Position numbers and translations under genes: made by a program. This document shows, in pieces, positions 1 to 64,000 of a stretch of DNA of 64,000 bases (position 1 is its first letter; each line of letters starts with the position of its first letter). The notes under the pieces are model-generated. The model was not told the origin of the DNA. It ran no database searches and was given only the letters and a program-made list of their open reading frames with translations. The stretch is from Paractinoplanes ovalisporus (GTDB lineage: Bacteria; Actinomycetota; Actinomycetes; Mycobacteriales; Micromonosporaceae), in assembly GCF_016834655.1 (NCBI RefSeq), contig NZ_JAENHP010000021.1, positions 62,001-126,000 on the forward strand. Direction: 5' to 3'.

Positions 1-232
1 CCGCCCGCTCGGGCATGCCCTTGCGCAGGCCCACGGCGGTGATCGTCGCCGCGTTGGCCATCTGGACGTAGTCGAGGGTGACCTCACCGTCGGCCCGGAC
101 GGTGCACTCCGGGCCGATGGTGGGCAGCTTGAGGCCACCGGAGAACGTGCGGACGACGACGAACACACCGAGCGCACCGACGAGCGCGACAATCGCGAGC
201 GCCGCCACGATCGGTTTTTTCCGCACCCGCAC
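1..232 (-). CDS. Membrane-anchored hypothetical protein, N-terminal fragment
   Basis: Only the first ~77 codons lie in the window; the gene runs off the left edge. The likely start is the GTG at 232-230, with an in-frame GTG two codons later. The basic start (VRVRKK) leads into a hydrophobic segment (residues ~7-27), which looks like a signal anchor. After it comes an extracytoplasmic stretch with one Cys (PECTV) and a segment ending GLRKGMPERA. This resembles the start of secreted actinobacterial hypothetical proteins with a lysozyme-like tail, but that domain is not visible here, so no function is claimed. The codon pattern fits its neighbours. Confidence 0.6.
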   Translation of the reverse strand, partial: MRVRKKPIVAALAIVALVGALGVFVVVRTFSGGLKLPTIGPECTVRADGEVTLDYVQMANAATITAVGLRKGMPERA

Positions 233-291
233 TCCCCGGTCCGTTGTTCGTTCAGGCGACAAGAGTAGACAACGAGGTCACCCGGATAGCG

Positions 292-1053
292 TCACCCTTG
301 CGGGACCCAGTTCGCGGGCCGTTTCGCGCGAAGGGCGGCCATTCCTTCCTGGCCCTCGGCCGAACGGAAGTAGCCGGCCGACCGCGAGCTCAGCTCGTCC
401 AGTTCGGCGCGGATCGGCGTACGGCGGAGAAGCTGTTTGGCCCCGGCGAGCGCGAGCGGGCCGCCCCGCACCAGGCTGTCGCAGTAACGACGTACGGCGT
501 CGTCCAGGTCGTCCGCCTCCACCGCGGCGCTGACCAGGCCGATCTCGGCTGCCCGGCTGCCGTCGAAGACGTCGCCGGTGAGGTAGAGCTCGGCGGCCGC
601 GCGCGGGGCCAGGCGGGGCAGCACGGTCGCGCTGATCACGGCCGGGATCACGCCCAGGCGCACCTCGGAGAACGCGAAGGTCGCCTCGCGCGCGCAGACG
701 GCTATGTCGGCCGCCGCGATCAGGCCGAGACCGCCCGCGCGGGCCGGGCCGGCGATCCGGGCCACGACCGGCTTGGGGAACTCCCAGAGCGCGGCCAGCA
801 CGTCGGCGATCATCTCGGCCGGGACCCGGCCGTTCGCGCGGGCCTCGGCGGTCTCCTTCAGGTCGGCGCCCGAGCAGAAGACCGGCCCGGTGTGCGAGAG
901 CACCACCGCCCGTACGGAGGATTCGGTCAGCGCCTCGGTGAGCGCGTCGAGCAGCTCACGCATCAGGGGAGTGGACAGGGCGTTGCGGTTCGCGGGGGAG
1001 TCCAGGGTCATGGTGGTCACCCCGGCGTCGGTGACGGTACGGACCAGAGCCAT
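292..1053 (-). CDS. Enoyl-CoA hydratase/isomerase family protein
   Basis: A 253-residue crotonase-fold protein, close to the usual ~260. The N-terminal CoA-binding strand includes SPANRNALS (residues ~19-27). The oxyanion-hole segment is HTGPVFCSGADLKE near residue 54, and the second hole region is AGPARAGGLGLIAAADIA near residue 100. The position of the second catalytic Glu reads GVIPAVISA, without the acid expected of a classical hydratase, so the reaction (hydratase, isomerase or other) is open. It would act on acyl-CoA thioesters in the cytoplasm. It is divergent from hemW with a 36-bp gap, which leaves little room for separate promoters. Family is secure, substrate unknown. Confidence 0.85.
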   Translation of the reverse strand: MALVRTVTDAGVTTMTLDSPANRNALSTPLMRELLDALTEALTESSVRAVVLSHTGPVFCSGADLKETAEARANGRVPAEMIADVLAALWEFPKPVVARIAGPARAGGLGLIAAADIAVCAREATFAFSEVRLGVIPAVISATVLPRLAPRAAAELYLTGDVFDGSRAAEIGLVSAAVEADDLDDAVRRYCDSLVRGGPLALAGAKQLLRRTPIRAELDELSSRSAGYFRSAEGQEGMAALRAKRPANWVPQG

Positions 1054-1089
1054 GGCGGAACCCTAACCGGGAGCGTGCACACTTGACGG

Positions 1090-2292
1090 ATGGCCGGCGC
1101 TCTTCCCGATGGTGAACCCGTCCCGCTCGACGGGTCCCTCCCTCCCGCGGCGACGGCGGCTGTCGGAAAAAACGGATTCGCGGTGTACGTCCACGTGCCG
1201 TTCTGCGCGAGCCGGTGCGGCTACTGCGACTTCAACACGTACACGTCCAGCGAGCTGGGCGGCGGCGCGTCGCGCGAGACGTACGCCGACACCGTGCTGC
1301 AGGAGCTCAAACTCGTGACAAACGTGATCAAACCGCCGAAAGTCGACACGGTGTTCTTCGGCGGCGGCACGCCGACCCTGCTCGCGGCGGACGACCTCGG
1401 GCGCATCCTGGCCGGCATCGACGACGCCTGGGGCCTGGCGCCCGGGGCCGAGGTCACGACCGAGGCCAACCCCGAGTCGGTCGACCCGGAATACCTGCGC
1501 CGCCTCCGCGGGCACGGCTTCAACCGGATCTCGCTCGGCATGCAGTCGGCCGCGCCCGGTGTCCTGCGGATCCTCGACCGCAAACACACCGCGGGTCGTG
1601 CCCCGCAGGCGGCCCGGGAGGCCCGCGAGGCCGGCTTCGAGCACGTCAACCTCGACCTGATCTACGGCACGCCTGGTGAGACGGCCGACGACTTCGCCCG
1701 GTCGCTGCGGGCGGTGGTCGACTCGGGCGTCGACCACGTCAGCGCATACGCCCTGATCGTCGAGGACGGCACCCGGATGGCGGGCCGGATGCGGCGCGGG
1801 GAGATCCCGTACCCGTCCGACGACGTGGCCGCCGACCGCTATCTCGCCGCCGAGGCCGCGCTCAGCGAGGCCGGCTTCGGGTGGTACGAGGTCTCCAACT
1901 GGGCCACGAGCGACGAGGCCCGTTGCCGGCACAACCTGCTCTATTGGACCGGCGCCGACTGGTGGGGGCTCGGGCCGGGCGCACACAGCCACGTCGGCGG
2001 GGTGCGCTGGTGGAACGTCAAGCACCCTGCTACGTACGCGGGAAAGCTCTTGGAAGGTGTCTCGCCCGGCCAGGGTCGCGAGCTGCTCAGTGCGGAAGAC
2101 CGCCACGTCGAGGACGTGATGCTGCGCGTGCGGCTGCGCGAGGGCATCGCGCTCGACCGGGTCGACCAGGTCGGCGCCAAGCAGGCACTCGCGAACGGGC
2201 TGCTCGACCCGCACGCGTACGAGGACGGGATCTTGACCTTGACCCTGCGCGGCCGTCTGCTGGCCGACGCCGTGATCAGGGACGTGGTGTGA
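1090..2292 (+). CDS. hemW: Radical SAM protein HemW (haem chaperone, HemN-like)
   Basis: A 400-residue radical SAM protein. The 4Fe-4S motif is CASRCGYCDF (residues ~38-47); CxxxCxxC followed by DF is the HemW type, as opposed to the CxC of true HemN. The barrel continues through FFGGGTPTLL, TTEANPES and NRISLGMQS, and ends in a HemN C-terminal domain. HemW proteins bind haem and insert it into respiratory enzymes, and are often misnamed oxygen-independent coproporphyrinogen oxidase. In actinobacteria the gene typically sits just upstream of hrcA-dnaJ, as here. The ATG at 1090 is used. About 25 residues precede the barrel core. Confidence 0.93.
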   Translation: MAGALPDGEPVPLDGSLPPAATAAVGKNGFAVYVHVPFCASRCGYCDFNTYTSSELGGGASRETYADTVLQELKLVTNVIKPPKVDTVFFGGGTPTLLAADDLGRILAGIDDAWGLAPGAEVTTEANPESVDPEYLRRLRGHGFNRISLGMQSAAPGVLRILDRKHTAGRAPQAAREAREAGFEHVNLDLIYGTPGETADDFARSLRAVVDSGVDHVSAYALIVEDGTRMAGRMRRGEIPYPSDDVAADRYLAAEAALSEAGFGWYEVSNWATSDEARCRHNLLYWTGADWWGLGPGAHSHVGGVRWWNVKHPATYAGKLLEGVSPGQGRELLSAEDRHVEDVMLRVRLREGIALDRVDQVGAKQALANGLLDPHAYEDGILTLTLRGRLLADAVIRDVV

Positions 2293-2325
2293 CGCGCCGG
2301 GCCCCGTACCCGGCGCAGTCGCGGA

Positions 2326-2925
2326 CTACTTGATGAGGTTGATGGTCAGCGGGTAGTTGTACGGCTCGTTGTTGCTGGCCTTCACGCCGGCGATGACGCC
2401 GAAGATGATGGCGATCAGCGCGGCGATCGGGATGATCACGAAGCCGATGACGGCGCAGGCGGTGGCCCAGCCGATCAGCGTGACGACCGACCACACGATC
2501 TGGAAGTTCAGCGCCTTGACCGCCTCGGCCCGCACGGCCGGGGACTGGTTGCCCTTGGCCAGCATGGCGATCAGCGGCACGATCCAGCCGGACAGGCCGC
2601 CGCCGACGAGGGCGCCGAGCGCGCCGCCGAAGTGGGCGATCATGATCCAGGTCTTGTCGTCCTGGTTGGGGCCGGGACCGTAACCGCCGGGCTGCTGCTG
2701 ATAGCCGTACTGCGGCGGCGGGTTGCCGTATCCCGGCGGCGGCGCGCCGTAGCCGGGGCCGCCGGACGACGGCGCGCCGTACGGGCTGCCTGACGACGGC
2801 GCCCCATAAGGAGGCGGCGGAGGCGGTGTCGAACCCGAGATCGGGTCGTTAGCCGCATAAGGGTTGAACGGCGCGGTGGGGTCGTGCGGGTTACCTTCAC
2901 CGGGCGGGCGAGGTGGTTCAGTCAT
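2326..2925 (-). CDS. DUF4870 family membrane protein with Pro/Gly/Tyr-rich N-terminus
   Basis: A 199-residue protein starting at the ATG at 2925 (MTEPPRPPGEG); an upstream in-frame ATG at 3000 would add a poor-quality leader and is rejected. Residues ~1-95 are a disordered cytoplasmic region built from PYGAPSSG and YGNPPP-like repeats. The rest is a DUF4870 domain with about three membrane segments, beginning KTWIMIAHFGGALGALVGGG and ending in the family-typical tail YNYPLTINLIK. Function is unknown. It is convergent with hemW (33-bp gap) and divergent from hrcA, so its promoter lies on the far side of the CIRCE region. Confidence 0.88.
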   Translation of the reverse strand: MTEPPRPPGEGNPHDPTAPFNPYAANDPISGSTPPPPPPYGAPSSGSPYGAPSSGGPGYGAPPPGYGNPPPQYGYQQQPGGYGPGPNQDDKTWIMIAHFGGALGALVGGGLSGWIVPLIAMLAKGNQSPAVRAEAVKALNFQIVWSVVTLIGWATACAVIGFVIIPIAALIAIIFGVIAGVKASNNEPYNYPLTINLIK

Positions 2926-3032
2926 GGCTGACACCGTAGAGCCGCAGTTCAATGCGGTCGAGAGCGACATGCTGATCGAGTCGCGGAATAGACAGAGCAC
3001 TCGATCATCGCGCTCGGGTCGGCGGCGACGTA

Positions 3033-3063
3033 GACTGGCACTCTGTCCGCGCGAGTGCCAGTC
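3033..3063. promoter_or_regulatory. CIRCE operator (HrcA binding site)
   Basis: A perfect inverted repeat: 11-base arms GACTGGCACTC and GAGTGCCAGTC separated by nine bases. It contains the CIRCE core GCACTC-N9-GAGTGC and lies 27 bp upstream of the hrcA start. A possible -10 (TAGACT, 3031-3036) overlaps the left arm, so bound HrcA would block transcription. This implies autoregulation of hrcA-dnaJ. Confidence 0.93.
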
Positions 3064-3089
3064 GTTCCGTTCACCGAGGGAGGGGTCAT

Positions 3090-4112
3090 ATGAGTCTGGA
3101 TGACCGCAAGCTCGAAGTGCTGCGGGCCATCGTCGAGGACTACGTCGAGACGCAGGAGCCGGTCGGTTCCAAGTCCCTCGTCGAGCGCCACCAGCTCGGC
3201 GTCTCTCCCGCTACCGTGCGTAACGACATGGCGGTGCTGGAGGAGGAGGGCTACATCCGGCAGCCGCACACCAGCGCCGGTCGTGTGCCCACCGACGCCG
3301 GCTACCGCCTGTTCGTCGACCGCCTCTCCAAGGTCAAGCCGCTCAGCCCGGCCGAGCGCCGCGCCATCGAGCGCTTCCTGATCGGCGCGGTCGACCTCGA
3401 CGACGTCGTGCACCGCACGGTCCGGCTGCTCGCCCAGCTGACCCGCCAGGTCGCCGTCGTGCAATATCCGTCACTGGCCCGCTCGAGCGTGCGCCATCTG
3501 GAACTTGTCCCCATCTCGACCACCCGGCTCATGCTCGTGATGATCGCCGACACCGGCCGCGTCGAGCAGCGCCTGGTCGAACTGCCCGGGCCCGTCCCGG
3601 CCGACGACGTCACCGACCTGCGCCGCCGCGTGAACGAGAAACTGGCCGGTCAGAAGCTCGCCGACACCCCGCCGCTGGTGCAGGGCCTGGTCGACGACTG
3701 CTCGCCCGACCGCCGCGCCACCATGGCTTGCCTGGCCACGGTGCTGCTCGAGACGCTCGTCGAGCGCAGTGAGGAACGCCTCGCCTTGGCGGGCACGGCT
3801 AACCTGACTCGTGGGGGCGTGCTGGACTTCCAAGGCACGTTGCGCCCCGTCCTCGAGGCCCTCGAGGAAGAGGTCATCCTGCTGAAGTTGATCGGCGATC
3901 TGGAACCGAGCACCACCCGGGTCCGGATCGGCGACGAGAACAAGATCGACAACCTGCGGTCGGCATCCGTGGTCAGCACAGGTTATGGCCCCGGGGTGAC
4001 GATCGTCGGTGGGCTCGGTGTGCTCGGTCCCACCCGGATGGATTACCCCGGCACCATCGCGACCGTGCGCGCGGTGGCACGCTACGTGGGCGACCTTCTA
4101 GCACAAAACTGA
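3090..4112 (+). CDS. hrcA: Heat-inducible transcription repressor HrcA
   Basis: A 340-residue HrcA of normal length. The N-terminal winged helix includes [20 protein letters not shown] and [18 protein letters not shown] (residues ~7-60), followed by the typical [18 protein letters not shown]. The central GAF-like dimer domain follows, and the C-terminus has the family motifs [20 protein letters not shown] and DYPGTIA. HrcA represses heat-shock genes through CIRCE, and its folding depends on GroEL. The ATG at 3090 follows a strong Shine-Dalgarno (GGGAGGGG). dnaJ follows after 17 bp, so the pair forms an operon controlled by the CIRCE upstream. Confidence 0.97.
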
Positions 4113-4129
4113 CGAGGATTGCGGAGCCT

Positions 4130-5269
4130 GTGGCCAAGGACTACTACGGCATTCTCGGTGTGAGCCGGGAAGCCACCGACGACGAGATCAAGCGCGCCTA
4201 CCGCAAACTGGCTCGGCAGTACCACCCGGACGTCAACCCCGACCCGGAAGCGCACGAGAAGTTCAAGGACATCAACGCGGCGTACGAGGTCCTGTCCGAC
4301 GACCAGAAGCGGCAGATCGTCGACCTGGGCGGCGACCCCCTGGCCCCCGGTGGTGGCGGCGGCGCCGGCGGCCCCGGCGCGGGCGGCCCCTTCGTCGGCT
4401 TCCAGGACATCATGGACGCGTTCTTCGGCACGGCCGCCGGCGGCAACGCCCGCGGCCCACGCCCGCGCACCCGTCCCGGCGCCGACGCGATCCTGCGCCT
4501 CGAACTCGACCTCGTCGAGACGTCGTTCGGCGTCGAGGCCCCGATCACCGTCGACACCGCCGTGCTCTGCACCCAGTGCTCCGGCGCCGGCACCGCTCCT
4601 GGCACCCACCTGGCCACCTGCGACACGTGCGCCGGCCGGGGCGAGGTGCAGAGCGTGCAGCGCACCTTCCTGGGCCAGGTCGTCTCGTCCCGCCCCTGCG
4701 CCACCTGCCAGGGCCACGGCACCGTCATCCCGCACCCGTGCCCGACCTGCGCCGGCGACGGCCGCGTCCGCACCCGCCGCTCGCTCACGGTCAAGATCCC
4801 GGCCGGCGTCGAGGACGGCATGCGCATCCGCCTGGCCCAGCAGGGCGAGGTCGGCCCCGGCGGCGGCACCCCCGGCGATCTCTACGTCGAGATCCACGAG
4901 CGCCCGCACGACGTCTACTCCCGCAAGGGCGACGACCTGCACTGCCGCGTCACGCTCCCGATGACCGCGGCCGCCCTCGGCACCCGCCTCACGATCAAGA
5001 CGCTCGACAGCGAGGAGGGCATCGAGGTCAAGGCCGGCACCCAGCCCGCGTCCACGCTGCGCATCCGCGGCAAGGGCGTGCCCCACTTGCGGGGCCAGGG
5101 CCGCGGTGACTTGTTCGTGCACCTCGACGTCAAGACGCCGACCAAGCTCTCCGCCGACCAGGAACGCATGCTGCGAGATTTCGCCAAGACCCGCGGCGAG
5201 GATGTGGCCGAGCTGAGCAAGCAGGGCGGCTTCTTCAGCCGGATGCGAGACGCCTTCAACGGCCACTGA
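4130..5269 (+). CDS. dnaJ: Chaperone protein DnaJ
   Basis: A 379-residue type I J-protein. The J domain occupies residues 1-70 with the HPD motif in [10 protein letters not shown] Gly-rich linker follows ([15 protein letters not shown]), then four CxxCxGxG zinc repeats ([32 protein letters not shown]) and the substrate-binding C-terminal domain. It stimulates DnaK ATPase and delivers unfolded clients. The start is GTG at 4130, 17 bp after hrcA with GGAG upstream. The pairing with hrcA and lack of dnaK nearby make this the second actinobacterial DnaJ (DnaJ2 type). The next gene of the conserved cluster, rsmE, is 17 kb away. Confidence 0.97.
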
Positions 5270-5340
5270 GCCGCTCTCAGCGTCAAAATCCGGCTGGGTG
5301 GTGGAGACCGGATCTACCCCACATACAAGATCAAAGTCTC

Positions 5341-5540
5341 GATGTCCCGGCTGGGCGGGTGGTATGGACCGTCGCTCCCGCGGGGGTCGGATCTGCCCAC
5401 ACACAAGATCAAGAGCCGGATGTCCCGGCTGGGTGGTGGGTGACGGACCGTCGCTCCCGCGGGGGTCGGATCTGCCCACACAAGATCAAGAGCCGATGTC
5501 CCGGCTGGGTGGTGGGTGACAGACCGTCGCTCCCGCGGGG
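5341..5540. repeat. ~78-bp direct tandem repeats downstream of dnaJ
   Basis: Units run from GATGTCCCGGCTGGG through a CCGTCGCTCCCGCGGG core to ACAAGATCAAGAGCCG. Full copies lie at about 5341-5418 and 5419-5494. A third starts near 5496 and leads into the inverted-repeat arm. A shortened, diverged copy at about 5290-5340 lacks the core. Copies differ by small substitutions and indels, so the array is not recent. Confidence 0.85.
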
Positions 5541-5612
5541 ACCGCGGCGGCTTTCGCTGGCCGCTGACGCGTCCAGAACGCGAAACCCACCACGGCGACG
5601 TGCGTGAGGGGT
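5484..5612 (+). repeat. Left arm of ~130-bp imperfect inverted repeat
   Basis: The reverse complement of this segment matches 6722-6850 over nearly its whole length with scattered mismatches. Shared blocks include CCGGCTGGGTGGTGGGTGAC, CCGTCGCTCCCGCGGGG and GCTGGCCGCTGACGCGTCCA. The first half is also the last unit of the neighbouring tandem array, so the element is a repeat family that occurs in both orientations. Confidence 0.85.
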
Positions 5613-5735
5613 CGCGCCATGCCCGCTGCGCGGTCATCCTCGTCCCCGCCCACCGCGGACGTGACCGTGCCGTCGTAGCGAGCCGGCATCGCCAGTCGCG
5701 AGCACGTGGCGGTGCCGTCGTCGTGAACTGATGCT

Positions 5736-5812
5736 GTCGGCGGGTCGGCGGGTCGGCGGGTCGGCGGGTCGGCGGGTCGGCGGGTCGGCGGGTCGGCGGG
5801 TCGGCGGGTCGG
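5736..5812. repeat. 8-bp microsatellite (GTCGGCGG)n
   Basis: About nine and a half uninterrupted copies of an 8-base unit (GTCGGCGG). As 8 is not a multiple of 3, every frame is read through, which explains the spurious long frames here. Copy number would be expected to vary by slippage. Confidence 0.95.
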
Positions 5813-5840
5813 TGGCTGTGCTGTCGTCGGCCGGCGTTTG

Positions 5841-5945
5841 CGGTCGCGGGTTCGTCGCTGTGCTGTCGTCGTGGGCTGGTGTTGTCGGTCGCGGGTTCGT
5901 CGCTGTGCTGTCGTCGTGGGCTGGTGTTCTTGATCGCGGGTTCGT
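5841..5945. repeat. 45-bp tandem repeat
   Basis: Two near-perfect copies start at 5841 and 5886 (CGGTCGCGGGTTCGTCGCTG...), and a truncated third at 5931 leads into the 187-bp repeat that follows. Confidence 0.85.
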
Positions 5946-6257
5946 GATCGAGCTCGAGCTGAACTTGGCACTGATCGGCCGGCGATGTCTGTGGATGGCG
6001 GCGGAAAAGTGTCGTACCTGGGTGCTGTACTCGTCCCCACCCAGTGACCGGGGTGGGGTGTCTAGCCGGGGCGTGGCGTGCGTCCGTGGGCGTTCTGTCG
6101 TCGGGAATCGGTGCTGTCGGCCGGGCGTCCGTGATCGAACTTGATCTGAAATCCGCGCTGGTCGGCAAGCGATGTCTGTGGATGGCGGTCGAAAAGTGTC
6201 GTACCTGGCTGCTGTACTCGTCCCCACCCAGTGACCGGGGTGGGGTGTCTAACCGGG
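5944..6257. repeat. Two-copy direct repeat with 187-bp period
   Basis: Bases 5944-6070 and 6131-6257 align at a constant offset of 187. Shared blocks include GATGTCTGTGGATGGCGG and CACCCAGTGACCGGGGTGGG, with substitutions concentrated in the first 40 bases. Each copy is followed by divergent sequence. Confidence 0.85.
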
Positions 6258-6420
6258 TCGAGCCGTCCAACCGGGTCGAGGCGTCCAACCGGGGCCCGGG
6301 CGTCCGACTGGGGCGGGGGTGCCGAACCAGGGGCATTCGGCCGCGGCTGGGCTGGGACGTCCAACCGGGGCAGGGCGTCCGACCGGGGACGGGGCGTCCG
6401 ACCGGGGGCGGAGGTAGGCG
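6251..6420. repeat. 18-bp tandem repeats decaying rightwards
   Basis: Units start AACCGGGTCGAGCCGTCC at 6251 and 6269 with one change. They then degenerate into GTCCAACCGGGG/GTCCGACCGGGG-like units up to about 6420, which suggests an old array whose left end is youngest. Confidence 0.75.
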
Positions 6421-6721
6421 GTCGAGGGGCGGCGCTCCAGGTCGGGTGGGATGGAAGCCCGGGCCTAACTAGGGTCGGCCGATCACGAGGGGCTGTGGCG
6501 TGGCCCAGGCGGCGACTGACGGCGTCCGAGAAACGACCATGTGCAACACAACGCCATGCGGCTGATCGCAGCCACCACCTGGACCTCGCCTCGCTTCCGC
6601 GCGATCGGCGGGGCGGGCGCCAAGCGGCAAGAGTGGACTTGGGGGCAGCTTCAACAGTCGCTGCCGAGGGCGGTCCGGTGTCTGGGGAACGGCCGTATCA
6701 GGCTGTTCGGGTTGAGCGTTG

Positions 6722-6850
6722 CCACTCATGCACGTCGCCTGGGTGGGTTTTGCGTTCTGGACGCGTCAGCGGCCAGCGAAACCCGCCCAGGCCCCCGCGG
6801 GAGCGACGGTCCGTCACCCACCACCCAGCCGGGACGTCCTGAATTTGATC
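6722..6850 (-). repeat. Right arm of ~130-bp imperfect inverted repeat
   Basis: Counterpart of 5484-5612 in the opposite orientation, ending AATTTGATCT at 6841-6850. The arms are separated by about 1.1 kb of other repeats and unique DNA. Confidence 0.85.
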
Positions 6851-7048
6851 TTCGAGAGAGCGCGAGAGAGCGCGAGAGCGCGAGAGACGGCGTGAGCGTG
6901 AAGAGACGGCGTGAGCGTGAAGAGACGGCGTGAGCGTGAAGAGACGGCGAGAGCGTGAGAGACGGGGAGAGCGTGAGAGACGGGGAGAGCGCGAGAGGCG
7001 GGGAGAGGGCGGGAGACAGCAAGAGGGCGGGAGACGGCGAGAGAGCAA
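6849..7048. repeat. Purine-rich GA-type tandem repeat tract
   Basis: About 200 bp in which the + strand is strongly purine-biased. It starts with GAGAGCGC units. From 6883 it runs as four 19-bp units starting at 6883, 6902, 6921 and 6940 (GAGACGGCGTGAGCGTGAA), then decays to GAGACGGGGAGAGCGT and GGGCGGGAGACAGCAA variants. It ends 10 bp before the 3' end of the DUF4241 gene. Confidence 0.9.
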
Positions 7049-7057
7049 CCGCGAGGC

Positions 7058-8266
7058 TCAGTCGTCGCTGGGGAAGAGGAGCATGTCGGCGATGAAAGTG
7101 GTGACGCGGCCTGAGTGGTCGCGGCCGATCCACGTGGGGTAGGAGCCGTCGCCCCAGCCGCTGGACCAGGCGATCATGTCGCCGTCGGCCAGGACTGTGT
7201 AGCGGGGGTCGCGCAGGGTCAACGCTTGCCACTCGTCGGACAGGCGTTCGCGGTTGTCCTCGTCGGTGAAGCAGGCCATGCCGGCGTCGACGCCGAAGCC
7301 GAAGAACTCGCCGTAGCCCAGGTCGAGCATGTCCTGACCGTCGCGCAGGGCCAGCTCCCAGCGGGCGGGGCGGCGGTCGGAGATGTCGAGGCGGACGGCG
7401 GCCACGCGGGTGTGGCCGGGGTCGTCGGTGAACGTGGCCAGGCTGACCGTCGCGGGGTAGGTGCCGGGGGCGACCGTCACCGCGAACGGCTCCTCGCCGT
7501 AGTCGAGGGAGGACGGGTCGGCGGCGACCAGGCGGCCCGAGGGCAGGTTGAGCTTGCCCGCCGCGTGGGTGGAGATGCGCATGCGGCGGTCACCGACGGT
7601 GCGTTCGGTGCCTTCGCGGAACAGGGCGTCGAGGTTGCGGGGCTGCAGCGGGCGCGGTGGGTGCCAGGGGCGCTCGTCGGAGGTGCGGGCCGGCAGGCCG
7701 TGGCCGGGGGCGGCGGCGGTCACCCGGAACGGGCCGTCGGTGACCCGCGGGATCGGGCAGACCTCGGCGAACGGCTCGACGCAGGCCTCGAGGTGGATGC
7801 GGGCGGCCCGGTCGAGCAGGGCGTTCCAGCGGCCGAAGGCGGGGATGGGCAGCCGCGGGGCGGAGAAGCCGCCGTCGGCGAAGGTGTTGCGCCCGCCACG
7901 GTCGCCGGCCGGTTCGACGCTGTCGGAGCGCCAGCCGTTGAGCTGCCAGCTGGTCTTGTGGCGGGCGGCGTCGGCGCCGGGGCCGGAGCGGGTGGTCGAC
8001 TCGCGCAGGAACAGGTCGCCCTCAGGGGCCCGGCGCCACTCGGTGGTGGCGGTGGGTTGGCCCGACTCGTCGTATTTGAGCACCGCGCAGTAACCCTCAG
8101 TCCACGAGATGTTCAATACGGTGTGTAAGCGCCCGCCGGCGAGCAGGACTACCGAGTAGGGCTCGCCGGCGGAATCGCGCGCTTCCGCCCCGTTGTCGGT
8201 CAGCGGGTTGACCAGCCAGCCCTCGTCCCAACCCTCGCAGTACACCGCCGCCAACGTGGTCTCCAT
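7058..8266 (-). CDS. DUF4241 domain-containing protein
   Basis: A 402-residue protein whose C-terminal ~200 residues match DUF4241. The pattern includes LDYGEEPFAVTVAPGTYPA, AAVRLDISDRRPARWELAL, GYGEFFGFGVDAGMACFTDE and a closing WIGRDHSGRVTTFIADML. The N-terminal ~190 residues (CEGWDEGWLVNPLTDNG..., WTEGYCAVLKYD) are of unknown type. No signal peptide or membrane segment is visible. DUF4241 proteins are sometimes found as immunity-like or stand-alone proteins, but no toxin gene is adjacent, so no role is assigned. The gene directly abuts the GA-repeat tract at its 3' end. Confidence 0.8.
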   Translation of the reverse strand: METTLAAVYCEGWDEGWLVNPLTDNGAEARDSAGEPYSVVLLAGGRLHTVLNISWTEGYCAVLKYDESGQPTATTEWRRAPEGDLFLRESTTRSGPGADAARHKTSWQLNGWRSDSVEPAGDRGGRNTFADGGFSAPRLPIPAFGRWNALLDRAARIHLEACVEPFAEVCPIPRVTDGPFRVTAAAPGHGLPARTSDERPWHPPRPLQPRNLDALFREGTERTVGDRRMRISTHAAGKLNLPSGRLVAADPSSLDYGEEPFAVTVAPGTYPATVSLATFTDDPGHTRVAAVRLDISDRRPARWELALRDGQDMLDLGYGEFFGFGVDAGMACFTDEDNRERLSDEWQALTLRDPRYTVLADGDMIAWSSGWGDGSYPTWIGRDHSGRVTTFIADMLLFPSDD

Positions 8267-8359
8267 GAGCGGCGATCTTATTCAGGTGGGAGGGGGTTCC
8301 GCCGCCCCGTAGCCGACACGAAACACTCCGCAGTTGCGAGGAAATTCGGCAACTTTGCG

Positions 8360-8992
8360 TCAGCGCGACGCGAGCGTGCGACCCGCGTGCGTAGCGGCCT
8401 CGTGCGCGGCCTTCTTCATCAGCTCGGCCGCCTCGAGGAACGGCTGCATCGCCGGCGTGACGGCGGCCAGGGTCAGTTCGCGCTCGATGAGGGTCAGATC
8501 GGCGCCCCACACGTCTTCGACGATGCGGCGCAGGAAGGCGGTGTTGTGGTCCCAGCCCTCGCGCGGGGTGCCGGCGCTGTAGCCGCCGCCGCGGGTGGTG
8601 AGCACGATGACCGGCTTGTCCTTGAGCAGCGGCTCGCCCTGCTCGCCGCCGGCCATGGCCAGGTCCATCCAGGTCTTGACGTGCTGCGAGACGCCCCAGT
8701 TGTAGAGCGGGAGGGCCAGGATCGCGGCCTCGGCGTCGCGCAGCTCGGAGGCCAGTCGGGTGGCCAGCGCGCGGGCCGTGCGCTGCTCATCGGTCCACTG
8801 CTCCTCGGGCACGAAGCCGGCGAGCACGGCGGTGGCCCAGGCCTCCGACGGCAGCGGGGACGCGGCGAGGTGACGGCGGACGAACGCGGTGCCCGGGCGG
8901 ACGGCGGTCCACTCGGCCTCGGCGATGTCGGCCAGCTCGCTCGAGGCCGAGGCGGGGCCCTGGATGCTCGAGTCGATGCGCAGAACGGTCAT
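8360..8992 (-). CDS. FMN-dependent NADH-azoreductase (AzoR family)
   Basis: A 210-residue flavodoxin-fold NAD(P)H:quinone/azo reductase. It starts MTVLRIDSSIQG, the FMN phosphate loop typical of AzoR. It continues with ILALPLYNWGVSQHVKTWMD (residues ~93-112; the usual PMYNFxxPxxLKxxxD motif) and VLTTRGGGYS near residue 130. Such enzymes reduce quinones and azo compounds with two electrons and protect from electrophile stress. The ATG at 8992 is preceded by GGGAG. It is divergent from a MarR gene, with paired palindromes between them, so induction by quinone-like ligands is likely. Confidence 0.9.
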   Translation of the reverse strand: MTVLRIDSSIQGPASASSELADIAEAEWTAVRPGTAFVRRHLAASPLPSEAWATAVLAGFVPEEQWTDEQRTARALATRLASELRDAEAAILALPLYNWGVSQHVKTWMDLAMAGGEQGEPLLKDKPVIVLTTRGGGYSAGTPREGWDHNTAFLRRIVEDVWGADLTLIERELTLAAVTPAMQPFLEAAELMKKAAHEAATHAGRTLASR

Positions 8993-9009
8993 GACAACTC
9001 CCTAGCGGG

Positions 9010-9021
9010 TTGAATGTTCAA
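9010..9021. promoter_or_regulatory. Palindromic operator half of MarR/azoreductase intergenic region
   Basis: TTGAATGTTCAA, with TTGAA/TTCAA arms around a TG centre, lies 18 bp upstream of the azoreductase start. It is the exact reverse complement of the second site at 9044-9055, with centres 34 bp apart. Assignment to the adjacent MarR protein is inferred from position. Confidence 0.75.
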
Positions 9022-9043
9022 TGACGATGCTGACACCATCGGC

Positions 9044-9055
9044 TTGAACATTCAA
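9044..9055. promoter_or_regulatory. Second palindromic operator of the MarR/azoreductase region
   Basis: TTGAACATTCAA, the exact reverse complement of 9010-9021, lies 26 bp before the marR GTG. Two matched sites in an 89-bp divergent promoter suggest the regulator controls both the azoreductase and itself. Confidence 0.75.
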
Positions 9056-9081
9056 GTGCGTGGAGGCGGTATTCTTCCGGC

Positions 9082-9639
9082 GTGAGCATGGACACGTCGG
9101 ACGAGCAGGTCCCCTGGCTCGACAGTGAGGAACGCGCGGCGTGGATGACGCTGATGGCGATGGTGATGACCCTGCCCAGCGCGATCGAGGCCCAGCTCAA
9201 GCGCGACACGGGGCTCAACTTCTTCGAATACTCGATCCTCAGCTCGCTGTCGCGGCCCGAGCGTCACGCCGTGCAGATGAGCAACCTGGCGCACATGGCG
9301 GGCGGGTCGCTGTCGCGGCTGTCACACGCGGTGAGCCGGCTCGAGAAGCAGGGCTATGTGACGCGGCAGTCGGGCGGCACCGGTGAGTCCCGGTGCACCG
9401 AGGCCGTGCTGACCGAGGCGGGATACGCGGCGTTGGTGGCGGCCGCGCCGGGACACGTCCGGGAAGCTCGGCGTCTGGTCTTCGACAACCTGACCTCGGC
9501 CCAGGTGCGGCAGCTCCAGCGGATCGCCCACGAGATCACCGCGACCGCCGCGCCGGGCACCGGCAAGCACATCGACGCCGAGATCGAGGCGGCCGACCAG
9601 CGGGAACGGGAAGGCGCGGCGCCCGACGCGGTGTGCTGA
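9082..9639 (+). CDS. MarR family transcriptional regulator
   Basis: A 185-residue winged-helix regulator. The DNA-binding core is FFEYSILSSLS (helix 2), VQMSNLAHMAGGSLSRLSHA (recognition helices, residues ~64-83) and VSRLEKQGYVTRQ followed by the wing. Long N- and C-terminal helices would form the dimer interface. The start is GTG at 9082; an in-frame ATG lies two codons on. No conserved Cys suggests redox sensing, so ligand binding is more likely. It is divergent from the azoreductase with two matched palindromes between, giving a classical MarR-controlled detoxification pair. Confidence 0.9.
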   Translation: MSMDTSDEQVPWLDSEERAAWMTLMAMVMTLPSAIEAQLKRDTGLNFFEYSILSSLSRPERHAVQMSNLAHMAGGSLSRLSHAVSRLEKQGYVTRQSGGTGESRCTEAVLTEAGYAALVAAAPGHVREARRLVFDNLTSAQVRQLQRIAHEITATAAPGTGKHIDAEIEAADQREREGAAPDAVC

Positions 9640-9642
9640 GGC

Positions 9643-9960
9643 TCAGCCGTCGAGGCGGCTGCGGGCCCGGTCGACGAGGGTCGGGAGCAGTTCGGCCCGC
9701 CACATCTCCATGTGGACGCTGCCGCTGGACATGCCGCCGTGGGCGAACTCCTCGCGGAACACCCAGGGCGCCGGTTCGGTGGCCAGGTCGACCGCGACCA
9801 CGCGGTCGAAGGTGGCCAGGAGCAGCCTCTCCACCTCGCCCACCGAAGGCGGCAGGGCGAGACCGGTGAGCTGCTCGCACATCGCGCGCCAGACCCACGG
9901 GTCGCCGCGCAGACCCCACCGCACGGGTTCGGGGTCGAAAAGGTCGGTCACGAGCCTCAC
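9643..9960 (-). CDS. Small hypothetical protein
   Basis: A 105-residue soluble protein of unknown function. Visible features are an N-terminal LFDPEPVRWGLRGDPWVWRA and a C-terminal MEMWRAELLPTLVDRARSR helix. No signal or membrane segment is seen. It is convergent with marR (3-bp gap) and 20 bp downstream of the IclR gene on the same strand, so it may share that transcript. Codon use matches the neighbours, which supports it being real. Confidence 0.65.
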   Translation of the reverse strand: MRLVTDLFDPEPVRWGLRGDPWVWRAMCEQLTGLALPPSVGEVERLLLATFDRVVAVDLATEPAPWVFREEFAHGGMSSGSVHMEMWRAELLPTLVDRARSRLDG

Positions 9961-9980
9961 GCGATCAGCGTGCCACCGGA

Positions 9981-10787
9981 TCAGGACGAGCGCACGGCGG
10001 GAACGGCGGCCGTCAATGACCAGTCGTGGCTGATGTCGGCGGCCGCCCGCAGCAGCTTGGGCAGGTGGTCCTCGACCAGGGTCTCGACCGAGGTCTCGGC
10101 GGCGTGGACGGTCACGTTGATCGCGGCCACCACCCGGCCGTCCCCGTCGCGCACGCCGGTGGCGATCGAGCGGATGCCGGGCGCGAGGTCCTGGTCGGCC
10201 AGGGCCCAGCCCTTGGCCCGCACCTCGCGCAGCGAGGCGTCGAGCTCGGCCGGCGTGGGCTGCCAGCGTGCGGTGATGCCCGAGCGGGACGGCTGGGCCA
10301 GCACCGCGGCCAGGTCGTCGGCGGGCAGCGCGGCCAGCAGCACCTTGCCCATCGAGGTGGCCGGGGCCGGGAAGCGGGTGCCGATGGTGACCGCCAGCGT
10401 GACGATCTTCGGGACGGCGACCCGGGCCACATAGACGATGTCGTCACCGTCGAGCTGGGCCATCGAGGACGACTCGTTGGTCTGCGCGACCAGCTTCTCC
10501 ATGTGGGGCCGGGCCACATCCCACATCGACAGGCTGTTCACGTACGCCATCCCGAGCTCGAGCACCCGCGGCGTGAGCGCGTAGCCCCGGCCGTCGGCCC
10601 GCACGTATCCCAGGGCCTCCAGCGTGATCAGGATGCGCCGCACGGTGGGCCGCGCGAGCCCGGTCTGACCGGCGATCTCGCTGAGCGTCATGGCCGGGGT
10701 GCCCGGACGGAATGAGCGCAGGACGTCGAGGCCGCGTGCCAGCGCCTCGATGAAGTCGGGCCCGGCGCCCCTTCCGATGTCGGTCAT
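9981..10787 (-). CDS. IclR family transcriptional regulator
   Basis: A 268-residue protein of the IclR/PcaR type. The N-terminal winged helix is GLDVLRSFRPGTPAMTLSEI with recognition region GLARPTVRRILITLEALGYV (residues ~15-62). The C-terminal ligand domain has the family pattern MAQLDGDDIVYVARV, FPAPATSMGKVLLAALP and GVRDGDGRVVAAINVTVHA. PcaR/PobR-like members control aromatic catabolism in response to pathway acids. It ends a same-strand run with the amidohydrolase (11-bp gap) and faces a ring-cleavage operon across the divergent promoter, so it is the probable regulator of that cluster. Confidence 0.92.
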   Translation of the reverse strand: MTDIGRGAGPDFIEALARGLDVLRSFRPGTPAMTLSEIAGQTGLARPTVRRILITLEALGYVRADGRGYALTPRVLELGMAYVNSLSMWDVARPHMEKLVAQTNESSSMAQLDGDDIVYVARVAVPKIVTLAVTIGTRFPAPATSMGKVLLAALPADDLAAVLAQPSRSGITARWQPTPAELDASLREVRAKGWALADQDLAPGIRSIATGVRDGDGRVVAAINVTVHAAETSVETLVEDHLPKLLRAAADISHDWSLTAAVPAVRSS

Positions 10788-10798
10788 GGAACGGGACC

Positions 10799-12184
10799 CT
10801 ACTTGGTGTACTGGTACGGGTTGTGCAGGATCCGGGCCTCGGGGATGTCCGGGTTCATGCCCTGCTTCCAGGCCTCTTCGCCCAGCGTCTCGCGCAGGTG
10901 GTCGATCGTGGCGTTCACCTTGGTCCGCGCGCCGGCCAGATCGGCGTCCACCAGCTTGCCGTCCCGCTTCACCGTCCGGCCGTCCACGACGACGGTGTGC
11001 ACGTCGCCCCGGGCTGCTTGGAAGACCACATGCCCGTACGGGTTGAGCACCGGGAACATGACCGGGGAGGCATCATTCTTGATCAGTACGACGTCGGCCT
11101 GGCGCCCCGGGGTGAGCGCCCCGATCGAGGAGTCCATGCCCAGCGCCTTCGCCCCGCCGCGGGTGGCCCAGTCGACGACCTGCTCGGCCCGCAGGTGGTG
11201 GTGGGTGACCGTCTCCTGCTTGCCGTGCGCCTCGAGGTGCTCGCGGGCCCGGTCGGCGCTGAGCGTGGTGCGCATCGCCGAGAACAGGTCCCCGCTCCAC
11301 CAGACGCTCGTGTCCATCGACAGCGACACCGGGATCCCGTGCCGGCGCAGCTGCCAGGTGGGCGGGTAACCCTGTCCCGCGCTCTGCTCGCTCTCGGTCG
11401 AGACCGACACCGAGCCGCCGCTGGCCGCGATCCGGTGGTAGGAGTCGCTGGAGAGCGTGGCCGCGTGCACATAGACGTTGCCCGGGCTCATGAAGCCGCT
11501 GTCGTGCATGAGCCGGATGCCGTCGTCGTTGGTCGCGCCCCACACCCCGGCGTGCGTGGTGACCGGGACGCCCAGTTCGCGGGCGACCTCGAACGCGGCC
11601 TTCTCGGGGAACGCCGGGTCACCGGTGACGTCGAACGCCATCTGGAAGCCGGCCAGCTTCCCGCCGTCGATGCGGCGGCGGTAGAACTCCTGGAACTGCG
11701 GCGACGTCGCCCATTCCCACGGTCCCTGTTGGATGTTCCCGTACGCGAGGACGAAGCGGCCCGGCACTGATTCGAGCGCGTCGACCGCGGCGTCGGCGTG
11801 GTCGGTGCTCTGCAGGCCGTGTGACCAGTCGACGGTCGTGGTCACGCCGGAGTCGATGGCCTCGAGCGCGCCGAGCAGGTTGCCGGCATGGATGTCCTCG
11901 GGCCGGAAGTGCTTGCCCGACTCGAGGTAGTACCAGACGAAGTACTGCGTGAGGGTCCAGTCGGCGCCGTAGCCCCGCATCGCGGTCTGCCACATGTGCC
12001 GGTGGGTGTCGACCATGCCGGGCATGAGGATGCCGCCGGAGGCGTCGATCTCCTCGTGACCGTCGGGCGCGGTCAGATCCGGCCCGATTTCGGCGATCTT
12101 GTCGTCGACGATGAGCACGTCGGCGTTTTCGAGCACAGTGTGCGAGTCGTCCATCGTCAGAACCAGGCCATTACGGAAGATCAT
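10799..12184 (-). CDS. Amidohydrolase family protein (cytosine deaminase/TrzA-like)
   Basis: A 461-residue metal-dependent hydrolase. The ATG at 12184 is chosen because GGAGAGGA lies just upstream and the protein begins with the usual MIFRNGLVLTMDD; the open frame extends much further upstream without coding character. The metal motif is VDTHRHMWQ (residues ~62-70; HxH). Downstream come THAGVWG, VHAATLS and SLSMDTSVWWSGD (metal Asp). The C-terminal β-sandwich closes with GRQADVVLIK and VVVDGRTVKRDGK. Family members deaminate or dechlorinate N-heterocycles and guanine-like substrates; the substrate here is unknown. It is likely co-transcribed with the IclR gene and divergent from the CoA-transferase operon. 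Confidence 0.88.
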   Translation of the reverse strand: MIFRNGLVLTMDDSHTVLENADVLIVDDKIAEIGPDLTAPDGHEEIDASGGILMPGMVDTHRHMWQTAMRGYGADWTLTQYFVWYYLESGKHFRPEDIHAGNLLGALEAIDSGVTTTVDWSHGLQSTDHADAAVDALESVPGRFVLAYGNIQQGPWEWATSPQFQEFYRRRIDGGKLAGFQMAFDVTGDPAFPEKAAFEVARELGVPVTTHAGVWGATNDDGIRLMHDSGFMSPGNVYVHAATLSSDSYHRIAASGGSVSVSTESEQSAGQGYPPTWQLRRHGIPVSLSMDTSVWWSGDLFSAMRTTLSADRAREHLEAHGKQETVTHHHLRAEQVVDWATRGGAKALGMDSSIGALTPGRQADVVLIKNDASPVMFPVLNPYGHVVFQAARGDVHTVVVDGRTVKRDGKLVDADLAGARTKVNATIDHLRETLGEEAWKQGMNPDIPEARILHNPYQYTK

Positions 12185-12206
12185 CGCCCATCCTCTCCTG
12201 GATTTC

Positions 12207-12236
12207 CGGACTGTTGTCCGCCCAGCGGTCAGTCCG
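12207..12236. promoter_or_regulatory. Inverted repeat in the amidohydrolase/CoA-transferase divergent region
   Basis: CGGACTG (12207-12213) and CAGTCCG (12230-12236) form a perfect 7-bp inverted repeat with a 16-base spacer, 23 bp upstream of the amidohydrolase start. It is a candidate IclR site; no consensus was used beyond symmetry and position. Confidence 0.4.
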
Positions 12237-12303
12237 AGTGGCGTCAGTGTGCTCCCGGCCACTTGCAGGGTCAATAGTTTGTTTCGGCTGTGTGAAGCGC
12301 CCG

Positions 12304-12332
12304 TTGACACGGGTGGTGCGACGTAGCACTCT
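12304..12332 (+). promoter_or_regulatory. Possible promoter of the catabolic operon
   Basis: TTGACA (12304-12309) is a perfect -35. CACTCT (12327-12332) follows after a 17-base spacer as a weak -10. It lies 38 bp upstream of the ATG of the CoA-transferase gene. Confidence 0.4.
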
Positions 12333-12370
12333 GATCGAGCGGACGAGTGTCCGCAGAACGGGCGGTACGC

Positions 12371-13501
12371 ATGACTGAGAACGGCCCACTCGCCGGCCTG
12401 CTGGTCGCGGACTTCTCCCGGATCCTCGCCGGGCCGTACGCGACGATGCTCCTGGCCGATCTCGGCGCGACGGTGGTCAAGGTGGAGGGGCCGTCCGGCG
12501 ACGACACCCGCACCTGGATGCCGCCGGTGCGGGACGGGGTCTCGACGTACTACCTGGGCATCAACCGCAACAAGCGGTCGATCGCGCTCGACCTCAAGAA
12601 CGACGCCGACCTGGCCGACGCCCGGGAACTGGCCCACCGCGCCGACATCATGATCGAGAACTTCCGGCCGGGCGGGCTCAAGCGGTTCGGGCTCGACTAC
12701 GACACGGTGGCCGCCGCGAACGAGAAGATCGTGTACGCGAGCATCAGCGGCTTCGGCACCGGCGAAGGGGCCGGGCTGCCCGGGTACGACCTGATGGTGC
12801 AGGCCATCTCCGGGCTGATGAGCCTCACCGGAGACGCGGACGGATCCCCGTACCGGGCGGGAATCTCGGTCTTCGACGTGATGGCCGGCATGCACGCCAA
12901 CATCGGCATCCTGGCCGCCCTGCACCATCGGACCCGGACCGGGCGGGGGCAGCACGTCGAGGTCAACCTGCTCAGCTCCGCGCTCTCCGGGCTGGTCAAC
13001 CATTCCAGCGGGTTCGTGGCCGGCGGCACCATCCCGTTCCGCATGGGCAACGCGCATCCGAGCCTTTTCCCGTACGAACCACTGCCGACCGCCGATGGCG
13101 AGCTGATCGTGATCGCGGGTAACGACGGGCAGTTCCGCAAGCTGTGCCAGGTGCTCGACCTGCCGGGTCTGCCCGACGACCCACGCTTCGGGCGCAACCA
13201 GGACCGCACGGCCAACCGGGAAGAACTCCGCCCCATTCTGGTCGAGCGGCTCTCCCGCCGTACGAAGGACGAATGGTTCTCCGACCTCATCGCGGCCGGC
13301 GTCCCGTGCGCGCCCATCAACACGATCGACGGCGGCGTCGCGTTCGCCGAGAAGGTCGGGCTCGACCCCGTCGTCACCACCGGCGGCGTGCCCGGCATCC
13401 GCAACCCCATCACCTTCAGTGAGAGCCGGCCGCGGTACGAGCTGCCGCCGCCCGGCCTGGACGAGCACGGCGAGGAGATCCGTAAGTGGCTGAGGAGCTA
13501 G
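12371..13501 (+). CDS. CaiB/BaiF family (type III) CoA-transferase
   Basis: A 376-residue type III CoA-transferase. It starts with the family signature GLLVADFSRILAGPYATMLL, then DLGATVVKVEGPSGDD (catalytic-Asp region follows). It continues with YYLGINRNKRSIALDLK, IENFRPG, GYDLMVQAISGLMSLTG and RTGRGQHVEVNL. The enzyme moves CoA between carboxylic acids through an aspartyl-CoA thioester. The ATG at 12371 is preferred; a GTG at 12347 is possible, and neither has a strong Shine-Dalgarno. It is first in a five-gene operon and overlaps the citryl-CoA lyase-like gene by 16 nt. Its likely role is to activate an intermediate for the lyase that follows (inference). Confidence 0.92.
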   Translation: MTENGPLAGLLVADFSRILAGPYATMLLADLGATVVKVEGPSGDDTRTWMPPVRDGVSTYYLGINRNKRSIALDLKNDADLADARELAHRADIMIENFRPGGLKRFGLDYDTVAAANEKIVYASISGFGTGEGAGLPGYDLMVQAISGLMSLTGDADGSPYRAGISVFDVMAGMHANIGILAALHHRTRTGRGQHVEVNLLSSALSGLVNHSSGFVAGGTIPFRMGNAHPSLFPYEPLPTADGELIVIAGNDGQFRKLCQVLDLPGLPDDPRFGRNQDRTANREELRPILVERLSRRTKDEWFSDLIAAGVPCAPINTIDGGVAFAEKVGLDPVVTTGGVPGIRNPITFSESRPRYELPPPGLDEHGEEIRKWLRS

Positions 13502-14265
13502 CGTTTCCGACCGGCCTCGGCACGTCGACGCCCGAGACCATCTCGCTGCTGGGGCAAGACCTCGCGGCCGACCTGATGGGGAAGGTGGGCTTCGGCGAGC
13601 TGGCGTTCTGGCTGGTCGCCGGGCGTCGTCCCACGGCCGGTGAGGTACGGGTCTTCGAGGCGGTGCTGGTGGCGCTGGCCGACCACGGATTCACGCCGAC
13701 GGCGATCGCGGCCCGCCTGACCTACCTGTCGGCGCCCGATTCGCTGCAGGGCGCGATGGCGGCCGGGCTGCTCGGGGGCGGGTCACGGTTCCTGGGCGTG
13801 ACCGAGGACTGTGGACAGTTTCTCGCCCGGACCCTGGTCGAGGCCGGCACCGAGCGGGACTACGACGTGATCGCTCTGGAGGCGGTCCGTCAGGCCAAGG
13901 CCGCCAAGCGTTTCATCCCGGGCCTGGGTCATCCCGTTCACAAGGACCAGGATCCCCGTACGCCGGTGCTTCTCCGGATCGCTGAGGAGGAAGGCCTGCG
14001 CGGGCCGCATCTGCGGTTGTTCGAGGCGATCGGGCGCGTGCACCCGTCCGTACTCGGGAAGCGGTTGCCTTTGAACGGGGCCGGCGTGTGCGGTGCGGCG
14101 CTGGCCGACCTGGGGCTCCCGACCGACCTGCTCCGGGGGTTCGCGTTGCTGGCGCGGGCGGCCGGGCTGCTCGGCCAGATCGCCGAGGAGCGGCGCAATC
14201 CCATCGCCATGGACATCTATCGCACCGTCGACCGTAATGCCGTTTACGAGCCCCGGAAGGATTGA
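13486..14265 (+). CDS. Citryl-CoA lyase-like protein (citrate synthase fold)
   Basis: A 259-residue protein related to the C-terminal half of citrate synthase and to ATP-citrate lyase, where it cleaves citryl-CoA. Seen: MGKVGFGELAFWLVAGRRPT, a catalytic-loop GLLGGGSRFLG, PGLGHPVHKDQDPRTPVL (residues ~144-161; the conserved His of the GHxVxKxxDPR motif) and a C-terminal EERRNPIAMDIY with the catalytic Asp. It is too short for full citrate synthase (~370-430). Start is GTG at 13486, overlapping the CoA-transferase end. Together the two suggest activation of a hydroxy-acid followed by retro-aldol release of a short acyl-CoA (inference). Confidence 0.82.
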   Translation: MAEELAFPTGLGTSTPETISLLGQDLAADLMGKVGFGELAFWLVAGRRPTAGEVRVFEAVLVALADHGFTPTAIAARLTYLSAPDSLQGAMAAGLLGGGSRFLGVTEDCGQFLARTLVEAGTERDYDVIALEAVRQAKAAKRFIPGLGHPVHKDQDPRTPVLLRIAEEEGLRGPHLRLFEAIGRVHPSVLGKRLPLNGAGVCGAALADLGLPTDLLRGFALLARAAGLLGQIAEERRNPIAMDIYRTVDRNAVYEPRKD

Positions 14266-14268
14266 GGC

Positions 14269-15141
14269 ATGGCCAGCATCGTCGCGGTCATCGCGTCCAC
14301 CCACCACCCGTTCTACTACCGCGCCTCGACTTCGACGGGTGAGGACCGCCCGCCGTTCGCCGACGAGTGGACCCGCAAGATCCTGGCCTTCCGCGAGACT
14401 CTGACCCGGGCCAACCCCGACGTGCTGGTGATGGTCGGCTCCGACCACTTCCACCAGCTGTGGCTCGACAACATGCCGCAGTTCCTGGTCGGCAAGGCGC
14501 CCTTCTACGACGCCAACTGGTACAACGAGGAACGCGAGTTCGGCCTGCCCCGCATGCTGCTCAAGGGCCAGGAAGACCTCTCGGCGCACATCCTGCGGGC
14601 CGGCCTCGACGACGGATTCGACCTGGCGTTCAGCAACGAGCTGCGCATCGACCACAGCATCACCTGCCCGATCATCACGCTGCGGCCCGAGGCCGACCTG
14701 CCGATCGTGCCGATCTACACCAACATCTTCGCGCCGCCGCTGCCCCAGCCGTCCCGCTTCGTCAAGCTGGGCGAGTCGATCCGGCGCATCGTCGAATCGT
14801 GGCCGTCGCACCTGCGGGTGGCGGTCATCGGGACCGGGCACCTGTCGCTCGAGCTGGGCGGCCCCCGGCAGTTCGGCCCGCACGGCCCCGACCCCGAGTT
14901 CGACCGGCGGGCCGTCGAGTGGATCGCGACCGGCGACCTCGACAACTGCCTGCGCGAGGTGACCCTGGACAGCCTGCACTCGCCCGGCAACGCCACCCAC
15001 GGGTTCATGGATTTCATGCTGATGATGGGTGTGGCCGGCGCCGGAGCGAAGGCCGATTACGTGGACACGCTCGACCTGTTCCACACGATGGAGGCCTACT
15101 TCACCTGGTACCCCTCCTCGTCGTCCGGAGGTTCGCTGTGA
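14269..15141 (+). CDS. Extradiol ring-cleavage dioxygenase, LigB-type catalytic subunit
   Basis: A 290-residue class III extradiol dioxygenase (LigB/DODA fold). Candidate iron ligands are in STHHPFYYR (residues ~10-18), VGSDHFHQLW (~58-67) and IGTGHLSLELGG (~187-198); NATHGFMDFML near the end carries another conserved His. The enzyme opens catechol-type rings next to one hydroxyl using Fe(II) and O2; protocatechuate, gallate and related substrates are known for the family. The ATG at 14269 follows GGATTGAGGC, and its stop overlaps the start of the LigA-type gene by 4 nt (GTGA), so the two are translationally coupled, as subunits usually are. Confidence 0.88.
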   Translation: MASIVAVIASTHHPFYYRASTSTGEDRPPFADEWTRKILAFRETLTRANPDVLVMVGSDHFHQLWLDNMPQFLVGKAPFYDANWYNEEREFGLPRMLLKGQEDLSAHILRAGLDDGFDLAFSNELRIDHSITCPIITLRPEADLPIVPIYTNIFAPPLPQPSRFVKLGESIRRIVESWPSHLRVAVIGTGHLSLELGGPRQFGPHGPDPEFDRRAVEWIATGDLDNCLREVTLDSLHSPGNATHGFMDFMLMMGVAGAGAKADYVDTLDLFHTMEAYFTWYPSSSSGGSL

Positions 15142-15500
15142 GCAAGTATCTGCTGAACAAGTTCCTCTACACAGTGGACCGCGACCCCGACCTCGTGGAG
15201 CGATACCGCGCCACGCCGGCCGAACTGGTCACGTGGTGGGAGGACTCGCGCGCGAACATGGTGCTGAACTGCCTCACCGGTGAGGCCAGCACGTGGTTGC
15301 GCTTCACCGACGAGGAACGTACGGCGCTGATCGCGCACGACCACGTCAAGCTGTTCGAGCTGGGCGCCCACCCGTTCCTGACGCTGACGCTGTTCATCGC
15401 CATGTTCGAGCGCGACAACACCGAGCCGTTGGAGTACCAGAAGGCGTACGGTGCCCGGATGGCCCACTTCAACCTGCCCTACCCGGACATAGCCACATGA
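15138..15500 (+). CDS. Extradiol dioxygenase, LigA-type small subunit
   Basis: A 120-residue helical protein matching the LigA α-subunit family. It starts SKYLLNKFLYTVDRDPDLVE, followed by a TPAELVTWWE turn and GAHPFLTLTLF, the C-terminal packing helix. In protocatechuate 4,5-dioxygenase this subunit caps the LigB active site. The GTG at 15138 is supported by the GTGA overlap with LigB; the gene ends in an ATGA overlap with the next one. Its separate presence shows this is a true LigAB-type heterodimer and not a single-chain DODA enzyme. Confidence 0.88.
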   Translation: MSKYLLNKFLYTVDRDPDLVERYRATPAELVTWWEDSRANMVLNCLTGEASTWLRFTDEERTALIAHDHVKLFELGAHPFLTLTLFIAMFERDNTEPLEYQKAYGARMAHFNLPYPDIAT

Positions 15501-16456
15501 TTCCCGCGGCCGTGCTGCGGGTGTGCGGTCGCCCGCCGTCCATCGAGGAGAGGCGGCCGCCCGTCCCCCACGCGGGCGAGGTCCCGATCCGCGTCGTGGC
15601 GGCGCCGATCACCCCGCTCGACCTGCTCTGCGCGTCGGGCACAAGCTACTTCGGACAACCCGCGACCCCGTACGTACCCGGGGTGCAGGGAGTCGGCCAT
15701 CGCGAGGACGGCACACCGGTCTGGTTCGCGACGTCCGCCGGGATGCGTCCAGGTGACGGCAGCATGGCCGCCGAGGTCGTCATCCCGTACGTGGATGTGG
15801 TCCCCCTGCCCCCATCGGCGCCCCTGCCCCTGATCGCGGCCCTGGGTTTGTCGGCGGTGGCCGCACATGCCGCCCTGACCCGAACCGGCGGCCTGGCTGC
15901 GGGCGAGGTGGTCGTGGTGCTCGGAGCCGGCGGGGTGGTCGGCCAGGCCGCGATCCAGCTGGCCCTGCTCGGCGGCGCATCCCGGGTGATAGCGGTGTCC
16001 CGCTCGGCGGCGGCCCTCGACCGCGCCCGCTCACTGGGCGCGGTGGAGACCGTGCAATTGTTGCCGTCCGACGACCCGGTTTCCCTGGCTTCCCGGTTGC
16101 AGGCGGTCGCGGGTCTGGTTGATCTCGTGCTGGACCCGGTCTTCGGCGTGCCCGCGGCGGCCGCTCTGCGGGTGCTGCGTCCCGGCGGCCGCCTGGTCAA
16201 TCTGGGCAGCTCAGCCGGCGCAACCGCCCCATTGGACTCGGCAACGCTGCGCAGTGGTTCGCTGAAGATCCTGGGTTACACCAACAACGGCCTGTCGGTG
16301 GGCGAGCGGGCCGACTCCCTCGGTGTGGTGGCCGCCCACGCCACCGAGGGCAACCTCACCGTCACACACGAGGTCGTGCCGTTCGCCGACGTGGCCACCG
16401 GCTGGACACGCCAGTCGGCTGGAGAGGCCGACGGCCGGATCGTGCTGGCTTTCTGA
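15497..16456 (+). CDS. MDR-family zinc-independent oxidoreductase (quinone oxidoreductase-like)
   Basis: A 319-residue medium-chain dehydrogenase/reductase. The GroES-like half (residues 1-~115) lacks the structural-zinc Cys cluster. The Rossmann half carries VVVLGAGGVVGQAAIQLALL (residues ~137-156, NADP loop), then VIAVSRSAAALDRARSLGA and LRPGGRLVNLGSSAG. The ATG at 15497 overlaps the LigA stop by 4 nt (ATGA). As last gene of the ring-cleavage operon it may reduce an unsaturated or oxo intermediate after ring opening; this rests on context only. It is convergent with the 423-codon gene downstream. Confidence 0.85.
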   Translation: MIPAAVLRVCGRPPSIEERRPPVPHAGEVPIRVVAAPITPLDLLCASGTSYFGQPATPYVPGVQGVGHREDGTPVWFATSAGMRPGDGSMAAEVVIPYVDVVPLPPSAPLPLIAALGLSAVAAHAALTRTGGLAAGEVVVVLGAGGVVGQAAIQLALLGGASRVIAVSRSAAALDRARSLGAVETVQLLPSDDPVSLASRLQAVAGLVDLVLDPVFGVPAAAALRVLRPGGRLVNLGSSAGATAPLDSATLRSGSLKILGYTNNGLSVGERADSLGVVAAHATEGNLTVTHEVVPFADVATGWTRQSAGEADGRIVLAF

Positions 16457-16486
16457 TCGGTCAGCGAGCCGGCCGGATCTGCTCGG

Positions 16487-17722
16487 CTACTCCTGGTCGA
16501 ACGGCGTGTAGGCGAGGCCTTCTCCGTGCGAGGGATCGATGCGGTCGGCCTCGGCCCGGCCCCATGCGATCCAGTGGGCCCGGTTGGCGGCGATGTCGGG
16601 ATCGTCGTGCACGCCGGCCATCATGAGTGCGTCGCAGAACGCCCGAATCTCCTGCGCAGCGGACCAGGCGCCGAGAGCCTCCTGGAATGCCTTCGCCCGC
16701 CGTGCGGCCGCCGCTCTCGATCTCGCCGGATGCTCGCGAGGCTCTTCTGGCTGTTCGCGGGGTTGTTCCGCCCGCTCCAGGCGCTCCGTGATGCTTTCCG
16801 GCCGGATGGCCTCACCGGCGTGGGCGGCTTCGATGCGCGCGGCGCGGGCATAACCGAATTCTCGGAGGATCCGTGGCATCCGTCGTTCGATCGTGGTGCG
16901 TCGGTGGTCGGACCAACTGAGGAAGTCGTCTTCGCCCGGACGACCGATCTCCAGGGTCAGCTGCCCCGGCGTCGCCCCGTCGTCCTTCTCCCGGACAGCC
17001 AGCGCGAAGCGATCGCCTTCCATCACGAGGTAGAGCTCGGGATGGTCGGAAGCATTGCTCAGAACAACACGACCGTGGGGCCGGGCCTGCTCGGCCAGTA
17101 GGCGCAAGATATCGATGGCTCGAGGCAACAGCGCGTCGGACACCTGCAGGCAGCAGGAGTTCGCTCCGAGGCCGGCGAGGTCGGAACTGTCCACAGGTGA
17201 TGCTTCGATCAGCGGATCGGCAGCAAGCGGGTCCTCTTCGGGGACGAGTCGCATGATGAGGTCGCCTGAGCTGCGGCCGGTGTGGTCGAGCTGGAAACCG
17301 TCCGGGACGAGGCCGTACTGAACGGCCGAGTGGAGTGCCTGCCGGTGAGAGGCACGCGACACGGGGCCGGGGTTGGCCAGGCGAAGGGTTCCGCCGGCTC
17401 GTTGAATCGCCGCGATCAGGTCGCGGGCCACCCGCTGCCGCTCCTCTTCGACGCGGCGGCCGGTGTCGGCCTTGCGTTGCCGGGCGGCGTCGTCGGGCAG
17501 GCCCGTGGGCCGGGGCCCCTTCTTCAGATAGGTCCGCCCGGCGGCGGTTATCTCCACCCGCTGCACGTCGTCGCGCCGGCTGAACTGCACCAGCCGCTTG
17601 CTGTTCAGGCTCAAGGCCGTGATCCGTTGCCGTAGACCGTCCGGCCCGCTGAGATCATCGCCGTCAGCGACCTGCTGAAGAAGCTTCCACTGCCGCGCCG
17701 ACAGATGTCCCCAAGTCCCCAT
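16487..17722 (-). CDS. Hypothetical protein with winged-helix-like N-terminus
   Basis: A 411-residue protein starting at the ATG at 17722 (MGTWGHLSARQWKLL); an upstream in-frame start would add 12 residues. The first ~85 residues look like a winged helix: HLSARQWKLLQQVADG, a helix ending SLNSKRLVQF, and a wing RVEITAAGRTYLKKG. An Arg-rich helical segment follows (residues ~90-115), then a mixed α/β region of unknown type, and an Ala/Arg/Glu-rich coil near residue 320 (LERAEQPREQPEEPREHPA). No family recognised. It is an orphan in an accessory stretch next to a sigma-gene remnant. A DNA-binding role is a guess from the N-terminus. Confidence 0.65.
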   Translation of the reverse strand: MGTWGHLSARQWKLLQQVADGDDLSGPDGLRQRITALSLNSKRLVQFSRRDDVQRVEITAAGRTYLKKGPRPTGLPDDAARQRKADTGRRVEEERQRVARDLIAAIQRAGGTLRLANPGPVSRASHRQALHSAVQYGLVPDGFQLDHTGRSSGDLIMRLVPEEDPLAADPLIEASPVDSSDLAGLGANSCCLQVSDALLPRAIDILRLLAEQARPHGRVVLSNASDHPELYLVMEGDRFALAVREKDDGATPGQLTLEIGRPGEDDFLSWSDHRRTTIERRMPRILREFGYARAARIEAAHAGEAIRPESITERLERAEQPREQPEEPREHPARSRAAAARRAKAFQEALGAWSAAQEIRAFCDALMMAGVHDDPDIAANRAHWIAWGRAEADRIDPSHGEGLAYTPFDQE

Positions 17723-17767
17723 GATCAAACTCTGGCGGCACCCTCCTTGAACTGGCAATACCCTCCG

Positions 17768-17866
17768 TCACAGCGGCAGGATTTCGATTTCGCGCAGACG
17801 GTCCTGGTTCAGGGCTGTGACCCGGCCGTTGGTGACGGTGATCGTCACGAGCAGCATGTGCCGTCG
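17768..17866 (-). pseudogene. Remnant of an ECF sigma factor 3' end (SnoaL-like tail)
   Basis: Reading the minus strand from 17857 to the stop at 17768 gives MLLVTITVTNGRVTALNQDR and then LREIEILPL. This aligns with the last ~33 residues of the intact sigma factor at 19342-20151 (MLVVTITVTDGRITALNAVT, NQDRLRELEILPL), apart from a four-residue in-frame deletion and conservative changes. A stop codon (TTA on the + strand at 17867-17869) and loss of homology beyond it show the rest of the gene is gone. It is a diverged paralogue, not a recent duplicate. The rest of 17870-18063 contains nothing I recognise. Confidence 0.8.
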
Positions 17867-18063
17867 TTACCGCCGGCTGGTCCCGCCAAGCCGCAGGCTT
17901 GCCGCTCAGGCCCCTGGTCATGTTCGCAAGACCGCTCGAACTCGCCATCGCTGCGGGAGTCGGCGACACCATAAGGGACGCGCCGCTTGGCGGCGGTCAA
18001 TAGCAGGAAGGGGCGATCTCGTCTAGCGGCCAAGCTGTGAACCGGAGATATCGGCGAGAGTGA

Positions 18064-19146
18064 TCACTTATCGCTGGATGATGCTTGCTTTTCAACCGGC
18101 CATTCGAACATCCATTGAAGCCAGGATACTTGTGAGATTCGAGAGGGGACGTGTCCGGTCCAGACTTCTGTGGCGATGGTGACCGCCGACCCGAGCACGG
18201 CCGGCCACATGTTGGATGACACTAGGCTGCCGACAAGGCCGGTCCCGGCGGTCGCAATACTGCTGGCTCGTTCGAGGCGGTCATAGCCTCGGACGTTGGC
18301 CGGCAGCTTCAGCTTGGCGCTGAGCTCGCGCAGCGACTCTCGGCTGACGGAACCGGGCGAGCGAAGTTCGGTGAAGCCTTCGCTCCGAACATGACCACGC
18401 GCTTCGTGCAGCATGCTCGTGAACCAATCCTCATCGCGGCCCCGTGCCATAAGCGCGATCGATGGACCGAGTCTGAACGGGATAGTTTTCAGTACGCCGT
18501 TGGCAGGTGCTTCTGATCGATGCAGGAATTCGAAGGACTGCTTACCGCGGATCGGGTGGGTCAGATAATAGCCACCGTTCGCCCGTTCGGCGTAGATCAG
18601 GTATTTCAGAACGAGGTCGACCAGGTAGAGCACCTGTTCGGAGCTTGCGCCGATGCTATGCAGAATGCGCTCCGTGTGCCTGTTCGCAACCAGGGACGGC
18701 AGGTCAAAGACGTGATGACTCCCCGCGTCTCCAGATCTGTGTTGAGTCTGCTTTGCTATCCAGCGGGATTCGTGCACACTCAAAAATCCTCGAACATCTC
18801 GGGCGTTGGCGGCCACGAAAGCCGCGAACTCCGCCAGAATGGGATCGAGCAGGTCGGGCACGAGTACTCTGTGCCCAACTGATGGTGCAAGATCCAATAC
18901 GAGCCAGCCTGGATCTCGTCGCTGAAGGTCAGTGAGAATTTTTGGTGTCGCAGTGGTGTCATCGATGCTGGAAACGCCGGGTGGGACCGCTACCGGGCAC
19001 TTGACTTGGTCGTGCCAGATGATGAGGTCGACGAAGTCGGCGACAAGTCTCTGGCCCCATGGATCAGGCGGCCCTGATGTGAATAATGATTGAATGGCGT
19101 TGACGGTAGTCAGATCAAATTGGGGCGTCTTGGTGTGGTGTTCCAC
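18064..19146 (-). CDS. Hypothetical protein of atypical composition
   Basis: A 360-residue protein with no recognised family. The gene has visibly lower GC and more A/T-ending codons than all neighbours, which suggests recent acquisition. Seen: an N-terminal region with FADFVDLIIWHDQVKCPVA-like pattern (residues ~36-54), HESRWIAKQTQHRS near residue 127, and a C-terminal hydrophobic stretch GTGLVGSLVSSNMWPAVLGS (~300-320) that could be a membrane or amphipathic segment. The start at 19146 is GTG with a weak ribosome site, so the N-terminus is uncertain. It is flanked by the sigma remnant and the intact sigma gene. A phage or defence-type cargo role is possible but unsupported. Confidence 0.65.
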   Translation of the reverse strand: MEHHTKTPQFDLTTVNAIQSLFTSGPPDPWGQRLVADFVDLIIWHDQVKCPVAVPPGVSSIDDTTATPKILTDLQRRDPGWLVLDLAPSVGHRVLVPDLLDPILAEFAAFVAANARDVRGFLSVHESRWIAKQTQHRSGDAGSHHVFDLPSLVANRHTERILHSIGASSEQVLYLVDLVLKYLIYAERANGGYYLTHPIRGKQSFEFLHRSEAPANGVLKTIPFRLGPSIALMARGRDEDWFTSMLHEARGHVRSEGFTELRSPGSVSRESLRELSAKLKLPANVRGYDRLERASSIATAGTGLVGSLVSSNMWPAVLGSAVTIATEVWTGHVPSRISQVSWLQWMFEWPVEKQASSSDK

Positions 19147-19341
19147 GATTTCCGCCTTATGATCGCCGCATAGCCTTATCGCTGATGATATGCGACCCGG
19201 GCAACAGATTACAGGGCGGCGGAGCTCGGTACTTGCGACCGTTGCCGATTTCGCGTCTGCCCCTCCCTCCGTAATTCATCATCGAATCCGCCGTTAAGGA
19301 CAGGTTCCGGTCTGTGGATCGAGGAACGATGACCGGTTCTG

Positions 19342-20151
19342 TTACAGGGGCAGGATCTCCAGCTCTCGCAGGCGGTCTTGGTTGGTTACGGCGTTCAGGG
19401 CTGTGATCCGGCCGTCGGTCACGGTGATGGTCACGACCAGCATGGTGTCGTCGTGGGGGGCGACCCGGATGCCCAGCTCGCCGTTGATGAGGGCCGGGTA
19501 GGCGCCCTGCGCGCGGCCCAAGTAGAACTGCGCGACGTCTCGGGCTCCGTGCATCTCGGTCGGCAGGTCGAGGTACTGCTCGTCCATGCGCAGGTGGACG
19601 TCGGGGTCGAGGAGGCTCAACAGGGTCTCGAAGTCGCCGTCTCGGGAAGCGGCCAGGAAGGCGTCCACGATTTCGCGGCCGGCGGGACGGTCGGCGGGCT
19701 GGGAACGGACCCGGCGGCGGGCTCGGCTGGCCAGCTGGCGGGCCGCCGAAGGGGAGCGGCCAACGATGGGGGCCACCTCGTCGAACGGGACCGCGAACAA
19801 GTCGTGCAGCACGAAGGCCAAGCGCTCGGCGGGAGTCAGGGTCTCCAGGACGACCAACAGGGCCAGGCCTACCGAGTCGGCCAGCAACGCCTCGTCCTCG
19901 GGGGTGTGGGCGGTGGGGGACTCGGTCAGGGCGGTCTCGCGGCGGGACGTCCGGGAGCGCAGCATGTCGAGGCAGACGCGGCCCACGACCGTGGTCAGCC
20001 AGGCGTCGACGTTGTCGATGTGCTCGGAGCCGGTGCGGTTGAGGCGCAGCCAAGCCTCCTGTACGGCGTCCTCGGCCTCGGCGGTTGAGCCGAGCATGCG
20101 GTAGGCGACCGCGCGCAAGCGGGGGCGGGCTGCCTCGAAACGCTCTTCCAT
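19342..20151 (-). CDS. ECF sigma factor with SnoaL-like C-terminal domain (SigJ/ECF41-like)
   Basis: A 269-residue ECF sigma. Region 2 is AVAYRMLGSTAEAEDAVQEAWLR-like (residues ~15-37) and region 4 is LTPAERLAFVLHDLFAVPFD with SPSAARQLASRARRRV (~104-148). Residues ~158-269 form a SnoaL/NTF2-like tail beginning IVDAFLAASRDGDFETLL and ending NQDRLRELEIL, akin to the NPDKL end of ECF41 proteins. I do not see the WLPEP linker motif of classical ECF41. In such proteins the tail modulates activity in place of an anti-sigma factor. It is divergent from an AhpD-like gene whose promoter region matches the group's consensus. Confidence 0.9.
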   Translation of the reverse strand: MEERFEAARPRLRAVAYRMLGSTAEAEDAVQEAWLRLNRTGSEHIDNVDAWLTTVVGRVCLDMLRSRTSRRETALTESPTAHTPEDEALLADSVGLALLVVLETLTPAERLAFVLHDLFAVPFDEVAPIVGRSPSAARQLASRARRRVRSQPADRPAGREIVDAFLAASRDGDFETLLSLLDPDVHLRMDEQYLDLPTEMHGARDVAQFYLGRAQGAYPALINGELGIRVAPHDDTMLVVTITVTDGRITALNAVTNQDRLRELEILPL

Positions 20152-20183
20152 GTCGGGCTCCTTGTAGTGGCCTGCGTCACATC

Positions 20184-20210
20184 GGTCACATCGGGCCGGT
20201 GCGAACCGTC
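20184..20210 (+). promoter_or_regulatory. ECF41-type promoter of the AhpD-like gene
   Basis: GGTCACA (20184-20190), exactly 16 bases, then CGTC (20207-20210). The consensus reported for ECF41 sigma factors is TGTCACA-N16-CGTC, so 6/7 and 4/4 bases match with the exact spacer. It would leave a leader of ~60 nt before the start at 20277. This links the divergent sigma gene to its target. Confidence 0.7.
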
Positions 20211-20276
20211 GGCTGTCTGACGGAGCAGAGCGCGTTGATGTGACGCGCCGCCGTGAAAAACACGGAGGACAGAATC

Positions 20277-20735
20277 ATGCAGGCTCGGATGGAGAACCCG
20301 GCCGGCTTTCTGCCGGAGTCGGTCAAGGCGATCAACATCCTCTACAAGTCGGCGCACTCGGTGGGGGTGGACCCGGCGATTCTGGAACTGGTGCATCTGC
20401 GGGCCAGCCAGATCAACGGCTGCGCGCCCTGTGTCGAGTCGGGGGCCCGCAACGCCAGGAAGAACGGGGAGACCGACGAGCGGCTGTTCACTGTGGCCGT
20501 ATGGCGGGAGACGCCCTGGTTCAGCGACGCCGAACGGGCCGCGCTGGCGCTCTCGGAGCACGCCACGCGGATGGCCGACAACCCGGACGCCGTACCGGAC
20601 GCGGTCTGGGACGAAGCCGCCAAGCACTTCGACGAGCCGCAACTGGCCGCGATCGTGCTGTGGATCGCGGTGACCAACTTCTTCAATCGGATCAACGTCA
20701 CGACCCGGCAGCAGGCCCCACAGAACTGGGGGTGA
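20277..20735 (+). CDS. Carboxymuconolactone decarboxylase/AhpD-like protein
   Basis: A 152-residue all-helical CMD/AhpD-family protein. The ATG at 20277 is chosen because GGAGGA sits 7 nt upstream; a GTG at 20253 is less likely. The core is LELVHLRASQINGCAPCVES (residues ~42-61), with the CxxC redox pair. The usual His four residues after the second Cys (CxxCxxxH) is Gly here (CVESGAR), so the proton-relay residue appears missing. The tail WIAVTNFFNRINVTTRQ is typical. Members are the standard partners of SnoaL-tailed ECF sigma factors, and the divergent sigma gene plus promoter match support this. The substrate is unknown. Confidence 0.88.
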   Translation: MQARMENPAGFLPESVKAINILYKSAHSVGVDPAILELVHLRASQINGCAPCVESGARNARKNGETDERLFTVAVWRETPWFSDAERAALALSEHATRMADNPDAVPDAVWDEAAKHFDEPQLAAIVLWIAVTNFFNRINVTTRQQAPQNWG

Positions 20736-20753
20736 GGGTCTAACATCCGGGGC

Positions 20754-21410
20754 ATGACGGGGAGTGAAGTGCCCCGCACGGTGCGGACGGCGACCCTGCT
20801 GGCCTGGCTCATGGTGCCGGCCGGTGCACTGCTGATCACGGCCGGCGTTCTCGATCTCGTCTGGTGGGCCGCGCCCGACGCGCATCGGCTGACGGCGCTC
20901 CTGCACGACATCGAGAACGAGTACGGCATCATCCCGCCCGCCCTCATCCGGGACGGGCGGGGAGCGGTCACGCTGATCGTCCTGGGAACGGCCGGTCTCG
21001 CGTACGCGGGAATGGCGCCCTTGATCCGCAAAGGCGTGCGGTGGGCGCGCAGTTGGGCCCTGGGCGGCGCCATCGGAGTCTTCTTCTTCGGGATCATCAC
21101 CATCGGCGCCGACGCCAGCCAGCCCCGATATCTGCGCGACTATTTCGGCACGCTGACCGCGGCCACCATCGGCGACCGCATCCCGCAGATCGAGGCCGCG
21201 CTGTATCCGGCGTTCTACAACTGGTTCGAAGATCTCGCCCAGGGTATCGGGACGGCGGTCGCGTTCGGCGTGGTCACCACGCTGATCTGGGCCGTTGTCG
21301 CCGACCCCGACCACTTCTACATACGCTCCGGCCGCGCCGAAGACTCCGACGAGTGGGACGAGGCGATCGCCCGCATCCGGGCCACCAGGAAGCCGGGTGA
21401 TCAGGGCTGA
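20754..21410 (+). CDS. Hypothetical membrane protein
   Basis: A 218-residue protein with about four hydrophobic segments: residues ~13-38 (TLLAWLMVPAGALLITAGVL), ~63-80 (TLIVLGTAGLAYAGMAP), ~98-118 (GAIGVFFFGIITIGADAS) and ~163-182 (GTAVAFGVVTTLIWAVV). The C-terminal ~35 residues are charged and cytoplasmic-looking (RAEDSDEWDEAIARI). No family recognised and no catalytic motif. It follows the AhpD-like gene by 18 bp on the same strand, so it may be in the sigma-controlled transcript. Its end overlaps the convergent regulator by 10 bp. Confidence 0.75.
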   Translation: MTGSEVPRTVRTATLLAWLMVPAGALLITAGVLDLVWWAAPDAHRLTALLHDIENEYGIIPPALIRDGRGAVTLIVLGTAGLAYAGMAPLIRKGVRWARSWALGGAIGVFFFGIITIGADASQPRYLRDYFGTLTAATIGDRIPQIEAALYPAFYNWFEDLAQGIGTAVAFGVVTTLIWAVVADPDHFYIRSGRAEDSDEWDEAIARIRATRKPGDQG

Positions 21411-22099
21411 AACCCGTCCAGGTCGGCGCGCAACCGGTCGGGAACGGGGGTCAGCAGCTCGACCAGCGTGTCCGCGCTGACGTGCAACCGTTGCTGGATC
21501 TCGGTCAGGCTGTGCCCCTCGGCGTACAGGACGAGGGCTTCCCGCTGCCGGGGCACCGCCGGCGTGGGACGCAGGTCGAGCCCGGCCTGCCGCAACGTCT
21601 CGCGCAGGGCCCGGATCTCCGCCTCGTACCGCTCGCCGCTCAGCCCGGCCTGCTGCAGGGCCGCGGTGAGCCGCCGTCCGCGCCGGGCCTGGCCCAGCAC
21701 CTCGCGCAGGCGGGCCTCGACCGGCAGGCCGTCGCGCCCGGTCACGTCGACGATGGCCTGCGCGAGACCGGCCCCGAGGTGGAACGGGTGGGTGACGGCC
21801 CGGCAGAGCGTGTCGGCCAGGTGGGTCGCGCCCAGCCCCTTCACGACCACGTCGTTGGCGCCGCTCGCCCAGGCCGCGACCTTCGCCCGCGCGTCCACGG
21901 CGTTCGTGTGGACCACTGTGGGCACGGCGTCGGCAAGCATTTCCCGTACGAGGTCAGGTGGCGCTGCCCCGAGCGGGTCCAGAAGCCGTACGTCGCAAGG
22001 GTTTTCCGAACCGGGCTCGAGCACCCGCAGGCGTGGATCGGCCGCCAGGGTTCCCCGTACGAGATCGTGGTCGTCGAACACCGCGACGTGCAGCCGCAT
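21401..22099 (-). CDS. Response-regulator-like protein (degenerate NarL/LuxR type)
   Basis: A 232-residue protein starting at the ATG at 22099 (MRLHVAVFDDHDLVRG); an in-frame ATG upstream adds 14 unlikely residues. The receiver-like half keeps the acidic pair (FDDHD, residues 8-12), a possible phospho-acceptor in VRLLDPL, a Thr in PTVVHTN and a Lys in DVVVKG, but is shortened. The C-terminus resembles a LuxR helix-turn-helix: RQREALVLYAEGHSLTEIQQ and RLHVSADTLVELL, with several non-consensus positions. The middle (residues ~120-170) is helical. No kinase gene is adjacent. It might respond to something other than phosphorylation. Confidence 0.65.
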   Translation of the reverse strand: MRLHVAVFDDHDLVRGTLAADPRLRVLEPGSENPCDVRLLDPLGAAPPDLVREMLADAVPTVVHTNAVDARAKVAAWASGANDVVVKGLGATHLADTLCRAVTHPFHLGAGLAQAIVDVTGRDGLPVEARLREVLGQARRGRRLTAALQQAGLSGERYEAEIRALRETLRQAGLDLRPTPAVPRQREALVLYAEGHSLTEIQQRLHVSADTLVELLTPVPDRLRADLDGFQP

Positions 22100-22242
22100 C
22101 AGCCCGTCCCCCTCCGGTCTTTCCCGCCAGGCTAAGCACATGCGTCCGCACGTCGCGAGTCATCGAACGGGTTGGGCGTGACATTGACGCGGACGGTCGT
22201 GGTGTTGTCCCCGGCGCCTCACCGGTTCGGTAGCGTGCGGGG

Positions 22243-22965
22243 GTGTCTGCCCCGCTTTTCCTGATCGACGCCCTGCCCGTCGGTGACGCGTTCACGCTCG
22301 ACGGGCCCGAGGGGCATCACGCCGCCACCGTCCAGCGGATCCGCCCCGGCGAGACGATCCTGCTGAGCGACGGGCGCGGCGCTTCCGCGACGTGTGTCGT
22401 GGAGGCGGTCGGCAAAGGCACGGTTTCCGGTACGGTCGTTTCCCGTTCCCCCGAGCCGGCCCCCGACCCGCGGCTGGTGGTCGTGCAGGGCATCGCCAAG
22501 GGCGACCGGGGTGAGCTGGCCGTGCAGGCGATGACCGAGATCGGCGTCGACGAGATCCTGCCGTGGGCGGCGTCGCGTTCGGTCACCCAGTGGCGCGGAG
22601 ACCGGGGTTTCAAGGCGCGCGACAAGTGGGCTGCAACTGCGCGGGAGGCGGCCAAGCAGGCCCGGCGTACGTGGCTCCCAACCGTCGGCGGCGACCCGGA
22701 CGTCTCGACCAAGCAGGTGGCCGCGCGCCTCTCTTCGTCGTCGTTCGTGCTGCACGAGGAAGCCACGGAACGGCTGACCACCGTGCCGCTGCCGTCGTCG
22801 GGCGAGATCGTGCTGGTGGTCGGTCCCGAAGGTGGGATCAGTGACGCCGAGCTGGCGGCCTTCTCATCCGCCACACCGGTGCGCCTGGGCCGCGAGGTGT
22901 TGCGCACGTCAACTGCCGGTGTGGCGGCGTTGTCGGTGCTCTCGACGCGGCTGGGCCGCTGGTAG
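22243..22965 (+). CDS. rsmE: 16S rRNA m3U1498 methyltransferase RsmE
   Basis: A 240-residue RsmE. The N-terminal PUA-like domain is residues ~1-70 (FLIDALPVGDAFTLDGPEGH). The SPOUT domain follows, with GIAKGDRGELAVQAMTEIGV and WAATAREAAKQARRTWLPTV, and ends in the trefoil-knot SAM site LVVGPEGGISDAELAAF then LGREVLRTSTAGVAAL. It methylates N3 of U1498 in 16S rRNA. The start is GTG at 22243. In related genomes it directly follows dnaJ and precedes phoH; here both junctions are filled with accessory DNA. Confidence 0.95.
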   Translation: MSAPLFLIDALPVGDAFTLDGPEGHHAATVQRIRPGETILLSDGRGASATCVVEAVGKGTVSGTVVSRSPEPAPDPRLVVVQGIAKGDRGELAVQAMTEIGVDEILPWAASRSVTQWRGDRGFKARDKWAATAREAAKQARRTWLPTVGGDPDVSTKQVAARLSSSSFVLHEEATERLTTVPLPSSGEIVLVVGPEGGISDAELAAFSSATPVRLGREVLRTSTAGVAALSVLSTRLGRW

Positions 22966-22978
22966 CGCCGGCTCGCGG

Positions 22979-23019
22979 TTGTCCACAGGCACGGCGCTGA
23001 GGAGCGCCGCTGTGGATAA
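22979..23019. terminator. Hairpin after rsmE containing two inverted DnaA-box-like sequences
   Basis: GGCGCT (22993-22998) and AGCGCC (23003-23008) pair around a GAGG loop, extended by CCACAG (22983-22988) with CTGTGG (23010-23015) across an asymmetric bulge. This may terminate rsmE, although no T-run follows. The outer arms also form TTGTCCACA (22979-22987) and, inverted, TTATCCACA (23011-23019), which are matches to DnaA boxes. Confidence 0.55.
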
Positions 23020-23086
23020 CATGGCCGCGCTGACTTGACAGTGCGATAGCTTGGGCCAGCCCCCGGGTGGGTGGGGTGGAGTAGTA

Positions 23087-23935
23087 CTAGCGGCGGATCT
23101 TGAGGCTGCGGTAGCGGCGGCGTTCCAGGCCCGGCAGCAGGATGTGTTCGTTGAGGCCCTGGCCCGTCGCGACCTGCTCGGACACCCGCGCCGCGGCCCG
23201 GCGGATCAGCAACCGCCGCAACCCCCGCGCCCGGATCTCGCCCTCGAACGCCCCCACCGGCCTCCGCAACCGCCGCCCCTGCTCGGCGATCGCCGGTTCC
23301 AGCTCGGCGAACGGCACGTAGAGCGCCCGCGTCGACGCCGACCCCAGATATTCGAACGGCTCCGAGCCCGCCATCGCCACCAGCGGCGCCCCGAGCAACG
23401 TCATGTTGCGGTGGGCCCGGTGGTCCAGCATCACCACGATGTGCTTGACCCCGGCGCGCTTGCCGGCCTGCAGGAACGTGCGGTAAAGCAGCGAACTGAC
23501 GGCCAAGCCGGACTTGCCGCCCCGGTAGTCGGGCAGCACCCCGACCGTGGCGAAGTCCCAGATCTTGCCGCCGTCGTGCAGGCCGTGCGCCTCGACGACG
23601 GCCGACAGGTCGTGGCCGATCAGGTCGGGGGCGTCGTCCAGGGTCTTGCCGCCGCCCTCGATCACCCGGCCCGCGCCCGCGGGAAGCCCGGTGTCCCGGT
23701 CGAGCACGAGGAAGAACAGGCTCTGCCGCTCGTAGTCGCCGTACTCGGCGGTCATCGTCGCGGTGTCGTTGCCGAACGCGGCCTCGAAGACCTGCCGTTC
23801 GACCGTGCGGGCGACGTCGGCCATGGGGTCGTCCCAGGCGACCGCCAGCGCGGTGAAGCGGCCGGTGGCGGGGTGCGCGGCCAGGGCGGCGGCGGTGCGG
23901 CGGGTCAGCTCGGCGTGATCGAGGTTGTAGGCCAC
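23087..23935 (-). CDS. GNAT-fold acyltransferase-like protein
   Basis: A 282-residue protein. Residues ~30-200 look like a GNAT or autoinducer-synthase-type fold: ARTVERQVFEAAFGND, then SLFFLVLDRDTGLPAGAGRV (strands), a helix-lead GGKIWDFATVGVLPDYRGGK carrying an RGG acetyl-CoA-type loop (residues ~121-140), and KHIVVMLDHRAHRNMTLLG. The last ~70 residues are Arg-rich (GRRLRRPVGAFEGEIRARG). Substrate is unknown. It lies 3 bp downstream of the SpeD-like gene, so the two are almost certainly co-expressed. Acylation of an amine made by the partner is a natural but untested idea. Confidence 0.65.
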   Translation of the reverse strand: MAYNLDHAELTRRTAAALAAHPATGRFTALAVAWDDPMADVARTVERQVFEAAFGNDTATMTAEYGDYERQSLFFLVLDRDTGLPAGAGRVIEGGGKTLDDAPDLIGHDLSAVVEAHGLHDGGKIWDFATVGVLPDYRGGKSGLAVSSLLYRTFLQAGKRAGVKHIVVMLDHRAHRNMTLLGAPLVAMAGSEPFEYLGSASTRALYVPFAELEPAIAEQGRRLRRPVGAFEGEIRARGLRRLLIRRAAARVSEQVATGQGLNEHILLPGLERRRYRSLKIRR

Positions 23936-23938
23936 GGC

Positions 23939-24307
23939 TCAGAACTCCTTGGCGACGATCTCGGTGGTGCGGAAGTAGTTCTCGGTGAACGCGACCACGT
24001 CGGCCGGGTCGAACGCCTTGCAGGTGTAGATGTCGACGCTGAAGAACGAGACGGGTCGCTCCCACGAATAGAAGTGGGCGCCCGAGGTCTCCCAGTGGAT
24101 CCAGCCGGCCCAGCCGTAGAGGTCGCTGACGTGGGTCACCGGATCAATCAGCGTGATCATGTCGGTAACTACGGAGAGTTTGCTCAGATAGTCCTTGATG
24201 TGCCCGTCAGTGATCACGAACGTGGGGTAGCCCTCCACGACCAGGCGCTGCCGGTGGATCGTCGGGGCCAGGTCACGGTACGTGGAGGTCGGGAGCGTCA
24301 GCGACAT
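23939..24307 (-). CDS. S-adenosylmethionine decarboxylase-like protein (SpeD superfamily)
   Basis: A 122-residue protein starting at the ATG at 24307; no clear Shine-Dalgarno precedes it. It aligns with the bacterial class-1b SpeD pattern. The cleavage-site region is WETSGAHFYSW (residues ~78-88), where the Ser seven residues before Trp lines up with the Ser that becomes the pyruvoyl group. The catalytic-Cys region is FFSVDIYTCKAFDPADVV (~94-111), matching DVYTCGxxDP. The two His of the classical ESHxxxH motif are changed. SpeD relatives include true AdoMet decarboxylases and pyruvoyl ornithine or arginine decarboxylases. No spermidine synthase is adjacent; the neighbour is a GNAT-like gene. 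Confidence 0.62.
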   Translation of the reverse strand: MSLTLPTSTYRDLAPTIHRQRLVVEGYPTFVITDGHIKDYLSKLSVVTDMITLIDPVTHVSDLYGWAGWIHWETSGAHFYSWERPVSFFSVDIYTCKAFDPADVVAFTENYFRTTEIVAKEF

Positions 24308-24553
24308 GCGGGGAGTCCTAGCGGGCGAATCGGGAGAACCGGACGGATCCCACTGTAGTCTGAAATTACGCTCCGTGAGAATGGCAATCATCACACAGCG
24401 TTACCGAAGATGTGGACCAAGAGCGACGACGTCCGTGCACTGAGTGGGACAGACCCTTGATCTGACGCAATTGCCGGGCCAAGGTCGGTAGTCGATGAGT
24501 GTCGATTCAGGCCACCGTGCGACCGTGCCGTCTCCGGTCGCGCGCCGACGGGC

Positions 24554-26077
24554 GTGAACCTCCTCTGGCGGGCTCTGCTCCGCAACCGCGGCCGGGTCCT
24601 GTCCGGCAGTCTGCTCATCGGCGTGCACCAGGGATGCGAGGCGCTGGTCCCGATCCTGATCGGCGTGATCGTCGACCGGGCGGTCGCGACCCGCGAACTG
24701 GGCACGCTGATCTGCTGGGTGAGCGTGCTGGGACTGCTCTACCTGGTGCTCACGGTCGCCTACCGTACGGGCGCCCGGCAGCTCATGCGGGCGATCGCCG
24801 ACGAGGCCCACGGCCTGCGGCTCGAGGTGGCGGCCAAGGTTCTCGACCCGCGCACCGAGGTCCGTACGGGCGACGTGCTGACCATCTCCACCACCGACGC
24901 CGACACCACGTCGTACCTGCTCGACTATCTGCCCCGCCTGTTCGGCGCGCTGGTCGCGACGGCCATCAGTGCGGTCGGGCTGTGCCTGATCTCCGTACCT
25001 CTGGGGCTGGTGGTTCTGATCGGGACGCCCGTGGTGCTGATCGGCCTGCAACGCGCGGCGCCCCGGATCACGCGGCGGGTCACCGCCCGGCAGGAGATCG
25101 CGGGCCGGGCTGCCTCGCTCGCCACCGACCTGGTCACCGGGCTGCGGCCGTTGCGGGGGATCGGTGCCCAGGACGCCGCCGCCCGCCGCTACCGCGAGGC
25201 CAGCCGGGAGTCGCTCGGCGCCACGATGCGGGCCGCCAAGACGCTGGGCTGGTTCCAGGCCGCCTCGGACACGGTGAGCACGCTGGTCGCCTGTGGCATC
25301 GCGATCCTGGCCGGCTGGTTCGCGCTGACCGGCCGGATCTCGGCGGGCGAGCTCGTGACCGTGATCGGCCTGGCCGCCTTCCTGGGCGAGCCGTTCGCCA
25401 CCCTCTCGGCCGCACCCGGCTGGTTCGCCTCGTCCCGCGCGTCGGCCGAGCGGATCGAGGCGGTGCTCGACCTGGTGCCGGCCGACCCGCCGGCGGGTGA
25501 CAACCCGATTTCCCCCGTACGGGGGGAGTGTGTGGGTGTGGTGGTCGAACCCGACGCCGGAGCACTGGTGGCCCTGCTCGACGACGGCTCCCCCGACGTG
25601 CTGGTCGCGCCGCATCTCCCCGAGCTGTTCAGCGGCACGATCCGCGACAACCTGATCGACGCCGACGGGGACGAACTGCCCGCCGTGCTGCGCGCGTCCG
25701 CGGCCGACGACGTCGTGGCCGCCCATCCCGACGGACTCGACCACGCCATCGCCGACCGGGGCGCCGCCCTCTCCGGCGGCCAGCGGCAACGGCTCGCCCT
25801 GGCCCGGGCCCTGCTCGCCCGCCCCCGCCTGCTGGTGCTGCACGAACCGACCACGGCGGTCGACGCGGTCACCGAGCACGCCATCGCGCGGGGCATCCGT
25901 GCCCTGCGGCACGGGCCGGGTTCGACCCTGGGCACGCTGCTGGTCACCACCTCCCCGGCGCTGCTCGCGATCACCGACCGCGTGGTCGTGCTGCGCGACG
26001 GCGAGATCGTGGCCACCGGCACGCACGCGTCGCTGGCCGCCACCGACGACGGATACCGGGCGGTGGTTCTCCGATGA
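24554..26077 (+). CDS. ABC exporter half, degenerate ATPase (no Walker A)
   Basis: A 507-residue half-transporter with the type IV exporter membrane domain (residues ~1-300, six segments) and a shortened ATPase (~315-507). The nucleotide domain has no Walker A: where GxxGxGKT should be it reads VVVEPDAGALVALLDD. Q-loop-like and signature regions follow: PELFSGTIRDNLI and an intact LSGGQRQRLALARALLARPR. Walker B is altered (LLVLHEPTTAVD, His for Asp). It can offer its LSGGQ to the partner but probably cannot bind ATP itself. Start is GTG at 24554; the stop overlaps the partner's ATG (ATGA), so the pair is translationally coupled. Confidence 0.88.
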   Translation: MNLLWRALLRNRGRVLSGSLLIGVHQGCEALVPILIGVIVDRAVATRELGTLICWVSVLGLLYLVLTVAYRTGARQLMRAIADEAHGLRLEVAAKVLDPRTEVRTGDVLTISTTDADTTSYLLDYLPRLFGALVATAISAVGLCLISVPLGLVVLIGTPVVLIGLQRAAPRITRRVTARQEIAGRAASLATDLVTGLRPLRGIGAQDAAARRYREASRESLGATMRAAKTLGWFQAASDTVSTLVACGIAILAGWFALTGRISAGELVTVIGLAAFLGEPFATLSAAPGWFASSRASAERIEAVLDLVPADPPAGDNPISPVRGECVGVVVEPDAGALVALLDDGSPDVLVAPHLPELFSGTIRDNLIDADGDELPAVLRASAADDVVAAHPDGLDHAIADRGAALSGGQRQRLALARALLARPRLLVLHEPTTAVDAVTEHAIARGIRALRHGPGSTLGTLLVTTSPALLAITDRVVVLRDGEIVATGTHASLAATDDGYRAVVLR

Positions 26078-27825
26078 GTCAGGCCTTACCGGTGGCGACT
26101 CCGCGGCAGACGTGGGCCTGGCTGTGCGGGCAGTTGCGGGCCCGCCGGGTCGAGGCCGCGTTCACGGTCGCCACCGGGCTGGGCGCGGCTGGTGCGTCGG
26201 TGGTGCCGGTGACCGCGCTGGGCATGCTCGTCGACCTCGTACGCGATGGGGCCGCCTCGGCCACGCTGGTGCCGATCGGCGTGCTCGTCGCGGCGATCGC
26301 CCTGCTCGGAGGGGTCGCCGCCGGAGCCACCACGACGCTGGTGACCCGCCTTGGCGAACGCATCCTGGCCAGCCTGCGCGAGGAGACCGTGGGCACCGCG
26401 CTGCGCCTGCCCGCCCACACCCTCGACCGGGCCGGGCGGGGCGACCTGCTGGCCCGGGTCAGCGCCGACGTGGCCGCGGTCGGGACGGCGGCCGCCGAGT
26501 TCATGCCGACCGTGATCTCGGCGCTGTTCCTGGCCGTGCTCAGCGTGACCGCCATGTTCGGGCTGGACTGGCGGCTCGGTCTGGCCGGTCTGGCCGCCAT
26601 GCCCGCCTACCTGCTGGCGCTGCGCTGGTACCTGCCCCGCTCGGCCCCCATCTACGCCGCCGAGCGGGCCGCGGTCGGCGCCCGCTCCCAGCTGCTGATG
26701 GAGAGCCTGCAGGGCGTACGGACGGTCCACGCCTACCGCCTCGAAGGCCGCCACCTCGACGCCATCGACGGCGCCTCGGCCCGCGCCCGCGACCTGTCGG
26801 TCGGCGTGTTCTCGCTGTTCACCCGCTTCGTGGGCCGGATCAGCCGGGCCGAGCTGCTGGGTCTCGCCACGATCCTGTTCGCCGGTTTCTTCTCCGTACG
26901 GGCCGGTGGGAACGTCACGGTCGGCGAGACCGCTGCCGCCGCGGTGCTGTTCCATCGCCTGTTCAACCCGGTCTCGATGATCCTGTTCACGTTCGACGAG
27001 ATCCAGGCGGCCGGCGCCGGACTGGCCCGGCTCGTCGGCGTCGGCACGCTCCCGGTGGCACCCACCGGCACCCGTACGCCCACCGGCACCGACCTCACCC
27101 TGCGGGCCGTCACCTTCGGCTATGAGGAACAGGTGCCCGTGCTCTGCGGCATCAGCCTGCGGGTGGCGCCCGGCGAGAGGGTCGCGCTGGTCGGCTCGAC
27201 CGGCGCCGGCAAGACCACGGTCGCCTCGATCGCGGCCGGTCTGCTGCGGCCACGCTCGGGCACGGCCGCCGTCGGCGGTGTGCCGGTCGACGAGCTGGCC
27301 CCCGGCATCGTCGCGATCATCACCCAGGAGTCGCACGTGTTCGCCGGCCCGCTCATCGAGGATCTGCGCCTGGCCGCCCCCGGGGCGACGGTCGAGGCCG
27401 CGGAGGCCGCCCTGGAACAGGTCGGCGCCCTGGACTGGGCCCGCTGCCTGCCCGGGGGCTTGGCGACGGTGGTCGGCGAGGGCGGCCATCCGCTGACCGC
27501 GGCCCAGGCGCAGCAGTTGGCGCTGGCCCGGCTGGTGCTGCTGGACCCGGCGATCGCGATCCTGGACGAGGCCACGGCCGAGGCCGGCAGTGCGGGGGCG
27601 CGCGAGCTGGAGGAGTCGGCGTTGGCGGCGACCAAGGGGCGGACGACGTTGCTGGTCGCGCACCGGCTGACCCAGGCGGCGGGGGCGGACCGGATCGTGG
27701 TGCTCGAGCACGGGGTGGTGCTGGAAGTGGGCACGCATGATGCTCTGGTCGCGGCTGGGGGGCGTTACGCGACCCTGTGGGCGGCTTGGCAGGGCCGGAC
27801 ACGCTCGGCGCGGGGACACGCCTGA
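26074..27825 (+). CDS. ABC exporter half, consensus Walker A/B with degenerate signature
   Basis: A 583-residue partner of the preceding gene. The membrane domain spans residues ~15-320. The ATPase has a normal Walker A (VGSTGAGKTTVAS, residues ~372-384), a Q-loop in IITQESHVFAGPL, and a normal Walker B (IAILDEATAEAG). The signature LSGGQ is changed to LTAAQAQQLALAR. The functional site in the heterodimer is therefore this subunit's Walker A facing the other subunit's LSGGQ; the second site lacks both halves. Family members export lipids, peptides or drugs. The ATG at 26074 overlaps the upstream stop. Substrate not predictable. Confidence 0.9.
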   Translation: MSQALPVATPRQTWAWLCGQLRARRVEAAFTVATGLGAAGASVVPVTALGMLVDLVRDGAASATLVPIGVLVAAIALLGGVAAGATTTLVTRLGERILASLREETVGTALRLPAHTLDRAGRGDLLARVSADVAAVGTAAAEFMPTVISALFLAVLSVTAMFGLDWRLGLAGLAAMPAYLLALRWYLPRSAPIYAAERAAVGARSQLLMESLQGVRTVHAYRLEGRHLDAIDGASARARDLSVGVFSLFTRFVGRISRAELLGLATILFAGFFSVRAGGNVTVGETAAAAVLFHRLFNPVSMILFTFDEIQAAGAGLARLVGVGTLPVAPTGTRTPTGTDLTLRAVTFGYEEQVPVLCGISLRVAPGERVALVGSTGAGKTTVASIAAGLLRPRSGTAAVGGVPVDELAPGIVAIITQESHVFAGPLIEDLRLAAPGATVEAAEAALEQVGALDWARCLPGGLATVVGEGGHPLTAAQAQQLALARLVLLDPAIAILDEATAEAGSAGARELEESALAATKGRTTLLVAHRLTQAAGADRIVVLEHGVVLEVGTHDALVAAGGRYATLWAAWQGRTRSARGHA

Positions 27826-27862
27826 ACTGCGGAAACGCCGGAAAACAGGGGGCCCGCCCTAC

Positions 27863-27876
27863 CGGGGGTACCCCCG
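27863..27876. terminator. Palindrome between convergent ABC and GH3 genes
   Basis: CGGGGGTACCCCCG is a perfect 14-bp palindrome in the 142-bp space between two convergent genes. It may act as a bidirectional terminator, but it has no loop and no T-run. Confidence 0.3.
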
Positions 27877-27931
27877 CCCACCGCCATTATCGTCCGCGGG
27901 GGCGATCTTGGCTGGTGGGCGGAGGCTGTCC

Positions 27932-27957
27932 TGTGGACAGAGCGAGATTGTGGATAA
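27932..27957. promoter_or_regulatory. Pair of DnaA-box-like sequences
   Basis: TGTGGACAG (27932-27940) and TGTGGATAA (27949-27957) lie in the same orientation. The second is a perfect reverse-complement match to TTATCCACA. They sit between the stop codons of two convergent genes. Confidence 0.5.
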
Positions 27958-27967
27958 CGCCCGCGAT

Positions 27968-30340
27968 CTATACGACCAGCGTGGCCGTCAATCGGGGCTC
28001 GTCCAGCGCGTGTGCCGCGATCACGCGGTACTCGCCCGTACGCCGCACCCAGCCGCCGTCCTGGAAGACCTCGAACGTCCTCGGCGGCAGCGGGATCCGT
28101 ACCGTCACCGTCTCCTCCGGCCGCGCCTCCACGTTCTCGAAACCGGCCAGCCAGCGCTCCGGCCGCTCCGGATCCACCGGCGACGACCCGACGTAGAGCT
28201 GCACCACCTCGCGGCCCGCCCGAGCCCCGGTGTTGGTCAGCGTCACCACGGCCTCGGTCTCCGTCACCACCATTTCCTCGTACTGCCACGTGGTGTAGCC
28301 CAGGCCGTGCCCGAACGCGTAGAGCGGCGCCACCCCGGAGCGCAGCCAGCCCCGATAACCCACAAAGACGCCTTCCCCGTACGCCACCTCGCCGTCCCGT
28401 GGCTCGATGGCGAAGACGGGACAGTCCTCCTCGCGGCGCGGCCACGTGGTGGGCAGACGCCCGCCGGGCTCGGCCACGCCGAGCAGCACGTCGGCCAGCG
28501 CCGCGCCCGCTTCCTGACCGGGGAACCAGGTGAGCAGGGTCGCCGCCACCTCGTCGGCCCACGGCATCAGCACGGGGGAGCCGGCGTTGACGACCACGAC
28601 CGTACGGGGATTGGCCGCGGCCACCCGCGACACCAGCTCGTCCTGGCGGCCGGGCAGCGCCAGCGACGTGCGGTCGAAGCCCTCGGACTCGGTCTGCTCG
28701 GTGGTGCCGACCACGATCACGGCGACGTCGGAGCCGGCCGCCAGGCGCACCGCCTCGGCGATCATGCCCTCGTCGTCGGGGCCGGGCGGGCGGTGGCCGA
28801 TGGTCGTCGACACCGTGTGGGCCATGCCGCGGGCGATGCTCTGGCGCAGCACGACCGGGACTGCCACGCCGGCTTCGAGCGTCACCGTGGCGCGCTGCTC
28901 GCGTGGGGAGAGCAGCAGGTCGGCGCGGGTCGCACCCGGCGGGTGCAGCGTGCCCTCGTACAGCAGTCGGTCGCCCACGCGGAGCTCGAACGTGCCGAAA
29001 CCGGAGACCGCGAACGTGTGCTCGCCGGCGGTGTCGGGCGTGAACGTGGTCTCCAGGCGGATCTCGTCGATGCCGGCCGGGTCGAGGCCGCCGGGCAGCG
29101 AACCGATCCAGCGCACCGCGGCCGGGTCGACCAGGAACGAGTGGTCGCCCATGGTCACCGTGGTCGGTGCCCATCCGGGACCGTGGGCGGCGGGCAGGAA
29201 CGGGCGCGGGTCGGCGCCGATCGCGTACTCGACGTCCACCCCGGACAGTGCCGTCTCCAGGCCGGCCAGCGGCGAGATCACGTGCGGCGGGGAGACCTGG
29301 GCGCTGCCGCCGCCGAGCACCCGGGCGTCGGTCGCGAGCGCGCCGATCACGGCCACCTTGGTGAGGGCGGCCGGTTCGAGGGGGAGCGTGTAGTTCTCGT
29401 TGCGGACGAGAACGAACGAGCGGGCCGCCACCTCGTGCGCGATCGTGTCGCCGTCCAGGTCGTCCGGGATCGTCACGGCCGGGCCGCCGTCGAGCACGCC
29501 GACCCGTTGGGCGAGCAGCAGGACACGACGGACCTTGTCGTCGATGATCTCCTCGGGGACCTCTCCCGCCCGTACGGCGGAAACCAGCTTCTCGCCCCAG
29601 GGGTTCTCCAGCGCCGGCATCGCGATGTCCAGCCCGCCCCGGGCCGCCCCGACCGTCGAGCGGGCGGCCCGCCAGTCCGAGACCACCACCCCGTCGAAGC
29701 CCCACTCCTGCTTGAGGATCGTGTCCTGGATCGGGCCGTTCTGGGCCATCGAGAACCCGTTCACACTGTTGTAGGCGCTCATCACACCCCAGCCGCCGGC
29801 CTGCACGACGCGCTCGAACGGCGCCAGGTAGATCTCGCGCAGGGCCCGGTCACCGATCCGGACGTCGACCTCCATGCGGTCGGTCTCGAAGTCGTTGCCC
29901 ACCAGGTGCTTCACCGTGGTGCCGACGCCGTGCCGCTGCACCCCGCGCACGAAGCCGACCGCGATCTCGCCGCTGAGCAGCGGGTCCTCCGAGTAGCACT
30001 CGAAGTGGCGGCCGCCCAGGGGCGTGCGTTGCAGGTTCACCGTGGGCCCGAGGAGCAGGTGCACCCCCTTGCGCCGCGACTCCTGGCCGAGCAGCCGCCC
30101 CGCCCGCTCGGCGAGTTCGACGTCCCACGCCGCCGCCAGCGCGGTCGGGCTGGGCAACGCGATCGACGGGTCGTCGGGGGCCCAGCCGACCCCGCGTACG
30201 CCGATCGGCCCGTCCGACATCACCAGCGAGCGCAGCCCGATCCGCTCGATCGCGGGCAGTGACCAGAAGTCCTGCCCGGCCAGCAGCGAGACCTTCTCGT
30301 CGAGGCTCAACTGCGTCAGCAGGTGCTCGACATCCGTCAT
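27968..30340 (-). CDS. Glycoside hydrolase family 3 β-glucosidase with PA14 domain
   Basis: A 790-residue GH3 enzyme starting at the ATG at 30340 (MTDVEHLLTQLSLDEK); upstream in-frame starts are less likely. The N-terminal barrel has LRSLVMSDGPIGVRG, KGVHLLLGPTVNLQRTPLGG, KHLVGNDFE and the nucleophile motif FDGVVVSDWRAA (residues ~230-241). A PA14-like insert (~385-510; TFTPDTAGEHTFAVSGFGTF) and the second α/β domain follow (VIVVGTTEQTESEGFDR), then a fibronectin-III-like end. No signal peptide, so it is intracellular and hydrolyses imported β-glucosides. A CebR/LacI-type palindrome overlaps the start codon. Confidence 0.95.
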   Translation of the reverse strand: MTDVEHLLTQLSLDEKVSLLAGQDFWSLPAIERIGLRSLVMSDGPIGVRGVGWAPDDPSIALPSPTALAAAWDVELAERAGRLLGQESRRKGVHLLLGPTVNLQRTPLGGRHFECYSEDPLLSGEIAVGFVRGVQRHGVGTTVKHLVGNDFETDRMEVDVRIGDRALREIYLAPFERVVQAGGWGVMSAYNSVNGFSMAQNGPIQDTILKQEWGFDGVVVSDWRAARSTVGAARGGLDIAMPALENPWGEKLVSAVRAGEVPEEIIDDKVRRVLLLAQRVGVLDGGPAVTIPDDLDGDTIAHEVAARSFVLVRNENYTLPLEPAALTKVAVIGALATDARVLGGGSAQVSPPHVISPLAGLETALSGVDVEYAIGADPRPFLPAAHGPGWAPTTVTMGDHSFLVDPAAVRWIGSLPGGLDPAGIDEIRLETTFTPDTAGEHTFAVSGFGTFELRVGDRLLYEGTLHPPGATRADLLLSPREQRATVTLEAGVAVPVVLRQSIARGMAHTVSTTIGHRPPGPDDEGMIAEAVRLAAGSDVAVIVVGTTEQTESEGFDRTSLALPGRQDELVSRVAAANPRTVVVVNAGSPVLMPWADEVAATLLTWFPGQEAGAALADVLLGVAEPGGRLPTTWPRREEDCPVFAIEPRDGEVAYGEGVFVGYRGWLRSGVAPLYAFGHGLGYTTWQYEEMVVTETEAVVTLTNTGARAGREVVQLYVGSSPVDPERPERWLAGFENVEARPEETVTVRIPLPPRTFEVFQDGGWVRRTGEYRVIAAHALDEPRLTATLVV

Positions 30341-30353
30341 GGAAGCGCTCCCA
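30340..30353. promoter_or_regulatory. LacI/CebR-type operator at the GH3 start
   Basis: TGGAAGCGCTCCCA differs at one base from the cellulose-utilisation CebR operator TGGGAGCGCTCCCA known in Streptomyces. Its first base is the last of the start codon complement. Part of it (GGGAG on the minus strand) also serves as Shine-Dalgarno, so ribosome-site constraint explains some of the match. No LacI gene lies in the window. Confidence 0.55.
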
Positions 30354-30402
30354 TCCTCATGGCCCATCGGTGCCACCTTAAGATCATGGGGATGGAGAAC
30401 CA

Positions 30403-31803
30403 GTGCCTGACCCCGGCCGCCCGGTGACCGCCTCCGCCCGCTACGAGCGGGTCGTCCGCAAAGCGCAGGCCGACGGCCGCGTCCCCGCCCTCTCGGTGGC
30501 GCTGCACCGCGCCGACCGCGAGCCCTGGGTGTTCACCGTCGGTGACTCCGGCAACCCGGTCCACCCGCTCGGCGCCGACACCCGGTTCCGGATCGGGTCG
30601 ATCACCAAGACGTTCACCGCCGTCCTCGTGATGCAGTGCCGCGACGACGGGCTGCTCGACCTCGACGACCCGATCGCCGAGCACCTCGACGTGCCGGCAC
30701 ACGGCGACGCGACGATCCGGCGGCTGCTGTCGCACACGGCCGGGTTCCAGCGGGAGCCGTACGGGGACATCTGGGACACGCTGAAGGCACCCGACGCCAC
30801 CGAGGTGCTGGCCCAGCTCGACCGGGCCGAACGGGTGCTGCCCAACGCCCGCCGCTACCACTACTCCAACCTCGGCTTCGCGGTGCTCGGCCAGCTCGTG
30901 GCCCGGCTGCGCGGCGGCTCCTGGACCGAGGTGGTCGGCGACCGGGTGCTGGCCCCGCTCGGGCTCACCGCGACCACGCTGAACCCGCCGCCGCAGGCCG
31001 CCGTCGGCTACCTGGTCGACGACTGGTCCGACGCCGCCCGCCCCGAGCCGCAGACCGACCTCGGTGGGGTCGGCCCGGCCGCGCAGCTCTGGAGCACCGC
31101 CGGTGACATGGCCGCGTGGGGCGCCTTCCTGGCCCACCCGGCGGTCGCCGACCCGCACGGCCGCGTGCTGGCCGCCTCGACCGTCGACGAGATGCGCTTC
31201 CCGGCCACGGTGACGCACGACGCGGTCTGGCAGAGCGGCTTCGGGCTGGGCCTGATCATCGAGCCCCAGGGCAAGTGGGCCACCCACGTCGGGCACGACG
31301 GCGCGATGCCGGGGTTCCTGGCTTCCGCGTACGGGCGTCGGGGCGGCGAGGGCGTTCCGGACGGGCTCGCGGCGGCCGTCCTCGGATCGTCCGGCACCTC
31401 GCGGGTGATCAACGAGATCGTGCACGAACTGCTGAAACTCGCGGTCGAACTCGACCCGGCCGACATCCGCCCGTGGAAGATCGCCGCGCCCGCCCCACGG
31501 GAGTACCGGTCGATCCTGGGTCACTGGTACAGCGAAGGCACCCCGTTCGTCTTCTCCTGGCACGACGGCTCCCTGCGGGCGCGTCTCACCGAGCTGCCCC
31601 CGGACTTCCCCCCGGCCGTCTTCGAGCCCCTGTCCGGGCAGCCCGACGTGCTGCGGACGGTCAGCGGACGCGAGACGGGCGAACTGCTGCGGCTGACCCG
31701 CGACGACTCGGGCGAGGTCGTACGGATGCACTGGGCGACCTACCGGATGACCCGCGTCCAGCAGGGCTTCGACGGTGGTTCCGCATCCGACGGCGCCGAG
31801 TGA
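30403..31803 (+). CDS. Serine hydrolase of the class C β-lactamase/esterase family
   Basis: A 466-residue serine hydrolase. The catalytic SxxK is in FRIGSITKTFTAVLV (residues ~63-77). The Tyr motif is YHYSNLGFAVLG (YxN, ~150-160), and the third element appears as HVGHDGAMPG (HxG, ~296-305). Residues ~360-466 form a β-rich C-terminal domain (YRSILGHWYSEGTPFVFSWH). No signal peptide is seen, so it is probably a cytoplasmic esterase or D-aminopeptidase-like enzyme and not a β-lactamase. Start is GTG at 30403 with GGAG upstream. It is divergent from GH3 over 62 bp containing the LacI-type site, so joint control is possible. Confidence 0.9.
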   Translation: MPDPGRPVTASARYERVVRKAQADGRVPALSVALHRADREPWVFTVGDSGNPVHPLGADTRFRIGSITKTFTAVLVMQCRDDGLLDLDDPIAEHLDVPAHGDATIRRLLSHTAGFQREPYGDIWDTLKAPDATEVLAQLDRAERVLPNARRYHYSNLGFAVLGQLVARLRGGSWTEVVGDRVLAPLGLTATTLNPPPQAAVGYLVDDWSDAARPEPQTDLGGVGPAAQLWSTAGDMAAWGAFLAHPAVADPHGRVLAASTVDEMRFPATVTHDAVWQSGFGLGLIIEPQGKWATHVGHDGAMPGFLASAYGRRGGEGVPDGLAAAVLGSSGTSRVINEIVHELLKLAVELDPADIRPWKIAAPAPREYRSILGHWYSEGTPFVFSWHDGSLRARLTELPPDFPPAVFEPLSGQPDVLRTVSGRETGELLRLTRDDSGEVVRMHWATYRMTRVQQGFDGGSASDGAE

Positions 31804-31862
31804 GCCAGGCGTCCCTTTTCCGGCGATAATGGCATCGGCGTTGCGGCGGCCGAGCGGATACG

Positions 31863-33020
<1,158 letters not shown>

Positions 33021-33042
33021 AACAAGGGGTAAACGCACCACT

Positions 33043-33504
33043 ATGTCCATCGAGATCGCCAACGAGTCGGGAGTCGAGGTCGACACCGACGCGATCCTCG
33101 CGGTGGCCCGGCACGCCCTCGACGAGATGGGGGTCAACCCGCTCGCCGAGCTGTCGATCCTGCTCGTCGACATCGACTACATGGCCGAGCTGAACCATCG
33201 CTGGATGGGCGGTGACGGCCCCACCGACGTGCTCGCGTTCCCCATGGACGAGGGCAGCGTCGACCACGGCCCGGGCGAGGCCGGCACGGGTGAGCCGGCC
33301 CTGCTCGGCGACATCGTGCTGGCCCCCGAGGTGGCGGCGAAACAGGCGGCGGCGGCCGGGCATTCGGCCGCCGACGAGCTGCACCTGCTGACCGTGCACG
33401 GCGCGCTGCACCTGCTCGGTTACGACCACGCCGAGCCGGAGGAGGAGCGGGAGATGTTCGCCCTGCAGAACAGGCTCCTCCAGAGCTGGCGGGCCGGCCG
33501 CTGA
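33043..33504 (+). CDS. ybeY: Endoribonuclease YbeY
   Basis: A 153-residue YbeY. The zinc signature [11 protein letters not shown] (residues ~127-137, HxxxHxxxxxH) is intact. Upstream are [20 protein letters not shown] and [13 protein letters not shown], the fold's conserved strands. YbeY matures 16S rRNA 3' ends and takes part in ribosome quality control. The ATG at 33043 is chosen; an open frame upstream overlaps phoH and is not coding. An 18-residue Gly/Glu/Ala-rich insert ([13 protein letters not shown]) before the GDIVL strand is longer than usual. The stop overlaps the next ATG by one base (TGATG). Confidence 0.95.
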
Positions 33505-34883
33505 TGGAGCCCGCCGATCTACTCGCGGCAGGTTCCGCCGCCTCGGCGGGCCTGCCCGACGTGCAACTGATCGTCTTCGCCGTCCTGCTGGTCTTCCTGG
33601 CCGGCCTGGCCTCGATGGCCGACGCCGCCCTGGGCTCGGTCTCGGCGGCGCGGGCCTCCGAGATGGCCCGTGAGGGTGAGCGCGGCGCCTCGGCCCTGGC
33701 CGCGGTCGCCTCCGATGTGGTGCGCCACCTCAACCTCCTGCTGCTCCTGCGTCTGCTGGCCGAGCTGACCGCCACCACGCTGGTCGCGCTGGTCGCCGTC
33801 GACAGCTGGGGCATCGGCTGGACGGCGGCGCTGGTCACCGCGGGCACGATGACGGTGGTCAGCTTCGTCGTGGTCGGGGTCGCGCCCCGCACGGTCGGGC
33901 GCCAGCATGCGTACGCGGTGGGTCGCGCCGCCGCCCCGCTGGTGCGCTGGCTGGGCAAGGTCCTCAACCCGCTGGCGTCGCTGCTGATCCTGATCGGTAA
34001 CGCGGTGACGCCCGGCAAGGGCTTCCCCGAGGGGCCGTTCGGCAGCCAGGTCGAGCTGCGGGAACTGGTCGACCTGGCCGAGCAGCGCGGCGTCGTCGAA
34101 CACGGCGAACGCGAGATGATCCACTCGGTGTTCGCGCTGGGCGACACGATCGCCCGCGAGGTGATGGTGCCGCGCACCGAGATGGTGTGGATCGAGGCCC
34201 CCAAGACCCTGCAGCAGGGGCTCTACCTGTTCCTGCGCTCGGGTTTCTCGCGCATCCCGGTGATCGGCGACAGCGTCGACGACGTGCTCGGCGTGCTCTA
34301 CCTCAAAGACGTGATCCGCCGCACGCAGAACGGCGACCCGGCGTCGGCCGCGCAGGCGGTGGCCGACCTGATGCGTCCGGCGACGTTCGTGCCCGAGTCG
34401 AAGCCGGTCGACGACCTGCTCTCCGAGATGCAGGCCGCCCGCAGTCACGTGGTGATCGTCGTGGACGAGTACGGTGGGACGGCCGGCCTGGTCACCATCG
34501 AGGACATCCTCGAGGAGATCGTCGGCGAGATCACCGACGAATACGACGTGGAACGCCCGCCCATCGAGCACCTCGAAGACGGCGCCGTACGGGTCACGGC
34601 CCGCCTGCCGATCGAAGACCTGGGCGAGATCTTCGGCGTCGAACTGCCCGCCGACGAGGTCGAGACGGTCGGTGGCCTGCTGGCCCAGACGCTGGGCCGG
34701 GTGCCGATCCCCGGCGCGCAGGTCGACGTGGGCGGCCTGCACCTGATCGCCGAGGGCACGACGGGCCGGCGCAACCGCATCGACTCGGTGCTGGTGCGCC
34801 GCATCGAACCACCCGCCTCGGACGAAGCCTCCGAGACCGAGAACGACACCGAGACCGAGGAAAGACAGCACGCTGATGCCTGA
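33504..34883 (+). CDS. CNNM/HlyC/CorC family protein (DUF21, CBS pair, CorC_HlyC)
   Basis: A 459-residue membrane protein. Residues ~15-190 form the DUF21 transmembrane domain (about four segments, LADAALGSVSAARASEM-type pattern). Then comes VPRTEMVWIEA opening the CBS pair (~215-340), with VIVVDEYGGTAGLVTIEDIL closing it. The CorC_HlyC domain (~355-430) has VRVTARLPIEDLGEIFG and ETVGGLLAQTLGRVPIPG. The family is tied to magnesium/cobalt efflux or tolerance; the haemolysin name is historical. The tail is acidic (ETENDTETEE). It overlaps ybeY by one base and the cdd-like gene by 8, part of the phoH-era operon. Confidence 0.94.
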   Translation: MEPADLLAAGSAASAGLPDVQLIVFAVLLVFLAGLASMADAALGSVSAARASEMAREGERGASALAAVASDVVRHLNLLLLLRLLAELTATTLVALVAVDSWGIGWTAALVTAGTMTVVSFVVVGVAPRTVGRQHAYAVGRAAAPLVRWLGKVLNPLASLLILIGNAVTPGKGFPEGPFGSQVELRELVDLAEQRGVVEHGEREMIHSVFALGDTIAREVMVPRTEMVWIEAPKTLQQGLYLFLRSGFSRIPVIGDSVDDVLGVLYLKDVIRRTQNGDPASAAQAVADLMRPATFVPESKPVDDLLSEMQAARSHVVIVVDEYGGTAGLVTIEDILEEIVGEITDEYDVERPPIEHLEDGAVRVTARLPIEDLGEIFGVELPADEVETVGGLLAQTLGRVPIPGAQVDVGGLHLIAEGTTGRRNRIDSVLVRRIEPPASDEASETENDTETEERQHADA

Positions 34884-35376
34884 GACCGACACGACCGCCG
34901 CTACGGCCGCTTCCGCCCCGGCTCCGGCCTCGGCCGCTTCCGCCCCGGCTCCGGCCTCGGCCGCTTCCGCCCCGGCTTCAGCCTCGGCCTCCGCCGTTTC
35001 CGCCCCGGCTTCAGCCTCGGCCTCGGCCGCTTCTGCCGCGTCGGCGCTCACCGCTGAGGACGCCAAGCTGGTCACCCTGGCCCGGAGCGCACGCGCCCGG
35101 GTGGGTGCGGCCGAGGGCGCGGCGGTCCGCGACCAGGACGGCCGCACCTACGCGGCGGCGACGGTCTCGCTGCCCCACCTGACGTTGAGCGCGCTGCAGC
35201 TGGCGGTCGCGTCGGCGGCCTCGTCGGGGGCCACCCTGATCGAGGCGGCCGCGGTCGTCACCGAGGCCGAAGGGCTGGACGAGGCGGGGCAGGCGGCCGT
35301 GCGCGACCTGGCGCCGACGTCGCCGATCCACGTGGCCGACCCGGCCGGGACGCTCCGCGGCACGGTCACGGCATGA
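34876..35376 (+). CDS. Cytidine deaminase-like protein without catalytic motifs
   Basis: A 166-residue protein at the cdd position between CNNM and era. Residues ~60-166 follow the cytidine deaminase fold (LVTLARSARARVGAAEGAAV, TYAAATVSLPHLTLSALQLA), but the zinc motifs are absent: no HAE or CAE and no PCxxC. It is therefore a pseudo-enzyme, as annotated relatives at this locus often are. Residues ~10-57 are an Ala/Pro/Ser repeat from a 27-bp minisatellite (ASAAPAPAS-like units). The ATG at 34876 overlaps the CNNM end by 8 bp. A structural or regulatory role is possible. Confidence 0.8.
   Translation: MPETDTTAATAASAPAPASAASAPAPASAASAPASASASAVSAPASASASAASAASALTAEDAKLVTLARSARARVGAAEGAAVRDQDGRTYAAATVSLPHLTLSALQLAVASAASSGATLIEAAAVVTEAEGLDEAGQAAVRDLAPTSPIHVADPAGTLRGTVTA
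34906..35042. repeat. 27-bp in-frame minisatellite in the cdd-like gene
   Basis: Units start GCCGCTTCCGCCCCGGCTCC and encode nine residues (AASAPAPAS and variants). About five copies, the later ones diverging by substitution (TCA for TCC, GTT for GCT). A length divisible by three keeps the frame open. Confidence 0.88.
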
Positions 35377-35455
35377 CGCGCCGCACCTCGCTTTCCCGCT
35401 TTTCTCAGTCGGACATCGGTGGGCAGGCCGCCGCGACGTCCGGGACCGGTGCGGC

Positions 35456-36982
35456 ATGAGCGACGATCGCGGGCGTTCCGAGTCCACCAGCTCCGGCGCC
35501 TCTCGCGGGCGTGGCAAGTCCACCGATCCGGCGGGCTCGTCGCGGGGCCGATCCACCACCTCACGCTCGGCGGGGGAGACCTCGCGCGCGGGCGGATCGT
35601 CTTCGCGCTCGGCGGGGGCCGGCCGGAGTTCCTCAGGGGCCGGCCAGAGTTCCTCGGGGGCCGGCCAGAACCCCTCGGGGGAGCGGCGGCTGACGGCGGG
35701 GGAGCGGAACGAACTCCGGCGGCAGGAACGGCGGGCGGCTCGGCGGGCCGAGGGCGCGGCTGGGAGCGCGACCGGGAGTTCGGCCGGGGGCCGGTCGGGG
35801 GATGGCGGCGCTGGTCGGCGTGGCGGTGCCGGGAGCGGTCGGCCGGGTGCTGCCGGTCGCGGCGCTGGAGACGGCCGGCGGGCGGGCGTTGGCGACGGGC
35901 CGGAACGTGGCCGGGGTGCGAGCTCCCGGAGCGGGAGCGAGCCGGGTCGCAGTTCGCGCGCTGAGCGGGAAAGTGGACGCGACGGGCGGACCGCAGGTGC
36001 GGAACGGCAGGAAATTGGCGGGACGGTTTCCTCCCGTACGGGAAAGAGTGAGCGCAAGCCACGCACTCACCGTCACCGGGAAGCGGCGCGGGTTACGCAG
36101 GATGATGTTTACCGAGCGGGATTCGCGTGTTTTGTCGGGCGGCCGAATGCCGGCAAGAGCACGCTGACCAACGCGATCATCGGGCAGAAGATCGCGATCA
36201 CGTCGAACAAGCCGCAGACGACGCGGCACGTGATCCGGGGCATTGTGCACCGTGAGAACGCGCAACTCGTGCTGGTTGACACGCCTGGTCTGCACCGGCC
36301 GCGCACTTTGCTTGGGGAACGGCTCAACGATCTCGTGCGCGAGGTGTGGAGCGAGACCGACGTGATCGGTGTGTGCTTCCCGGCCGACGAGCCGGTCGGG
36401 CGCGGCGACCGGTTCATCTCGTCGGAACTGGCCGAGCTCAAGGCGACGGTGATCGCGGTGGTGACCAAGGTCGACCTGGTCGATCCGGGGACGCTCGCCA
36501 AGCATCTGCTCGCGGTGAGTGAGCTCTACGACTTCGCTGAGATCGTCCCGGTCAGCGCGGTGTCGGGACACCAGGTGCAGACGCTGGTCGACGTGCTGGT
36601 CAAGCACCTGCCCGAGTCGCCCCAGCTCTACCCGGACGACGTGCTGACCGACGAGCCCGAGCAGGTGCTGATCGCGGAGCTGATCCGCGAGGCGGCGCTC
36701 GAGGGCGTCCGCGACGAACTGCCGCACTCGATCGCGGTGCTCGTCGAGGAGATGATGGTCGAGGGCGGCCTCACCAAGATCTATGCGGATCTCTATGTCG
36801 AGCGGGACAGCCAGAAATCGATCGTGATCGGGTCGCGCGGCGTCCGGCTGAAAGAGGTCGGCAGTCACGCACGCGGCGAGATCGAGCAATTACTCGGCAC
36901 CCGCGTGTATCTCGATCTTCATGTCCGGGTAGCCAAAGAATGGCAGCGTGACCCGCGTCAGCTCCGTAAACTGGGTTTTTGA
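35456..36982 (+). CDS. era: GTPase Era with a ~217-residue disordered N-terminal extension
   Basis: A 508-residue Era; the family is normally ~300. The GTPase domain starts near residue 217: G1 GRPNAGKS at 228-235, G3 DTPG in LVLVDTPGLHRP, G4 TKVD. The C-terminal KH domain has ERDSQKSIVIGSRGVRLKEV and ends RDPRQLRKLGF. Era binds the 16S 3' end in 30S assembly. The extension is Arg/Gly/Ser-rich with SSSGAGQ-type repeats. I found no in-frame ATG, GTG or TTG between codon 1 and G1 (the Val codons are all GTT), so the extension seems obligatory unless there is a frameshift. Confidence 0.94.
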   Translation: MSDDRGRSESTSSGASRGRGKSTDPAGSSRGRSTTSRSAGETSRAGGSSSRSAGAGRSSSGAGQSSSGAGQNPSGERRLTAGERNELRRQERRAARRAEGAAGSATGSSAGGRSGDGGAGRRGGAGSGRPGAAGRGAGDGRRAGVGDGPERGRGASSRSGSEPGRSSRAERESGRDGRTAGAERQEIGGTVSSRTGKSERKPRTHRHREAARVTQDDVYRAGFACFVGRPNAGKSTLTNAIIGQKIAITSNKPQTTRHVIRGIVHRENAQLVLVDTPGLHRPRTLLGERLNDLVREVWSETDVIGVCFPADEPVGRGDRFISSELAELKATVIAVVTKVDLVDPGTLAKHLLAVSELYDFAEIVPVSAVSGHQVQTLVDVLVKHLPESPQLYPDDVLTDEPEQVLIAELIREAALEGVRDELPHSIAVLVEEMMVEGGLTKIYADLYVERDSQKSIVIGSRGVRLKEVGSHARGEIEQLLGTRVYLDLHVRVAKEWQRDPRQLRKLGF

Positions 36983-37101
36983 TCATTCCCGGACCATTCC
37001 TGTGGGTGGATGGCCGGATATTTAAACCTGCCAATGCCTCGATTATGGGATAATTCACGCTGGTTTGCGCGTTTAGTCCCGACTGGGTAACAACGAGTCC
37101 T

Positions 37102-38436
37102 ATGCGAAACCGGTACCTGGATCTGCTGCGCGCCGCCGCAACCGTCCGGGTCGTGGTCTATCACTCGACCGGCTGGGCGGCCCTCACCATCGTCTTCCCG
37201 GCCATGTCGGTGATGTTCGCGCTGGCCGGCTCGATGATGGCGGCGTCGCTCGACCGCTATGGCCCGTTCGCCGTAGAGCGCCGCCTGCACCGCCTGCTGC
37301 CGTCGCTGTGGGTGCTGGCCGCGATCGCCGTCCCCGCGATGCTCGCGGTCGGCATGGCCTGGGACTGGCAGGTCCTGTTGTGGGCGTTCCCGATCGTCGA
37401 CCCGCCGGCCGAGGGCTTCTGGCTCCAGGGCCTGGCCGCGATGTGGTACTTGCGCGACTTCCTGTGGTTCGTCCTGTTGTCTCCGCTGCTGCTGCCCCTG
37501 TTCCGCCGGTTCCCGCTGACCACCCTTTCCCTCCCGTATGTGGCCCTGGCCGCGATCACGTTCGCCGGCGTGACCCCGCACCTGATCGTCCGCGACCTGG
37601 CCCTCTATGGCGGGGCCTGGTTGCTGGGGTTCGCCCACCACGACGGGCTGCTCTCCCCGAGGCGAGCCACCCGATCCGTGGCCGCCGCGTCGTCGCGTTT
37701 GTCATCGATGCAGGGTCTGCTTTCGTCCGCCCGCCGTTGGTCCGGACCGTCCGCGCCCGTCTCGCCCATGTCCGGCCCGTCTTCACCCATTTCGCCCGCA
37801 CCCGCCTCTTCCTGCCGGGCTGTACGCGTTTCGTCCGCGCCCGCCGCGTCCGGCTCGCCTGTGCGCGTTTCGTCCGCGTCCGTCTCGCCCTCGTGCTCGG
37901 GAGCGGCGCACGATGATCGCCCCGAGCCCGTTCGCGGCGCGGCCCTGGCTCGCTACCGCTGGTGGCTGGTCGCCGTGCTGGGCGTGACCGGCGCGGTCTG
38001 GGCCGTGACCCACCCCGGTCCGCGCGGCTTCGACCTCAACGACATCCCCCTCGCGAACGCCTTGTGGTCGGCCGCGTTCATCCTGGTCGTGCTCGGCATC
38101 TCGCCCCGGGTGGCCCCGCGTCGCGCCCTGACCGTCCTGAACGCCCGGGCCCTGACGATCTATCTGTGGCACGTCCCGCTGATCATCGCGGTGGTGCGCC
38201 TGGCCGAGGCGACGGGCCTGCCCGTGCAGGGCTGGGTCGGCATCACCTGGCGCCTGGCCGTGGTGTCGCTGCTGCTGGCCGTGGTCGTGCTGGCGGTCGG
38301 CTGGATCGAGGACATCAGCGCCGGCCGCCGCCCCGCCCTGATCCCCGGCCGGGCCCGCCGCGTGGCCCCCGTCTCCCCGGCCCCGGCCGGCGCGAGCAAC
38401 CGCCTCACCGAGCAGGCCGGCGCGACCCGCAGCTGA
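37102..38436 (+). CDS. Acyltransferase-3 family membrane protein
   Basis: A 444-residue multi-pass protein starting RYLDLLRAAATVRVVVYHST, which holds the conserved Arg and His of acyltransferase-3 proteins. About ten membrane segments follow, including FWLQGLAAMWYLRDFLWFV and a late YLWHVPLIIAVVRLA. Such proteins O-acylate cell-surface sugars or antibiotics. An unusual Ser/Pro/Ala/Val loop of ~85 residues (~195-280; SSAPAASGSPVRVSSASVS pattern) lies between two membrane segments. The C-terminal ~12 residues are the first unit of a 38-bp tandem repeat. It sits between era and recO, normally nearly adjacent. The upstream spacer is A/T-rich (ATATTTAAA, GATAAT) and probably holds its promoter. 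Confidence 0.85.
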   Translation: MRNRYLDLLRAAATVRVVVYHSTGWAALTIVFPAMSVMFALAGSMMAASLDRYGPFAVERRLHRLLPSLWVLAAIAVPAMLAVGMAWDWQVLLWAFPIVDPPAEGFWLQGLAAMWYLRDFLWFVLLSPLLLPLFRRFPLTTLSLPYVALAAITFAGVTPHLIVRDLALYGGAWLLGFAHHDGLLSPRRATRSVAAASSRLSSMQGLLSSARRWSGPSAPVSPMSGPSSPISPAPASSCRAVRVSSAPAASGSPVRVSSASVSPSCSGAAHDDRPEPVRGAALARYRWWLVAVLGVTGAVWAVTHPGPRGFDLNDIPLANALWSAAFILVVLGISPRVAPRRALTVLNARALTIYLWHVPLIIAVVRLAEATGLPVQGWVGITWRLAVVSLLLAVVVLAVGWIEDISAGRRPALIPGRARRVAPVSPAPAGASNRLTEQAGATRS

Positions 38437-38627
38437 TCCGCCTCACCGAGCAGGCCGGCGCACCCGCAGCTGATCCGCCTCACCGGGCGGGCCGGCGCGA
38501 CCCGCGGTTGACCCGCCACACCGGGCGGGCCGGCGCGACCCGCGGTTGACCCGCCACACCGGGCGGGCCGGCACGACCCGCGGTTGACCCGAATCACCGG
38601 GTGGGCCGACACGATCCGCGGCTGACC
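38401..38627. repeat. 38-bp tandem repeat starting inside the acyltransferase 3' end
   Basis: Six units begin at 38401, 38439, 38476, 38514, 38552 and 38590 (CGCCTCACCGAGCAGGCCGG...). All are 38 bp except one of 37. The first unit encodes the C-terminus and stop of the acyltransferase; the others are non-coding. Copies 3 to 6 share CGGGCGGG in place of CGAGCAGG, which shows the order of expansion. Confidence 0.93.
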
Positions 38628-38656
38628 CCGTGACCCCGCGTCGCCGCCGGGCGACG

Positions 38657-39619
38657 TCAGCGCACCGTGCCGAGTTGCTTGACGTTCCGGAGCAGTGGTT
38701 CCGACTCGATCCGTTCCACGCCGTCCAGCGGGCCCAGCTTCTCGGTCAGATAGTGGTAGAACTCTGGCATGTCCCGGCAGACCACGAGGGCCTGCACGTT
38801 GGTCGGCCCGGTGGTGGCCGCCGCGAAGACGATCTCTTCATGCTCGCGCAGCGCCGCCCCGACCGCAGCCAGCCGGGACGGGGTGACCGTCAGCCAGAGC
38901 AGGACCGGGGCGCGGAACCCGTACGGCTCCGCCTCGACCTCGACGTCGGTGTAGAGCGACCCGGACTCGAACAGCTCCTGCACCCGGCGGCGGGTGGTCG
39001 ATTCCGGCCAGCCGGTGGCGGCGGTCAGTTCCGCGTAACTGAGCCGCCCGTCCCAGGCCAGCGCCTCCAGCAGCGGCGCGTCGGCGGGGGTGAGGCGCGC
39101 CGCCGGCCGGTCGCCGCCCGCCAGCCGGACCGGGGTCAGCGCCGCGATCTGCTCGGCGGTGAGCGCGTCGTCGTGCAGGTCGGGGCCGACCGCCCCGCCG
39201 ACGAACTGGTGGATCACGCAGTGCGCGCTGACCGAGGCCACCCGCGGGGTCCGGGGCAGCTTCTGCAGCAGCAGGGTCTCGCGGTCGACCGAGGCCGGCA
39301 CCCGCACGACGCAGGCGATCTCGGTGCCGCCCGAGGTGATCGACACCCAGCCGGTGTCGGAGCGGCGGGCCAGCGCGCCGGCGATCGACAGGGCCGAGTC
39401 GGGCGCCGCGCGCAGGCGGATCAGCCAGGTCTCGTACCCGAGCTCGATGGGGTTGGGCAGGCCGACCACCCGGACGCCGGCCTCGGCGCGCAACCGGCGG
39501 TAGCGCCGGGCGACCGTCTGGTCGGAGACCCCGAGCACCGTGCCGATCTCGCGGTAGCCGGCCCGGCCGTTGATCCGCAGGGCGTGCGTCACCTGCCGGT
39601 CAAGATCGTCGATTTCCAC
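38657..39619 (-). CDS. Lrp/AsnC family regulator, duplicated architecture
   Basis: A 320-residue regulator with two AsnC-type units. The first helix-turn-helix is LDRQVTHALRINGRAGYREI with GVSDQTVARRYRRL (residues ~5-45), then a RAM-like domain. A second HTH is LEALAWDGRLSYAELTAATG with PESTTRRRVQELFESG (~183-220), then a second RAM domain (VLLWLTVTPSRLAAV). Double-length Lrp proteins are common in actinobacteria. It is divergent from an MFS exporter with a 44-bp gap and probably controls it. Confidence 0.92.
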   Translation of the reverse strand: MEIDDLDRQVTHALRINGRAGYREIGTVLGVSDQTVARRYRRLRAEAGVRVVGLPNPIELGYETWLIRLRAAPDSALSIAGALARRSDTGWVSITSGGTEIACVVRVPASVDRETLLLQKLPRTPRVASVSAHCVIHQFVGGAVGPDLHDDALTAEQIAALTPVRLAGGDRPAARLTPADAPLLEALAWDGRLSYAELTAATGWPESTTRRRVQELFESGSLYTDVEVEAEPYGFRAPVLLWLTVTPSRLAAVGAALREHEEIVFAAATTGPTNVQALVVCRDMPEFYHYLTEKLGPLDGVERIESEPLLRNVKQLGTVR

Positions 39620-39663
39620 CGGTCTCAGCGTAGTGAAAGTCGAGATCCGCAGGAACTGGCGAT

Positions 39664-41148
39664 GTGGCTAGGGAGATGAGCGCGGCGGGCAGCATCCTGC
39701 GGTGCATGCGTAGATGGTCACCCTTGATCGCCGTCTGTCTCGGCACCTTTCTGCTCCTGGTGGACGTCCTGATCGTCGTCGTCGCCCTGCCGGCGATCTC
39801 CGACGACTTCGGGGCGGACTACGCCGACCTCCAGTGGGTCCTCGACGGGTACGCCCTGTCCCTGGCCGCCCTGGTGCTCGGCGCCGGCTCGCTCGCCGAC
39901 CGGTTCGGCCGCCGCCGCATCTATCTGATCGGCATCGGCATCTTCGCCGTCTCGTCGCTGCTCTGCGCGGTCGCCCCGAACGCGCAGGCCCTGATCGCGG
40001 CCCGGATCCTGCAGGGCCTCGGCGGTGCGGCCATGTTCGCGTGCACCGCCGCCCTGCTCAACTTCACCTATCACGGTCGTGACCGGGGCGTCGCGTTCGG
40101 CATCTGGGGCGCGGTCAACGGCGCCGCCGCGGCCGCCGGTCCGCTGGCCGGTGGCCTGCTCACCGAGCACTTCGGCTGGCGCTGGGTGTTCCTGGTCAAC
40201 CTGCCGATCTGCCTGGTCGCGGTCTGGTTCACGACGCGCGGGGTGAGCGAGTCCCGGGCACCCTCGGGCGGCCGTTTCGACCTGCCCGGCACGGTCGGCT
40301 TCACCGTGGCGGCGGCCGCCGTGACGTACGGCCTGATCCGCGCCGGGGAATCTGGCTGGACCGATGGCGTGACCCTGGCCGCGTTCGCCGCCGGACTGGT
40401 CGCCCTGGTGCTGTTCCTGATCGCCGAGGCCCGCTCCGACCACCCGATGCTCGACCTGGCCCTGTTCCGCCGGGCGCCGTTCGCTGTGTTGATCGTCGCC
40501 GCGTTCCTGGCCCAGGCCGCCGCGTTCGCCTACCTGCCGTTCAGCACCGTCTGGCTGCAGCAGGTGCTCGGCCTGGGCCCGGTCGAGGCCGGTCTGTACG
40601 GCGCCCTCCCGATGGCGGCCGCCTCCCTGGTCGTCGGCGCGGCCGCGGGCCGGTTCCTGCAGCGGATCGCCCCGCGTTGGACCGTCGGCCTCGGCCTGCT
40701 CCTGATCGCCGCGGGTGACCTGCTGCAGGCCCGGGCCGGCGCCGACCGCACGGGCGCGATCCTGATCCCCGGACTGATCGTGGCCGGTGTCGGCGTCGGC
40801 TGCGTGCTGCCCGCCAACGCGTCGGCGGTGCTGGCCGAGGTGCCGCGCGAGCGCAGCGGGATGGCCGGCGGGACGCTCAACACGTTCCGCCAGCTCGGGC
40901 TCGCGCTCGGCGTCGCGGTCTTCGGGACCGTCTTCACGGATCGGATCGCCGACGGGCACGGCTCGCCGGCCGGGTTCGCCGACGGGCTGAACGCCACCCT
41001 GGTGGTCGCCTCCGGAACCGCCTTGGTCGCCGGGATCATGGTGCTCGTCCTGCTCCGCCGGCCCGCCGCCGCGCCGGTCGTGGATCCTGGGGCCGGGCGG
41101 GCTACGGCCTCACTGGGTTCATCGGGCCCGGACCACCAGGGGCTGTGA
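39664..41148 (+). CDS. MFS transporter, DHA2 (drug:H+ antiporter) family
   Basis: A 494-residue permease with ~14 hydrophobic segments. Motifs are LVDVLIVVVALPAISDDFGA (segment 1), LDGYALSLAALVLGAGSLAD, motif A DRFGRRRIYLIG, and motif C-like GPLAGGLLTEHFGWRWVFLV (segment 5, typical of exporters). The start is uncertain: GTG 39664, ATG 39676 or ATG 39706; the first has an AGGA at good spacing. It probably exports drugs or metabolites, controlled by the divergent Lrp gene. Its 3' end overlaps the convergent thioesterase by 30 bp. Confidence 0.93.
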   Translation: MAREMSAAGSILRCMRRWSPLIAVCLGTFLLLVDVLIVVVALPAISDDFGADYADLQWVLDGYALSLAALVLGAGSLADRFGRRRIYLIGIGIFAVSSLLCAVAPNAQALIAARILQGLGGAAMFACTAALLNFTYHGRDRGVAFGIWGAVNGAAAAAGPLAGGLLTEHFGWRWVFLVNLPICLVAVWFTTRGVSESRAPSGGRFDLPGTVGFTVAAAAVTYGLIRAGESGWTDGVTLAAFAAGLVALVLFLIAEARSDHPMLDLALFRRAPFAVLIVAAFLAQAAAFAYLPFSTVWLQQVLGLGPVEAGLYGALPMAAASLVVGAAAGRFLQRIAPRWTVGLGLLLIAAGDLLQARAGADRTGAILIPGLIVAGVGVGCVLPANASAVLAEVPRERSGMAGGTLNTFRQLGLALGVAVFGTVFTDRIADGHGSPAGFADGLNATLVVASGTALVAGIMVLVLLRRPAAAPVVDPGAGRATASLGSSGPDHQGL

Positions 41149-41871
41149 CACCTGGCCGATCGCGCCGTCCGGGTCGTGCAGGTCGCCCGAGGTCAGGCCG
41201 AGGCCGTCGTCGCTGAGGATGGTGCGGGCGGCCAGGTGGACCCAGTCACCGGTGGCCGGGCGCAGCAGCGTCGTGGTCATGGTGGGCGGGATGGAGAGCC
41301 ACCGGTCCATCGGGAGCACCGCCGAGAGGCCGTTCGCGGAGTCGGCCACGATCAGCGCGCGGTCCTGGCCGTCGAGCTCGTGACCGTCGATCAGGGGCAT
41401 GCGGACGCGGCTCCAGACGTGGGTCTCGCCGGGCTCGCCGAGGGCGCCCTTGGTGACGCGCCACTCGATCGACTGGCCGTAACCCCAGTCCTCCATGCCG
41501 GGGAACTTGCTCTCGTCCTCGGGGAGCGGGGCGGCCTGCTCGGTGGGGGTGCCGACCGGAGGCTTCGGGCCCGGGGCGAGATGCCAGGCGCGGGCGGTCA
41601 CGGCGACGCGGCCGTCGACGAGCATGCGGGCCTCGTTCAGCGCGGTGAGCCGGCCCGGCTTGATCGGCGAGACCTCGACCCGGAAGTCGCGGCGCGGGAT
41701 CGGGCCCAGGAAGTCCACCGAGATGCGCGCCAGCCGCAGACCCTCGACCGTGAGCACCCGGCCCAGGAGGGCGGCGGGCGGGCCGCCGTGCTGCATCTCG
41801 GTGTCCCAGGGGCTCTCGGTCGAGCGGGTCGGCCGGAACTCGTCGTCGCCGAGCGGCAGATAGAAGCTCAT
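41119..41871 (-). CDS. Acyl-CoA thioesterase family protein (double hot-dog)
   Basis: A 250-residue protein from the ATG at 41871 (MSFYLPLGDDEFRPTRST). The N-terminal hot-dog has the QHGGPPAALLGRVL motif (residues ~27-40) and ARISVDFLGPIPRRDFRVEV; the second half has GLSAVLPMDRWLSIPPTMTT and ends GQVSQPLVVRA. Members hydrolyse acyl-CoA thioesters, often medium to long chain. It overlaps the MFS end by 30 bp (convergent) and lies 7 bp downstream of the DUF4097 gene on the same strand, so the two may share a transcript. Confidence 0.88.
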   Translation of the reverse strand: MSFYLPLGDDEFRPTRSTESPWDTEMQHGGPPAALLGRVLTVEGLRLARISVDFLGPIPRRDFRVEVSPIKPGRLTALNEARMLVDGRVAVTARAWHLAPGPKPPVGTPTEQAAPLPEDESKFPGMEDWGYGQSIEWRVTKGALGEPGETHVWSRVRMPLIDGHELDGQDRALIVADSANGLSAVLPMDRWLSIPPTMTTTLLRPATGDWVHLAARTILSDDGLGLTSGDLHDPDGAIGQVSQPLVVRAR

Positions 41872-41878
41872 GCCCCGA

Positions 41879-42664
41879 TCATGCCGCGAAGATGAGCGCG
41901 TCCCCACTGGCGGTGCGCAGGTTCAGCACGTTCTTGGAGGTGGGGTCGTTGACCAGGCCCTGCACGCCGGCGTCACCCGAGCCCGTGTGCGTGGTGATCT
42001 TGTAGTTGCCCTGGGGCGCCCGCACCTGGACGTCGCCGCTGGTCGTCTCGGCGGTCACCGACGTCGCCGCGCTCAGCGCCGCGGTGATGTCGCCCGAGGT
42101 GACCTTCAGGGTCAGCGGGCCGGCCGCGTCGATCACGTTGATGTCACCCGACGTCGACCGGATCTCGACCGCCTTCTTCGCGTTCACCACCCGCATGTCG
42201 CCCGACGTGGCCCGCACCTTGACCGTGCCGGCCGGGTCGACCACGTTGACGTCACCCGAGGTCAGCTTGAGGTCGGTGTCGCCCATCGAGTCGAGCGTGA
42301 GGTCGCCCGACCGGAGCTCGCCGCCCACCTTCACCCCGGCCGGGGCGACGATTTCGTACGACACCGAGCAGTTGTGCCCGCACGACGTGTCGATGAGCAG
42401 CGTGCTGCCGTCGAGGCGGTACGACTCACCCGGGTTGTCGCTGCCCCGCACGATCCGCTTGATGCTGGTCTCGGAGACCGCGTCCGTACGGATCATGACG
42501 TCGCCGGAACCACCGTCGAGCTTGATGTCGGTGATCTTGGTCTTCTCGGTGTCGTCGAAGGTCAGCCTGGCCCCGACCACCCCGGCACACCCGGTCAGGG
42601 TCGTGGCCGCCGTCGCGGCGATGAGGGCGAGAACTCCGGCGCGCCGGGCGAGTGTCGTGGTCAT
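41879..42664 (-). CDS. DUF4097 family lipoprotein
   Basis: A 261-residue lipoprotein from the ATG at 42664. It has an Arg-containing signal peptide, hydrophobic core ALIAATAATTL and lipobox LTGC (Cys near residue 26). The mature part is a right-handed β-repeat domain with seven TSGD/SGD turns (GGSGDVMI, TSGDVNVV, TSGDMRVV, TSGDINVI, TSGDITAA, TSGDVQVR), the hallmark of DUF4097. Two Cys (SCGHNCS) may form a disulphide. It is probably a surface scaffold or adhesion-like protein; no function is established. Divergent from recO. Confidence 0.9.
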   Translation of the reverse strand: MTTTLARRAGVLALIAATAATTLTGCAGVVGARLTFDDTEKTKITDIKLDGGSGDVMIRTDAVSETSIKRIVRGSDNPGESYRLDGSTLLIDTSCGHNCSVSYEIVAPAGVKVGGELRSGDLTLDSMGDTDLKLTSGDVNVVDPAGTVKVRATSGDMRVVNAKKAVEIRSTSGDINVIDAAGPLTLKVTSGDITAALSAATSVTAETTSGDVQVRAPQGNYKITTHTGSGDAGVQGLVNDPTSKNVLNLRTASGDALIFAA

Positions 42665-42783
42665 GGTGACGACGCTATGACCCGTTACCACCCGGGCACC
42701 ATCGGTCCTGTCACTGACCGGCCCCGGAGATGACCCTGAGATCCGGGTCAGGGTCGCCCGCGCCGAAGGGGCAGAATGGCGGG

Positions 42784-43560
42784 GTGCCCGCAGCCGGATA
42801 CCGCCGCCACCTCTACCGCGACGACGCGGTGGTGCTGCGCGTGCAGAAGCTCGGTGAGAGCGACCGCATCATCACCCTGCTCACCCGGCGCCACGGCCGT
42901 CTGCGGGCGGTGGCCCGGGGCGTACGCCGCACCACCTCGCGTTTCGGCGCCCGGCTGGAGCCGTTCGGTCACATCGACCTGCAGCTCGCCGGCTCGCCCG
43001 AGGGCGTGGGCAGCTCGCTGCACTCGGTGAGCCAGGTCGAGGCGGTCGCGCTCTATGGCAAACAGTTCCTGGGGGACTACCCGCGTTACACGGCGGCCAG
43101 CGCGATCGCCGAGACCGCCGAGCGGCTTACCCCGGTCGAGCGCGAGCCGTCGCTGCGGTTGTTCCAGCTCACCCTGGGCGCGATGAAGGCGCTCTCGGTC
43201 GGCGAACACGCCAGCAGCCTGGTCCTCGACGCCTATCTGCTGCGGGCCATGTCGGTCGCCGGCTGGGCGCCCGCCATCGCCGAGTGCGCCGTCTGCGGCA
43301 CCCCCGGGCAACACGCCGCCTTCTCGGTTCCGGCCGGGGGCGCGGTCTGCCCTGACTGCCGCCCGCCCGGCGCGGCCCACCCCAGTCCGGCCACGCTCGG
43401 CCTGATGCAGGCGCTGACCTCCGGCGACTGGGAGACGGCCGACGCCACCGAGACGCCGGTGCGCCGGGAATGCAGCGGCCTGGTCGCCGCCCACCTGCAA
43501 TGGCACATGGAGCGGGCGTTGCGCTCGCTGCCGCTGGTCGATCGACGGGAGAACCCATGA
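42784..43560 (+). CDS. recO: DNA repair protein RecO
   Basis: A 258-residue RecO. The N-terminal OB fold has [20 protein letters not shown] and [19 protein letters not shown] (residues ~8-48). The helical C-terminus carries the zinc Cys set CAVC...CPDC (~177-203). RecO helps load RecA on SSB-coated DNA in the RecF pathway. GTG at 42784 is preferred because the family starts right before YRRHLYRD; an ATG at 42730 would add 18 non-conserved residues. Its stop overlaps the uppS ATG (ATGA), the standard actinobacterial arrangement. Confidence 0.94.
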
Positions 43561-44339
43561 CGCCGCGTCCGCCCACCCCTCATCTCTCCGGCGCCACCCC
43601 GCCCGAGCTGCCCCGGGCCGCGCTGCCCAAGCACGTGGCGCTGGTGATGGACGGCAACGGCCGCTGGGCCAAGGAGCGCGGCCTGTCCCGCACCAAGGGC
43701 CACGAGCAGGGCGAATACTCGCTGTTCGACACCATCGAGGGCGCGATCGAGCTGGGGATTCCCTACCTTTCCGCGTACGCCTTCTCGACCGAGAACTGGA
43801 AGCGTTCGCCCGAAGAGGTGCGGTTCCTGATGGGCTTCAACCGCGACGTCATCCGCCGGCGGCGTGACCAGCTGGTCGACCTGGGCGTGCGCGTGGTGTG
43901 GTCGGGCCGCCGGGGCCGGCTGTGGAAGAGCGTCATCTCCGAGCTCGAGACCGCGCAGGAGATGTCCAAGAAGAACAAGACCCTGACGCTGCAGTTCTGC
44001 GTGAACTACGGCGGCCAGGCCGAGATCGCCGACGCCACGGCCGCGATCGCCCGCGACGTCGCTGCCGGCAAGCTCGATCCGGGGCGGGTCAACGAGAAGA
44101 CGATCGCGAAATACCTCTATCACCCCGAGGTTCCCGAGGTCGACCTGTTCCTGCGGCCCTCGGGCGAGCAGCGCACGTCGAACTTCCTGCTCTGGCAGTC
44201 CGCGTACGCCGAAATGGTCTTCCTCGACACCCTCTGGCCCGACTTCGACCGCCGTCACCTGTGGTACGCGTGCGAGCTCTACGCGAGTCGCGACCGCCGT
44301 TTCGGCGGCGCGATCCCCAACCCCGTGAGCCCGACGTGA
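43557..44339 (+). CDS. uppS: Isoprenyl (undecaprenyl/decaprenyl) diphosphate synthase
   Basis: A 260-residue cis-prenyltransferase. It has [18 protein letters not shown] (residues ~24-41, catalytic Asp and P-loop), [23 protein letters not shown] and [20 protein letters not shown], which includes the magnesium-binding region. It makes the long-chain lipid carrier for cell-wall synthesis. The ATG at 43557 overlaps the recO stop by 4 nt; an open frame further upstream lies within recO. The C-terminal [10 protein letters not shown] lies in the first unit of a 36-bp tandem repeat that continues past the stop, so the last residues are repeat-derived. Confidence 0.96.
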
Positions 44340-44437
44340 CGCGACGCGATGCCGAACCCCGTGAGCCCGACGTGAGGCGGCGCGATCCCCAACCCCGTGA
44401 GCCCGACGTGACGCGACGCGATCCCGAACCTGAGCGG
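44309..44437. repeat. 36-bp tandem repeat across the uppS stop codon
   Basis: Units start at 44309, 44345, 44381 and a partial at 44417 (CGCGATCCCCAACCCCGTGA...). The first encodes the uppS C-terminus and stop; the rest fills the space before the phosphatase gene. Each later unit repeats the in-frame NPVSPT-stop sequence. Confidence 0.92.
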
Positions 44438-44448
44438 GGAGGCGCACG

Positions 44449-44967
44449 ATGAATCGGCTCTGGCTGGCGCGGCACGCCGAGGCCTCGATCGACGAGTCGG
44501 GGCTGACCGCGGCCGGGCGGCGTCAGGCCGAGCTGCTGGGTGCGCGGCTCGCCGACGCCGGGATCACGCGGATCAGCCACAGCCCGCTGGCCCGAGCCGC
44601 TGAGACGGCCGCGATCGTCGCCGCCGCCCTCCCCGGCGGTGTGCCGGTGGTGGCGGCCGAAGAGCTGACCGACTCCGACCCGTCCGAAGACCCGGCGGCC
44701 GCCGACGCGATGGTCGCCCGCTTCGCCAACCCGCCGGCCGACGAGCTGTGCATCACGCACAACTTCCAGGTCGGGTGGTTCCTGCGAGCCGCCCTCGAGA
44801 CTCCGCCCGCACGCTGGATCGGCCTGAACTCCTGCAACACCGGCGTCACCGTCCTGCAGTGGCGCCCGGGCCGCCCGGGCGCGGCGCCGCTCGTCTTCAA
44901 CGACCTCACCCACCTGCCACCCGAGTTGCGCTGGACGGGTTTCCCGCCCGAGCTTAGCCTCCCCTGA
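44449..44967 (+). CDS. Histidine phosphatase family protein
   Basis: A 172-residue member of the phosphoglycerate-mutase/SixA branch. The catalytic motif is ARHAEASIDESGLTAAGRRQ (residues ~7-26); the usual RHGE reads RHAEA, as in SixA-like proteins. The second site is SHSPLARAAETA (Arg contacts phosphate), and the second catalytic His is in CITHNFQVGWFL. Substrate is unknown. The ATG at 44449 follows GGGGAGG. A 29-bp-based tandem repeat begins just after the stop. Confidence 0.88.
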   Translation: MNRLWLARHAEASIDESGLTAAGRRQAELLGARLADAGITRISHSPLARAAETAAIVAAALPGGVPVVAAEELTDSDPSEDPAAADAMVARFANPPADELCITHNFQVGWFLRAALETPPARWIGLNSCNTGVTVLQWRPGRPGAAPLVFNDLTHLPPELRWTGFPPELSLP

Positions 44968-44983
44968 AACCCGGCGCAGCCGC

Positions 44984-45135
44984 GTGAGGGTTGCCGCTCC
45001 CGGCGTGGCGGCGGGTGGGCTGCCGCTCCCGGCGTGGCCGGGTGAGGGTTGCCGCTCCCGGCGTGGCGGCGGGTGGGCTGCCGCTCCCGGCGTGGCCGGG
45101 TGAGGGTTGCCGCTCCCGGCGTGGCGGCGGGTGGG
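44984..45135. repeat. 58-bp tandem repeat composed of two 29-bp half units
   Basis: About 2.6 copies of a 58-bp unit, made of two related halves: GTGAGGGTTGCCGCTCCCGG and GTGGGCTGCCGCTCCCGGCG, each followed by GTGGC-type ends. It fills the 172-bp gap between the phosphatase stop and the convergent HAD gene stop. Confidence 0.9.
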
Positions 45136-45139
45136 TGGG

Positions 45140-45817
45140 TCAGGACTCGGTGAGGATGCGGACCGTCGCCTCCACGTCGGACAGATCGGGCAGCACCGCG
45201 TGGGCGCCCGCCAGCACCAGCTCGGCCATCTTGGTCGAGCCGGTCGCCACCGCCACCGCGTAGGCCCCGTTGGCCAGGGCCGCCGTCACGTCGTGGACCG
45301 TGTCGCCGATGACGACGGCCTGGAACCGTTCGCCGTATTTCGCCTCGGCCCGCTCCAGGCTGCGCTTGACCAGGGTCGCCCGCACGTGGTCGTCGGTGCC
45401 GTAGCCGCCCACCTCGGCGTCGAACGCGCCACCCAGGTCGAACGCCGCCACCTTGGCCGCCGCCACCTCGGGCACGTTGCCGGTCACCAGCGTCTGCACC
45501 ACGCCCGGATGGCCGCCCAGGCGGGCCACCACGTCGCGGACGCCGGGCATCAGCGAACCCTGCTCGGCGAACAGATGCTGAGTGCGCCGCACCTCGGCCA
45601 CATAGCGCAGGAAGAACCGCTCGGGTGTGCAGTCGGTGACGCCGTGGGTCGCGAAGACCTCGGCGCAGATGTCCATGTCGGTGCGGCCGCCGAAGACCGG
45701 CGTCTCGCGCCAGATCAACCCGGTCAGCTCGCAGAACGCCGCCCGCCAAGCCGTCGACGCCACCCCGCCGCCGCGCAGCAGGGTGTAGTCGACGTCCCAC
45801 ATCACCAGGCGTCTCAC
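45140..45817 (-). CDS. HAD-superfamily hydrolase (phosphoglycolate phosphatase-like)
   Basis: A 225-residue HAD phosphatase. Motif I is [12 protein letters not shown] (residues ~6-17; nucleophile DxDxT), motif II is [11 protein letters not shown] (T/S position), the Lys is in [14 protein letters not shown], and motif IV is [14 protein letters not shown]. An α-helical cap lies between (residues ~20-95). Substrate unknown; small phosphorylated metabolites are typical. The ATG at 45817 overlaps the stop of the thiamine-binding protein gene by 4 nt, so the two are co-translated. Confidence 0.9.
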
Positions 45818-46107
45818 TCGCGCAGCGCCCGTTCGATGTGTTCCACCTTGGCCGTGAGCGCGTCGGTGACCCCGGGGCGCACGTCGGCCTTGAGGGAGAC
45901 GCTGACCCGCGGCGCCTTGGCCGCCACCGCGTCGACGGCCTGCTTCACGACGGCCATCACTTCATCCCACTCGCCCTCGACGGTGGTGAACATCGCGTCG
46001 GTGCGGTGGGGCAGTCCGGAGGCACGCACCACCCGCACCGCCTCGGCGACCAGATCGCCGACGGAGTCGCCCACCCCGAGGGGCGTCACAGAGAAAGCAA
46101 CCAGCAC
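45814..46107 (-). CDS. Thiamine-binding protein, MTH1187/YkoF-like family
   Basis: A 97-residue ferredoxin-like protein of the MTH1187 type. It starts [20 protein letters not shown], then [21 protein letters not shown] and [18 protein letters not shown], and ends in [20 protein letters not shown]. Relatives bind thiamine or its pyrimidine. It is not linked to the ykoEDC operon 10 kb away, and no riboswitch precedes it. It overlaps the HAD gene by 4 nt. A physiological partner is not evident. Confidence 0.85.
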
Positions 46108-46147
46108 CGGACCATCGTCCCAGGCGTCACCCCGGGTGAGGCAACCC

Positions 46148-46176
46148 TGTGGATAACTTGTCTGAGAGCGCTCTCA
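46148..46176. promoter_or_regulatory. DnaA-box-like sequence and LacI-type palindrome
   Basis: TGTGGATAA (46148-46156) is the reverse complement of TTATCCACA. Seven bases later TGAGAGCGCTCTCA (46163-46176) is a perfect 14-bp palindrome with the GAGCGCTC core of LacI/CebR-type operators. It lies ~55 bp upstream of the thiamine-binding gene and downstream of the reductase gene. No LacI gene is in the window. Confidence 0.55.
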
Positions 46177-46244
46177 CAATCTGTTTCCGCTGGTGGGAGC
46201 TCAGATCAAGCCCTTTCCCGTACGCGAAAAGGGATCGCGCTCCA

Positions 46245-46913
46245 TCACCGCGAAGCCGCCGCCAGGGCCTCGCGGATCTTCTCGGCGCTCGCCGGCGTGC
46301 CCGGCAGCTCGCCATAGGCGCCGTAGGGCGGCCCGTAGACGGGAGTGCCCGGCTCCTGCCGCCAGCTGTCGGCCAGCGACCCGGTGTCGACCGTGTCGTA
46401 ACCGATCGTGTCGAGAAACTCGGTCGCCGTCTGCTTGGCCGCCGCGTCGTCCCCGGCGATCGGCAGGGCCGACCGGTCGGCGGCACCGGCGGGACGGGTC
46501 AGCGCGCCGAGATGACCCGACCAGATGTTGTTGAAGACCTTGACCACGTGGGCCGTCCCGAGGGTCTGCTGCTCGAGCTGCGCGCTGGTGAGCTCACCGG
46601 ACTGCAGCGCCTCGAACGCCCCGTCGCGCTGCGGGTAGTAGTTGTTCGTGTCGAGCACGACCTTGCCCGCCAGCTCGGCCACCGGCAGCTGCGCGAACGC
46701 CTTGAACGGCACGCTCACCACCACGATGTCGCCGGCCGCGGCGGCTTCGGAGGCCGTCGCCGCGCGCGCCTTCGGCCCCAGCTCCTCGGCGAACTCCTTG
46801 AGGGTTTCCGGACCACGGGAATTGCTGATCACCACGTCGTAACCGGCCGCGACCGCGAGCCGCGCCACCGTGCCGCCGATGTTCCCGCTACCGATGAATC
46901 CGATCGTCGTCAT
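46245..46913 (-). CDS. NADPH-dependent F420 reductase-like oxidoreductase
   Basis: A 222-residue Rossmann protein of the F420_oxidored family. It starts MTTIGFIGSGNIGGTVARLA (GxGxxG at residues 8-13), followed by VISNSRGPETL, where Ser/Arg after the second strand suggests NADPH preference. Later motifs are VVVSVPFKAFAQLP and VVLDTNNYYPQRDG. Members reduce F420 with NADPH or act on unknown substrates. F420 use would suit an actinobacterium, but the specific role is unproved. It is divergent from the aldo/keto reductase over 114 bp. Confidence 0.85.
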   Translation of the reverse strand: MTTIGFIGSGNIGGTVARLAVAAGYDVVISNSRGPETLKEFAEELGPKARAATASEAAAAGDIVVVSVPFKAFAQLPVAELAGKVVLDTNNYYPQRDGAFEALQSGELTSAQLEQQTLGTAHVVKVFNNIWSGHLGALTRPAGAADRSALPIAGDDAAAKQTATEFLDTIGYDTVDTGSLADSWRQEPGTPVYGPPYGAYGELPGTPASAEKIREALAAASR

Positions 46914-47027
46914 GACCGCGACAACCCGGCACCGCCGACCCGAATTCCGTGATTGACAACCCGGGGCCTGTCTCGCAGATCACGCGCGGGGCTGCGGCCG
47001 GGCCCGCTCGCGGTTAGCGTTCCCGCA

Positions 47028-48140
47028 GTGATCACAGCAGACGCGGCCGGCACCTGGACCCTCGGCGACCATTCCGTCAACCGCATGGGCTTCGGCTCGA
47101 TGCGCCTGACCCCGAACCCCGACCGTACGGTGGCCGTAAGGGTCTTGAGGCGCGCCGTCGAGCTGGGCGTGAACCACATCGACACCGCCGCCTTCTACGT
47201 CTCGCCCGGCGGCATCCTCGACCGCGGCGCCGGCCCGGCGAGGTATGCCACCGAACTGATCCGAGAAGCCCTTTCCCCGTACGCACCCGGGCTGTTCATC
47301 GCCACGAAGGTGGGCCCCGGCATCCTGCCGTCGGGCGAGTTCGAGACCGCCGACACCCCCGCGCGCCTGCGGGCCCAGGTCGAGGAGAACCTGCGCCGTC
47401 TGGGTGTGGACCGCCTCGACCTGGTGAACCTGCGCCTGACCCGTCGCGAGGGTTCGGTCGCCGTCCGTTTCGCGGCCCTGGCCGCAATGCGGGAAGAAGG
47501 CCTGATCCGTCACCTGGGCATCTCCAACGCCACCCTGGAGCAGGTCGACGAGGCGGCCACGATCGCCCCGGTCGCCTGCGTCCAGAACAGTTTCGCCCTC
47601 GACCTGCGCCGCGACGCCGACATGCCGGCCGCCCTGGCCTCGCGCGGTATCGCCTTCGTCCCGTTCTTCGCGATCGCCGGCCCGAACCGTGAGGACGGCG
47701 CCGGTTCCGCCGTGGACGGGGTTGTGGCCCGGGTGGCCGCCACCCACGGCGTCACCCCGCACCAGGTCCGTCTGGCCTGGACGCTGCACCAGGGCGACAA
47801 CGTGCTGGCCATCCCCGGCACCGGCGACGAACGCCACCTGGAGCAGAACATCGCCGCCGGTGCGATCCGCCTGTCCGATCAGGAAGTGAAGGAGCTGGCC
47901 CAGCCGGCCCGAGCGCCACGGAGCTCGGCGCCGCATCGCGACGCCGAGCCGGGACGGTCAGGAGCGGAGCAGGGTGGTGATCTCTCGGGCCAGTTCGGTG
48001 CTGGCCTCGATCTCGGCCTTGCGGATGGAGACGCTTTCGACGTTGAAGCCGAACGGCATGCCCAGGCGGGTGCAGAACGCCCTCAGGTCGCGGGCGATGG
48101 ACAGGCACTCGCGGCGGGACGTCTCGAGTGGGTCGGATGA
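47028..48140 (+). CDS. Aldo/keto reductase with a C-terminal extension
   Basis: A 370-residue AKR; relatives end near 285-295. It has MGFGSMRLTPNPDRTVAVRV, the catalytic Asp/Tyr region GVNHIDTAAFYVSPGG, LFIATKVGPG (Lys), DRLDLVNLRLT and the NADP part LAIPGTGDERHLEQNIAAGA. Homology ends at RLSDQEVKELAQ (residue ~292). The next ~78 residues (PARAPRSSAPHRDAEPGR and on) have no family pattern and run 183 bp over the antisense 3' end of metF, so the normal stop has probably been lost. Start is GTG at 47028; an upstream ATG adds 25 unlikely residues. Confidence 0.85.
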   Translation: MITADAAGTWTLGDHSVNRMGFGSMRLTPNPDRTVAVRVLRRAVELGVNHIDTAAFYVSPGGILDRGAGPARYATELIREALSPYAPGLFIATKVGPGILPSGEFETADTPARLRAQVEENLRRLGVDRLDLVNLRLTRREGSVAVRFAALAAMREEGLIRHLGISNATLEQVDEAATIAPVACVQNSFALDLRRDADMPAALASRGIAFVPFFAIAGPNREDGAGSAVDGVVARVAATHGVTPHQVRLAWTLHQGDNVLAIPGTGDERHLEQNIAAGAIRLSDQEVKELAQPARAPRSSAPHRDAEPGRSGAEQGGDLSGQFGAGLDLGLADGDAFDVEAERHAQAGAERPQVAGDGQALAAGRLEWVG

Positions 48141-48890
48141 CTCGCGCAGCTCGGTGGCCAGCCACGGTGGGACCTCGACGCCCAGCCAGTCCAGGAACTC
48201 CAGCGTCTTGGGGGAACCGCACAGGGACAGGGTGAAGATGACCGGGCGCGGGGTGATGCCGGCGTCGCGGCAGGCGTAGAAGTAGTCGGAGACCAGGTTC
48301 TTCGTCTCGTTGAGGTCGTAGACGACCTGGGAGATGAAGAAGCCGCAACCGCGTTCCTGCTTGGTCAGCATGCGCAGGTGCTCGTCGCCGTGGCGGGCGT
48401 GGCGTTCGCTGATCACGACGGCGCCCAGCGGGAGGGCGGGGCTGGCCTCGCGGTGCAGTTGCTGGGCCCGGCGCAGCGACGTCCGCACCGGCTTGGTGCC
48501 CGAGGAGGAACCGACCAGCACGGTCAGGATGTCGTCCGAGCCGGCCGAGGAGGCCAGCCAGGCGCGCAGGTCGGGCTCGGCGTACTTGCCGACGCAGCGG
48601 TAGATGACCACCGGCTTGTCCCAGTCGCCGAGGTGGTCGGTGTGGAACGACGCGGGGTCGAGCGTCGGCAGGTAGGGGAACGGGCGTTCCTCGGGATTGC
48701 GGTCCGACTCGTCGTCGATGTCGTAGAGGATCAGGCCGTCGAGGTCGAGACCGGCCAGGCGGCCGACCGTGATCTCGGCTATCTCCTTGACCCGCTCGGG
48801 GGCGGTGGCGCGACGGGGCGGGGTGATGCTGAAGAGCATCACCCCGCCCTGAGCTTCGGCGAGTTTCGACTGCAACGAGTTACGTGACAC
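47958..48890 (-). CDS. Methylenetetrahydrofolate reductase family protein
   Basis: A 310-residue MetF-like TIM-barrel protein. It starts with the family pattern FSITPPRRATAPERVKEIAE, then DLDGLILYDIDDESDRNPEE near residue 50. LGAVVISERHARHGDEHLRM gives the barrel core, GFFISQVVYDLNETKNLVSD is the region that binds FAD/folate in MetF, and RPVIFTLSLCGSPKTLEFL follows. It may reduce CH2-THF for methionine synthesis, or be one of the diverged MetF relatives; the catalytic Glu of true MetF is not obvious. It is last of a three-gene same-strand run and its 3' end overlaps the AKR by 183 bp. Confidence 0.78.
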   Translation of the reverse strand: MSRNSLQSKLAEAQGGVMLFSITPPRRATAPERVKEIAEITVGRLAGLDLDGLILYDIDDESDRNPEERPFPYLPTLDPASFHTDHLGDWDKPVVIYRCVGKYAEPDLRAWLASSAGSDDILTVLVGSSSGTKPVRTSLRRAQQLHREASPALPLGAVVISERHARHGDEHLRMLTKQERGCGFFISQVVYDLNETKNLVSDYFYACRDAGITPRPVIFTLSLCGSPKTLEFLDWLGVEVPPWLATELRESSDPLETSRRECLSIARDLRAFCTRLGMPFGFNVESVSIRKAEIEASTELAREITTLLRS

Positions 48891-48911
48891 GGGCCCAGCG
48901 TAGAGAACCGG

Positions 48912-49415
48912 TCACGCGTGGTCGGCGCAGCAGGGGGTGGGTTCCCGCGTTTCGAACGGCACGAGCACCCCGCCGGCGGCCGGCATCGTCACCAGAACGA
49001 GGTCGCCGGAACGGTACTGAGGCCGTACGAAATCGCGGGTGTCCACCACCGCGTCGTCGTCGGCCACGCCCGAGCCGAGCACCTCGACCCGGTCGATCGC
49101 CGTCGACGAGACGATCTCGGCGACGGTCCGCCGGCCGGTCAGTTCCGCCGAGCCCGCGAAGATCACGGCGCGACCGAACTTGCCGGAAGCGGCTGCCTCG
49201 GCACCGGCCCGCAGCTCGTCCGTGGTCTCGAACGAGGACGACGAGACCACGCTGACCGCGACGTGCGGGAACGGCGCCTGCACCAGATGCGTACAGGCCA
49301 GGGCCGGCGCCGGGTCGAGCGAGAGGATCCAGTGGTCGGCCTCGGAGACCTCGCGGTGACCGAGGCTGACCCCGGTCGCCGCGAGACTCCGAGAAACCGG
49401 GCGGTACAAACTCAC
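48912..49415 (-). CDS. Hypothetical protein between PHP hydrolase and metF-like gene
   Basis: A 167-residue protein starting GTG at 49415, supported by the 4-nt GTGA overlap with the upstream stop. No family recognised. The sequence is mixed α/β with strands such as VAVSVVSSSSFETTDELRAG (residues ~57-76), FGRAVIFAGSAELTGRRTV and SGDLVLVTMPAAGGVLVPF, suggesting a small Rossmann-like or phosphorylase-like domain. It ends with two adjacent Cys (TPCCADHA). Co-transcription with the PHP gene and metF-like gene (21-bp gap) hints at a shared role. Confidence 0.7.
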   Translation of the reverse strand: MSLYRPVSRSLAATGVSLGHREVSEADHWILSLDPAPALACTHLVQAPFPHVAVSVVSSSSFETTDELRAGAEAAASGKFGRAVIFAGSAELTGRRTVAEIVSSTAIDRVEVLGSGVADDDAVVDTRDFVRPQYRSGDLVLVTMPAAGGVLVPFETREPTPCCADHA

Positions 49416-51124
49416 TTGGGGAGGACCCAGATCGGGTTGGTGTAGAACCACAGGTCACCCCACGGGTCGGCGTCGCCCACCACGTCCAGCTTCGGGCCCA
49501 CCGGGTCGACCGCCGCTCCCATCAGGCCGGGCTGGGTGCGGTTGCCGTCGGTGCCCCGGACGCGTACGTAGAACGGCTTGTCGAGGCGGCCGAACGAGTA
49601 GGTCAGCGAGATGCGCTTGGACGACGAGGAGATCTCGAACGACTTGACCACCTTGGTGTTCGGGGCGGTGAAGGCGTCCTTGTCGGCGACCGGGCCGGTC
49701 ACCGTGCCCACGATGACGTCGACCCGCTTGAGCACCGGGACGAACTGGGCCCAGTTCGGCACGTCCTGCAGGTCGATGTCGAGGGTGATCTCGGTCGAGG
49801 TGCCGCGTTTGACGTGCAGCACGCCGCCGAGCGGGGTGCCGGTCGCGCCGCGGCGGTCGCCGGCGACCCGGACCCGGGCGTCCAGGTTCTTGATCAGGCG
49901 GCCGTGGTCGACCCAGACGCGGCCGGCACGCAGGCCGTCCATGACCTGCTTGTAGCCCCACGAGGTGGCGCCCACGTTCGTACGCCCGTAGAAACCGGGC
50001 CAGAAGTCGCCGGCCGTGGTCAGCGTCTTGCCGGTGTAGACCGGGTCGTTGTACTTGCCGTTGGCGTCGAAGTCGCTGCCGGGGCCCCGGTCCGACTGGT
50101 CCAGATAGTTGACGTGCGAGTCCGAGTTGACCGTGATCCACCAGGCCTTGCCCTCGGCGAGCAGGCTGTCCCAGAGGCCGCCGACGGTGGAGGTCATCCA
50201 GTCGAAGCCGCCCCAGGTGCGGTAGCTCTCCAGCGGGTACCCCGGGAACGACGCCGCCGACGGGTTGTTGTCGTAGTAGCCACGGGCGCCGCCCCGGCCG
50301 TTCGGCGCGGGGATGCCGGCGGCCTGGTGGCCGGGCGCGCCCTCGAAGCCGACGGCGACCGACGGGTCGGCGTCGCGCCAGTTGCGGATCTCGTGCGGCG
50401 AGTCGATGCCGCGGCGGGCCGGGTGGTTGGCCAGGAACAACGCGGCCTCGACCTTGCGGGCCCGCACCTGGGAGCCGAGGAACTTGATGCCGGCGATCGC
50501 GGCGGCCTCGTTCTGCTCGGGGGTGTTGGTCGGGGGCAGCAGGTTGCCGTCGTAGTTGTTCTCGAACTGCTTCAGAACCTCGACCTCGTGCTTGCTCGGC
50601 GCCACGAACACGGTCGCGTGCTCGGCGGCCGGGATGTTCCACTCCAGACCCTGGAACGTCAGCAGGTCCCGGAGCTCCTCGCGGGTGGCCCGGATGTCCG
50701 GGTTCACCTTCTCGACGCCGATCTTCGCGTGCGCGACGCTGCCGTGGTCGGTGATGACGACCCAGTCGAGCCCGAACGCGCGGCCGTGCCGGGCCTGGTC
50801 GATCACCCGGTACTGGGCGTCCGAGCTGTACTGGGTGTGGATGTGGTGGTCACCCGCGAGCCAGGTGAACCCGCCCTTCTCGGTGCCGCCACCGGCCGGG
50901 CCGTGGCTGTGCGGCAGACCCGCGGCCTGCGCGGCGGTCGGGGTGGCCAGCACGGAGGCGGCCGCGCCGGCGCCCAGCAGGCCGGCGCCCCGCAGGAAGC
51001 CACGACGCGAGACGTCGGACGGTGACAGTTCGCTGTCCGGGATGCTCATGTCGAGCGCCGCGGGAACGTCGCCGCCGGCGGACTCGTGCGCGTGGTCGTG
51101 ATGGTGGTCGTGACCGTGACCCAT
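49412..51124 (-). CDS. Tat-exported PHP-domain metallohydrolase (CehA/McbA-like)
   Basis: A 570-residue protein from the ATG at 51124. Residues 1-14 are a His-rich cluster (MGHGHDHHHDHAHE). A Tat signal follows: SRRGFLRGAGLLGAGAAASV (residues ~40-59), cleaved near TAAQAAG. The PHP domain has AGDHHIHTQYSSDAQYRV (~88-105), WVVITDHGSVAHA and TVNSDSHVNYLD, matching its metal-binding sites. The C-terminus is β-rich (LTYSFGRLDKPFYVRVRG). It likely hydrolyses a phosphate or carbamate ester outside the cell. The 40-residue n-region before the twin Arg is unusually long. An in-frame ATG at 51187 exists but lacks conserved features. Confidence 0.88.
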   Translation of the reverse strand: MGHGHDHHHDHAHESAGGDVPAALDMSIPDSELSPSDVSRRGFLRGAGLLGAGAAASVLATPTAAQAAGLPHSHGPAGGGTEKGGFTWLAGDHHIHTQYSSDAQYRVIDQARHGRAFGLDWVVITDHGSVAHAKIGVEKVNPDIRATREELRDLLTFQGLEWNIPAAEHATVFVAPSKHEVEVLKQFENNYDGNLLPPTNTPEQNEAAAIAGIKFLGSQVRARKVEAALFLANHPARRGIDSPHEIRNWRDADPSVAVGFEGAPGHQAAGIPAPNGRGGARGYYDNNPSAASFPGYPLESYRTWGGFDWMTSTVGGLWDSLLAEGKAWWITVNSDSHVNYLDQSDRGPGSDFDANGKYNDPVYTGKTLTTAGDFWPGFYGRTNVGATSWGYKQVMDGLRAGRVWVDHGRLIKNLDARVRVAGDRRGATGTPLGGVLHVKRGTSTEITLDIDLQDVPNWAQFVPVLKRVDVIVGTVTGPVADKDAFTAPNTKVVKSFEISSSSKRISLTYSFGRLDKPFYVRVRGTDGNRTQPGLMGAAVDPVGPKLDVVGDADPWGDLWFYTNPIWVLPK

Positions 51125-51279
51125 ATCGGTGATCTCCCACAGATGGATGCATGCGTACTCGGGCACACATTCGTCGTGATAGATCAACAGTGCATGTACC
51201 GGGCCTTACTTTCGTCAGTACGGGCGGCTGCCGTTCGGGTCGGGTGTGAGCGCTGCGTGGTCTCCTAGCGTCACTGATC

Positions 51280-51986
<707 letters not shown>

Positions 51987-51990
<4 letters not shown>

Positions 51991-52709
51991 CTCTGCTGCG
52001 GGCCGCGATCGGCGCCGAATGGATCAAGCTCTGGACCACCCGTACGGTCTGGTGGGCGCTCGTCGCCGCGCTGGTGCTGATGGCGGCGGGGTCGGGGCAG
52101 TACGCGCTCTACGCCAACAACGGTGACCTGGACGATCAGGGGACGGCCACGGCCGGGACGGTCGCGGTCATGGCGCTCGGTTTCGCGCAGCTGGCGTTCC
52201 TGGCACTGGCCATGCTGGTGATGACCAGCGAGTTCTCGACCGGGACGATCCGGGCCACGCTGAGCTGGATCCCGTCGCGGGGCCGGCTGCTGCTCGCCAA
52301 GTGCGCGGTGGTCGCGGCGGTCACGTTCGTCACGGGCGTGGTGGCCGGGGTGGCCGGCGCCGCCGTGGCCACGTCGTTGATGGATTCCGGCGGCGGGCTC
52401 GATCTGACGACCGCCGCGAAGATCGGGCTCTACCTGGCGTTGCTCGGCGTGCTGGCGGTCGGTCTCGGTGCGGCGTTCCGCGGGCCGGTGGTCACGCTGG
52501 TCGTCCTGCTCATGCTGGTCGTCGCGGTGCCACCGCTGCTTCAAGTGCCCGACATCGCCGTGCTCAACGGGATCGCCGACGCCATGCCCGGCGTGGCGGG
52601 AGACCACTTCCTGCGGGACGGCTCCGTCGTGGGGCTTCTGATCCTCACGGCCTGGGCGGTCGCGGCCGCGGTGGCTGGTCGGATGCTGCTGATGAAGAAG
52701 GACGCCTAG
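51987..52709 (+). CDS. ABC transporter permease (ABC-2 type)
   Basis: A 240-residue membrane protein with six hydrophobic segments: residues ~18-38 (TVWWALVAALVLMAAGSGQY), ~60-85, ~105-130 (AVVAAVTFVTGVVAGVAGAA), ~145-165, ~170-190 (VVTLVVLLMLVVAVPPLLQ) and ~215-235. The motif MVMTSEFSTGTIRATLSWIP after segment 2 is characteristic of this permease family. It pairs with the upstream ATPase to form a two-gene exporter; substrate not predictable. The ATG at 51987 overlaps the ATPase stop by 4 nt. Confidence 0.9.
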
Positions 52710-52742
52710 CGTCTCACCTTCACTCCGGCCGGGAACAGGGCG

Positions 52743-53393
52743 CTAGACCAGGCCGGCCTCGTAGGCGACGATCGCCGCCTGCACGCGGTTGCGCACGCCG
52801 AGACGGCTCAACAGGCTGCTCACGTACGCCTTCACGGTGCCCTCGACCAGGAAGAGCCGCCGCCCGATCTCCGCATTGGACAGTCCCTCGCCGACCAGGG
52901 CCAGCACCTCGCGCTCCCGGTCGGTGAGGGCTTCCACCCGCGACCGGGCCTGCGCGCCCGTGCCGAGACGCGGCCCGGCCAGCTCGGTGATGACCCGGTG
53001 CGCGACCCGCGGCGACAGGTAGGCCGCGCCCGCCGCGACCGCCCGGATCGCCGCGGTCAGCTCGCGCGGGTCGCTCGACTTGAGCAGGAACCCGGCCGCG
53101 CCGGCCGCGATGGCCTTGACGATGTACTCGTCCTCACCGAACGTGGTCAGCATCAGCACCCCGGTCTCCGGCATCACGCGGCGTATCTCGGCCGCGGCCG
53201 ACAGCCCGTCCCGGCGCGGCATGCGGATGTCGAGCAGCACGACCGCGGGCCGGTGCCGCCGCACGAGATCGACCGCCTCCGCCCCGTCCGCCGCCTCGGC
53301 CACGACCTCGATGCCGTCGTCGTTGTCGAGGATCGCGCGGATCCCGGCCCGGATCATCGCCTCGTCGTCCGCGATCAGGACCCGTACGCTCAA
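52743..53393 (-). CDS. NarL/LuxR family response regulator
   Basis: A 216-residue regulator. The receiver has VRVLIADDEAMIRAGIRAIL (acidic pair), phospho-acceptor Asp in VVLLDIRMPRRDGLSA, TTFGEDEYIVKAI and the Lys in FLLKSSDPRELTAAI. The C-terminal helix-turn-helix is LTDREREVLALVGEGLSNAE with VEGTVKAYVSSLLSRLGV. The start chosen is TTG at 53393, because it overlaps the kinase stop as TTGA and the domain begins right there; an ATG at 53435 adds 14 non-domain residues. Paired with the kinase upstream. Confidence 0.93.
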   Translation of the reverse strand: MSVRVLIADDEAMIRAGIRAILDNDDGIEVVAEAADGAEAVDLVRRHRPAVVLLDIRMPRRDGLSAAAEIRRVMPETGVLMLTTFGEDEYIVKAIAAGAAGFLLKSSDPRELTAAIRAVAAGAAYLSPRVAHRVITELAGPRLGTGAQARSRVEALTDREREVLALVGEGLSNAEIGRRLFLVEGTVKAYVSSLLSRLGVRNRVQAAIVAYEAGLV

Positions 53394-54970
53394 TGCAGTC
53401 GTTCCTTGCTGCTCAGGCGGCCGTCGGTGAAGCACAGACGGTACGCGGCGTCGGCCATCGGAAAGTTGCCGTCGGTGTACAGCTCGCAGCCTTCGGGTTT
53501 GTCGCCCGGCGCCTGCCGTCGCGGGAGGGTCAGGTCGGCGCGCGGCGTGCCGGCCGTCAGCCGCTCGAACGCGGCCTCCTCGAGCACCGACCCGGCCACC
53601 GCAAACGGGTAGTAACCGAGCGCGGTCACGGCCACCAGCACAGCCGGTGTCAGCACGGCCGCCGCGAGGCTCCTCCGTGTTCGCCGCCGCATCTCGGTCT
53701 CACCCGTCACCGGCGCCGGCGCGGCACCTCGCGGAATCTCCGCGACCAGGCGGAAACCCCCGTCCGGGGTGGGCTCGGCGGTCAGCTTCCCGCCATTTAT
53801 CCGTACGCGTTCCCGCAGCCCGACGATCCCGAGGCCACCCGTCCTCCCGGTCGCCTCCGCTCCGTCGACGGCCTTGTTGACAACCGCTCCGTCAGCCCGG
53901 CTGTTGGCGACCCCTCCGTCGGTCGGCCCGTTGGTAACCGCTCCGCCAGCCCGGCTGTTGGCGACCCCTCCGCCGGTCGGCCCGTTGGTAACCGCTCCGC
54001 CAGCCCGGCTGTTGGCGACCGCTTCGTCGGCGGCCCCGTTGACAACCGCGATGTGCGACCGATCGCCGTCGTCGCGCAGGGTGACCGTGACCGCGGCTCC
54101 CGGCGCGTGCCGACTCGCGTTCGTCAGTCCTTCGCGCACCACCTGGAACGCCGTCTCCCGCACCTTGCGGGGCAGGTCGCCCCCGGTCTCCAGCGTGATC
54201 GGCAGGCCGGCGTCGCGCGACCGGGCGACCAATGTGCCGATGTCGTCCTGCGTCGTCGGGGCCTCTTCGCCCTCTTCCCGCAGCACCCCGATGATCTCGC
54301 GCAGCTGGTCGGTCGCGGTGGCCGCCGACTCTCGGATCCGCCCCGCCGCCGCGCGCTGCTTCTCCGGCACCGCGGGCGTCGTCTCCAGCGCCCCGGCCGA
54401 CAGCGCGATCAGGCTCAGCTCGTGCCCGAGCGAGTCGTGCATCTCCTGCGCGATGCGGGCCCGTTCCCGCAGCCGGGCCTCCCGCTCGACCATCCGGCGC
54501 TCGTACTCGAGCCGGGCCGCCCGCTCCCACCCCGCAGAGACCAGACGGGCGTGCTGGGCCCGGTAGCGTCCCGCCAGCCAGGGGAAGACGCCGAGCACCA
54601 GCCAGGCCATGGCCAGGAAGAACCACTCGGCCTGCCCCGTGCCGAACACGGCGAAGTTGAGCACCGTGCCACCCACCGCGATCGCCCCGAAGGCCGCGGC
54701 CACGGCCCCCAGCTTCTCGGTGCGCAGCCCGACCAGATAGCTCACGACCGGCAACGCGAAGACGAAGTTCCCGTCGACCAGCGTGCCCGCCACCACCACG
54801 AGCCAGCCCACCACCGGCCACCGCCGGGCCGTGAGCACCATGACGGCCGCCGCCGCGAGCGCCGCCAGAATCCCCGGCACGCTGCCGCTCATCACCTGGT
54901 GGGTCGCCACCGGCGCGATGAGCACCGCCCCGAGCAGCCCGTCGGCCCACCATTCCCGCCGTCCGCGCAT
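53390..54970 (-). CDS. Sensor histidine kinase (NarL-linked, HisKA_3) with repeat insert and C-terminal membrane tail
   Basis: A 526-residue kinase. Residues ~1-125 hold about five membrane segments. The H-box is RARIAQEMHDSLGHELSLIA (~169-188) and the N-box region is VVREGLTNASRHAPGAAVTV. The ATP lid is replaced by three in-frame 18-residue repeats (VANSRAGGAVTNGPTGG type, ~310-365) before LGIVGLRERVRINGGKL. After the kinase domain comes a second membrane segment (MRRRTRRSLAAAVLTPAVLV, ~427-450) and a ~75-residue outside tail with two Cys (GCELYTDG, RLCFTDGR). The response regulator start overlaps its stop (TTGA). Confidence 0.9.
   Translation of the reverse strand: MRGRREWWADGLLGAVLIAPVATHQVMSGSVPGILAALAAAAVMVLTARRWPVVGWLVVVAGTLVDGNFVFALPVVSYLVGLRTEKLGAVAAAFGAIAVGGTVLNFAVFGTGQAEWFFLAMAWLVLGVFPWLAGRYRAQHARLVSAGWERAARLEYERRMVEREARLRERARIAQEMHDSLGHELSLIALSAGALETTPAVPEKQRAAAGRIRESAATATDQLREIIGVLREEGEEAPTTQDDIGTLVARSRDAGLPITLETGGDLPRKVRETAFQVVREGLTNASRHAPGAAVTVTLRDDGDRSHIAVVNGAADEAVANSRAGGAVTNGPTGGGVANSRAGGAVTNGPTDGGVANSRADGAVVNKAVDGAEATGRTGGLGIVGLRERVRINGGKLTAEPTPDGGFRLVAEIPRGAAPAPVTGETEMRRRTRRSLAAAVLTPAVLVAVTALGYYPFAVAGSVLEEAAFERLTAGTPRADLTLPRRQAPGDKPEGCELYTDGNFPMADAAYRLCFTDGRLSSKERLH
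53882..54043. repeat. 54-bp in-frame minisatellite in the kinase ATP-lid region
   Basis: Three units start at 53882, 53936 and 53990 (AACCGCTCCGTCAGCCCGGC...). A partial fourth begins at 54044, and a partial one lies upstream. Each encodes 18 residues on the minus strand, keeping the kinase frame open. Confidence 0.93.
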
Positions 54971-55022
54971 CGAGTCAGGCTAGCCACGGGCGACCAGTCC
55001 CACTACCGACGAAAGTCAGGTC

Positions 55023-55050
55023 TGTGGACAACGCCTGAGCCTGTGGACAA
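55023..55050. promoter_or_regulatory. Two DnaA-box-like sequences
   Basis: TGTGGACAA at 55023-55031 and at 55042-55050, same orientation, 19 bp apart. Both are reverse complements of TTGTCCACA, the form preferred in high-GC actinobacteria. They sit in the 158-bp space between the kinase start and the ykoC stop. The rest of the space shows no other feature. Confidence 0.5.
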
Positions 55051-55128
55051 GCCCCCGCGTGGGCTTGACAAGCGGTAGCGTCAGCCCCGATTTTCCCTGG
55101 GTGGGCGGGGGAGGCGGTGGCTGCTCCG

Positions 55129-55929
55129 TCAGATGATCGGGCGGAACAGGCCCAGCGTGATCGTCACGGTCAGGGCCAGGGCGGAGAGCAGCACCGCCCC
55201 GGCGACCAGGGCCGCGTCGGCTCGCTGGAAGGACTGGCGGCGGGCGTACGTGCGGGGGATGCCCGAGTCGAAGCCGCGCGCGTCCATCGCCACCGCCAGG
55301 CGGCCGCCCCGGCGGAGGGCGCCGACCAGCAGGGCGAACGCGGTCGAGACGAACAGGCGCAACGCCGCCACCGGGTTGCGGCCCGCGTCTACGCCCCGGG
55401 CGCGGCGGGCCAGGGTGAGCATCTGCCACTCGGCTCCCAGCAGCGGCAGCAGGCGGAACGCGGCCAGCGCGCCGATCGCGAAACGGGCCGGGGCCTTCGC
55501 GTTCTGCACCAGGGCGTCGGCCAGGTCGGTGGGGTCGGTGGTGGCGAAGACCAGCACGCCCGGGACGGCCACGGCGAACAGGCGCAGGATCAGGCCCAGG
55601 GCCGACATCAGCACGCCGGTGGTGACGTCGAACGGGCCCAGGTCGAGCAGCAGGGTTCCGCTGCGGTTGGCCGAGAACAGCACCATCGTGACCAGCAGGC
55701 CGAGCGAGGCGACCAGCACGGGCCAGGCCCGCCGGGCCAGCGTCGCGTAGCGCAGACCGAACAGCGGCACCAGGGCCAGCTCGATGGCGAGCGCGATCGC
55801 CGGGGTGAGCGGGTCGAGGGTGGCGATCAGCGGCAACGAGAAGAGCAGGGCCGCGGCGAGCTTCGCGACCGGGTTGCGGCGGGCCAGCGGCGCCGCCGGG
55901 TCGGCGACCGGCTGAAAGGCAAGGGTCAT
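55129..55929 (-). CDS. ykoC: ECF transporter T component (YkoC-like)
   Basis: A 266-residue membrane coupling protein. It begins with the CbiQ-like pattern ARRNPVAKLAAALLFSLPLI and has about five membrane segments. The coupling helices carry TLARRARGVDAG (residues ~172-183) and VAMDARGFDSGIPRTYARRQ (~216-235), the two Ala-Arg-Gly motifs that contact the ATPases. The ATG at 55929 is used. It is last in ykoE-ykoD-ykoC; the spacer to ykoD has been enlarged by a 47-bp tandem duplication. Confidence 0.92.
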   Translation of the reverse strand: MTLAFQPVADPAAPLARRNPVAKLAAALLFSLPLIATLDPLTPAIALAIELALVPLFGLRYATLARRAWPVLVASLGLLVTMVLFSANRSGTLLLDLGPFDVTTGVLMSALGLILRLFAVAVPGVLVFATTDPTDLADALVQNAKAPARFAIGALAAFRLLPLLGAEWQMLTLARRARGVDAGRNPVAALRLFVSTAFALLVGALRRGGRLAVAMDARGFDSGIPRTYARRQSFQRADAALVAGAVLLSALALTVTITLGLFRPII

Positions 55930-56014
55930 GGCCGCGGCCGCCGGTCAGGGAGCGGGTCTCGGAAGGCAAGGGTCATGGCCGCGGCCGCCGGTGCGGGAGC
56001 GGGTCTTGGAAGGG
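55921..56014. repeat. 47-bp tandem duplication at the ykoD/ykoC junction
   Basis: Copies 55921-55967 and 55968-56014 (AAGGGTCATGGCCGCGGCCG...) differ at a few bases. Both contain TCAT, i.e. overlapping stop and start (ATGA) on the minus strand. Reading on from ykoD's stop, the second copy still encodes FRDPLPDRRPRP-stop, a diverged echo of ykoD's own FQDPLPHRRPRP-stop. Before duplication ykoD and ykoC were ATGA-coupled. Confidence 0.9.
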
Positions 56015-57403
56015 GGCCGTGCCCAGCGGGAACGTACGGTCGGCCAGGGTCTGCACGAAGTCGTCGTCGTGGGTGACCGCCATGATGCCGTGGCCGTCGT
56101 CGCGCAGGGTGGCCAGCAGCGTGACCAGTTCGATCCAGGTCCGGCGGTCCTGCCCGAACGTCGGCTCGTCGAGCACCAGCAGCCGCGGCGCGGTGGCCAG
56201 GGCGGTCGCCACGCTGAGGCGACGGGCCTCACCGCCCGAGAGCGTGTACGGGTTGGCATTGGCCAGTTTGGTCAGGCGCAGACGCTCCAGCAGGTCCGAC
56301 ACCGTGGTCGCGACCGCCGTGGGGGAGCGGCCCAGGCGACGGGGCCCCACCGCCAGCTCGTCGGCGACGCGGGACGTGACGAACTGGTGTTCCGGGTTCT
56401 GGAAGACCGAACCGATCCGGCCGGTCAGCGTGGCCGCGCGCCACTTGTGCGGGGGCTTGGCGTCGCCGAAGCCGCGCACCCGGCCCGCCGACGGTGCGAG
56501 CAGGCCACCGATAATCAGCGCCAGCGTCGACTTGCCGGCCCCGTTCGGCCCGGTCACCGCCAGCACCTCACCCGCGCCCACCCCGAGTGTCACCGGCGCG
56601 AGCCGATTCAGGACCGAGACCGCTTCCGCCCGTACGAGATCAGGGGTGGCCGCCGTGGCCGACTTGAGCGGCGGGATCGTGAAGCCCGGCACCCACACAC
56701 CCTCGTCGGCGAGCCGGTCGCCGTACGCCGCGAACACCATCTCGGGTGTGCCGTCGGCCCGGATGCCGCCGCCCGGTTCCAGCACCACCACCCTCTCGAC
56801 CAGCGGCAACGCCTCGGCCACCCGGTGCTCGACCAGGATCATGGTGGTGTCGGTGAGGCCCGAGACCGATTCCCGTACGAGGGTGGCCCCGGCCGGATCG
56901 AGGTTGGCCGTCGGCTCGTCGAGCAGCAGCACCCCGGGCCGCAACGCCAGCACCCCGGCCAGCGCGAGCCGCTGCGCCTCCCCACCTGACAGCGCCGCCG
57001 TGGAACGGGTGATCGGGTAGGGGAAGCCGACCCGGTCGAGCGCGTCGCTGACCCGCGGCCAGATCTGGGCCGGCGGCACCCCGCGGTTCTCCAGCCCGAA
57101 CGCCACGTCGTCGCCGCTGCGGGCCATCACCAGCTGGGTCTGCGGGTCTTGGAAGACGATGCCGGCCCGATCGCGGGCCTTGCGGGGGTCGAGGCCGTCG
57201 ATCTCGATCGTGCCCTCGGCCTCGCCCGAATCCTCCGGCAGCAGCCCGGCCAGCGCCGCCAGCAGGGTGCTCTTGCCGGCCCCGGACGGACCCAGCAGGA
57301 GCACCCGCTCGCCGTGCGCGATGTGCAGGTCGACGTCGCGGACGGCCCAGGCCCGGCGGCCCGCGTGCCGCCAGCCGAATCCGCGGAGGACGACCTCACT
57401 CAT
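55973..57403 (-). CDS. ykoD: ECF transporter ATPase, fused double domain (YkoD-like)
   Basis: A 476-residue protein with two ABC ATPases. Domain 1 has Walker A LLGPSGAGKSTLLAALAG (residues ~35-52), a Q-loop in GIVFQDPQTQL, signature ALSGGEAQRLALAGVLALRP and Walker B VLLLDEPTANLDPAG. Domain 2 has Walker A VTGPNGAGKSTLALIIGG (~274-291), VFQNPEHQF, TLSGGEARRLSVATALATAP and LLVLDEPTFGQDRRT. Both sites look complete. It energises uptake of the thiamine precursor with YkoE and YkoC. The start at 57403 lies 18 bp after ykoE; regulated by the upstream TPP riboswitch. Confidence 0.94.
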   Translation of the reverse strand: MSEVVLRGFGWRHAGRRAWAVRDVDLHIAHGERVLLLGPSGAGKSTLLAALAGLLPEDSGEAEGTIEIDGLDPRKARDRAGIVFQDPQTQLVMARSGDDVAFGLENRGVPPAQIWPRVSDALDRVGFPYPITRSTAALSGGEAQRLALAGVLALRPGVLLLDEPTANLDPAGATLVRESVSGLTDTTMILVEHRVAEALPLVERVVVLEPGGGIRADGTPEMVFAAYGDRLADEGVWVPGFTIPPLKSATAATPDLVRAEAVSVLNRLAPVTLGVGAGEVLAVTGPNGAGKSTLALIIGGLLAPSAGRVRGFGDAKPPHKWRAATLTGRIGSVFQNPEHQFVTSRVADELAVGPRRLGRSPTAVATTVSDLLERLRLTKLANANPYTLSGGEARRLSVATALATAPRLLVLDEPTFGQDRRTWIELVTLLATLRDDGHGIMAVTHDDDFVQTLADRTFPLGTAPFQDPLPHRRPRP

Positions 57404-57421
57404 GCTTCGAATGTCACCAAA

Positions 57422-57994
57422 TCAGACGAGCGCCCGCGAGCGACCCGCCGGGAACCGGTCCAGCACACCGGTCTGCGCCAGCGCACGGGTCAGCAGAACA
57501 CTGCCCAGGCCGGCGATCACCAGGGCCGAGGCGGCGGTGATGAGGACGTACGGGATGCGGAAGGAGCCCCACGCCGTGTCCGGGTACCAGACGAAGACGT
57601 CGTAGACCGCGGCGACCAGGCCGGCCGTCGCGCCCGCCAGCAGCGCCACGGGCAGGCGGTACACCTTGTACGCGAAGATCGCGAAGATCAGTTCCGCGCC
57701 GAGCGCCTCGAGCGGGCCCTGCACGGCGATCGTCCAACCCCAGCTGGTGCCGATCGCCACCGAGACGAGCGCGGCCAGCGACAGCGTGTAGAAGGCGGCG
57801 CCCGGTTTGCGCACGATGAGCGCGCCGAGCACGGCCGGCACCAGCCACACCCCATAGAGCAGGGCCCGGCCGGGCAGCGGGATGGCGTCGGCCGGCCCGT
57901 TGTAGAGCAGGCCCCACGCCCAGAAGATGACGCCGAAGGCCACGGCGACGATCGAGGCTATGACGATGTCGATCGTCCGCCAACGGTTGTTCAT
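57422..57994 (-). CDS. ykoE: ECF transporter S component (YkoE, thiamine-pyrimidine uptake)
   Basis: A 190-residue S component with about five or six membrane segments. It starts at the ATG at 57994 (MNNRWRTIDIVIASIVAVAF), preceded by GGGAGG; the open frame runs on upstream through the riboswitch but is not coding. Conserved features are IDIVIASIVAVAFGVIFWAW (segment 1), GTSWGWTIAVQGPLEALGAE (residues ~95-114) and VYDVFVWYPDTAWGSFRIPY. YkoE proteins bind hydroxymethylpyrimidine or thiamine. TPP riboswitch control supports the assignment. Confidence 0.94.
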   Translation of the reverse strand: MNNRWRTIDIVIASIVAVAFGVIFWAWGLLYNGPADAIPLPGRALLYGVWLVPAVLGALIVRKPGAAFYTLSLAALVSVAIGTSWGWTIAVQGPLEALGAELIFAIFAYKVYRLPVALLAGATAGLVAAVYDVFVWYPDTAWGSFRIPYVLITAASALVIAGLGSVLLTRALAQTGVLDRFPAGRSRALV

Positions 57995-58075
57995 ACGAAC
58001 CTCCCAGTGAGTACCGGGAGGAGACGCACGCCATGTCCGGGCGGATCCCGGGCACGGCGCGGCTGGAGAAGACCG

Positions 58076-58160
58076 AACTTCCTGCGCTGGCATTACCCAG
58101 ATCAGGTACGAGGGTCTGCGGTCGCCCGCACTCTCAGCGCTGTGCGCTCCCCTGTCGGAA
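58076..58160 (-). ncRNA. TPP riboswitch (THI element)
   Basis: On the minus strand the conserved parts appear in order: GACAGGGGAGC (P1/P2 start), GCGCTGAGAGTGCGGG (the CTGAGA motif that binds the pyrimidine), ACCCTCGTACCTGATCTGGG and TAATGCCAGCGCAGGAAG (pyrophosphate-binding half). The element lies ~82 nt upstream of the ykoE start; the intervening part would be the expression platform, ending in the GGGAGG ribosome site. High TPP should shut off ykoEDC, probably by hiding that site. Confidence 0.96.
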
Positions 58161-58267
58161 CGAGGTTCACCCGCGGCCGGTCCGGCAACCGTCGTGAACA
58201 AACCTCGCGGTGTGTTTCGATGACGCTAACACTGGTCACGGTCAGGCGACAGCGAGGGAGTGATCAC

Positions 58268-59089
58268 ATGGAGATCAAGGCGCGCGGACTGACCTTCGAC
58301 GTGTACGAGGGTGGGCCGTCCGACGGCGATCCCGTGCTCCTGCTGCACGGCTTCCCCCAGGACCACCGCGAGTTCGACCGGCTCGCGCCGCAGCTGCACG
58401 AGAAAGGCCTGCGCACGTACGCCATCGACCAGCGCGGCACCTCACCCGGCGCCCGCCCGGCCGACGTCGGGGCCTACCGCATGTCCGAGCCGACCGCCGA
58501 CGCCGTGGCCGTGCTCGACGCGCTCGGCATCGAGTCCGCGCACGTGATCGGCCACGACTGGGGAGCGGTCGTGGGCTGGTGGCTGGCCTCCGGCTACCCC
58601 GAGCGGGTCCGCACGCTGACCGCCGTCTCGGTGCCGCACCCCAAGGCGCTGGGGCTGGCTCTGCGCGTACGGGCGTCGCAGCGGGCCCGGATGGCGTACT
58701 TCAAGCTGTTCCAGTCGCGGATCGCCGAGCGGTTCCTGCTGGCCCGTGACGCTGCCGCGCTGCGGGCCATGTTCCAGCCGATCGGGGCCACGGGCGACAA
58801 GTACGTCGAGTCGATGCAGACCGAGCCGGGCCGGCTCACCGCGGGCCTCAACTGGTACCGGGCGACCACCGGCGGTTCACCCGACAGCCCCGGCATCATC
58901 CGCGTGCCCACGACCTATGTGTGGAGCGACCGCGACGGCGTGGTCGGGCTGACCGCCGCGCTGCGCACCCGCGACTGGGGCGACGCCGACTATCAGCTGG
59001 TGGCGATGCGGGGGATCAGCCACTGGGTGCCCGAGCAGGCGCCGGCCGCGCTGGCCGACGCGGCCCTCGCTCGTATCGGCCTAGTTTGA
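58268..59089 (+). CDS. α/β-hydrolase (epoxide hydrolase-like)
   Basis: A 273-residue α/β-hydrolase. The oxyanion motif is LLLHGFPQDHREFDRL (residues ~24-39) and the nucleophile elbow is VIGHDWGAVVGWWLASG (Asp at ~98), an Asp nucleophile as in epoxide hydrolases and haloalkane dehalogenases. The cap contains YFKLFQSRIAERFL. An acid is possible in VWSDRDGVVG, and the His is in MRGISHWVPEQAP. The ATG at 58268 follows GAGGGAG. The frame extends upstream through the riboswitch region but is not coding there. Divergent from ykoE. Substrate unknown. Confidence 0.9.
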   Translation: MEIKARGLTFDVYEGGPSDGDPVLLLHGFPQDHREFDRLAPQLHEKGLRTYAIDQRGTSPGARPADVGAYRMSEPTADAVAVLDALGIESAHVIGHDWGAVVGWWLASGYPERVRTLTAVSVPHPKALGLALRVRASQRARMAYFKLFQSRIAERFLLARDAAALRAMFQPIGATGDKYVESMQTEPGRLTAGLNWYRATTGGSPDSPGIIRVPTTYVWSDRDGVVGLTAALRTRDWGDADYQLVAMRGISHWVPEQAPAALADAALARIGLV

Positions 59090-59120
59090 TTTCTGTTTAA
59101 TCAGGGGATACCGCCGCGTC

Positions 59121-59657
59121 ATGGTGGCTGAGAAGGCGCGCATCAAGCACGAGACCGAAAAACAGCGCTGGGACCGGAACTTCGCCGATCTGCTGCAGGA
59201 GTTGCGGGTCGCCCAGACCGGCATCCAGATCCTCTTCGCGTTCCTGCTGACCCTGCCCTTCAGCAGCGGTTTCCCGCAGGTCACCCAGTTCCAGAAGGAT
59301 ACGTACGTGGTGGCGCTGCTCGCCGCCGCGGCCGCCACCGCCATGATCATCGCGCCCGTCGCGTTCCACCGGGCGTTGTTCCGGCAGGGCCGCAAACCCG
59401 AACTGGTGCGTTACGCCCACCGCATGGCGACCGGCGGCCTCGCCTTCCTTCTGGTCTCGATGGTCTCCTGTGTCCTGCTGGTCACCGACTTCATCCTCAC
59501 CCGGTGGATCGCCTTCGTCTTCACCGGCATCGCGGCCGCCTTCTTCCTGACGTTTTGGGCGGCCATCCCGTGGTTCCGGCGCAACTGGATCGACGAGGAA
59601 GCCGAGGAGGAGGACGAGAAGGTCAGCGACGGGCCGACTTTAGACCGAGACGCCTGA
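59121..59657 (+). CDS. DUF6328 family membrane protein
   Basis: A 178-residue protein. A charged N-terminus (HETEKQRWDRNFADLLQELR) leads to the family signature QTGIQILFAFLLTLPFSSGF (residues ~33-52). Three further membrane segments follow (~64-90, ~108-128, ~132-155), and the tail is acidic (DEEAEEEDEKVSD). This layout is that of DUF6328, an actinobacterial membrane family of unknown function. The start ATG at 59121 follows the hydrolase after 31 bp. The 3' end overlaps the convergent gene by 35 bp. Confidence 0.85.
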   Translation: MVAEKARIKHETEKQRWDRNFADLLQELRVAQTGIQILFAFLLTLPFSSGFPQVTQFQKDTYVVALLAAAAATAMIIAPVAFHRALFRQGRKPELVRYAHRMATGGLAFLLVSMVSCVLLVTDFILTRWIAFVFTGIAAAFFLTFWAAIPWFRRNWIDEEAEEEDEKVSDGPTLDRDA

Positions 59658-60231
59658 GCTCCAGCTCGGCCAGCGCGTCCACGGCCGACGCGTCGCCGTT
59701 GCGCCACGACTGGGCGATGTCGGGGCCGAGCTTGGCCAGCTTGTTCAGCGGCTGCGAGGAGAGCGCGCGGAGAGCCAGCAGGTCGCGTCCGGCGGGCTGG
59801 TCCCGTACGGCGGAAGCCACCGCGGCCCGGCGCATCCACCGCAACCGCAGCGGGAGCCAGAGGAAGAGCACGAGAGCCATCGGAACGGCCACCGCCACGA
59901 GAGCCACGATGATCGCCGCGGTGTCGACGACCTCCTGCTGCTGACGGCCCGCCTCGGCCAGCGACCGGGCCGCGTCGGCCGCCCCGGTGAACGGCTTGAC
60001 CAGCTGGTCACCGACCAGCGGCACGCCACCGACCTTGTTGCCGGCGTCGGTCAGGTTGTCGGCGATGCCACCGCCCGCGCTCTCCAGCTTGGCGCCGGGG
60101 ACTCCGAGTTTCTCGACCATGTCGTTGACCCACATCGCGACCCGGACCCACAGATAGATCCAGAGAACCACGACGATGTCGGTGAGGAGCTGGCGTACGG
60201 CGGTGGGCAGCCGGTCGGCGTAGGGCTTCAC
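59623..60231 (-). CDS. Hypothetical membrane protein
   Basis: A 202-residue protein with two clear membrane segments: residues ~16-35 (LTDIVVVLWIYLWVRVAMWV) and ~107-130 (AAIIVALVAVAVPMALVLFL). Between them is an outside region of ~70 residues with Gly-rich and helical parts (KLESAGGGIADNLTDAGNKV). The cytoplasmic tail (~135-202) is basic and helical (RDLLALRALSSQPLNKLAKL). No family recognised. It is 37 bp downstream of zur on the same strand, and convergent-overlapping with the DUF6328 gene. Confidence 0.75.
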   Translation of the reverse strand: MKPYADRLPTAVRQLLTDIVVVLWIYLWVRVAMWVNDMVEKLGVPGAKLESAGGGIADNLTDAGNKVGGVPLVGDQLVKPFTGAADAARSLAEAGRQQQEVVDTAAIIVALVAVAVPMALVLFLWLPLRLRWMRRAAVASAVRDQPAGRDLLALRALSSQPLNKLAKLGPDIAQSWRNGDASAVDALAELELRRLGLKSARR

Positions 60232-60268
60232 CGGCTCAGCGTCCCAGCAATTGAGTCTTTAGTCAGCT

Positions 60269-60700
60269 TCAGGGGCGGTGGCCGGGGTGGTTGGACGGGT
60301 TGGTAGCGCAGTCCGGGCAGGTGCCGAAGATCTCCATCGTGTGGGACACGTTGACGTAGCCGTGCCGGCTGGCCACCTTCTCGGCCCACGACTCGACCGC
60401 GGGGCCCTCGACCTCGACCGCGCGCCCGCACTCCCGGCACACCAGGTGATGGTGGTGGCCCTGGCTGCAGCGGCGGTAAAGATGCTCGCCGCCGGGCGGG
60501 CGCATCACGTCGATCTCGCCGGCGTCGGCCAGGCCCTGCAACGTGCGGTAGACCGTGGTCAGGCCCACCCGCTCGCCGCGTTCCCGCAGCCGGGCGTGCA
60601 GTTCCTGAGCGCTGTAGAAGCCCTCGGCCTCGGACAGCACCGCGCTCACGGCCGAACGCTGCTTGGTGTTGCGCTGCGCGACGTTCTGGTCGGCGCTCAT
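60269..60700 (-). CDS. zur: Zinc uptake regulator Zur (Fur family)
   Basis: A 143-residue Fur-family protein. The winged helix is AVSAVLSEAEGFYSAQELHA with RVGLTTVYRTLQGLADAGEI (residues ~17-62). The regulatory metal site includes GHHHHLVCRECGRAVEVEGP, and the structural zinc site uses CREC and the C-terminal CPDC. With zinc bound it represses high-affinity uptake. It is last in znuA-znuC-znuB-arsR-zur and overlaps the arsR stop by 4 nt. A Zur-type box stands upstream of znuA, so the operon is autoregulated. Confidence 0.95.
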   Translation of the reverse strand: MSADQNVAQRNTKQRSAVSAVLSEAEGFYSAQELHARLRERGERVGLTTVYRTLQGLADAGEIDVMRPPGGEHLYRRCSQGHHHHLVCRECGRAVEVEGPAVESWAEKVASRHGYVNVSHTMEIFGTCPDCATNPSNHPGHRP

Positions 60701-60999
60701 GATCGAACCTCCCTCGCGTGACTGACCGCGTCGGCGACTATATGCGCAACGTGATCGTCCACGAGCGAGTATGCGATCTCCCGGCCACGCCGTGCCCCGC
60801 GGACCACCCCGGCGCCGCGCAGCACCCGCAGATGCTGGGACACCAGCGGTTGCGGGGCGCCGAGCTTCTCCACCAGTTCGTGGACGCAGCGCTCGCCGAC
60901 CCCCAACTCTGCCACGATCGCGACCCGGATCGGCGCCGACAGGGCCCGCAGCAGCTCACCGGCCGACTCGTACGCCTCGTACCCGCTCGTCGTCGTCAT
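60697..60999 (-). CDS. ArsR/SmtB family metalloregulator
   Basis: A 100-residue ArsR regulator. The recognition helix is QPLVSQHLRVLRGAGVVRGA (residues ~49-68), then the wing GARRGREIAYSLVDDHVAHI. The C-terminal helix VDDHVAHIVADAVSHARE has Asp/His spacing (DxH...HxxxE-like) expected of an α5-type zinc site as in SmtB, CzrA and mycobacterial zinc sensors. It overlaps znuB and zur by 4 nt each. An SmtB-Zur tandem is known in mycobacteria, where SmtB releases DNA on zinc excess. Confidence 0.9.
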   Translation of the reverse strand: MTTTSGYEAYESAGELLRALSAPIRVAIVAELGVGERCVHELVEKLGAPQPLVSQHLRVLRGAGVVRGARRGREIAYSLVDDHVAHIVADAVSHAREVRS

Positions 61000-61874
61000 C
61001 GGACTCCGGCCTCCTGCAGAACGACGTCGGGCGGTTCCACCTCACGCGGCGGCTGGGCCCGGCGGCGTACCAGCCGCAGGCCCGCGGCGCCGACCGTGAT
61101 CGCGACGAAGGCGGCCAGCGCCAGGATCACGGTGGTGGCGCCGGGCGGGGTGTCGGCCTCGGCCGAGACGACCACGCCGGCGCCGGCCGCGACCAGCCCG
61201 ATCGCCATCGCCGCGGCCATCGTGCTGCGGAAGCCCCGCGTCACCTGTTGGGCCGCGGCGACCGGGATGACCATCAGCGCCGAGACCAGCAACAGCCCGA
61301 CCGTACGCATGGCGATCGTCACCGTCACGGCGGTGGTGACCGCCATCAGCAGGTTGAGCGCGCGCACCGGCAACCCACTGACCCGGGCGTACTCCTCGTC
61401 GTTGCAGACCGCGAACAGGGCCGGCCGGAACGCCAGCATCGCGATCAGCACGGCCGCCCCGAGCACCGCGATCACCGTGACGTCCTGCGGGGAGGTGGTG
61501 ATCAGCGAGCCGAACAGGTATTGCATCAGGCTGTTGCTGCTGGCGTCGTTCGAGAGCGAGACCAGCACCACGCCACCCGCGATGCCGCCGTAGAACAGCA
61601 GGGCCAGCGCGAGGTCGCCCGAGGTGCGCCCACGCTCGCGGATCAGCTCGACCCCGACCGCGCCGACCGCCGCCACGACCACCGCGCTGAGCACGGGGGA
61701 CTGGTTGAGCAGCAGGCCCACGCCGACACCGGTCAGCGCCACGTGACCGATGCCGTCGCCGATCAGCGACAGTCGGCGCTGCACCAGATAGATGCCGAGC
61801 GCGGGCGCGGCCAGACCGATGATCAGCGCGCCGAGCAGGGCCCGGATCATGAAGTCGTACTGGAAGAGGTCCAT
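60996..61874 (-). CDS. znuB: Zinc ABC transporter permease ZnuB
   Basis: A 292-residue permease with eight to nine membrane segments. Family motifs are FMIRALLGALIIGLAAPALG, YLVQRRLSLIGDGIGHVALT (residues ~29-48) and VSALMVIPVAAAQQVTRGF (~216-234), the last near the ATPase contact. The C-terminal ~25 residues are basic. The stop overlaps the arsR start (ATGA). It lies 2 bp after znuC and forms the importer with ZnuA and ZnuC. Confidence 0.95.
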   Translation of the reverse strand: MDLFQYDFMIRALLGALIIGLAAPALGIYLVQRRLSLIGDGIGHVALTGVGVGLLLNQSPVLSAVVVAAVGAVGVELIRERGRTSGDLALALLFYGGIAGGVVLVSLSNDASSNSLMQYLFGSLITTSPQDVTVIAVLGAAVLIAMLAFRPALFAVCNDEEYARVSGLPVRALNLLMAVTTAVTVTIAMRTVGLLLVSALMVIPVAAAQQVTRGFRSTMAAAMAIGLVAAGAGVVVSAEADTPPGATTVILALAAFVAITVGAAGLRLVRRRAQPPREVEPPDVVLQEAGVR

Positions 61875-61876
61875 GG

Positions 61877-62656
61877 TCAGTTCGCCGCGATCCGGTCGGC
61901 GGGAGCCACGCAGATGCCGGGGGCGGCCTGCACGGCGTGCGGGTGCACATGGTCGTGGTCGGGTTCGGCGTGGTGACCGGCCGGCTCCGGGGGCGGGCCC
62001 TCGTGCGCGATGCGGCCCTCGTGCACCACCACGGCCCGGTCGATCAGCGGCCGCAGCGGGCCCAGCTCGTGCGCGACCAGCACGATCGTGCCGCCGGCCT
62101 CGGCGAACCGGCCCAGCGCGGCGGCGAACGCCTCCTGGCTGGCCGCGTCGACCCCGGCCGTGGGCTCGTCGAGCACCAGCAGATCGGGCTTGCCGGCCAG
62201 GGCACGGGCGATCAGTGTGCGCTGCTGCTGGCCGCCCGAGAGCGTGGTGACCGGGTCGTTGATGCGGTCGAGGAGGCCGACGTCGGTGAGAGCGTCCCGT
62301 ACGGCGGCCTTGTCGGCAGCCCCGGACGGGCGGAAGATGCCGCGACGCGCCAACCGGCCCGACGCGACGACCTCGCCGACCGTGGCGGGCACTCCGCTGC
62401 CGGCGCCGAGCCGTTGCGGCACGTAACCGACCCGGGCCCAGTCGCGGAACTTGCGCTGCGGCGTGCCGAACAGCTCGATGGCGCCGTGGCCCAGCGGGAC
62501 CAGCCCGAGGATCGTCCGGATCAGGGTGGACTTGCCGGAGCCGTTGGCGCCGAGGATGGCGACCACCTCACCCGCGCCCACGGTCAGCGACACATCGTGC
62601 AGGATCTCGCGGCCTTCATATCCGACCGCGGCGTGCCGCACTTGGACGACGCTCAT
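61877..62656 (-). CDS. znuC: Zinc ABC transporter ATPase ZnuC with His-rich C-terminal tail
   Basis: A 259-residue ATPase; start ATG at 62656 overlaps the znuA stop (TGATG). Walker A is ILGANGSGKSTLIRTILG (residues ~32-49), the signature is TLSGGQQQRTLIARALAGKP, Walker B is LLVLDEPTAGVD, and the switch His is in IVLVAHELGPL. After the ATPase core (~residue 215) the tail is PEPAGHHAEPDHDHVHPHAV, seven His in ~20 residues, followed by a Cys (GICVAPAD). Such a tail suggests cytoplasmic zinc binding that could tune transport. Confidence 0.93.
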   Translation of the reverse strand: MSVVQVRHAAVGYEGREILHDVSLTVGAGEVVAILGANGSGKSTLIRTILGLVPLGHGAIELFGTPQRKFRDWARVGYVPQRLGAGSGVPATVGEVVASGRLARRGIFRPSGAADKAAVRDALTDVGLLDRINDPVTTLSGGQQQRTLIARALAGKPDLLVLDEPTAGVDAASQEAFAAALGRFAEAGGTIVLVAHELGPLRPLIDRAVVVHEGRIAHEGPPPEPAGHHAEPDHDHVHPHAVQAAPGICVAPADRIAAN

Positions 62657-63573
62657 CAGGAACACCCCAGTCCACTTGTCAGCGCGGTCAGGTTCTGGCG
62701 CATCACGGAGAAGTAGTCGCCGGTCTGGTCGACCAGCCCCTCGAGCGGGTCGAGCACAGCTGTCTTGGCACCGACCTCGCGGGCGATGGTCTCGGCCACC
62801 GCCGGGCTCACCAGCGTCTCGAAATAGATCGTGGTGGTGCCGGTCTCGCGGGCCTCCTTGGCCACGGCGGCGAGGCGCTGCGGCGAGGGCTCGGCCTCGG
62901 GCGAGATGCCGGTGATGCCGACCTGGTGCAGGTCGTAGCGGGCGGCCAGATAGGCGAAGGCGGTGTGGCTGGTGACCAGCTCGCGGCGTTGGCAGTTCTT
63001 CAGCCCGTCCGCGAACTCGGTGTTCAGCGTGGTCAGTTCGGTGTGCAGGGCCCGGGCCCGCTCGGTGTAACCGGCCGCGTGGCCCGGGTCGGCCTGGGCC
63101 AGGCGCTCGGCGAGCTGGTCGGCGATCGTGGCCAGGCGCACCGGGTCGAGCCAGACGTGCGGGTCCTCACCGCCGGCCGCCTCCTCGTGCTCGTGGCCGT
63201 GATCGTCCTCGCCGCCCGCGGGCAGCAGGGTCACGGCCGAGGCGGCGTCGAACGCCTTGTCCTTGGCCTCGAGGTCGATCGCCTCGTCGACGGCCGGCTG
63301 GAAGCCCTTGATGTAGACCGCGAGCCCGGCCGCGGCGACATCGCCGACCTGGCGCGGGGTGAGCTCGATGTCGTGCGGCTCGGCGCCCGGCTTGGTGAGG
63401 TTGGTGACGCTGACCATGTCGCCTCCGATCCGCTCGCTCAGGAACTGCAGCGGGTAGAACGCCGTGACGATCTCGAACGTCCCGTCCGCGGTCCGGCCCG
63501 CCGACCCGGCCTGGTCACCGCAGCCCGCGAGGGCGGCGAGAACGAGCAGAGTGGGGAACAGACGGCGGCGCAT
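62656..63573 (-). CDS. znuA: Zinc-binding lipoprotein ZnuA (metal ABC substrate-binding protein)
   Basis: A 305-residue lipoprotein. The ATG at 63573 is chosen because the longer frame would begin inside the operator. Lipobox is LAALAGC. Conserved metal ligands lie in GAEPHDIELTPRQV (first His, residues ~69-82), EDPHVWLDPVRLA, VTSHTAFAYLAARYDLHQVG and the distal acid near TAVLDPLEGL. Between the first two is a His/acid loop (GGEDDHGHEHEEA, ~128-140) typical of zinc-specific members. First gene of the operon, 15 bp from the Zur-type box. Confidence 0.95.
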   Translation of the reverse strand: MRRRLFPTLLVLAALAGCGDQAGSAGRTADGTFEIVTAFYPLQFLSERIGGDMVSVTNLTKPGAEPHDIELTPRQVGDVAAAGLAVYIKGFQPAVDEAIDLEAKDKAFDAASAVTLLPAGGEDDHGHEHEEAAGGEDPHVWLDPVRLATIADQLAERLAQADPGHAAGYTERARALHTELTTLNTEFADGLKNCQRRELVTSHTAFAYLAARYDLHQVGITGISPEAEPSPQRLAAVAKEARETGTTTIYFETLVSPAVAETIAREVGAKTAVLDPLEGLVDQTGDYFSVMRQNLTALTSGLGCS

Positions 63574-63588
63574 ACCATCCACTGTCTC

Positions 63589-63609
63589 TGACAATGATAA
63601 TGATTGTCA
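63589..63609. promoter_or_regulatory. Zur-type operator upstream of znuA
   Basis: Arms TGACAAT and ATTGTCA flank a 7-base A/T-rich centre (21 bp in all). The inner part GATAATGAT-type motif is shared by Fur/Zur boxes. It lies 15 bp upstream of the znuA start, where bound Zur would block transcription of the whole znu-arsR-zur operon. Confidence 0.88.
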
Positions 63610-63650
63610 AAAACGCATGGATCGAGTTCCGGCCGGGTCTTCGGGCTGTT

Positions 63651-63905
63651 CTAGAGCGCTTTCGCCACGACTACAGCCAGGAGAAGGGCCAAGATCAGGA
63701 GCCGGAGCGTACGGGTCGAGGCGGACTGCACCGGCCACGTCGTGAACGTCAGCGCGGCCAGGCCGGCCGCCAGCACGAAGAGCAGGGCGGCGCCGACGAT
63801 GCCGGGCAGGAACAGGCCGCCCAGCATCACCACGAGCGCGACGATGAAGGCGGTTGTCGGGTTGATCCGGGTCAACCGCCGCAGGACGTTGTCGGAAGGC
63901 GTCAT
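63651..63905 (-). CDS. Small membrane protein (DUF6703-like)
   Basis: An 84-residue protein from the ATG at 63905 (MTPSDNVLRRLTRINPTTAF); an upstream in-frame ATG at 63977 would overlap the divergent gene by 38 bp and is rejected. Three hydrophobic segments are seen: FIVALVVMLGGLFLPGIVGA (residues ~20-39), ALLFVLAAGLAALTF (~40-54) and TLRLLILALLLAVVVAKAL (~65-84). The order matches small actinobacterial DUF6703 proteins of unknown function. It lies downstream of the znu operator, in the opposite direction from it. Confidence 0.75.
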   Translation of the reverse strand: MTPSDNVLRRLTRINPTTAFIVALVVMLGGLFLPGIVGAALLFVLAAGLAALTFTTWPVQSASTRTLRLLILALLLAVVVAKAL

Positions 63906-63939
63906 CAGGTCACTCCTCGCTGCTGCGTACCCTCGTCGC

Positions 63940-64000
63940 ATGCTGGTGCTCAACCGCTTCGCCGTGCCCGTCGACACGCAGGACGACTTCGCCGCCCGGG
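63940..64000 (+). CDS. Antibiotic biosynthesis monooxygenase-like protein, N-terminal fragment
   Basis: Only 20 codons are in the window (MLVLNRFAVPVDTQDDFAAR); the gene runs off the right edge. The pattern, a β-strand with NRF and then an Asp/Phe helix start, matches the beginning of ABM-fold monooxygenases. It is divergent from the DUF6703-like gene over 34 bp. Confidence 0.5.
   Translation, partial: MLVLNRFAVPVDTQDDFAAR

Follow-up and report, generated by a model that had tools for sequence, protein, structure and literature searches.

The window analyzed here, a 64,000-nucleotide stretch of the Paractinoplanes ovalisporus genome (contig NZ_JAENHP010000021.1, positions 62,001 to 126,000), contains a locus of seven genes on two strands. 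An IclR-family regulator of the PcaR/PcaU/PobR-like type (9981..10787; PF01614/PF09339) and an amidohydrolase of the PRK08204 type (AmdH; 10799..12184) are encoded on the minus strand. A divergent intergenic region (12185..12346), presumed from its position in the sequence to be a promoter/operator region, separates these from the five genes of the plus strand. The latter code for a type III CoA-transferase (CoAT; 12347..13501, with an alternative ATG start at 12371), a citrate-synthase-fold protein annotated as a citryl-CoA lyase (CitL; 13486..14265; PRK06224.1-5), a non-canonical LigB-like catalytic subunit (14269..15141), a divergent LigA-like small subunit (15138..15500) and an accessory quinone-oxidoreductase-like dehydrogenase (MDR; 15497..16456). 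The gene order and coordinates given in the initial annotation were verified, and its overlaps of 16, 4 and 4 nt and single 3-nt gap are exact.

Profile comparisons indicate that the family assignments of the operon proteins hold at the level of the fold. The Pfam matches are IclR_C (2.6e-35), Amidohydro_1 (1.5e-30), CoA_transf_3 (PF02515; 1.2e-110), Citrate_synt (PF00285; 3.2e-21), LigB (PF02900; 1.1e-23) and, for MDR, ADH_zinc_N (PF00107; 4.2e-17). AmdH and CitL exceed the cut-offs of NF006056 (410.3 bits vs 391) and NF004868 (295.2 bits vs 193), respectively, and CitL also matches the solved structure 6hxp (9e-28). The regulator scores 273.3 bits against TIGR02431, slightly under the cut-off of 284.75, and MDR scores 72.5 bits against TIGR02824, also below cut-off. 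Solved relatives of CoAT include succinate--hydroxymethylglutarate CoA-transferase (7e-80). The LigA of the window matches PF07746 with an E-value of only 0.097, while 18 of 21 members of its family reach E<=1 with this profile, the best at 4.3e-9; on these matches, and its position directly after LigB, it is assigned as the small subunit of a class III extradiol dioxygenase.

CoAT combines the type III fold with Asp148, which we take to be the catalytic Asp of these transferases and which is kept in 123/123 covered relatives. AmdH belongs with the TRZ/ATZ amidohydrolases (TrzN, AtzA and the SAH/MTA deaminases) in sequence group and in its metal ligands (HxH, H, H and D in 113/113), but lacks the H-x-x-E Glu, presumably the catalytic residue of the hydrolytic deaminases, three residues after the strand-5 His. 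Glu occupies this position in 0/113 sequences (112 other residues, one gap), with Val in all 107 close relatives and Pro (3), Thr (2) or a gap (1) in six distant ones. The N-substituted substrate and hydrolytic deamination proposed in the initial annotation are thus left without support despite the intact metal site, and we propose that AmdH is a lactonase or hydratase. CitL shares the fold and the GxGH motif with citryl-CoA lyase, ATP-citrate lyase and citrate synthase, and its His149 is present in 140/140 covered sequences. In contrast to those enzymes, it lacks the equivalent of citrate synthase Asp375, which we assume to be catalytic, in 140/140 covered relatives (Ala in 130/130 covered close ones; Ser in six, Thr in three and Ala in one of ten distant ones); the catalytic Asp is present in loci L102 and L104. 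The equivalent of His274, presumably the active-site His of citrate synthase, is missing in 140/141, being Phe in 127 and Tyr in four of 131 close sequences, and His in one of ten distant ones. These losses tell against splitting by a citryl-CoA-lyase mechanism, as earlier envisaged, and that of the Asp argues against lysis in general, beyond citryl-CoA.

LigB is closest in sequence to LigB and DesB, and its predicted structure has DesB and LigAB as the closest solved folds (Z 20.4 and 19.0; DesB match with VIA Z 20.4, rmsd 3.7 over 257 aligned residues), although the model (mean pLDDT 64) is of low reliability around the active site. The domain and structure matches agree with a class III extradiol dioxygenase, and the operon resembles DesB/LigAB and the 4-oxalomesaconate pathway in the LigB fold, the LigA-like subunit and His12, His60 and His129, the first two conserved in 115/115 and the third also kept. 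It differs from DesB/LigAB in two positions. We take the 2-His-1-carboxylate iron site of LigAB-type enzymes to be His12, His61 and Glu242, and His195 to be their catalytic His; by alignment, Glu242 corresponds to Gly245 (Gly in 114/114 covered sequences, preceded by His244) and His195 to Leu194 (Leu in 115/115, with a His three residues before), so that neither the complete iron site nor the catalytic His is found. With these canonical residues lost, even ring cleavage by LigB is putative. Taken together, the residue losses in CitL and LigB and the missing Glu of AmdH leave the combination of a deaminase with a citryl-CoA lyase unsupported.

Co-occurrence across genomes, the lack of which the initial annotation named as refuting its proposal, was found at every one of the 68 related loci of at least 19 kb: LigB is adjoined by CoAT, CitL and LigA in 68/68 and by AmdH also in 66, and the regulator lies at most 6.5 kb from LigB in 65. 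Where LigB is less than 91% identical (30 loci), CoAT, CitL and LigA are present in 30/30 and AmdH in 28/30. Eight other genes from the window, scored as controls in the same 68 loci, were found in none of these 30, and in 0 to 15 of the 38 closer loci. Since the gene set is kept where the controls vanish, the association is more than chance, and the earlier suggestion of one co-selected operon of ring-cleavage-type genes with CoA activation is supported. Conservation of the operon extends over Micromonosporaceae, Streptosporangiaceae, Pseudonocardiaceae, Nocardioidaceae and others; among 394 sampled actinomycete genomes, 49 have CitL, and 30, counting that of the window, have CoAT and CitL together with a ring-cleavage gene. 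The same combination recurs, much diverged, in alphaproteobacteria/rhizobia (CoAT 33-35% and CitL 38-42% identical). One rhizobial lineage instead carries LigB-LigA with an alpha/beta hydrolase and a gene of the fumarylacetoacetate hydrolase family (PF01557, 7.6e-44), whose top curated match, far under the cut-off, is a 2,4-didehydro-3-deoxy-rhamnonate hydrolase. In this one lineage the two genes stand in place of CoAT and CitL, which is what a 2,4-dioxo acid would lead one to expect. Overall, the operon looks like an undescribed route, common to many soil actinobacteria, for opening and degrading an oxygen-rich plant-type aromatic compound.

A finding that goes beyond the initial annotation is that some related operons carry an intradiol dioxygenase in place of LigAB; this favors a polyhydroxybenzene over a heterocycle as the substrate. 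Among 35 CoAT-CitL loci, 25 have LigAB, eight an intradiol enzyme, none both and two neither, and a quick tree requires five changes between the two states, forced by its starred branches. All eight intradiol enzymes keep the Tyr/Tyr/His/His set, and that of L121 is nearest to PnpC and hydroxyquinol 1,2-dioxygenases. L202 and L203 differ in the dioxygenase and have in common the regulator, an FAD hydroxylase, a C-C hydrolase, AmdH, CoAT and CitL. As LigAB is replaceable by a hydroxyquinol-dioxygenase-like enzyme, the bond cut would appear to join two hydroxylated carbons; that both enzyme types yield one product assumes that they feed the same downstream enzymes. The operon shares the intradiol dioxygenase of 8/35 loci with the hydroxyquinol (1,2,4-trihydroxybenzene) pathway, but differs in that CoAT and CitL accompany it and that no maleylacetate-reductase-like gene was found in 54 regions (query, the Fe-ADH part of a host ORF, E<=1e-5); with the same query one was found in 1/80 related loci, namely L069, at a distance of about 7 kb. 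The intradiol product is, therefore, probably not plain maleylacetate. The query derives from a separate host locus with an ORF in which an Fe-ADH-type (maleylacetate-reductase-like) portion is fused with an intradiol dioxygenase portion.

MDR is present in 17/25 LigAB loci vs 0/8 intradiol loci (Fisher p=0.0009); being missing from all eight of the latter and from 8/25 of the former, it lends no support to the obligatory reduction step previously suggested. Neighboring genes include an MhpA-like FAD hydroxylase and a 2,6-dihydroxypseudooxynicotine-hydrolase-like C-C hydrolase upstream in L085, L202 and L203, and quinone-handling proteins (MDR, NAD(P)H/FMN reductases, DoxX). The earlier view that the locus matches no standard protocatechuate or gallate gene set is borne out: among the seven gene products, Pfam detected no RraA aldolase, PIG-L or Amidohydro_2 hydratase, and none matched the CHA aldolase (LigK/GalC) of standard gallate/protocatechuate 4,5-cleavage. 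The single LigK-like gene of the host lies on a different contig and, at 287.9 bits, falls short of the 304.5 cut-off.

From the operon, its conservation, the dioxygenase exchange and the residue losses, all of which are observed, we infer a substrate, reactions and products, and tentatively favor, at well short of even confidence, degradation of an easily oxidized polyhydroxybenzene, with 1,2,3,5-tetrahydroxybenzene (THB) as the best candidate because it holds both the pyrogallol pattern of LigAB-type and the hydroxyquinol pattern of intradiol-type enzymes. LigB-LigA, or elsewhere the intradiol dioxygenase, would convert THB to the C6 dicarboxylate 2,4-dihydroxymuconate or its lactone; AmdH, as a metal hydrolase other than a typical deaminase, would open the lactone or hydrate the product to 2,4-dioxoadipate; CoAT would form the CoA thioester; and CitL might split the hydrated beta-keto thioester in a retro-Claisen-type reaction to oxaloacetate and acetyl-CoA, which this fold usually binds. 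The regulator may sense the substrate or an intermediate, and MDR may hold either the polyphenol or the Fe(II) enzyme in its reduced state. In its full form this would be a bacterial THB central pathway in which a LigB-type dioxygenase with an altered, possibly three-histidine, iron site has repeatedly traded places with an intradiol enzyme, and in which a citrate-synthase-fold enzyme lacking its catalytic Asp and His splits 2,4-dioxoadipyl-CoA into oxaloacetate and acetyl-CoA by a retro-Claisen reaction new to the fold; so complete a reading is unlikely.

A THB central pathway in fungi was reportedly described by Martins et al. in 2024. Passages of PMC13094099 and PMC12388069 present such a fungal pathway with a proposed 5-hydroxydienelactone and ring opening by a DUF-domain protein; the proposed substrate and lactone stage are alike, whereas ring opening here would fall to LigAB or the intradiol enzyme.

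Counted for the THB pathway are the co-conservation, the alphaproteobacterial recurrence, the dioxygenase exchange, the L202/L203 pair, the L121 enzyme, the DesB-like fold, the lack of a maleylacetate reductase, the upstream hydroxylase and C-C hydrolase, the quinone-handling neighbors, the rhizobial variant and the fungal pathway. Against it stand the lost residues of LigB, the Asp loss in CitL, and AmdH, which is missing from Aminobacter L084 and whose identity falls to 32-35% in L085-L087, L202 and L203. Moreover, as MDR accompanies LigAB only, the two versions could give different products.

That last pattern suits a general CoAT-CitL module, in which LigAB, intradiol, VOC and acyl-CoA-ligase loci would have separate target compounds and the exchange of dioxygenases would mark a change of substrate. 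CitL (63-78% identity) does lie beside an acyl-CoA ligase, without CoAT, in 9/54 regions, and L090 and L124 have it together with CoAT in the vicinity of VOC proteins. However, identities to the window are alike in the eight intradiol loci (IclR 59-70%, CoAT 67-72%, CitL 62-75%; AmdH 69-74% in 7/8) and the 25 LigAB loci (IclR 60-77%, CoAT 62-83%, CitL 60-79%), and five changes with the remainder unchanged are more easily explained by one substrate, making this possible but rather doubtful.

A gallate route, in which LigAB or the intradiol enzyme forms 4-oxalomesaconate (like aconitate, a tricarboxylate), which AmdH then hydrates to the citrate analogue 4-carboxy-4-hydroxy-2-oxoadipate, and CoAT and CitL replace the usual aldolase to release acetyl-CoA and oxalopyruvate, would account for the gallate dioxygenase-like LigB fold, the LigB/DesB-like sequence and the PcaR/PobR-like regulator. 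Gallate is a vicinal triol, so that both cleavage types would yield one product, and the 4-oxalomesaconate hydratase LigJ is an amidohydrolase-superfamily enzyme. A tricarboxylate also suits better than the THB pathway the genes near some related CitL, namely aconitase (L128), LeuC/LeuD (L204), LeuD (L085), TcuA/TcuB (L131) and a TcuA-like gene (L205). Yet citryl-type lysis should require the residues that CitL has lost, the operon offers no obvious enzyme to take oxalopyruvate further, and the L121 intradiol enzyme resembles hydroxyquinol dioxygenases, which act on carboxyl-free rings; we regard gallate as an unlikely substrate.

The scheme of the initial annotation, whereby AmdH acts on an N-substituted aromatic or heterocycle by deamination or dechlorination, LigAB opens the ring, MDR reduces the product, and CoAT and a citryl-CoA-type lyase yield acetyl-CoA and a keto acid, is improbable: AmdH does fall in the ATZ/TRZ-type group, 2-aminophenol dioxygenases share the LigB fold, and L130 combines distant CoAT and CitL with a molybdenum-hydroxylase subunit and an FAD monooxygenase-like gene, but the deaminase Glu is lacking, MDR is dispensable, CitL is without citryl-CoA-lyase residues and the replacing enzymes are of the catechol/hydroxyquinol intradiol type. 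A hydroxyquinol branch in which CoAT activates maleylacetate and CitL splits it to maleate and acetyl-CoA would fit the L121 enzyme and the absence of a maleylacetate-reductase-like gene from the 54 regions, but is very improbable, as extradiol cleavage of hydroxyquinol by LigAB cannot, on chemical reasoning, give maleylacetate, and the host already has the separate Fe-ADH/intradiol fused ORF.

Database labels credit the genes of this locus with activities that are not borne out by their active sites. If the THB pathway is correct, the operon would offer a natural experiment, with two iron dioxygenases of unrelated types substituting for one another, and the citrate-synthase fold would gain a second reaction. 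Bacteria would likewise gain a central pathway for polyphenols, one described in a 2026 paper as apparently still restricted to fungi.

The seven genes were all found where the initial annotation had placed them, and its account of their spacing (a single 3-nt gap and three overlaps, of 16, 4 and 4 nt) was borne out. The genes for the IclR regulator (9981-10787) and the amidohydrolase AmdH (10799-12184) lie on the minus strand, and the plus strand carries those for the type III CoA-transferase CoAT (12347-13501), the citryl-CoA-lyase-like protein CitL (13486-14265), LigB (14269-15141), LigA (15138-15500) and the quinone-reductase-like protein MDR (15497-16456). Families were assigned with Pfam and NCBIfam, except for the divergent LigA, which alone matches PF07746 with E=0.097; 18 of 21 members of its family match this profile at E<=1 (best 4.3e-9), and the best match of the small-subunit alignment, used as a profile against the PDB, has E 0.29. 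The closest LigB among named organisms is that of Paractinoplanes lichenicola (98%). Elsewhere in the window, several short tandem arrays lie at 5309-7046, in the stretch that separates the DnaJ gene from the following one, including three copies of a 76-bp unit (5309-5540) and 9.6 perfect copies of an 8-bp unit (5736-5812).

The gene set, which the initial annotation had proposed to look for in other genomes, does co-occur there. A scan with one genome per species yielded 492 stretches with LigB relatives, the best 80 of which were kept; synteny was counted in the 68 loci of at least 19 kb (12 of the 80, below 19 kb, were left out), in which LigB is present by construction. In these long loci from the best 80 of 492, LigB has CoAT, CitL and LigA within 6.5 kb in 68/68, AmdH as well in 66/68 and IclR as well in 65/68, and the complete seven-gene set is present in 59. 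CoAT, CitL and LigA are kept in all 30 distant loci, i.e. those with LigB below 91% identity, as against eight other window genes used as a control, none of which was found in any of these 30; the same eight were found in 0 to 15 of the 38 closer loci. The block at 18001-20000 has a GC content of 0.62, versus 0.67-0.74 in the other 2-kb blocks of the window, and the ORF at 18064-19146 has no match in the 68 long loci (about 10 kb on either side of LigB), so that this ORF may be a recent arrival.

CitL is found at E<=1e-40 in 49 of 394 sampled genomes of the class, versus 30 that have CoAT, CitL and a ring-cleavage gene side by side; among 198 genomes from the phylum, 14 have a match to its NCBI subfamily that passes the cut-off. 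CitL, CoAT and LigB-LigA are also grouped on plasmids of Aminobacter, Sinorhizobium and Martelella, and likewise in Neorhizobium sp. EC2-8, where CoAT is represented by two ORFs. In the first three genera LigB is 63-66% identical to that of the window, but CoAT (33-35%) and CitL (38-42%) are much less so, a disparity in sequence identity which suggests that the association was assembled, or has diverged, separately. A search of viral contigs with a rhizobial LigB recovered no relatives.

Examination of the active sites, whose catalytic and ligand positions in CitL, LigB, AmdH and CoAT we take to be those of the known families, revealed a mixture of retained and altered residues. CitL aligns without gaps to the citryl-CoA lyase 6hxp around both motifs, and here the Asp of N-V-D-G is replaced by Ala (N-G-A-G) and the His of S-A-H-G-G by Phe. 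At the first position all 130 close relatives covered have Ala, and the 10 distant ones have Ser, Thr or Ala; at the second, 131/131 close relatives have Phe or Tyr, and one of the 10 distant ones has His. The His of GxGH is kept in 140/140 covered. Two distant homologues from other genomes, used as a positive control (L102 and L104), retain both Asp and His. LigB keeps His12, His60 and His129 in 115/115 sequences, with Leu at the position of the catalytic His195 in 115/115 and Gly, directly preceded by His, at that of the iron ligand Glu242 in 114/114 covered. The CoAT Asp is kept in 123/123 covered. A structural model of LigB has DesB, a gallate dioxygenase, as its closest match (Z 20.4, rmsd 3.7 over 257 aligned residues), followed by LigAB (Z 19.0) and, lower, by MhpB and 2-aminophenol dioxygenases; the model has a mean pLDDT of 64, is of poor quality around the active site and did not serve to exclude any fold. 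Given the loss of canonical residues, we can only infer even ring cleavage by LigB. For at least two enzymes of the operon, the names given in databases should be avoided.

To view the system from CitL, we studied 54 regions chosen by CitL similarity (6 of the 11 of one set and all 48 of the others, with L125 and L128-L131 excluded from the count). CoAT adjoins CitL in 35 of these, of which 25 have LigB, eight an intradiol dioxygenase, none both and two neither (L171, which stops directly after CitL, and L124, on a 6.4-kb contig). AmdH is present in 24/25 LigB loci and 8/8 intradiol loci; L165 lacks AmdH and IclR because its 7.3-kb contig ends there. The two classes are similar in their ranges of identity to the window proteins, which are 59-70% in intradiol and 60-77% in LigB loci for IclR, 67-72% and 62-83% for CoAT, and 62-75% and 60-79% for CitL. 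In both L121 and L122 the intradiol protein matches PF04444 and PF00775, that of L121 having PnpC and hydroxyquinol 1,2-dioxygenases as its nearest solved relatives, and Tyr, Tyr, His and His, presumably the iron ligands, are kept in 8/8. On a quick CoAT and CitL tree of 56 rows with SH-aLRT support only, which took in, by choice, 20 of the 80 LigB-found loci, starred branches force every one of the five changes that the intradiol label requires. L202 and L203 have in common IclR, an MhpA-like FAD hydroxylase, a C-C hydrolase, AmdH, CoAT and CitL, but for ring cleavage one carries an intradiol enzyme and the other LigAB; a relative of their C-C hydrolase in L085 is closest to 2,6-dihydroxypseudooxynicotine hydrolase. 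In L175, window-type CoAT and CitL are accompanied by a LigAB of the L084-L087 kind (66% and 46% identical to that of the window). The dioxygenase slot is thus exchangeable within this operon family. MDR occurs in 17/25 LigAB loci versus 0/8 intradiol loci (Fisher p=0.0009), which makes it less sure that the two versions are chemically identical; they may not be.

By chemical reasoning, extradiol and intradiol enzymes would give the same product only when cleavage falls between two carbons that both bear hydroxyls, as is possible in a vicinal triol, and the most economical substrate class is a readily oxidised polyhydroxybenzene. The best candidate is 1,2,3,5-tetrahydroxybenzene (THB), which unites the pyrogallol and hydroxyquinol patterns in one molecule. 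Its cleavage between C2 and C3 would yield 2,4-dihydroxymuconate, equivalent after tautomerisation to 2,4-dioxoadipate, the CoA thioester of which, with the 3-keto group hydrated, would resemble citryl-CoA. A retro-Claisen split of this thioester would give oxaloacetate and acetyl-CoA, which are what the citrate-synthase fold binds, and the changed residues of CitL would be compatible with a different mechanism for the split. AmdH would open a lactone stage; according to a review (PMC12388069), a 5-hydroxydienelactone has been proposed for the fungal THB route. NAD(P)H/FMN reductases adjoin the rhizobial versions, and DoxX-like proteins are encoded in L121, L123 (PF07681) and L126; together with MDR, these quinone-handling neighbours fit an autoxidising substrate. 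In one lineage only, Rhizobium leguminosarum/johnstonii, the place of CoAT and CitL beside LigB-LigA is taken by a fumarylacetoacetate-hydrolase-family gene (PF01557, 7.6e-44) and an alpha/beta hydrolase with a weak likeness to 3-oxoadipate enol-lactonase (7.9e-11, below cut-off), as one would expect of a pathway with a 2,4-dioxo acid intermediate.

A rival reading has gallate as the substrate, with tricarboxylic intermediates: 4-oxalomesaconate and then a citrate analogue that would be split to acetyl-CoA and oxalopyruvate. It is favoured by the neighbours of some relatives of CitL, namely aconitase (L128), LeuC and LeuD (L204), LeuD (L085), TcuA and TcuB (L131) and a TcuA-like gene (L205); searches with Pfam, NCBIfam and the host genome did not find the conventional LigK/gallate route in the operon. 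Alternatively, CoAT and CitL may be a general module. In 9/54 regions (L183, L185, L191, L193, L194, L196, L198, L199 and L208) CoAT is absent and a CitL 63-78% identical to that of the window adjoins an acyl-CoA ligase, and in L090 and L124 the CoAT-CitL pair has VOC proteins nearby. In some of these nine loci a VOC protein and, by eye, a maleylpyruvate-isomerase-like protein are encoded near CitL. At L130:6467-16220, distant CoAT (35%) and CitL (39%) genes cluster with genes for a molybdenum-hydroxylase subunit, an FAD monooxygenase-like protein and, judged by eye, a thiamine-diphosphate-enzyme-like protein, perhaps another ring-cleavage route with the same module. Counting against the THB scheme, the Aminobacter cluster (L084) is without AmdH; it has a CocE-type hydrolase and a protein annotated in the uroporphyrinogen decarboxylase family that proved to be MetE-like (PF01717). 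MetE-like genes lie by ring-cleavage or CitL genes at L084:11959-12984, L165:2261-3409 and L129:8766-9857 (the last recognised by eye), and the Aminobacter protein is 70% identical to that of the actinomycete L165.

A plain hydroxyquinol/maleylacetate route was rejected as the main reading because there is no maleylacetate-reductase-like gene nearby in any of the 54 CitL regions and LigAB would be unable to make maleylacetate. A reading of AmdH as a deaminase was rejected on its residues: HxH, H, H and D are kept in 113/113 sequences, but none of these has the deaminase Glu (112 other residues, one gap).

On another contig of the host, L226:7186-9129 is a 647-residue ORF with an iron-containing alcohol dehydrogenase part (PF25137/PF00465, as in maleylacetate reductases) and an intradiol dioxygenase part (PF04444/PF00775), adjoined by an FAD monooxygenase-like gene; this appears to be a hydroxyquinol-type pathway in fused form. 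The dehydrogenase part has no relatives in the 54 CitL regions, so that the host probably has a system apart from this operon for the ordinary degradation of hydroxyquinol. In the literature searched, mostly outside subscription journals, neither this set of genes nor any bacterial THB pathway for which genes are given was described. On the polyhydroxybenzene reading, the operon would encode an aerobic ring-cleavage pathway.
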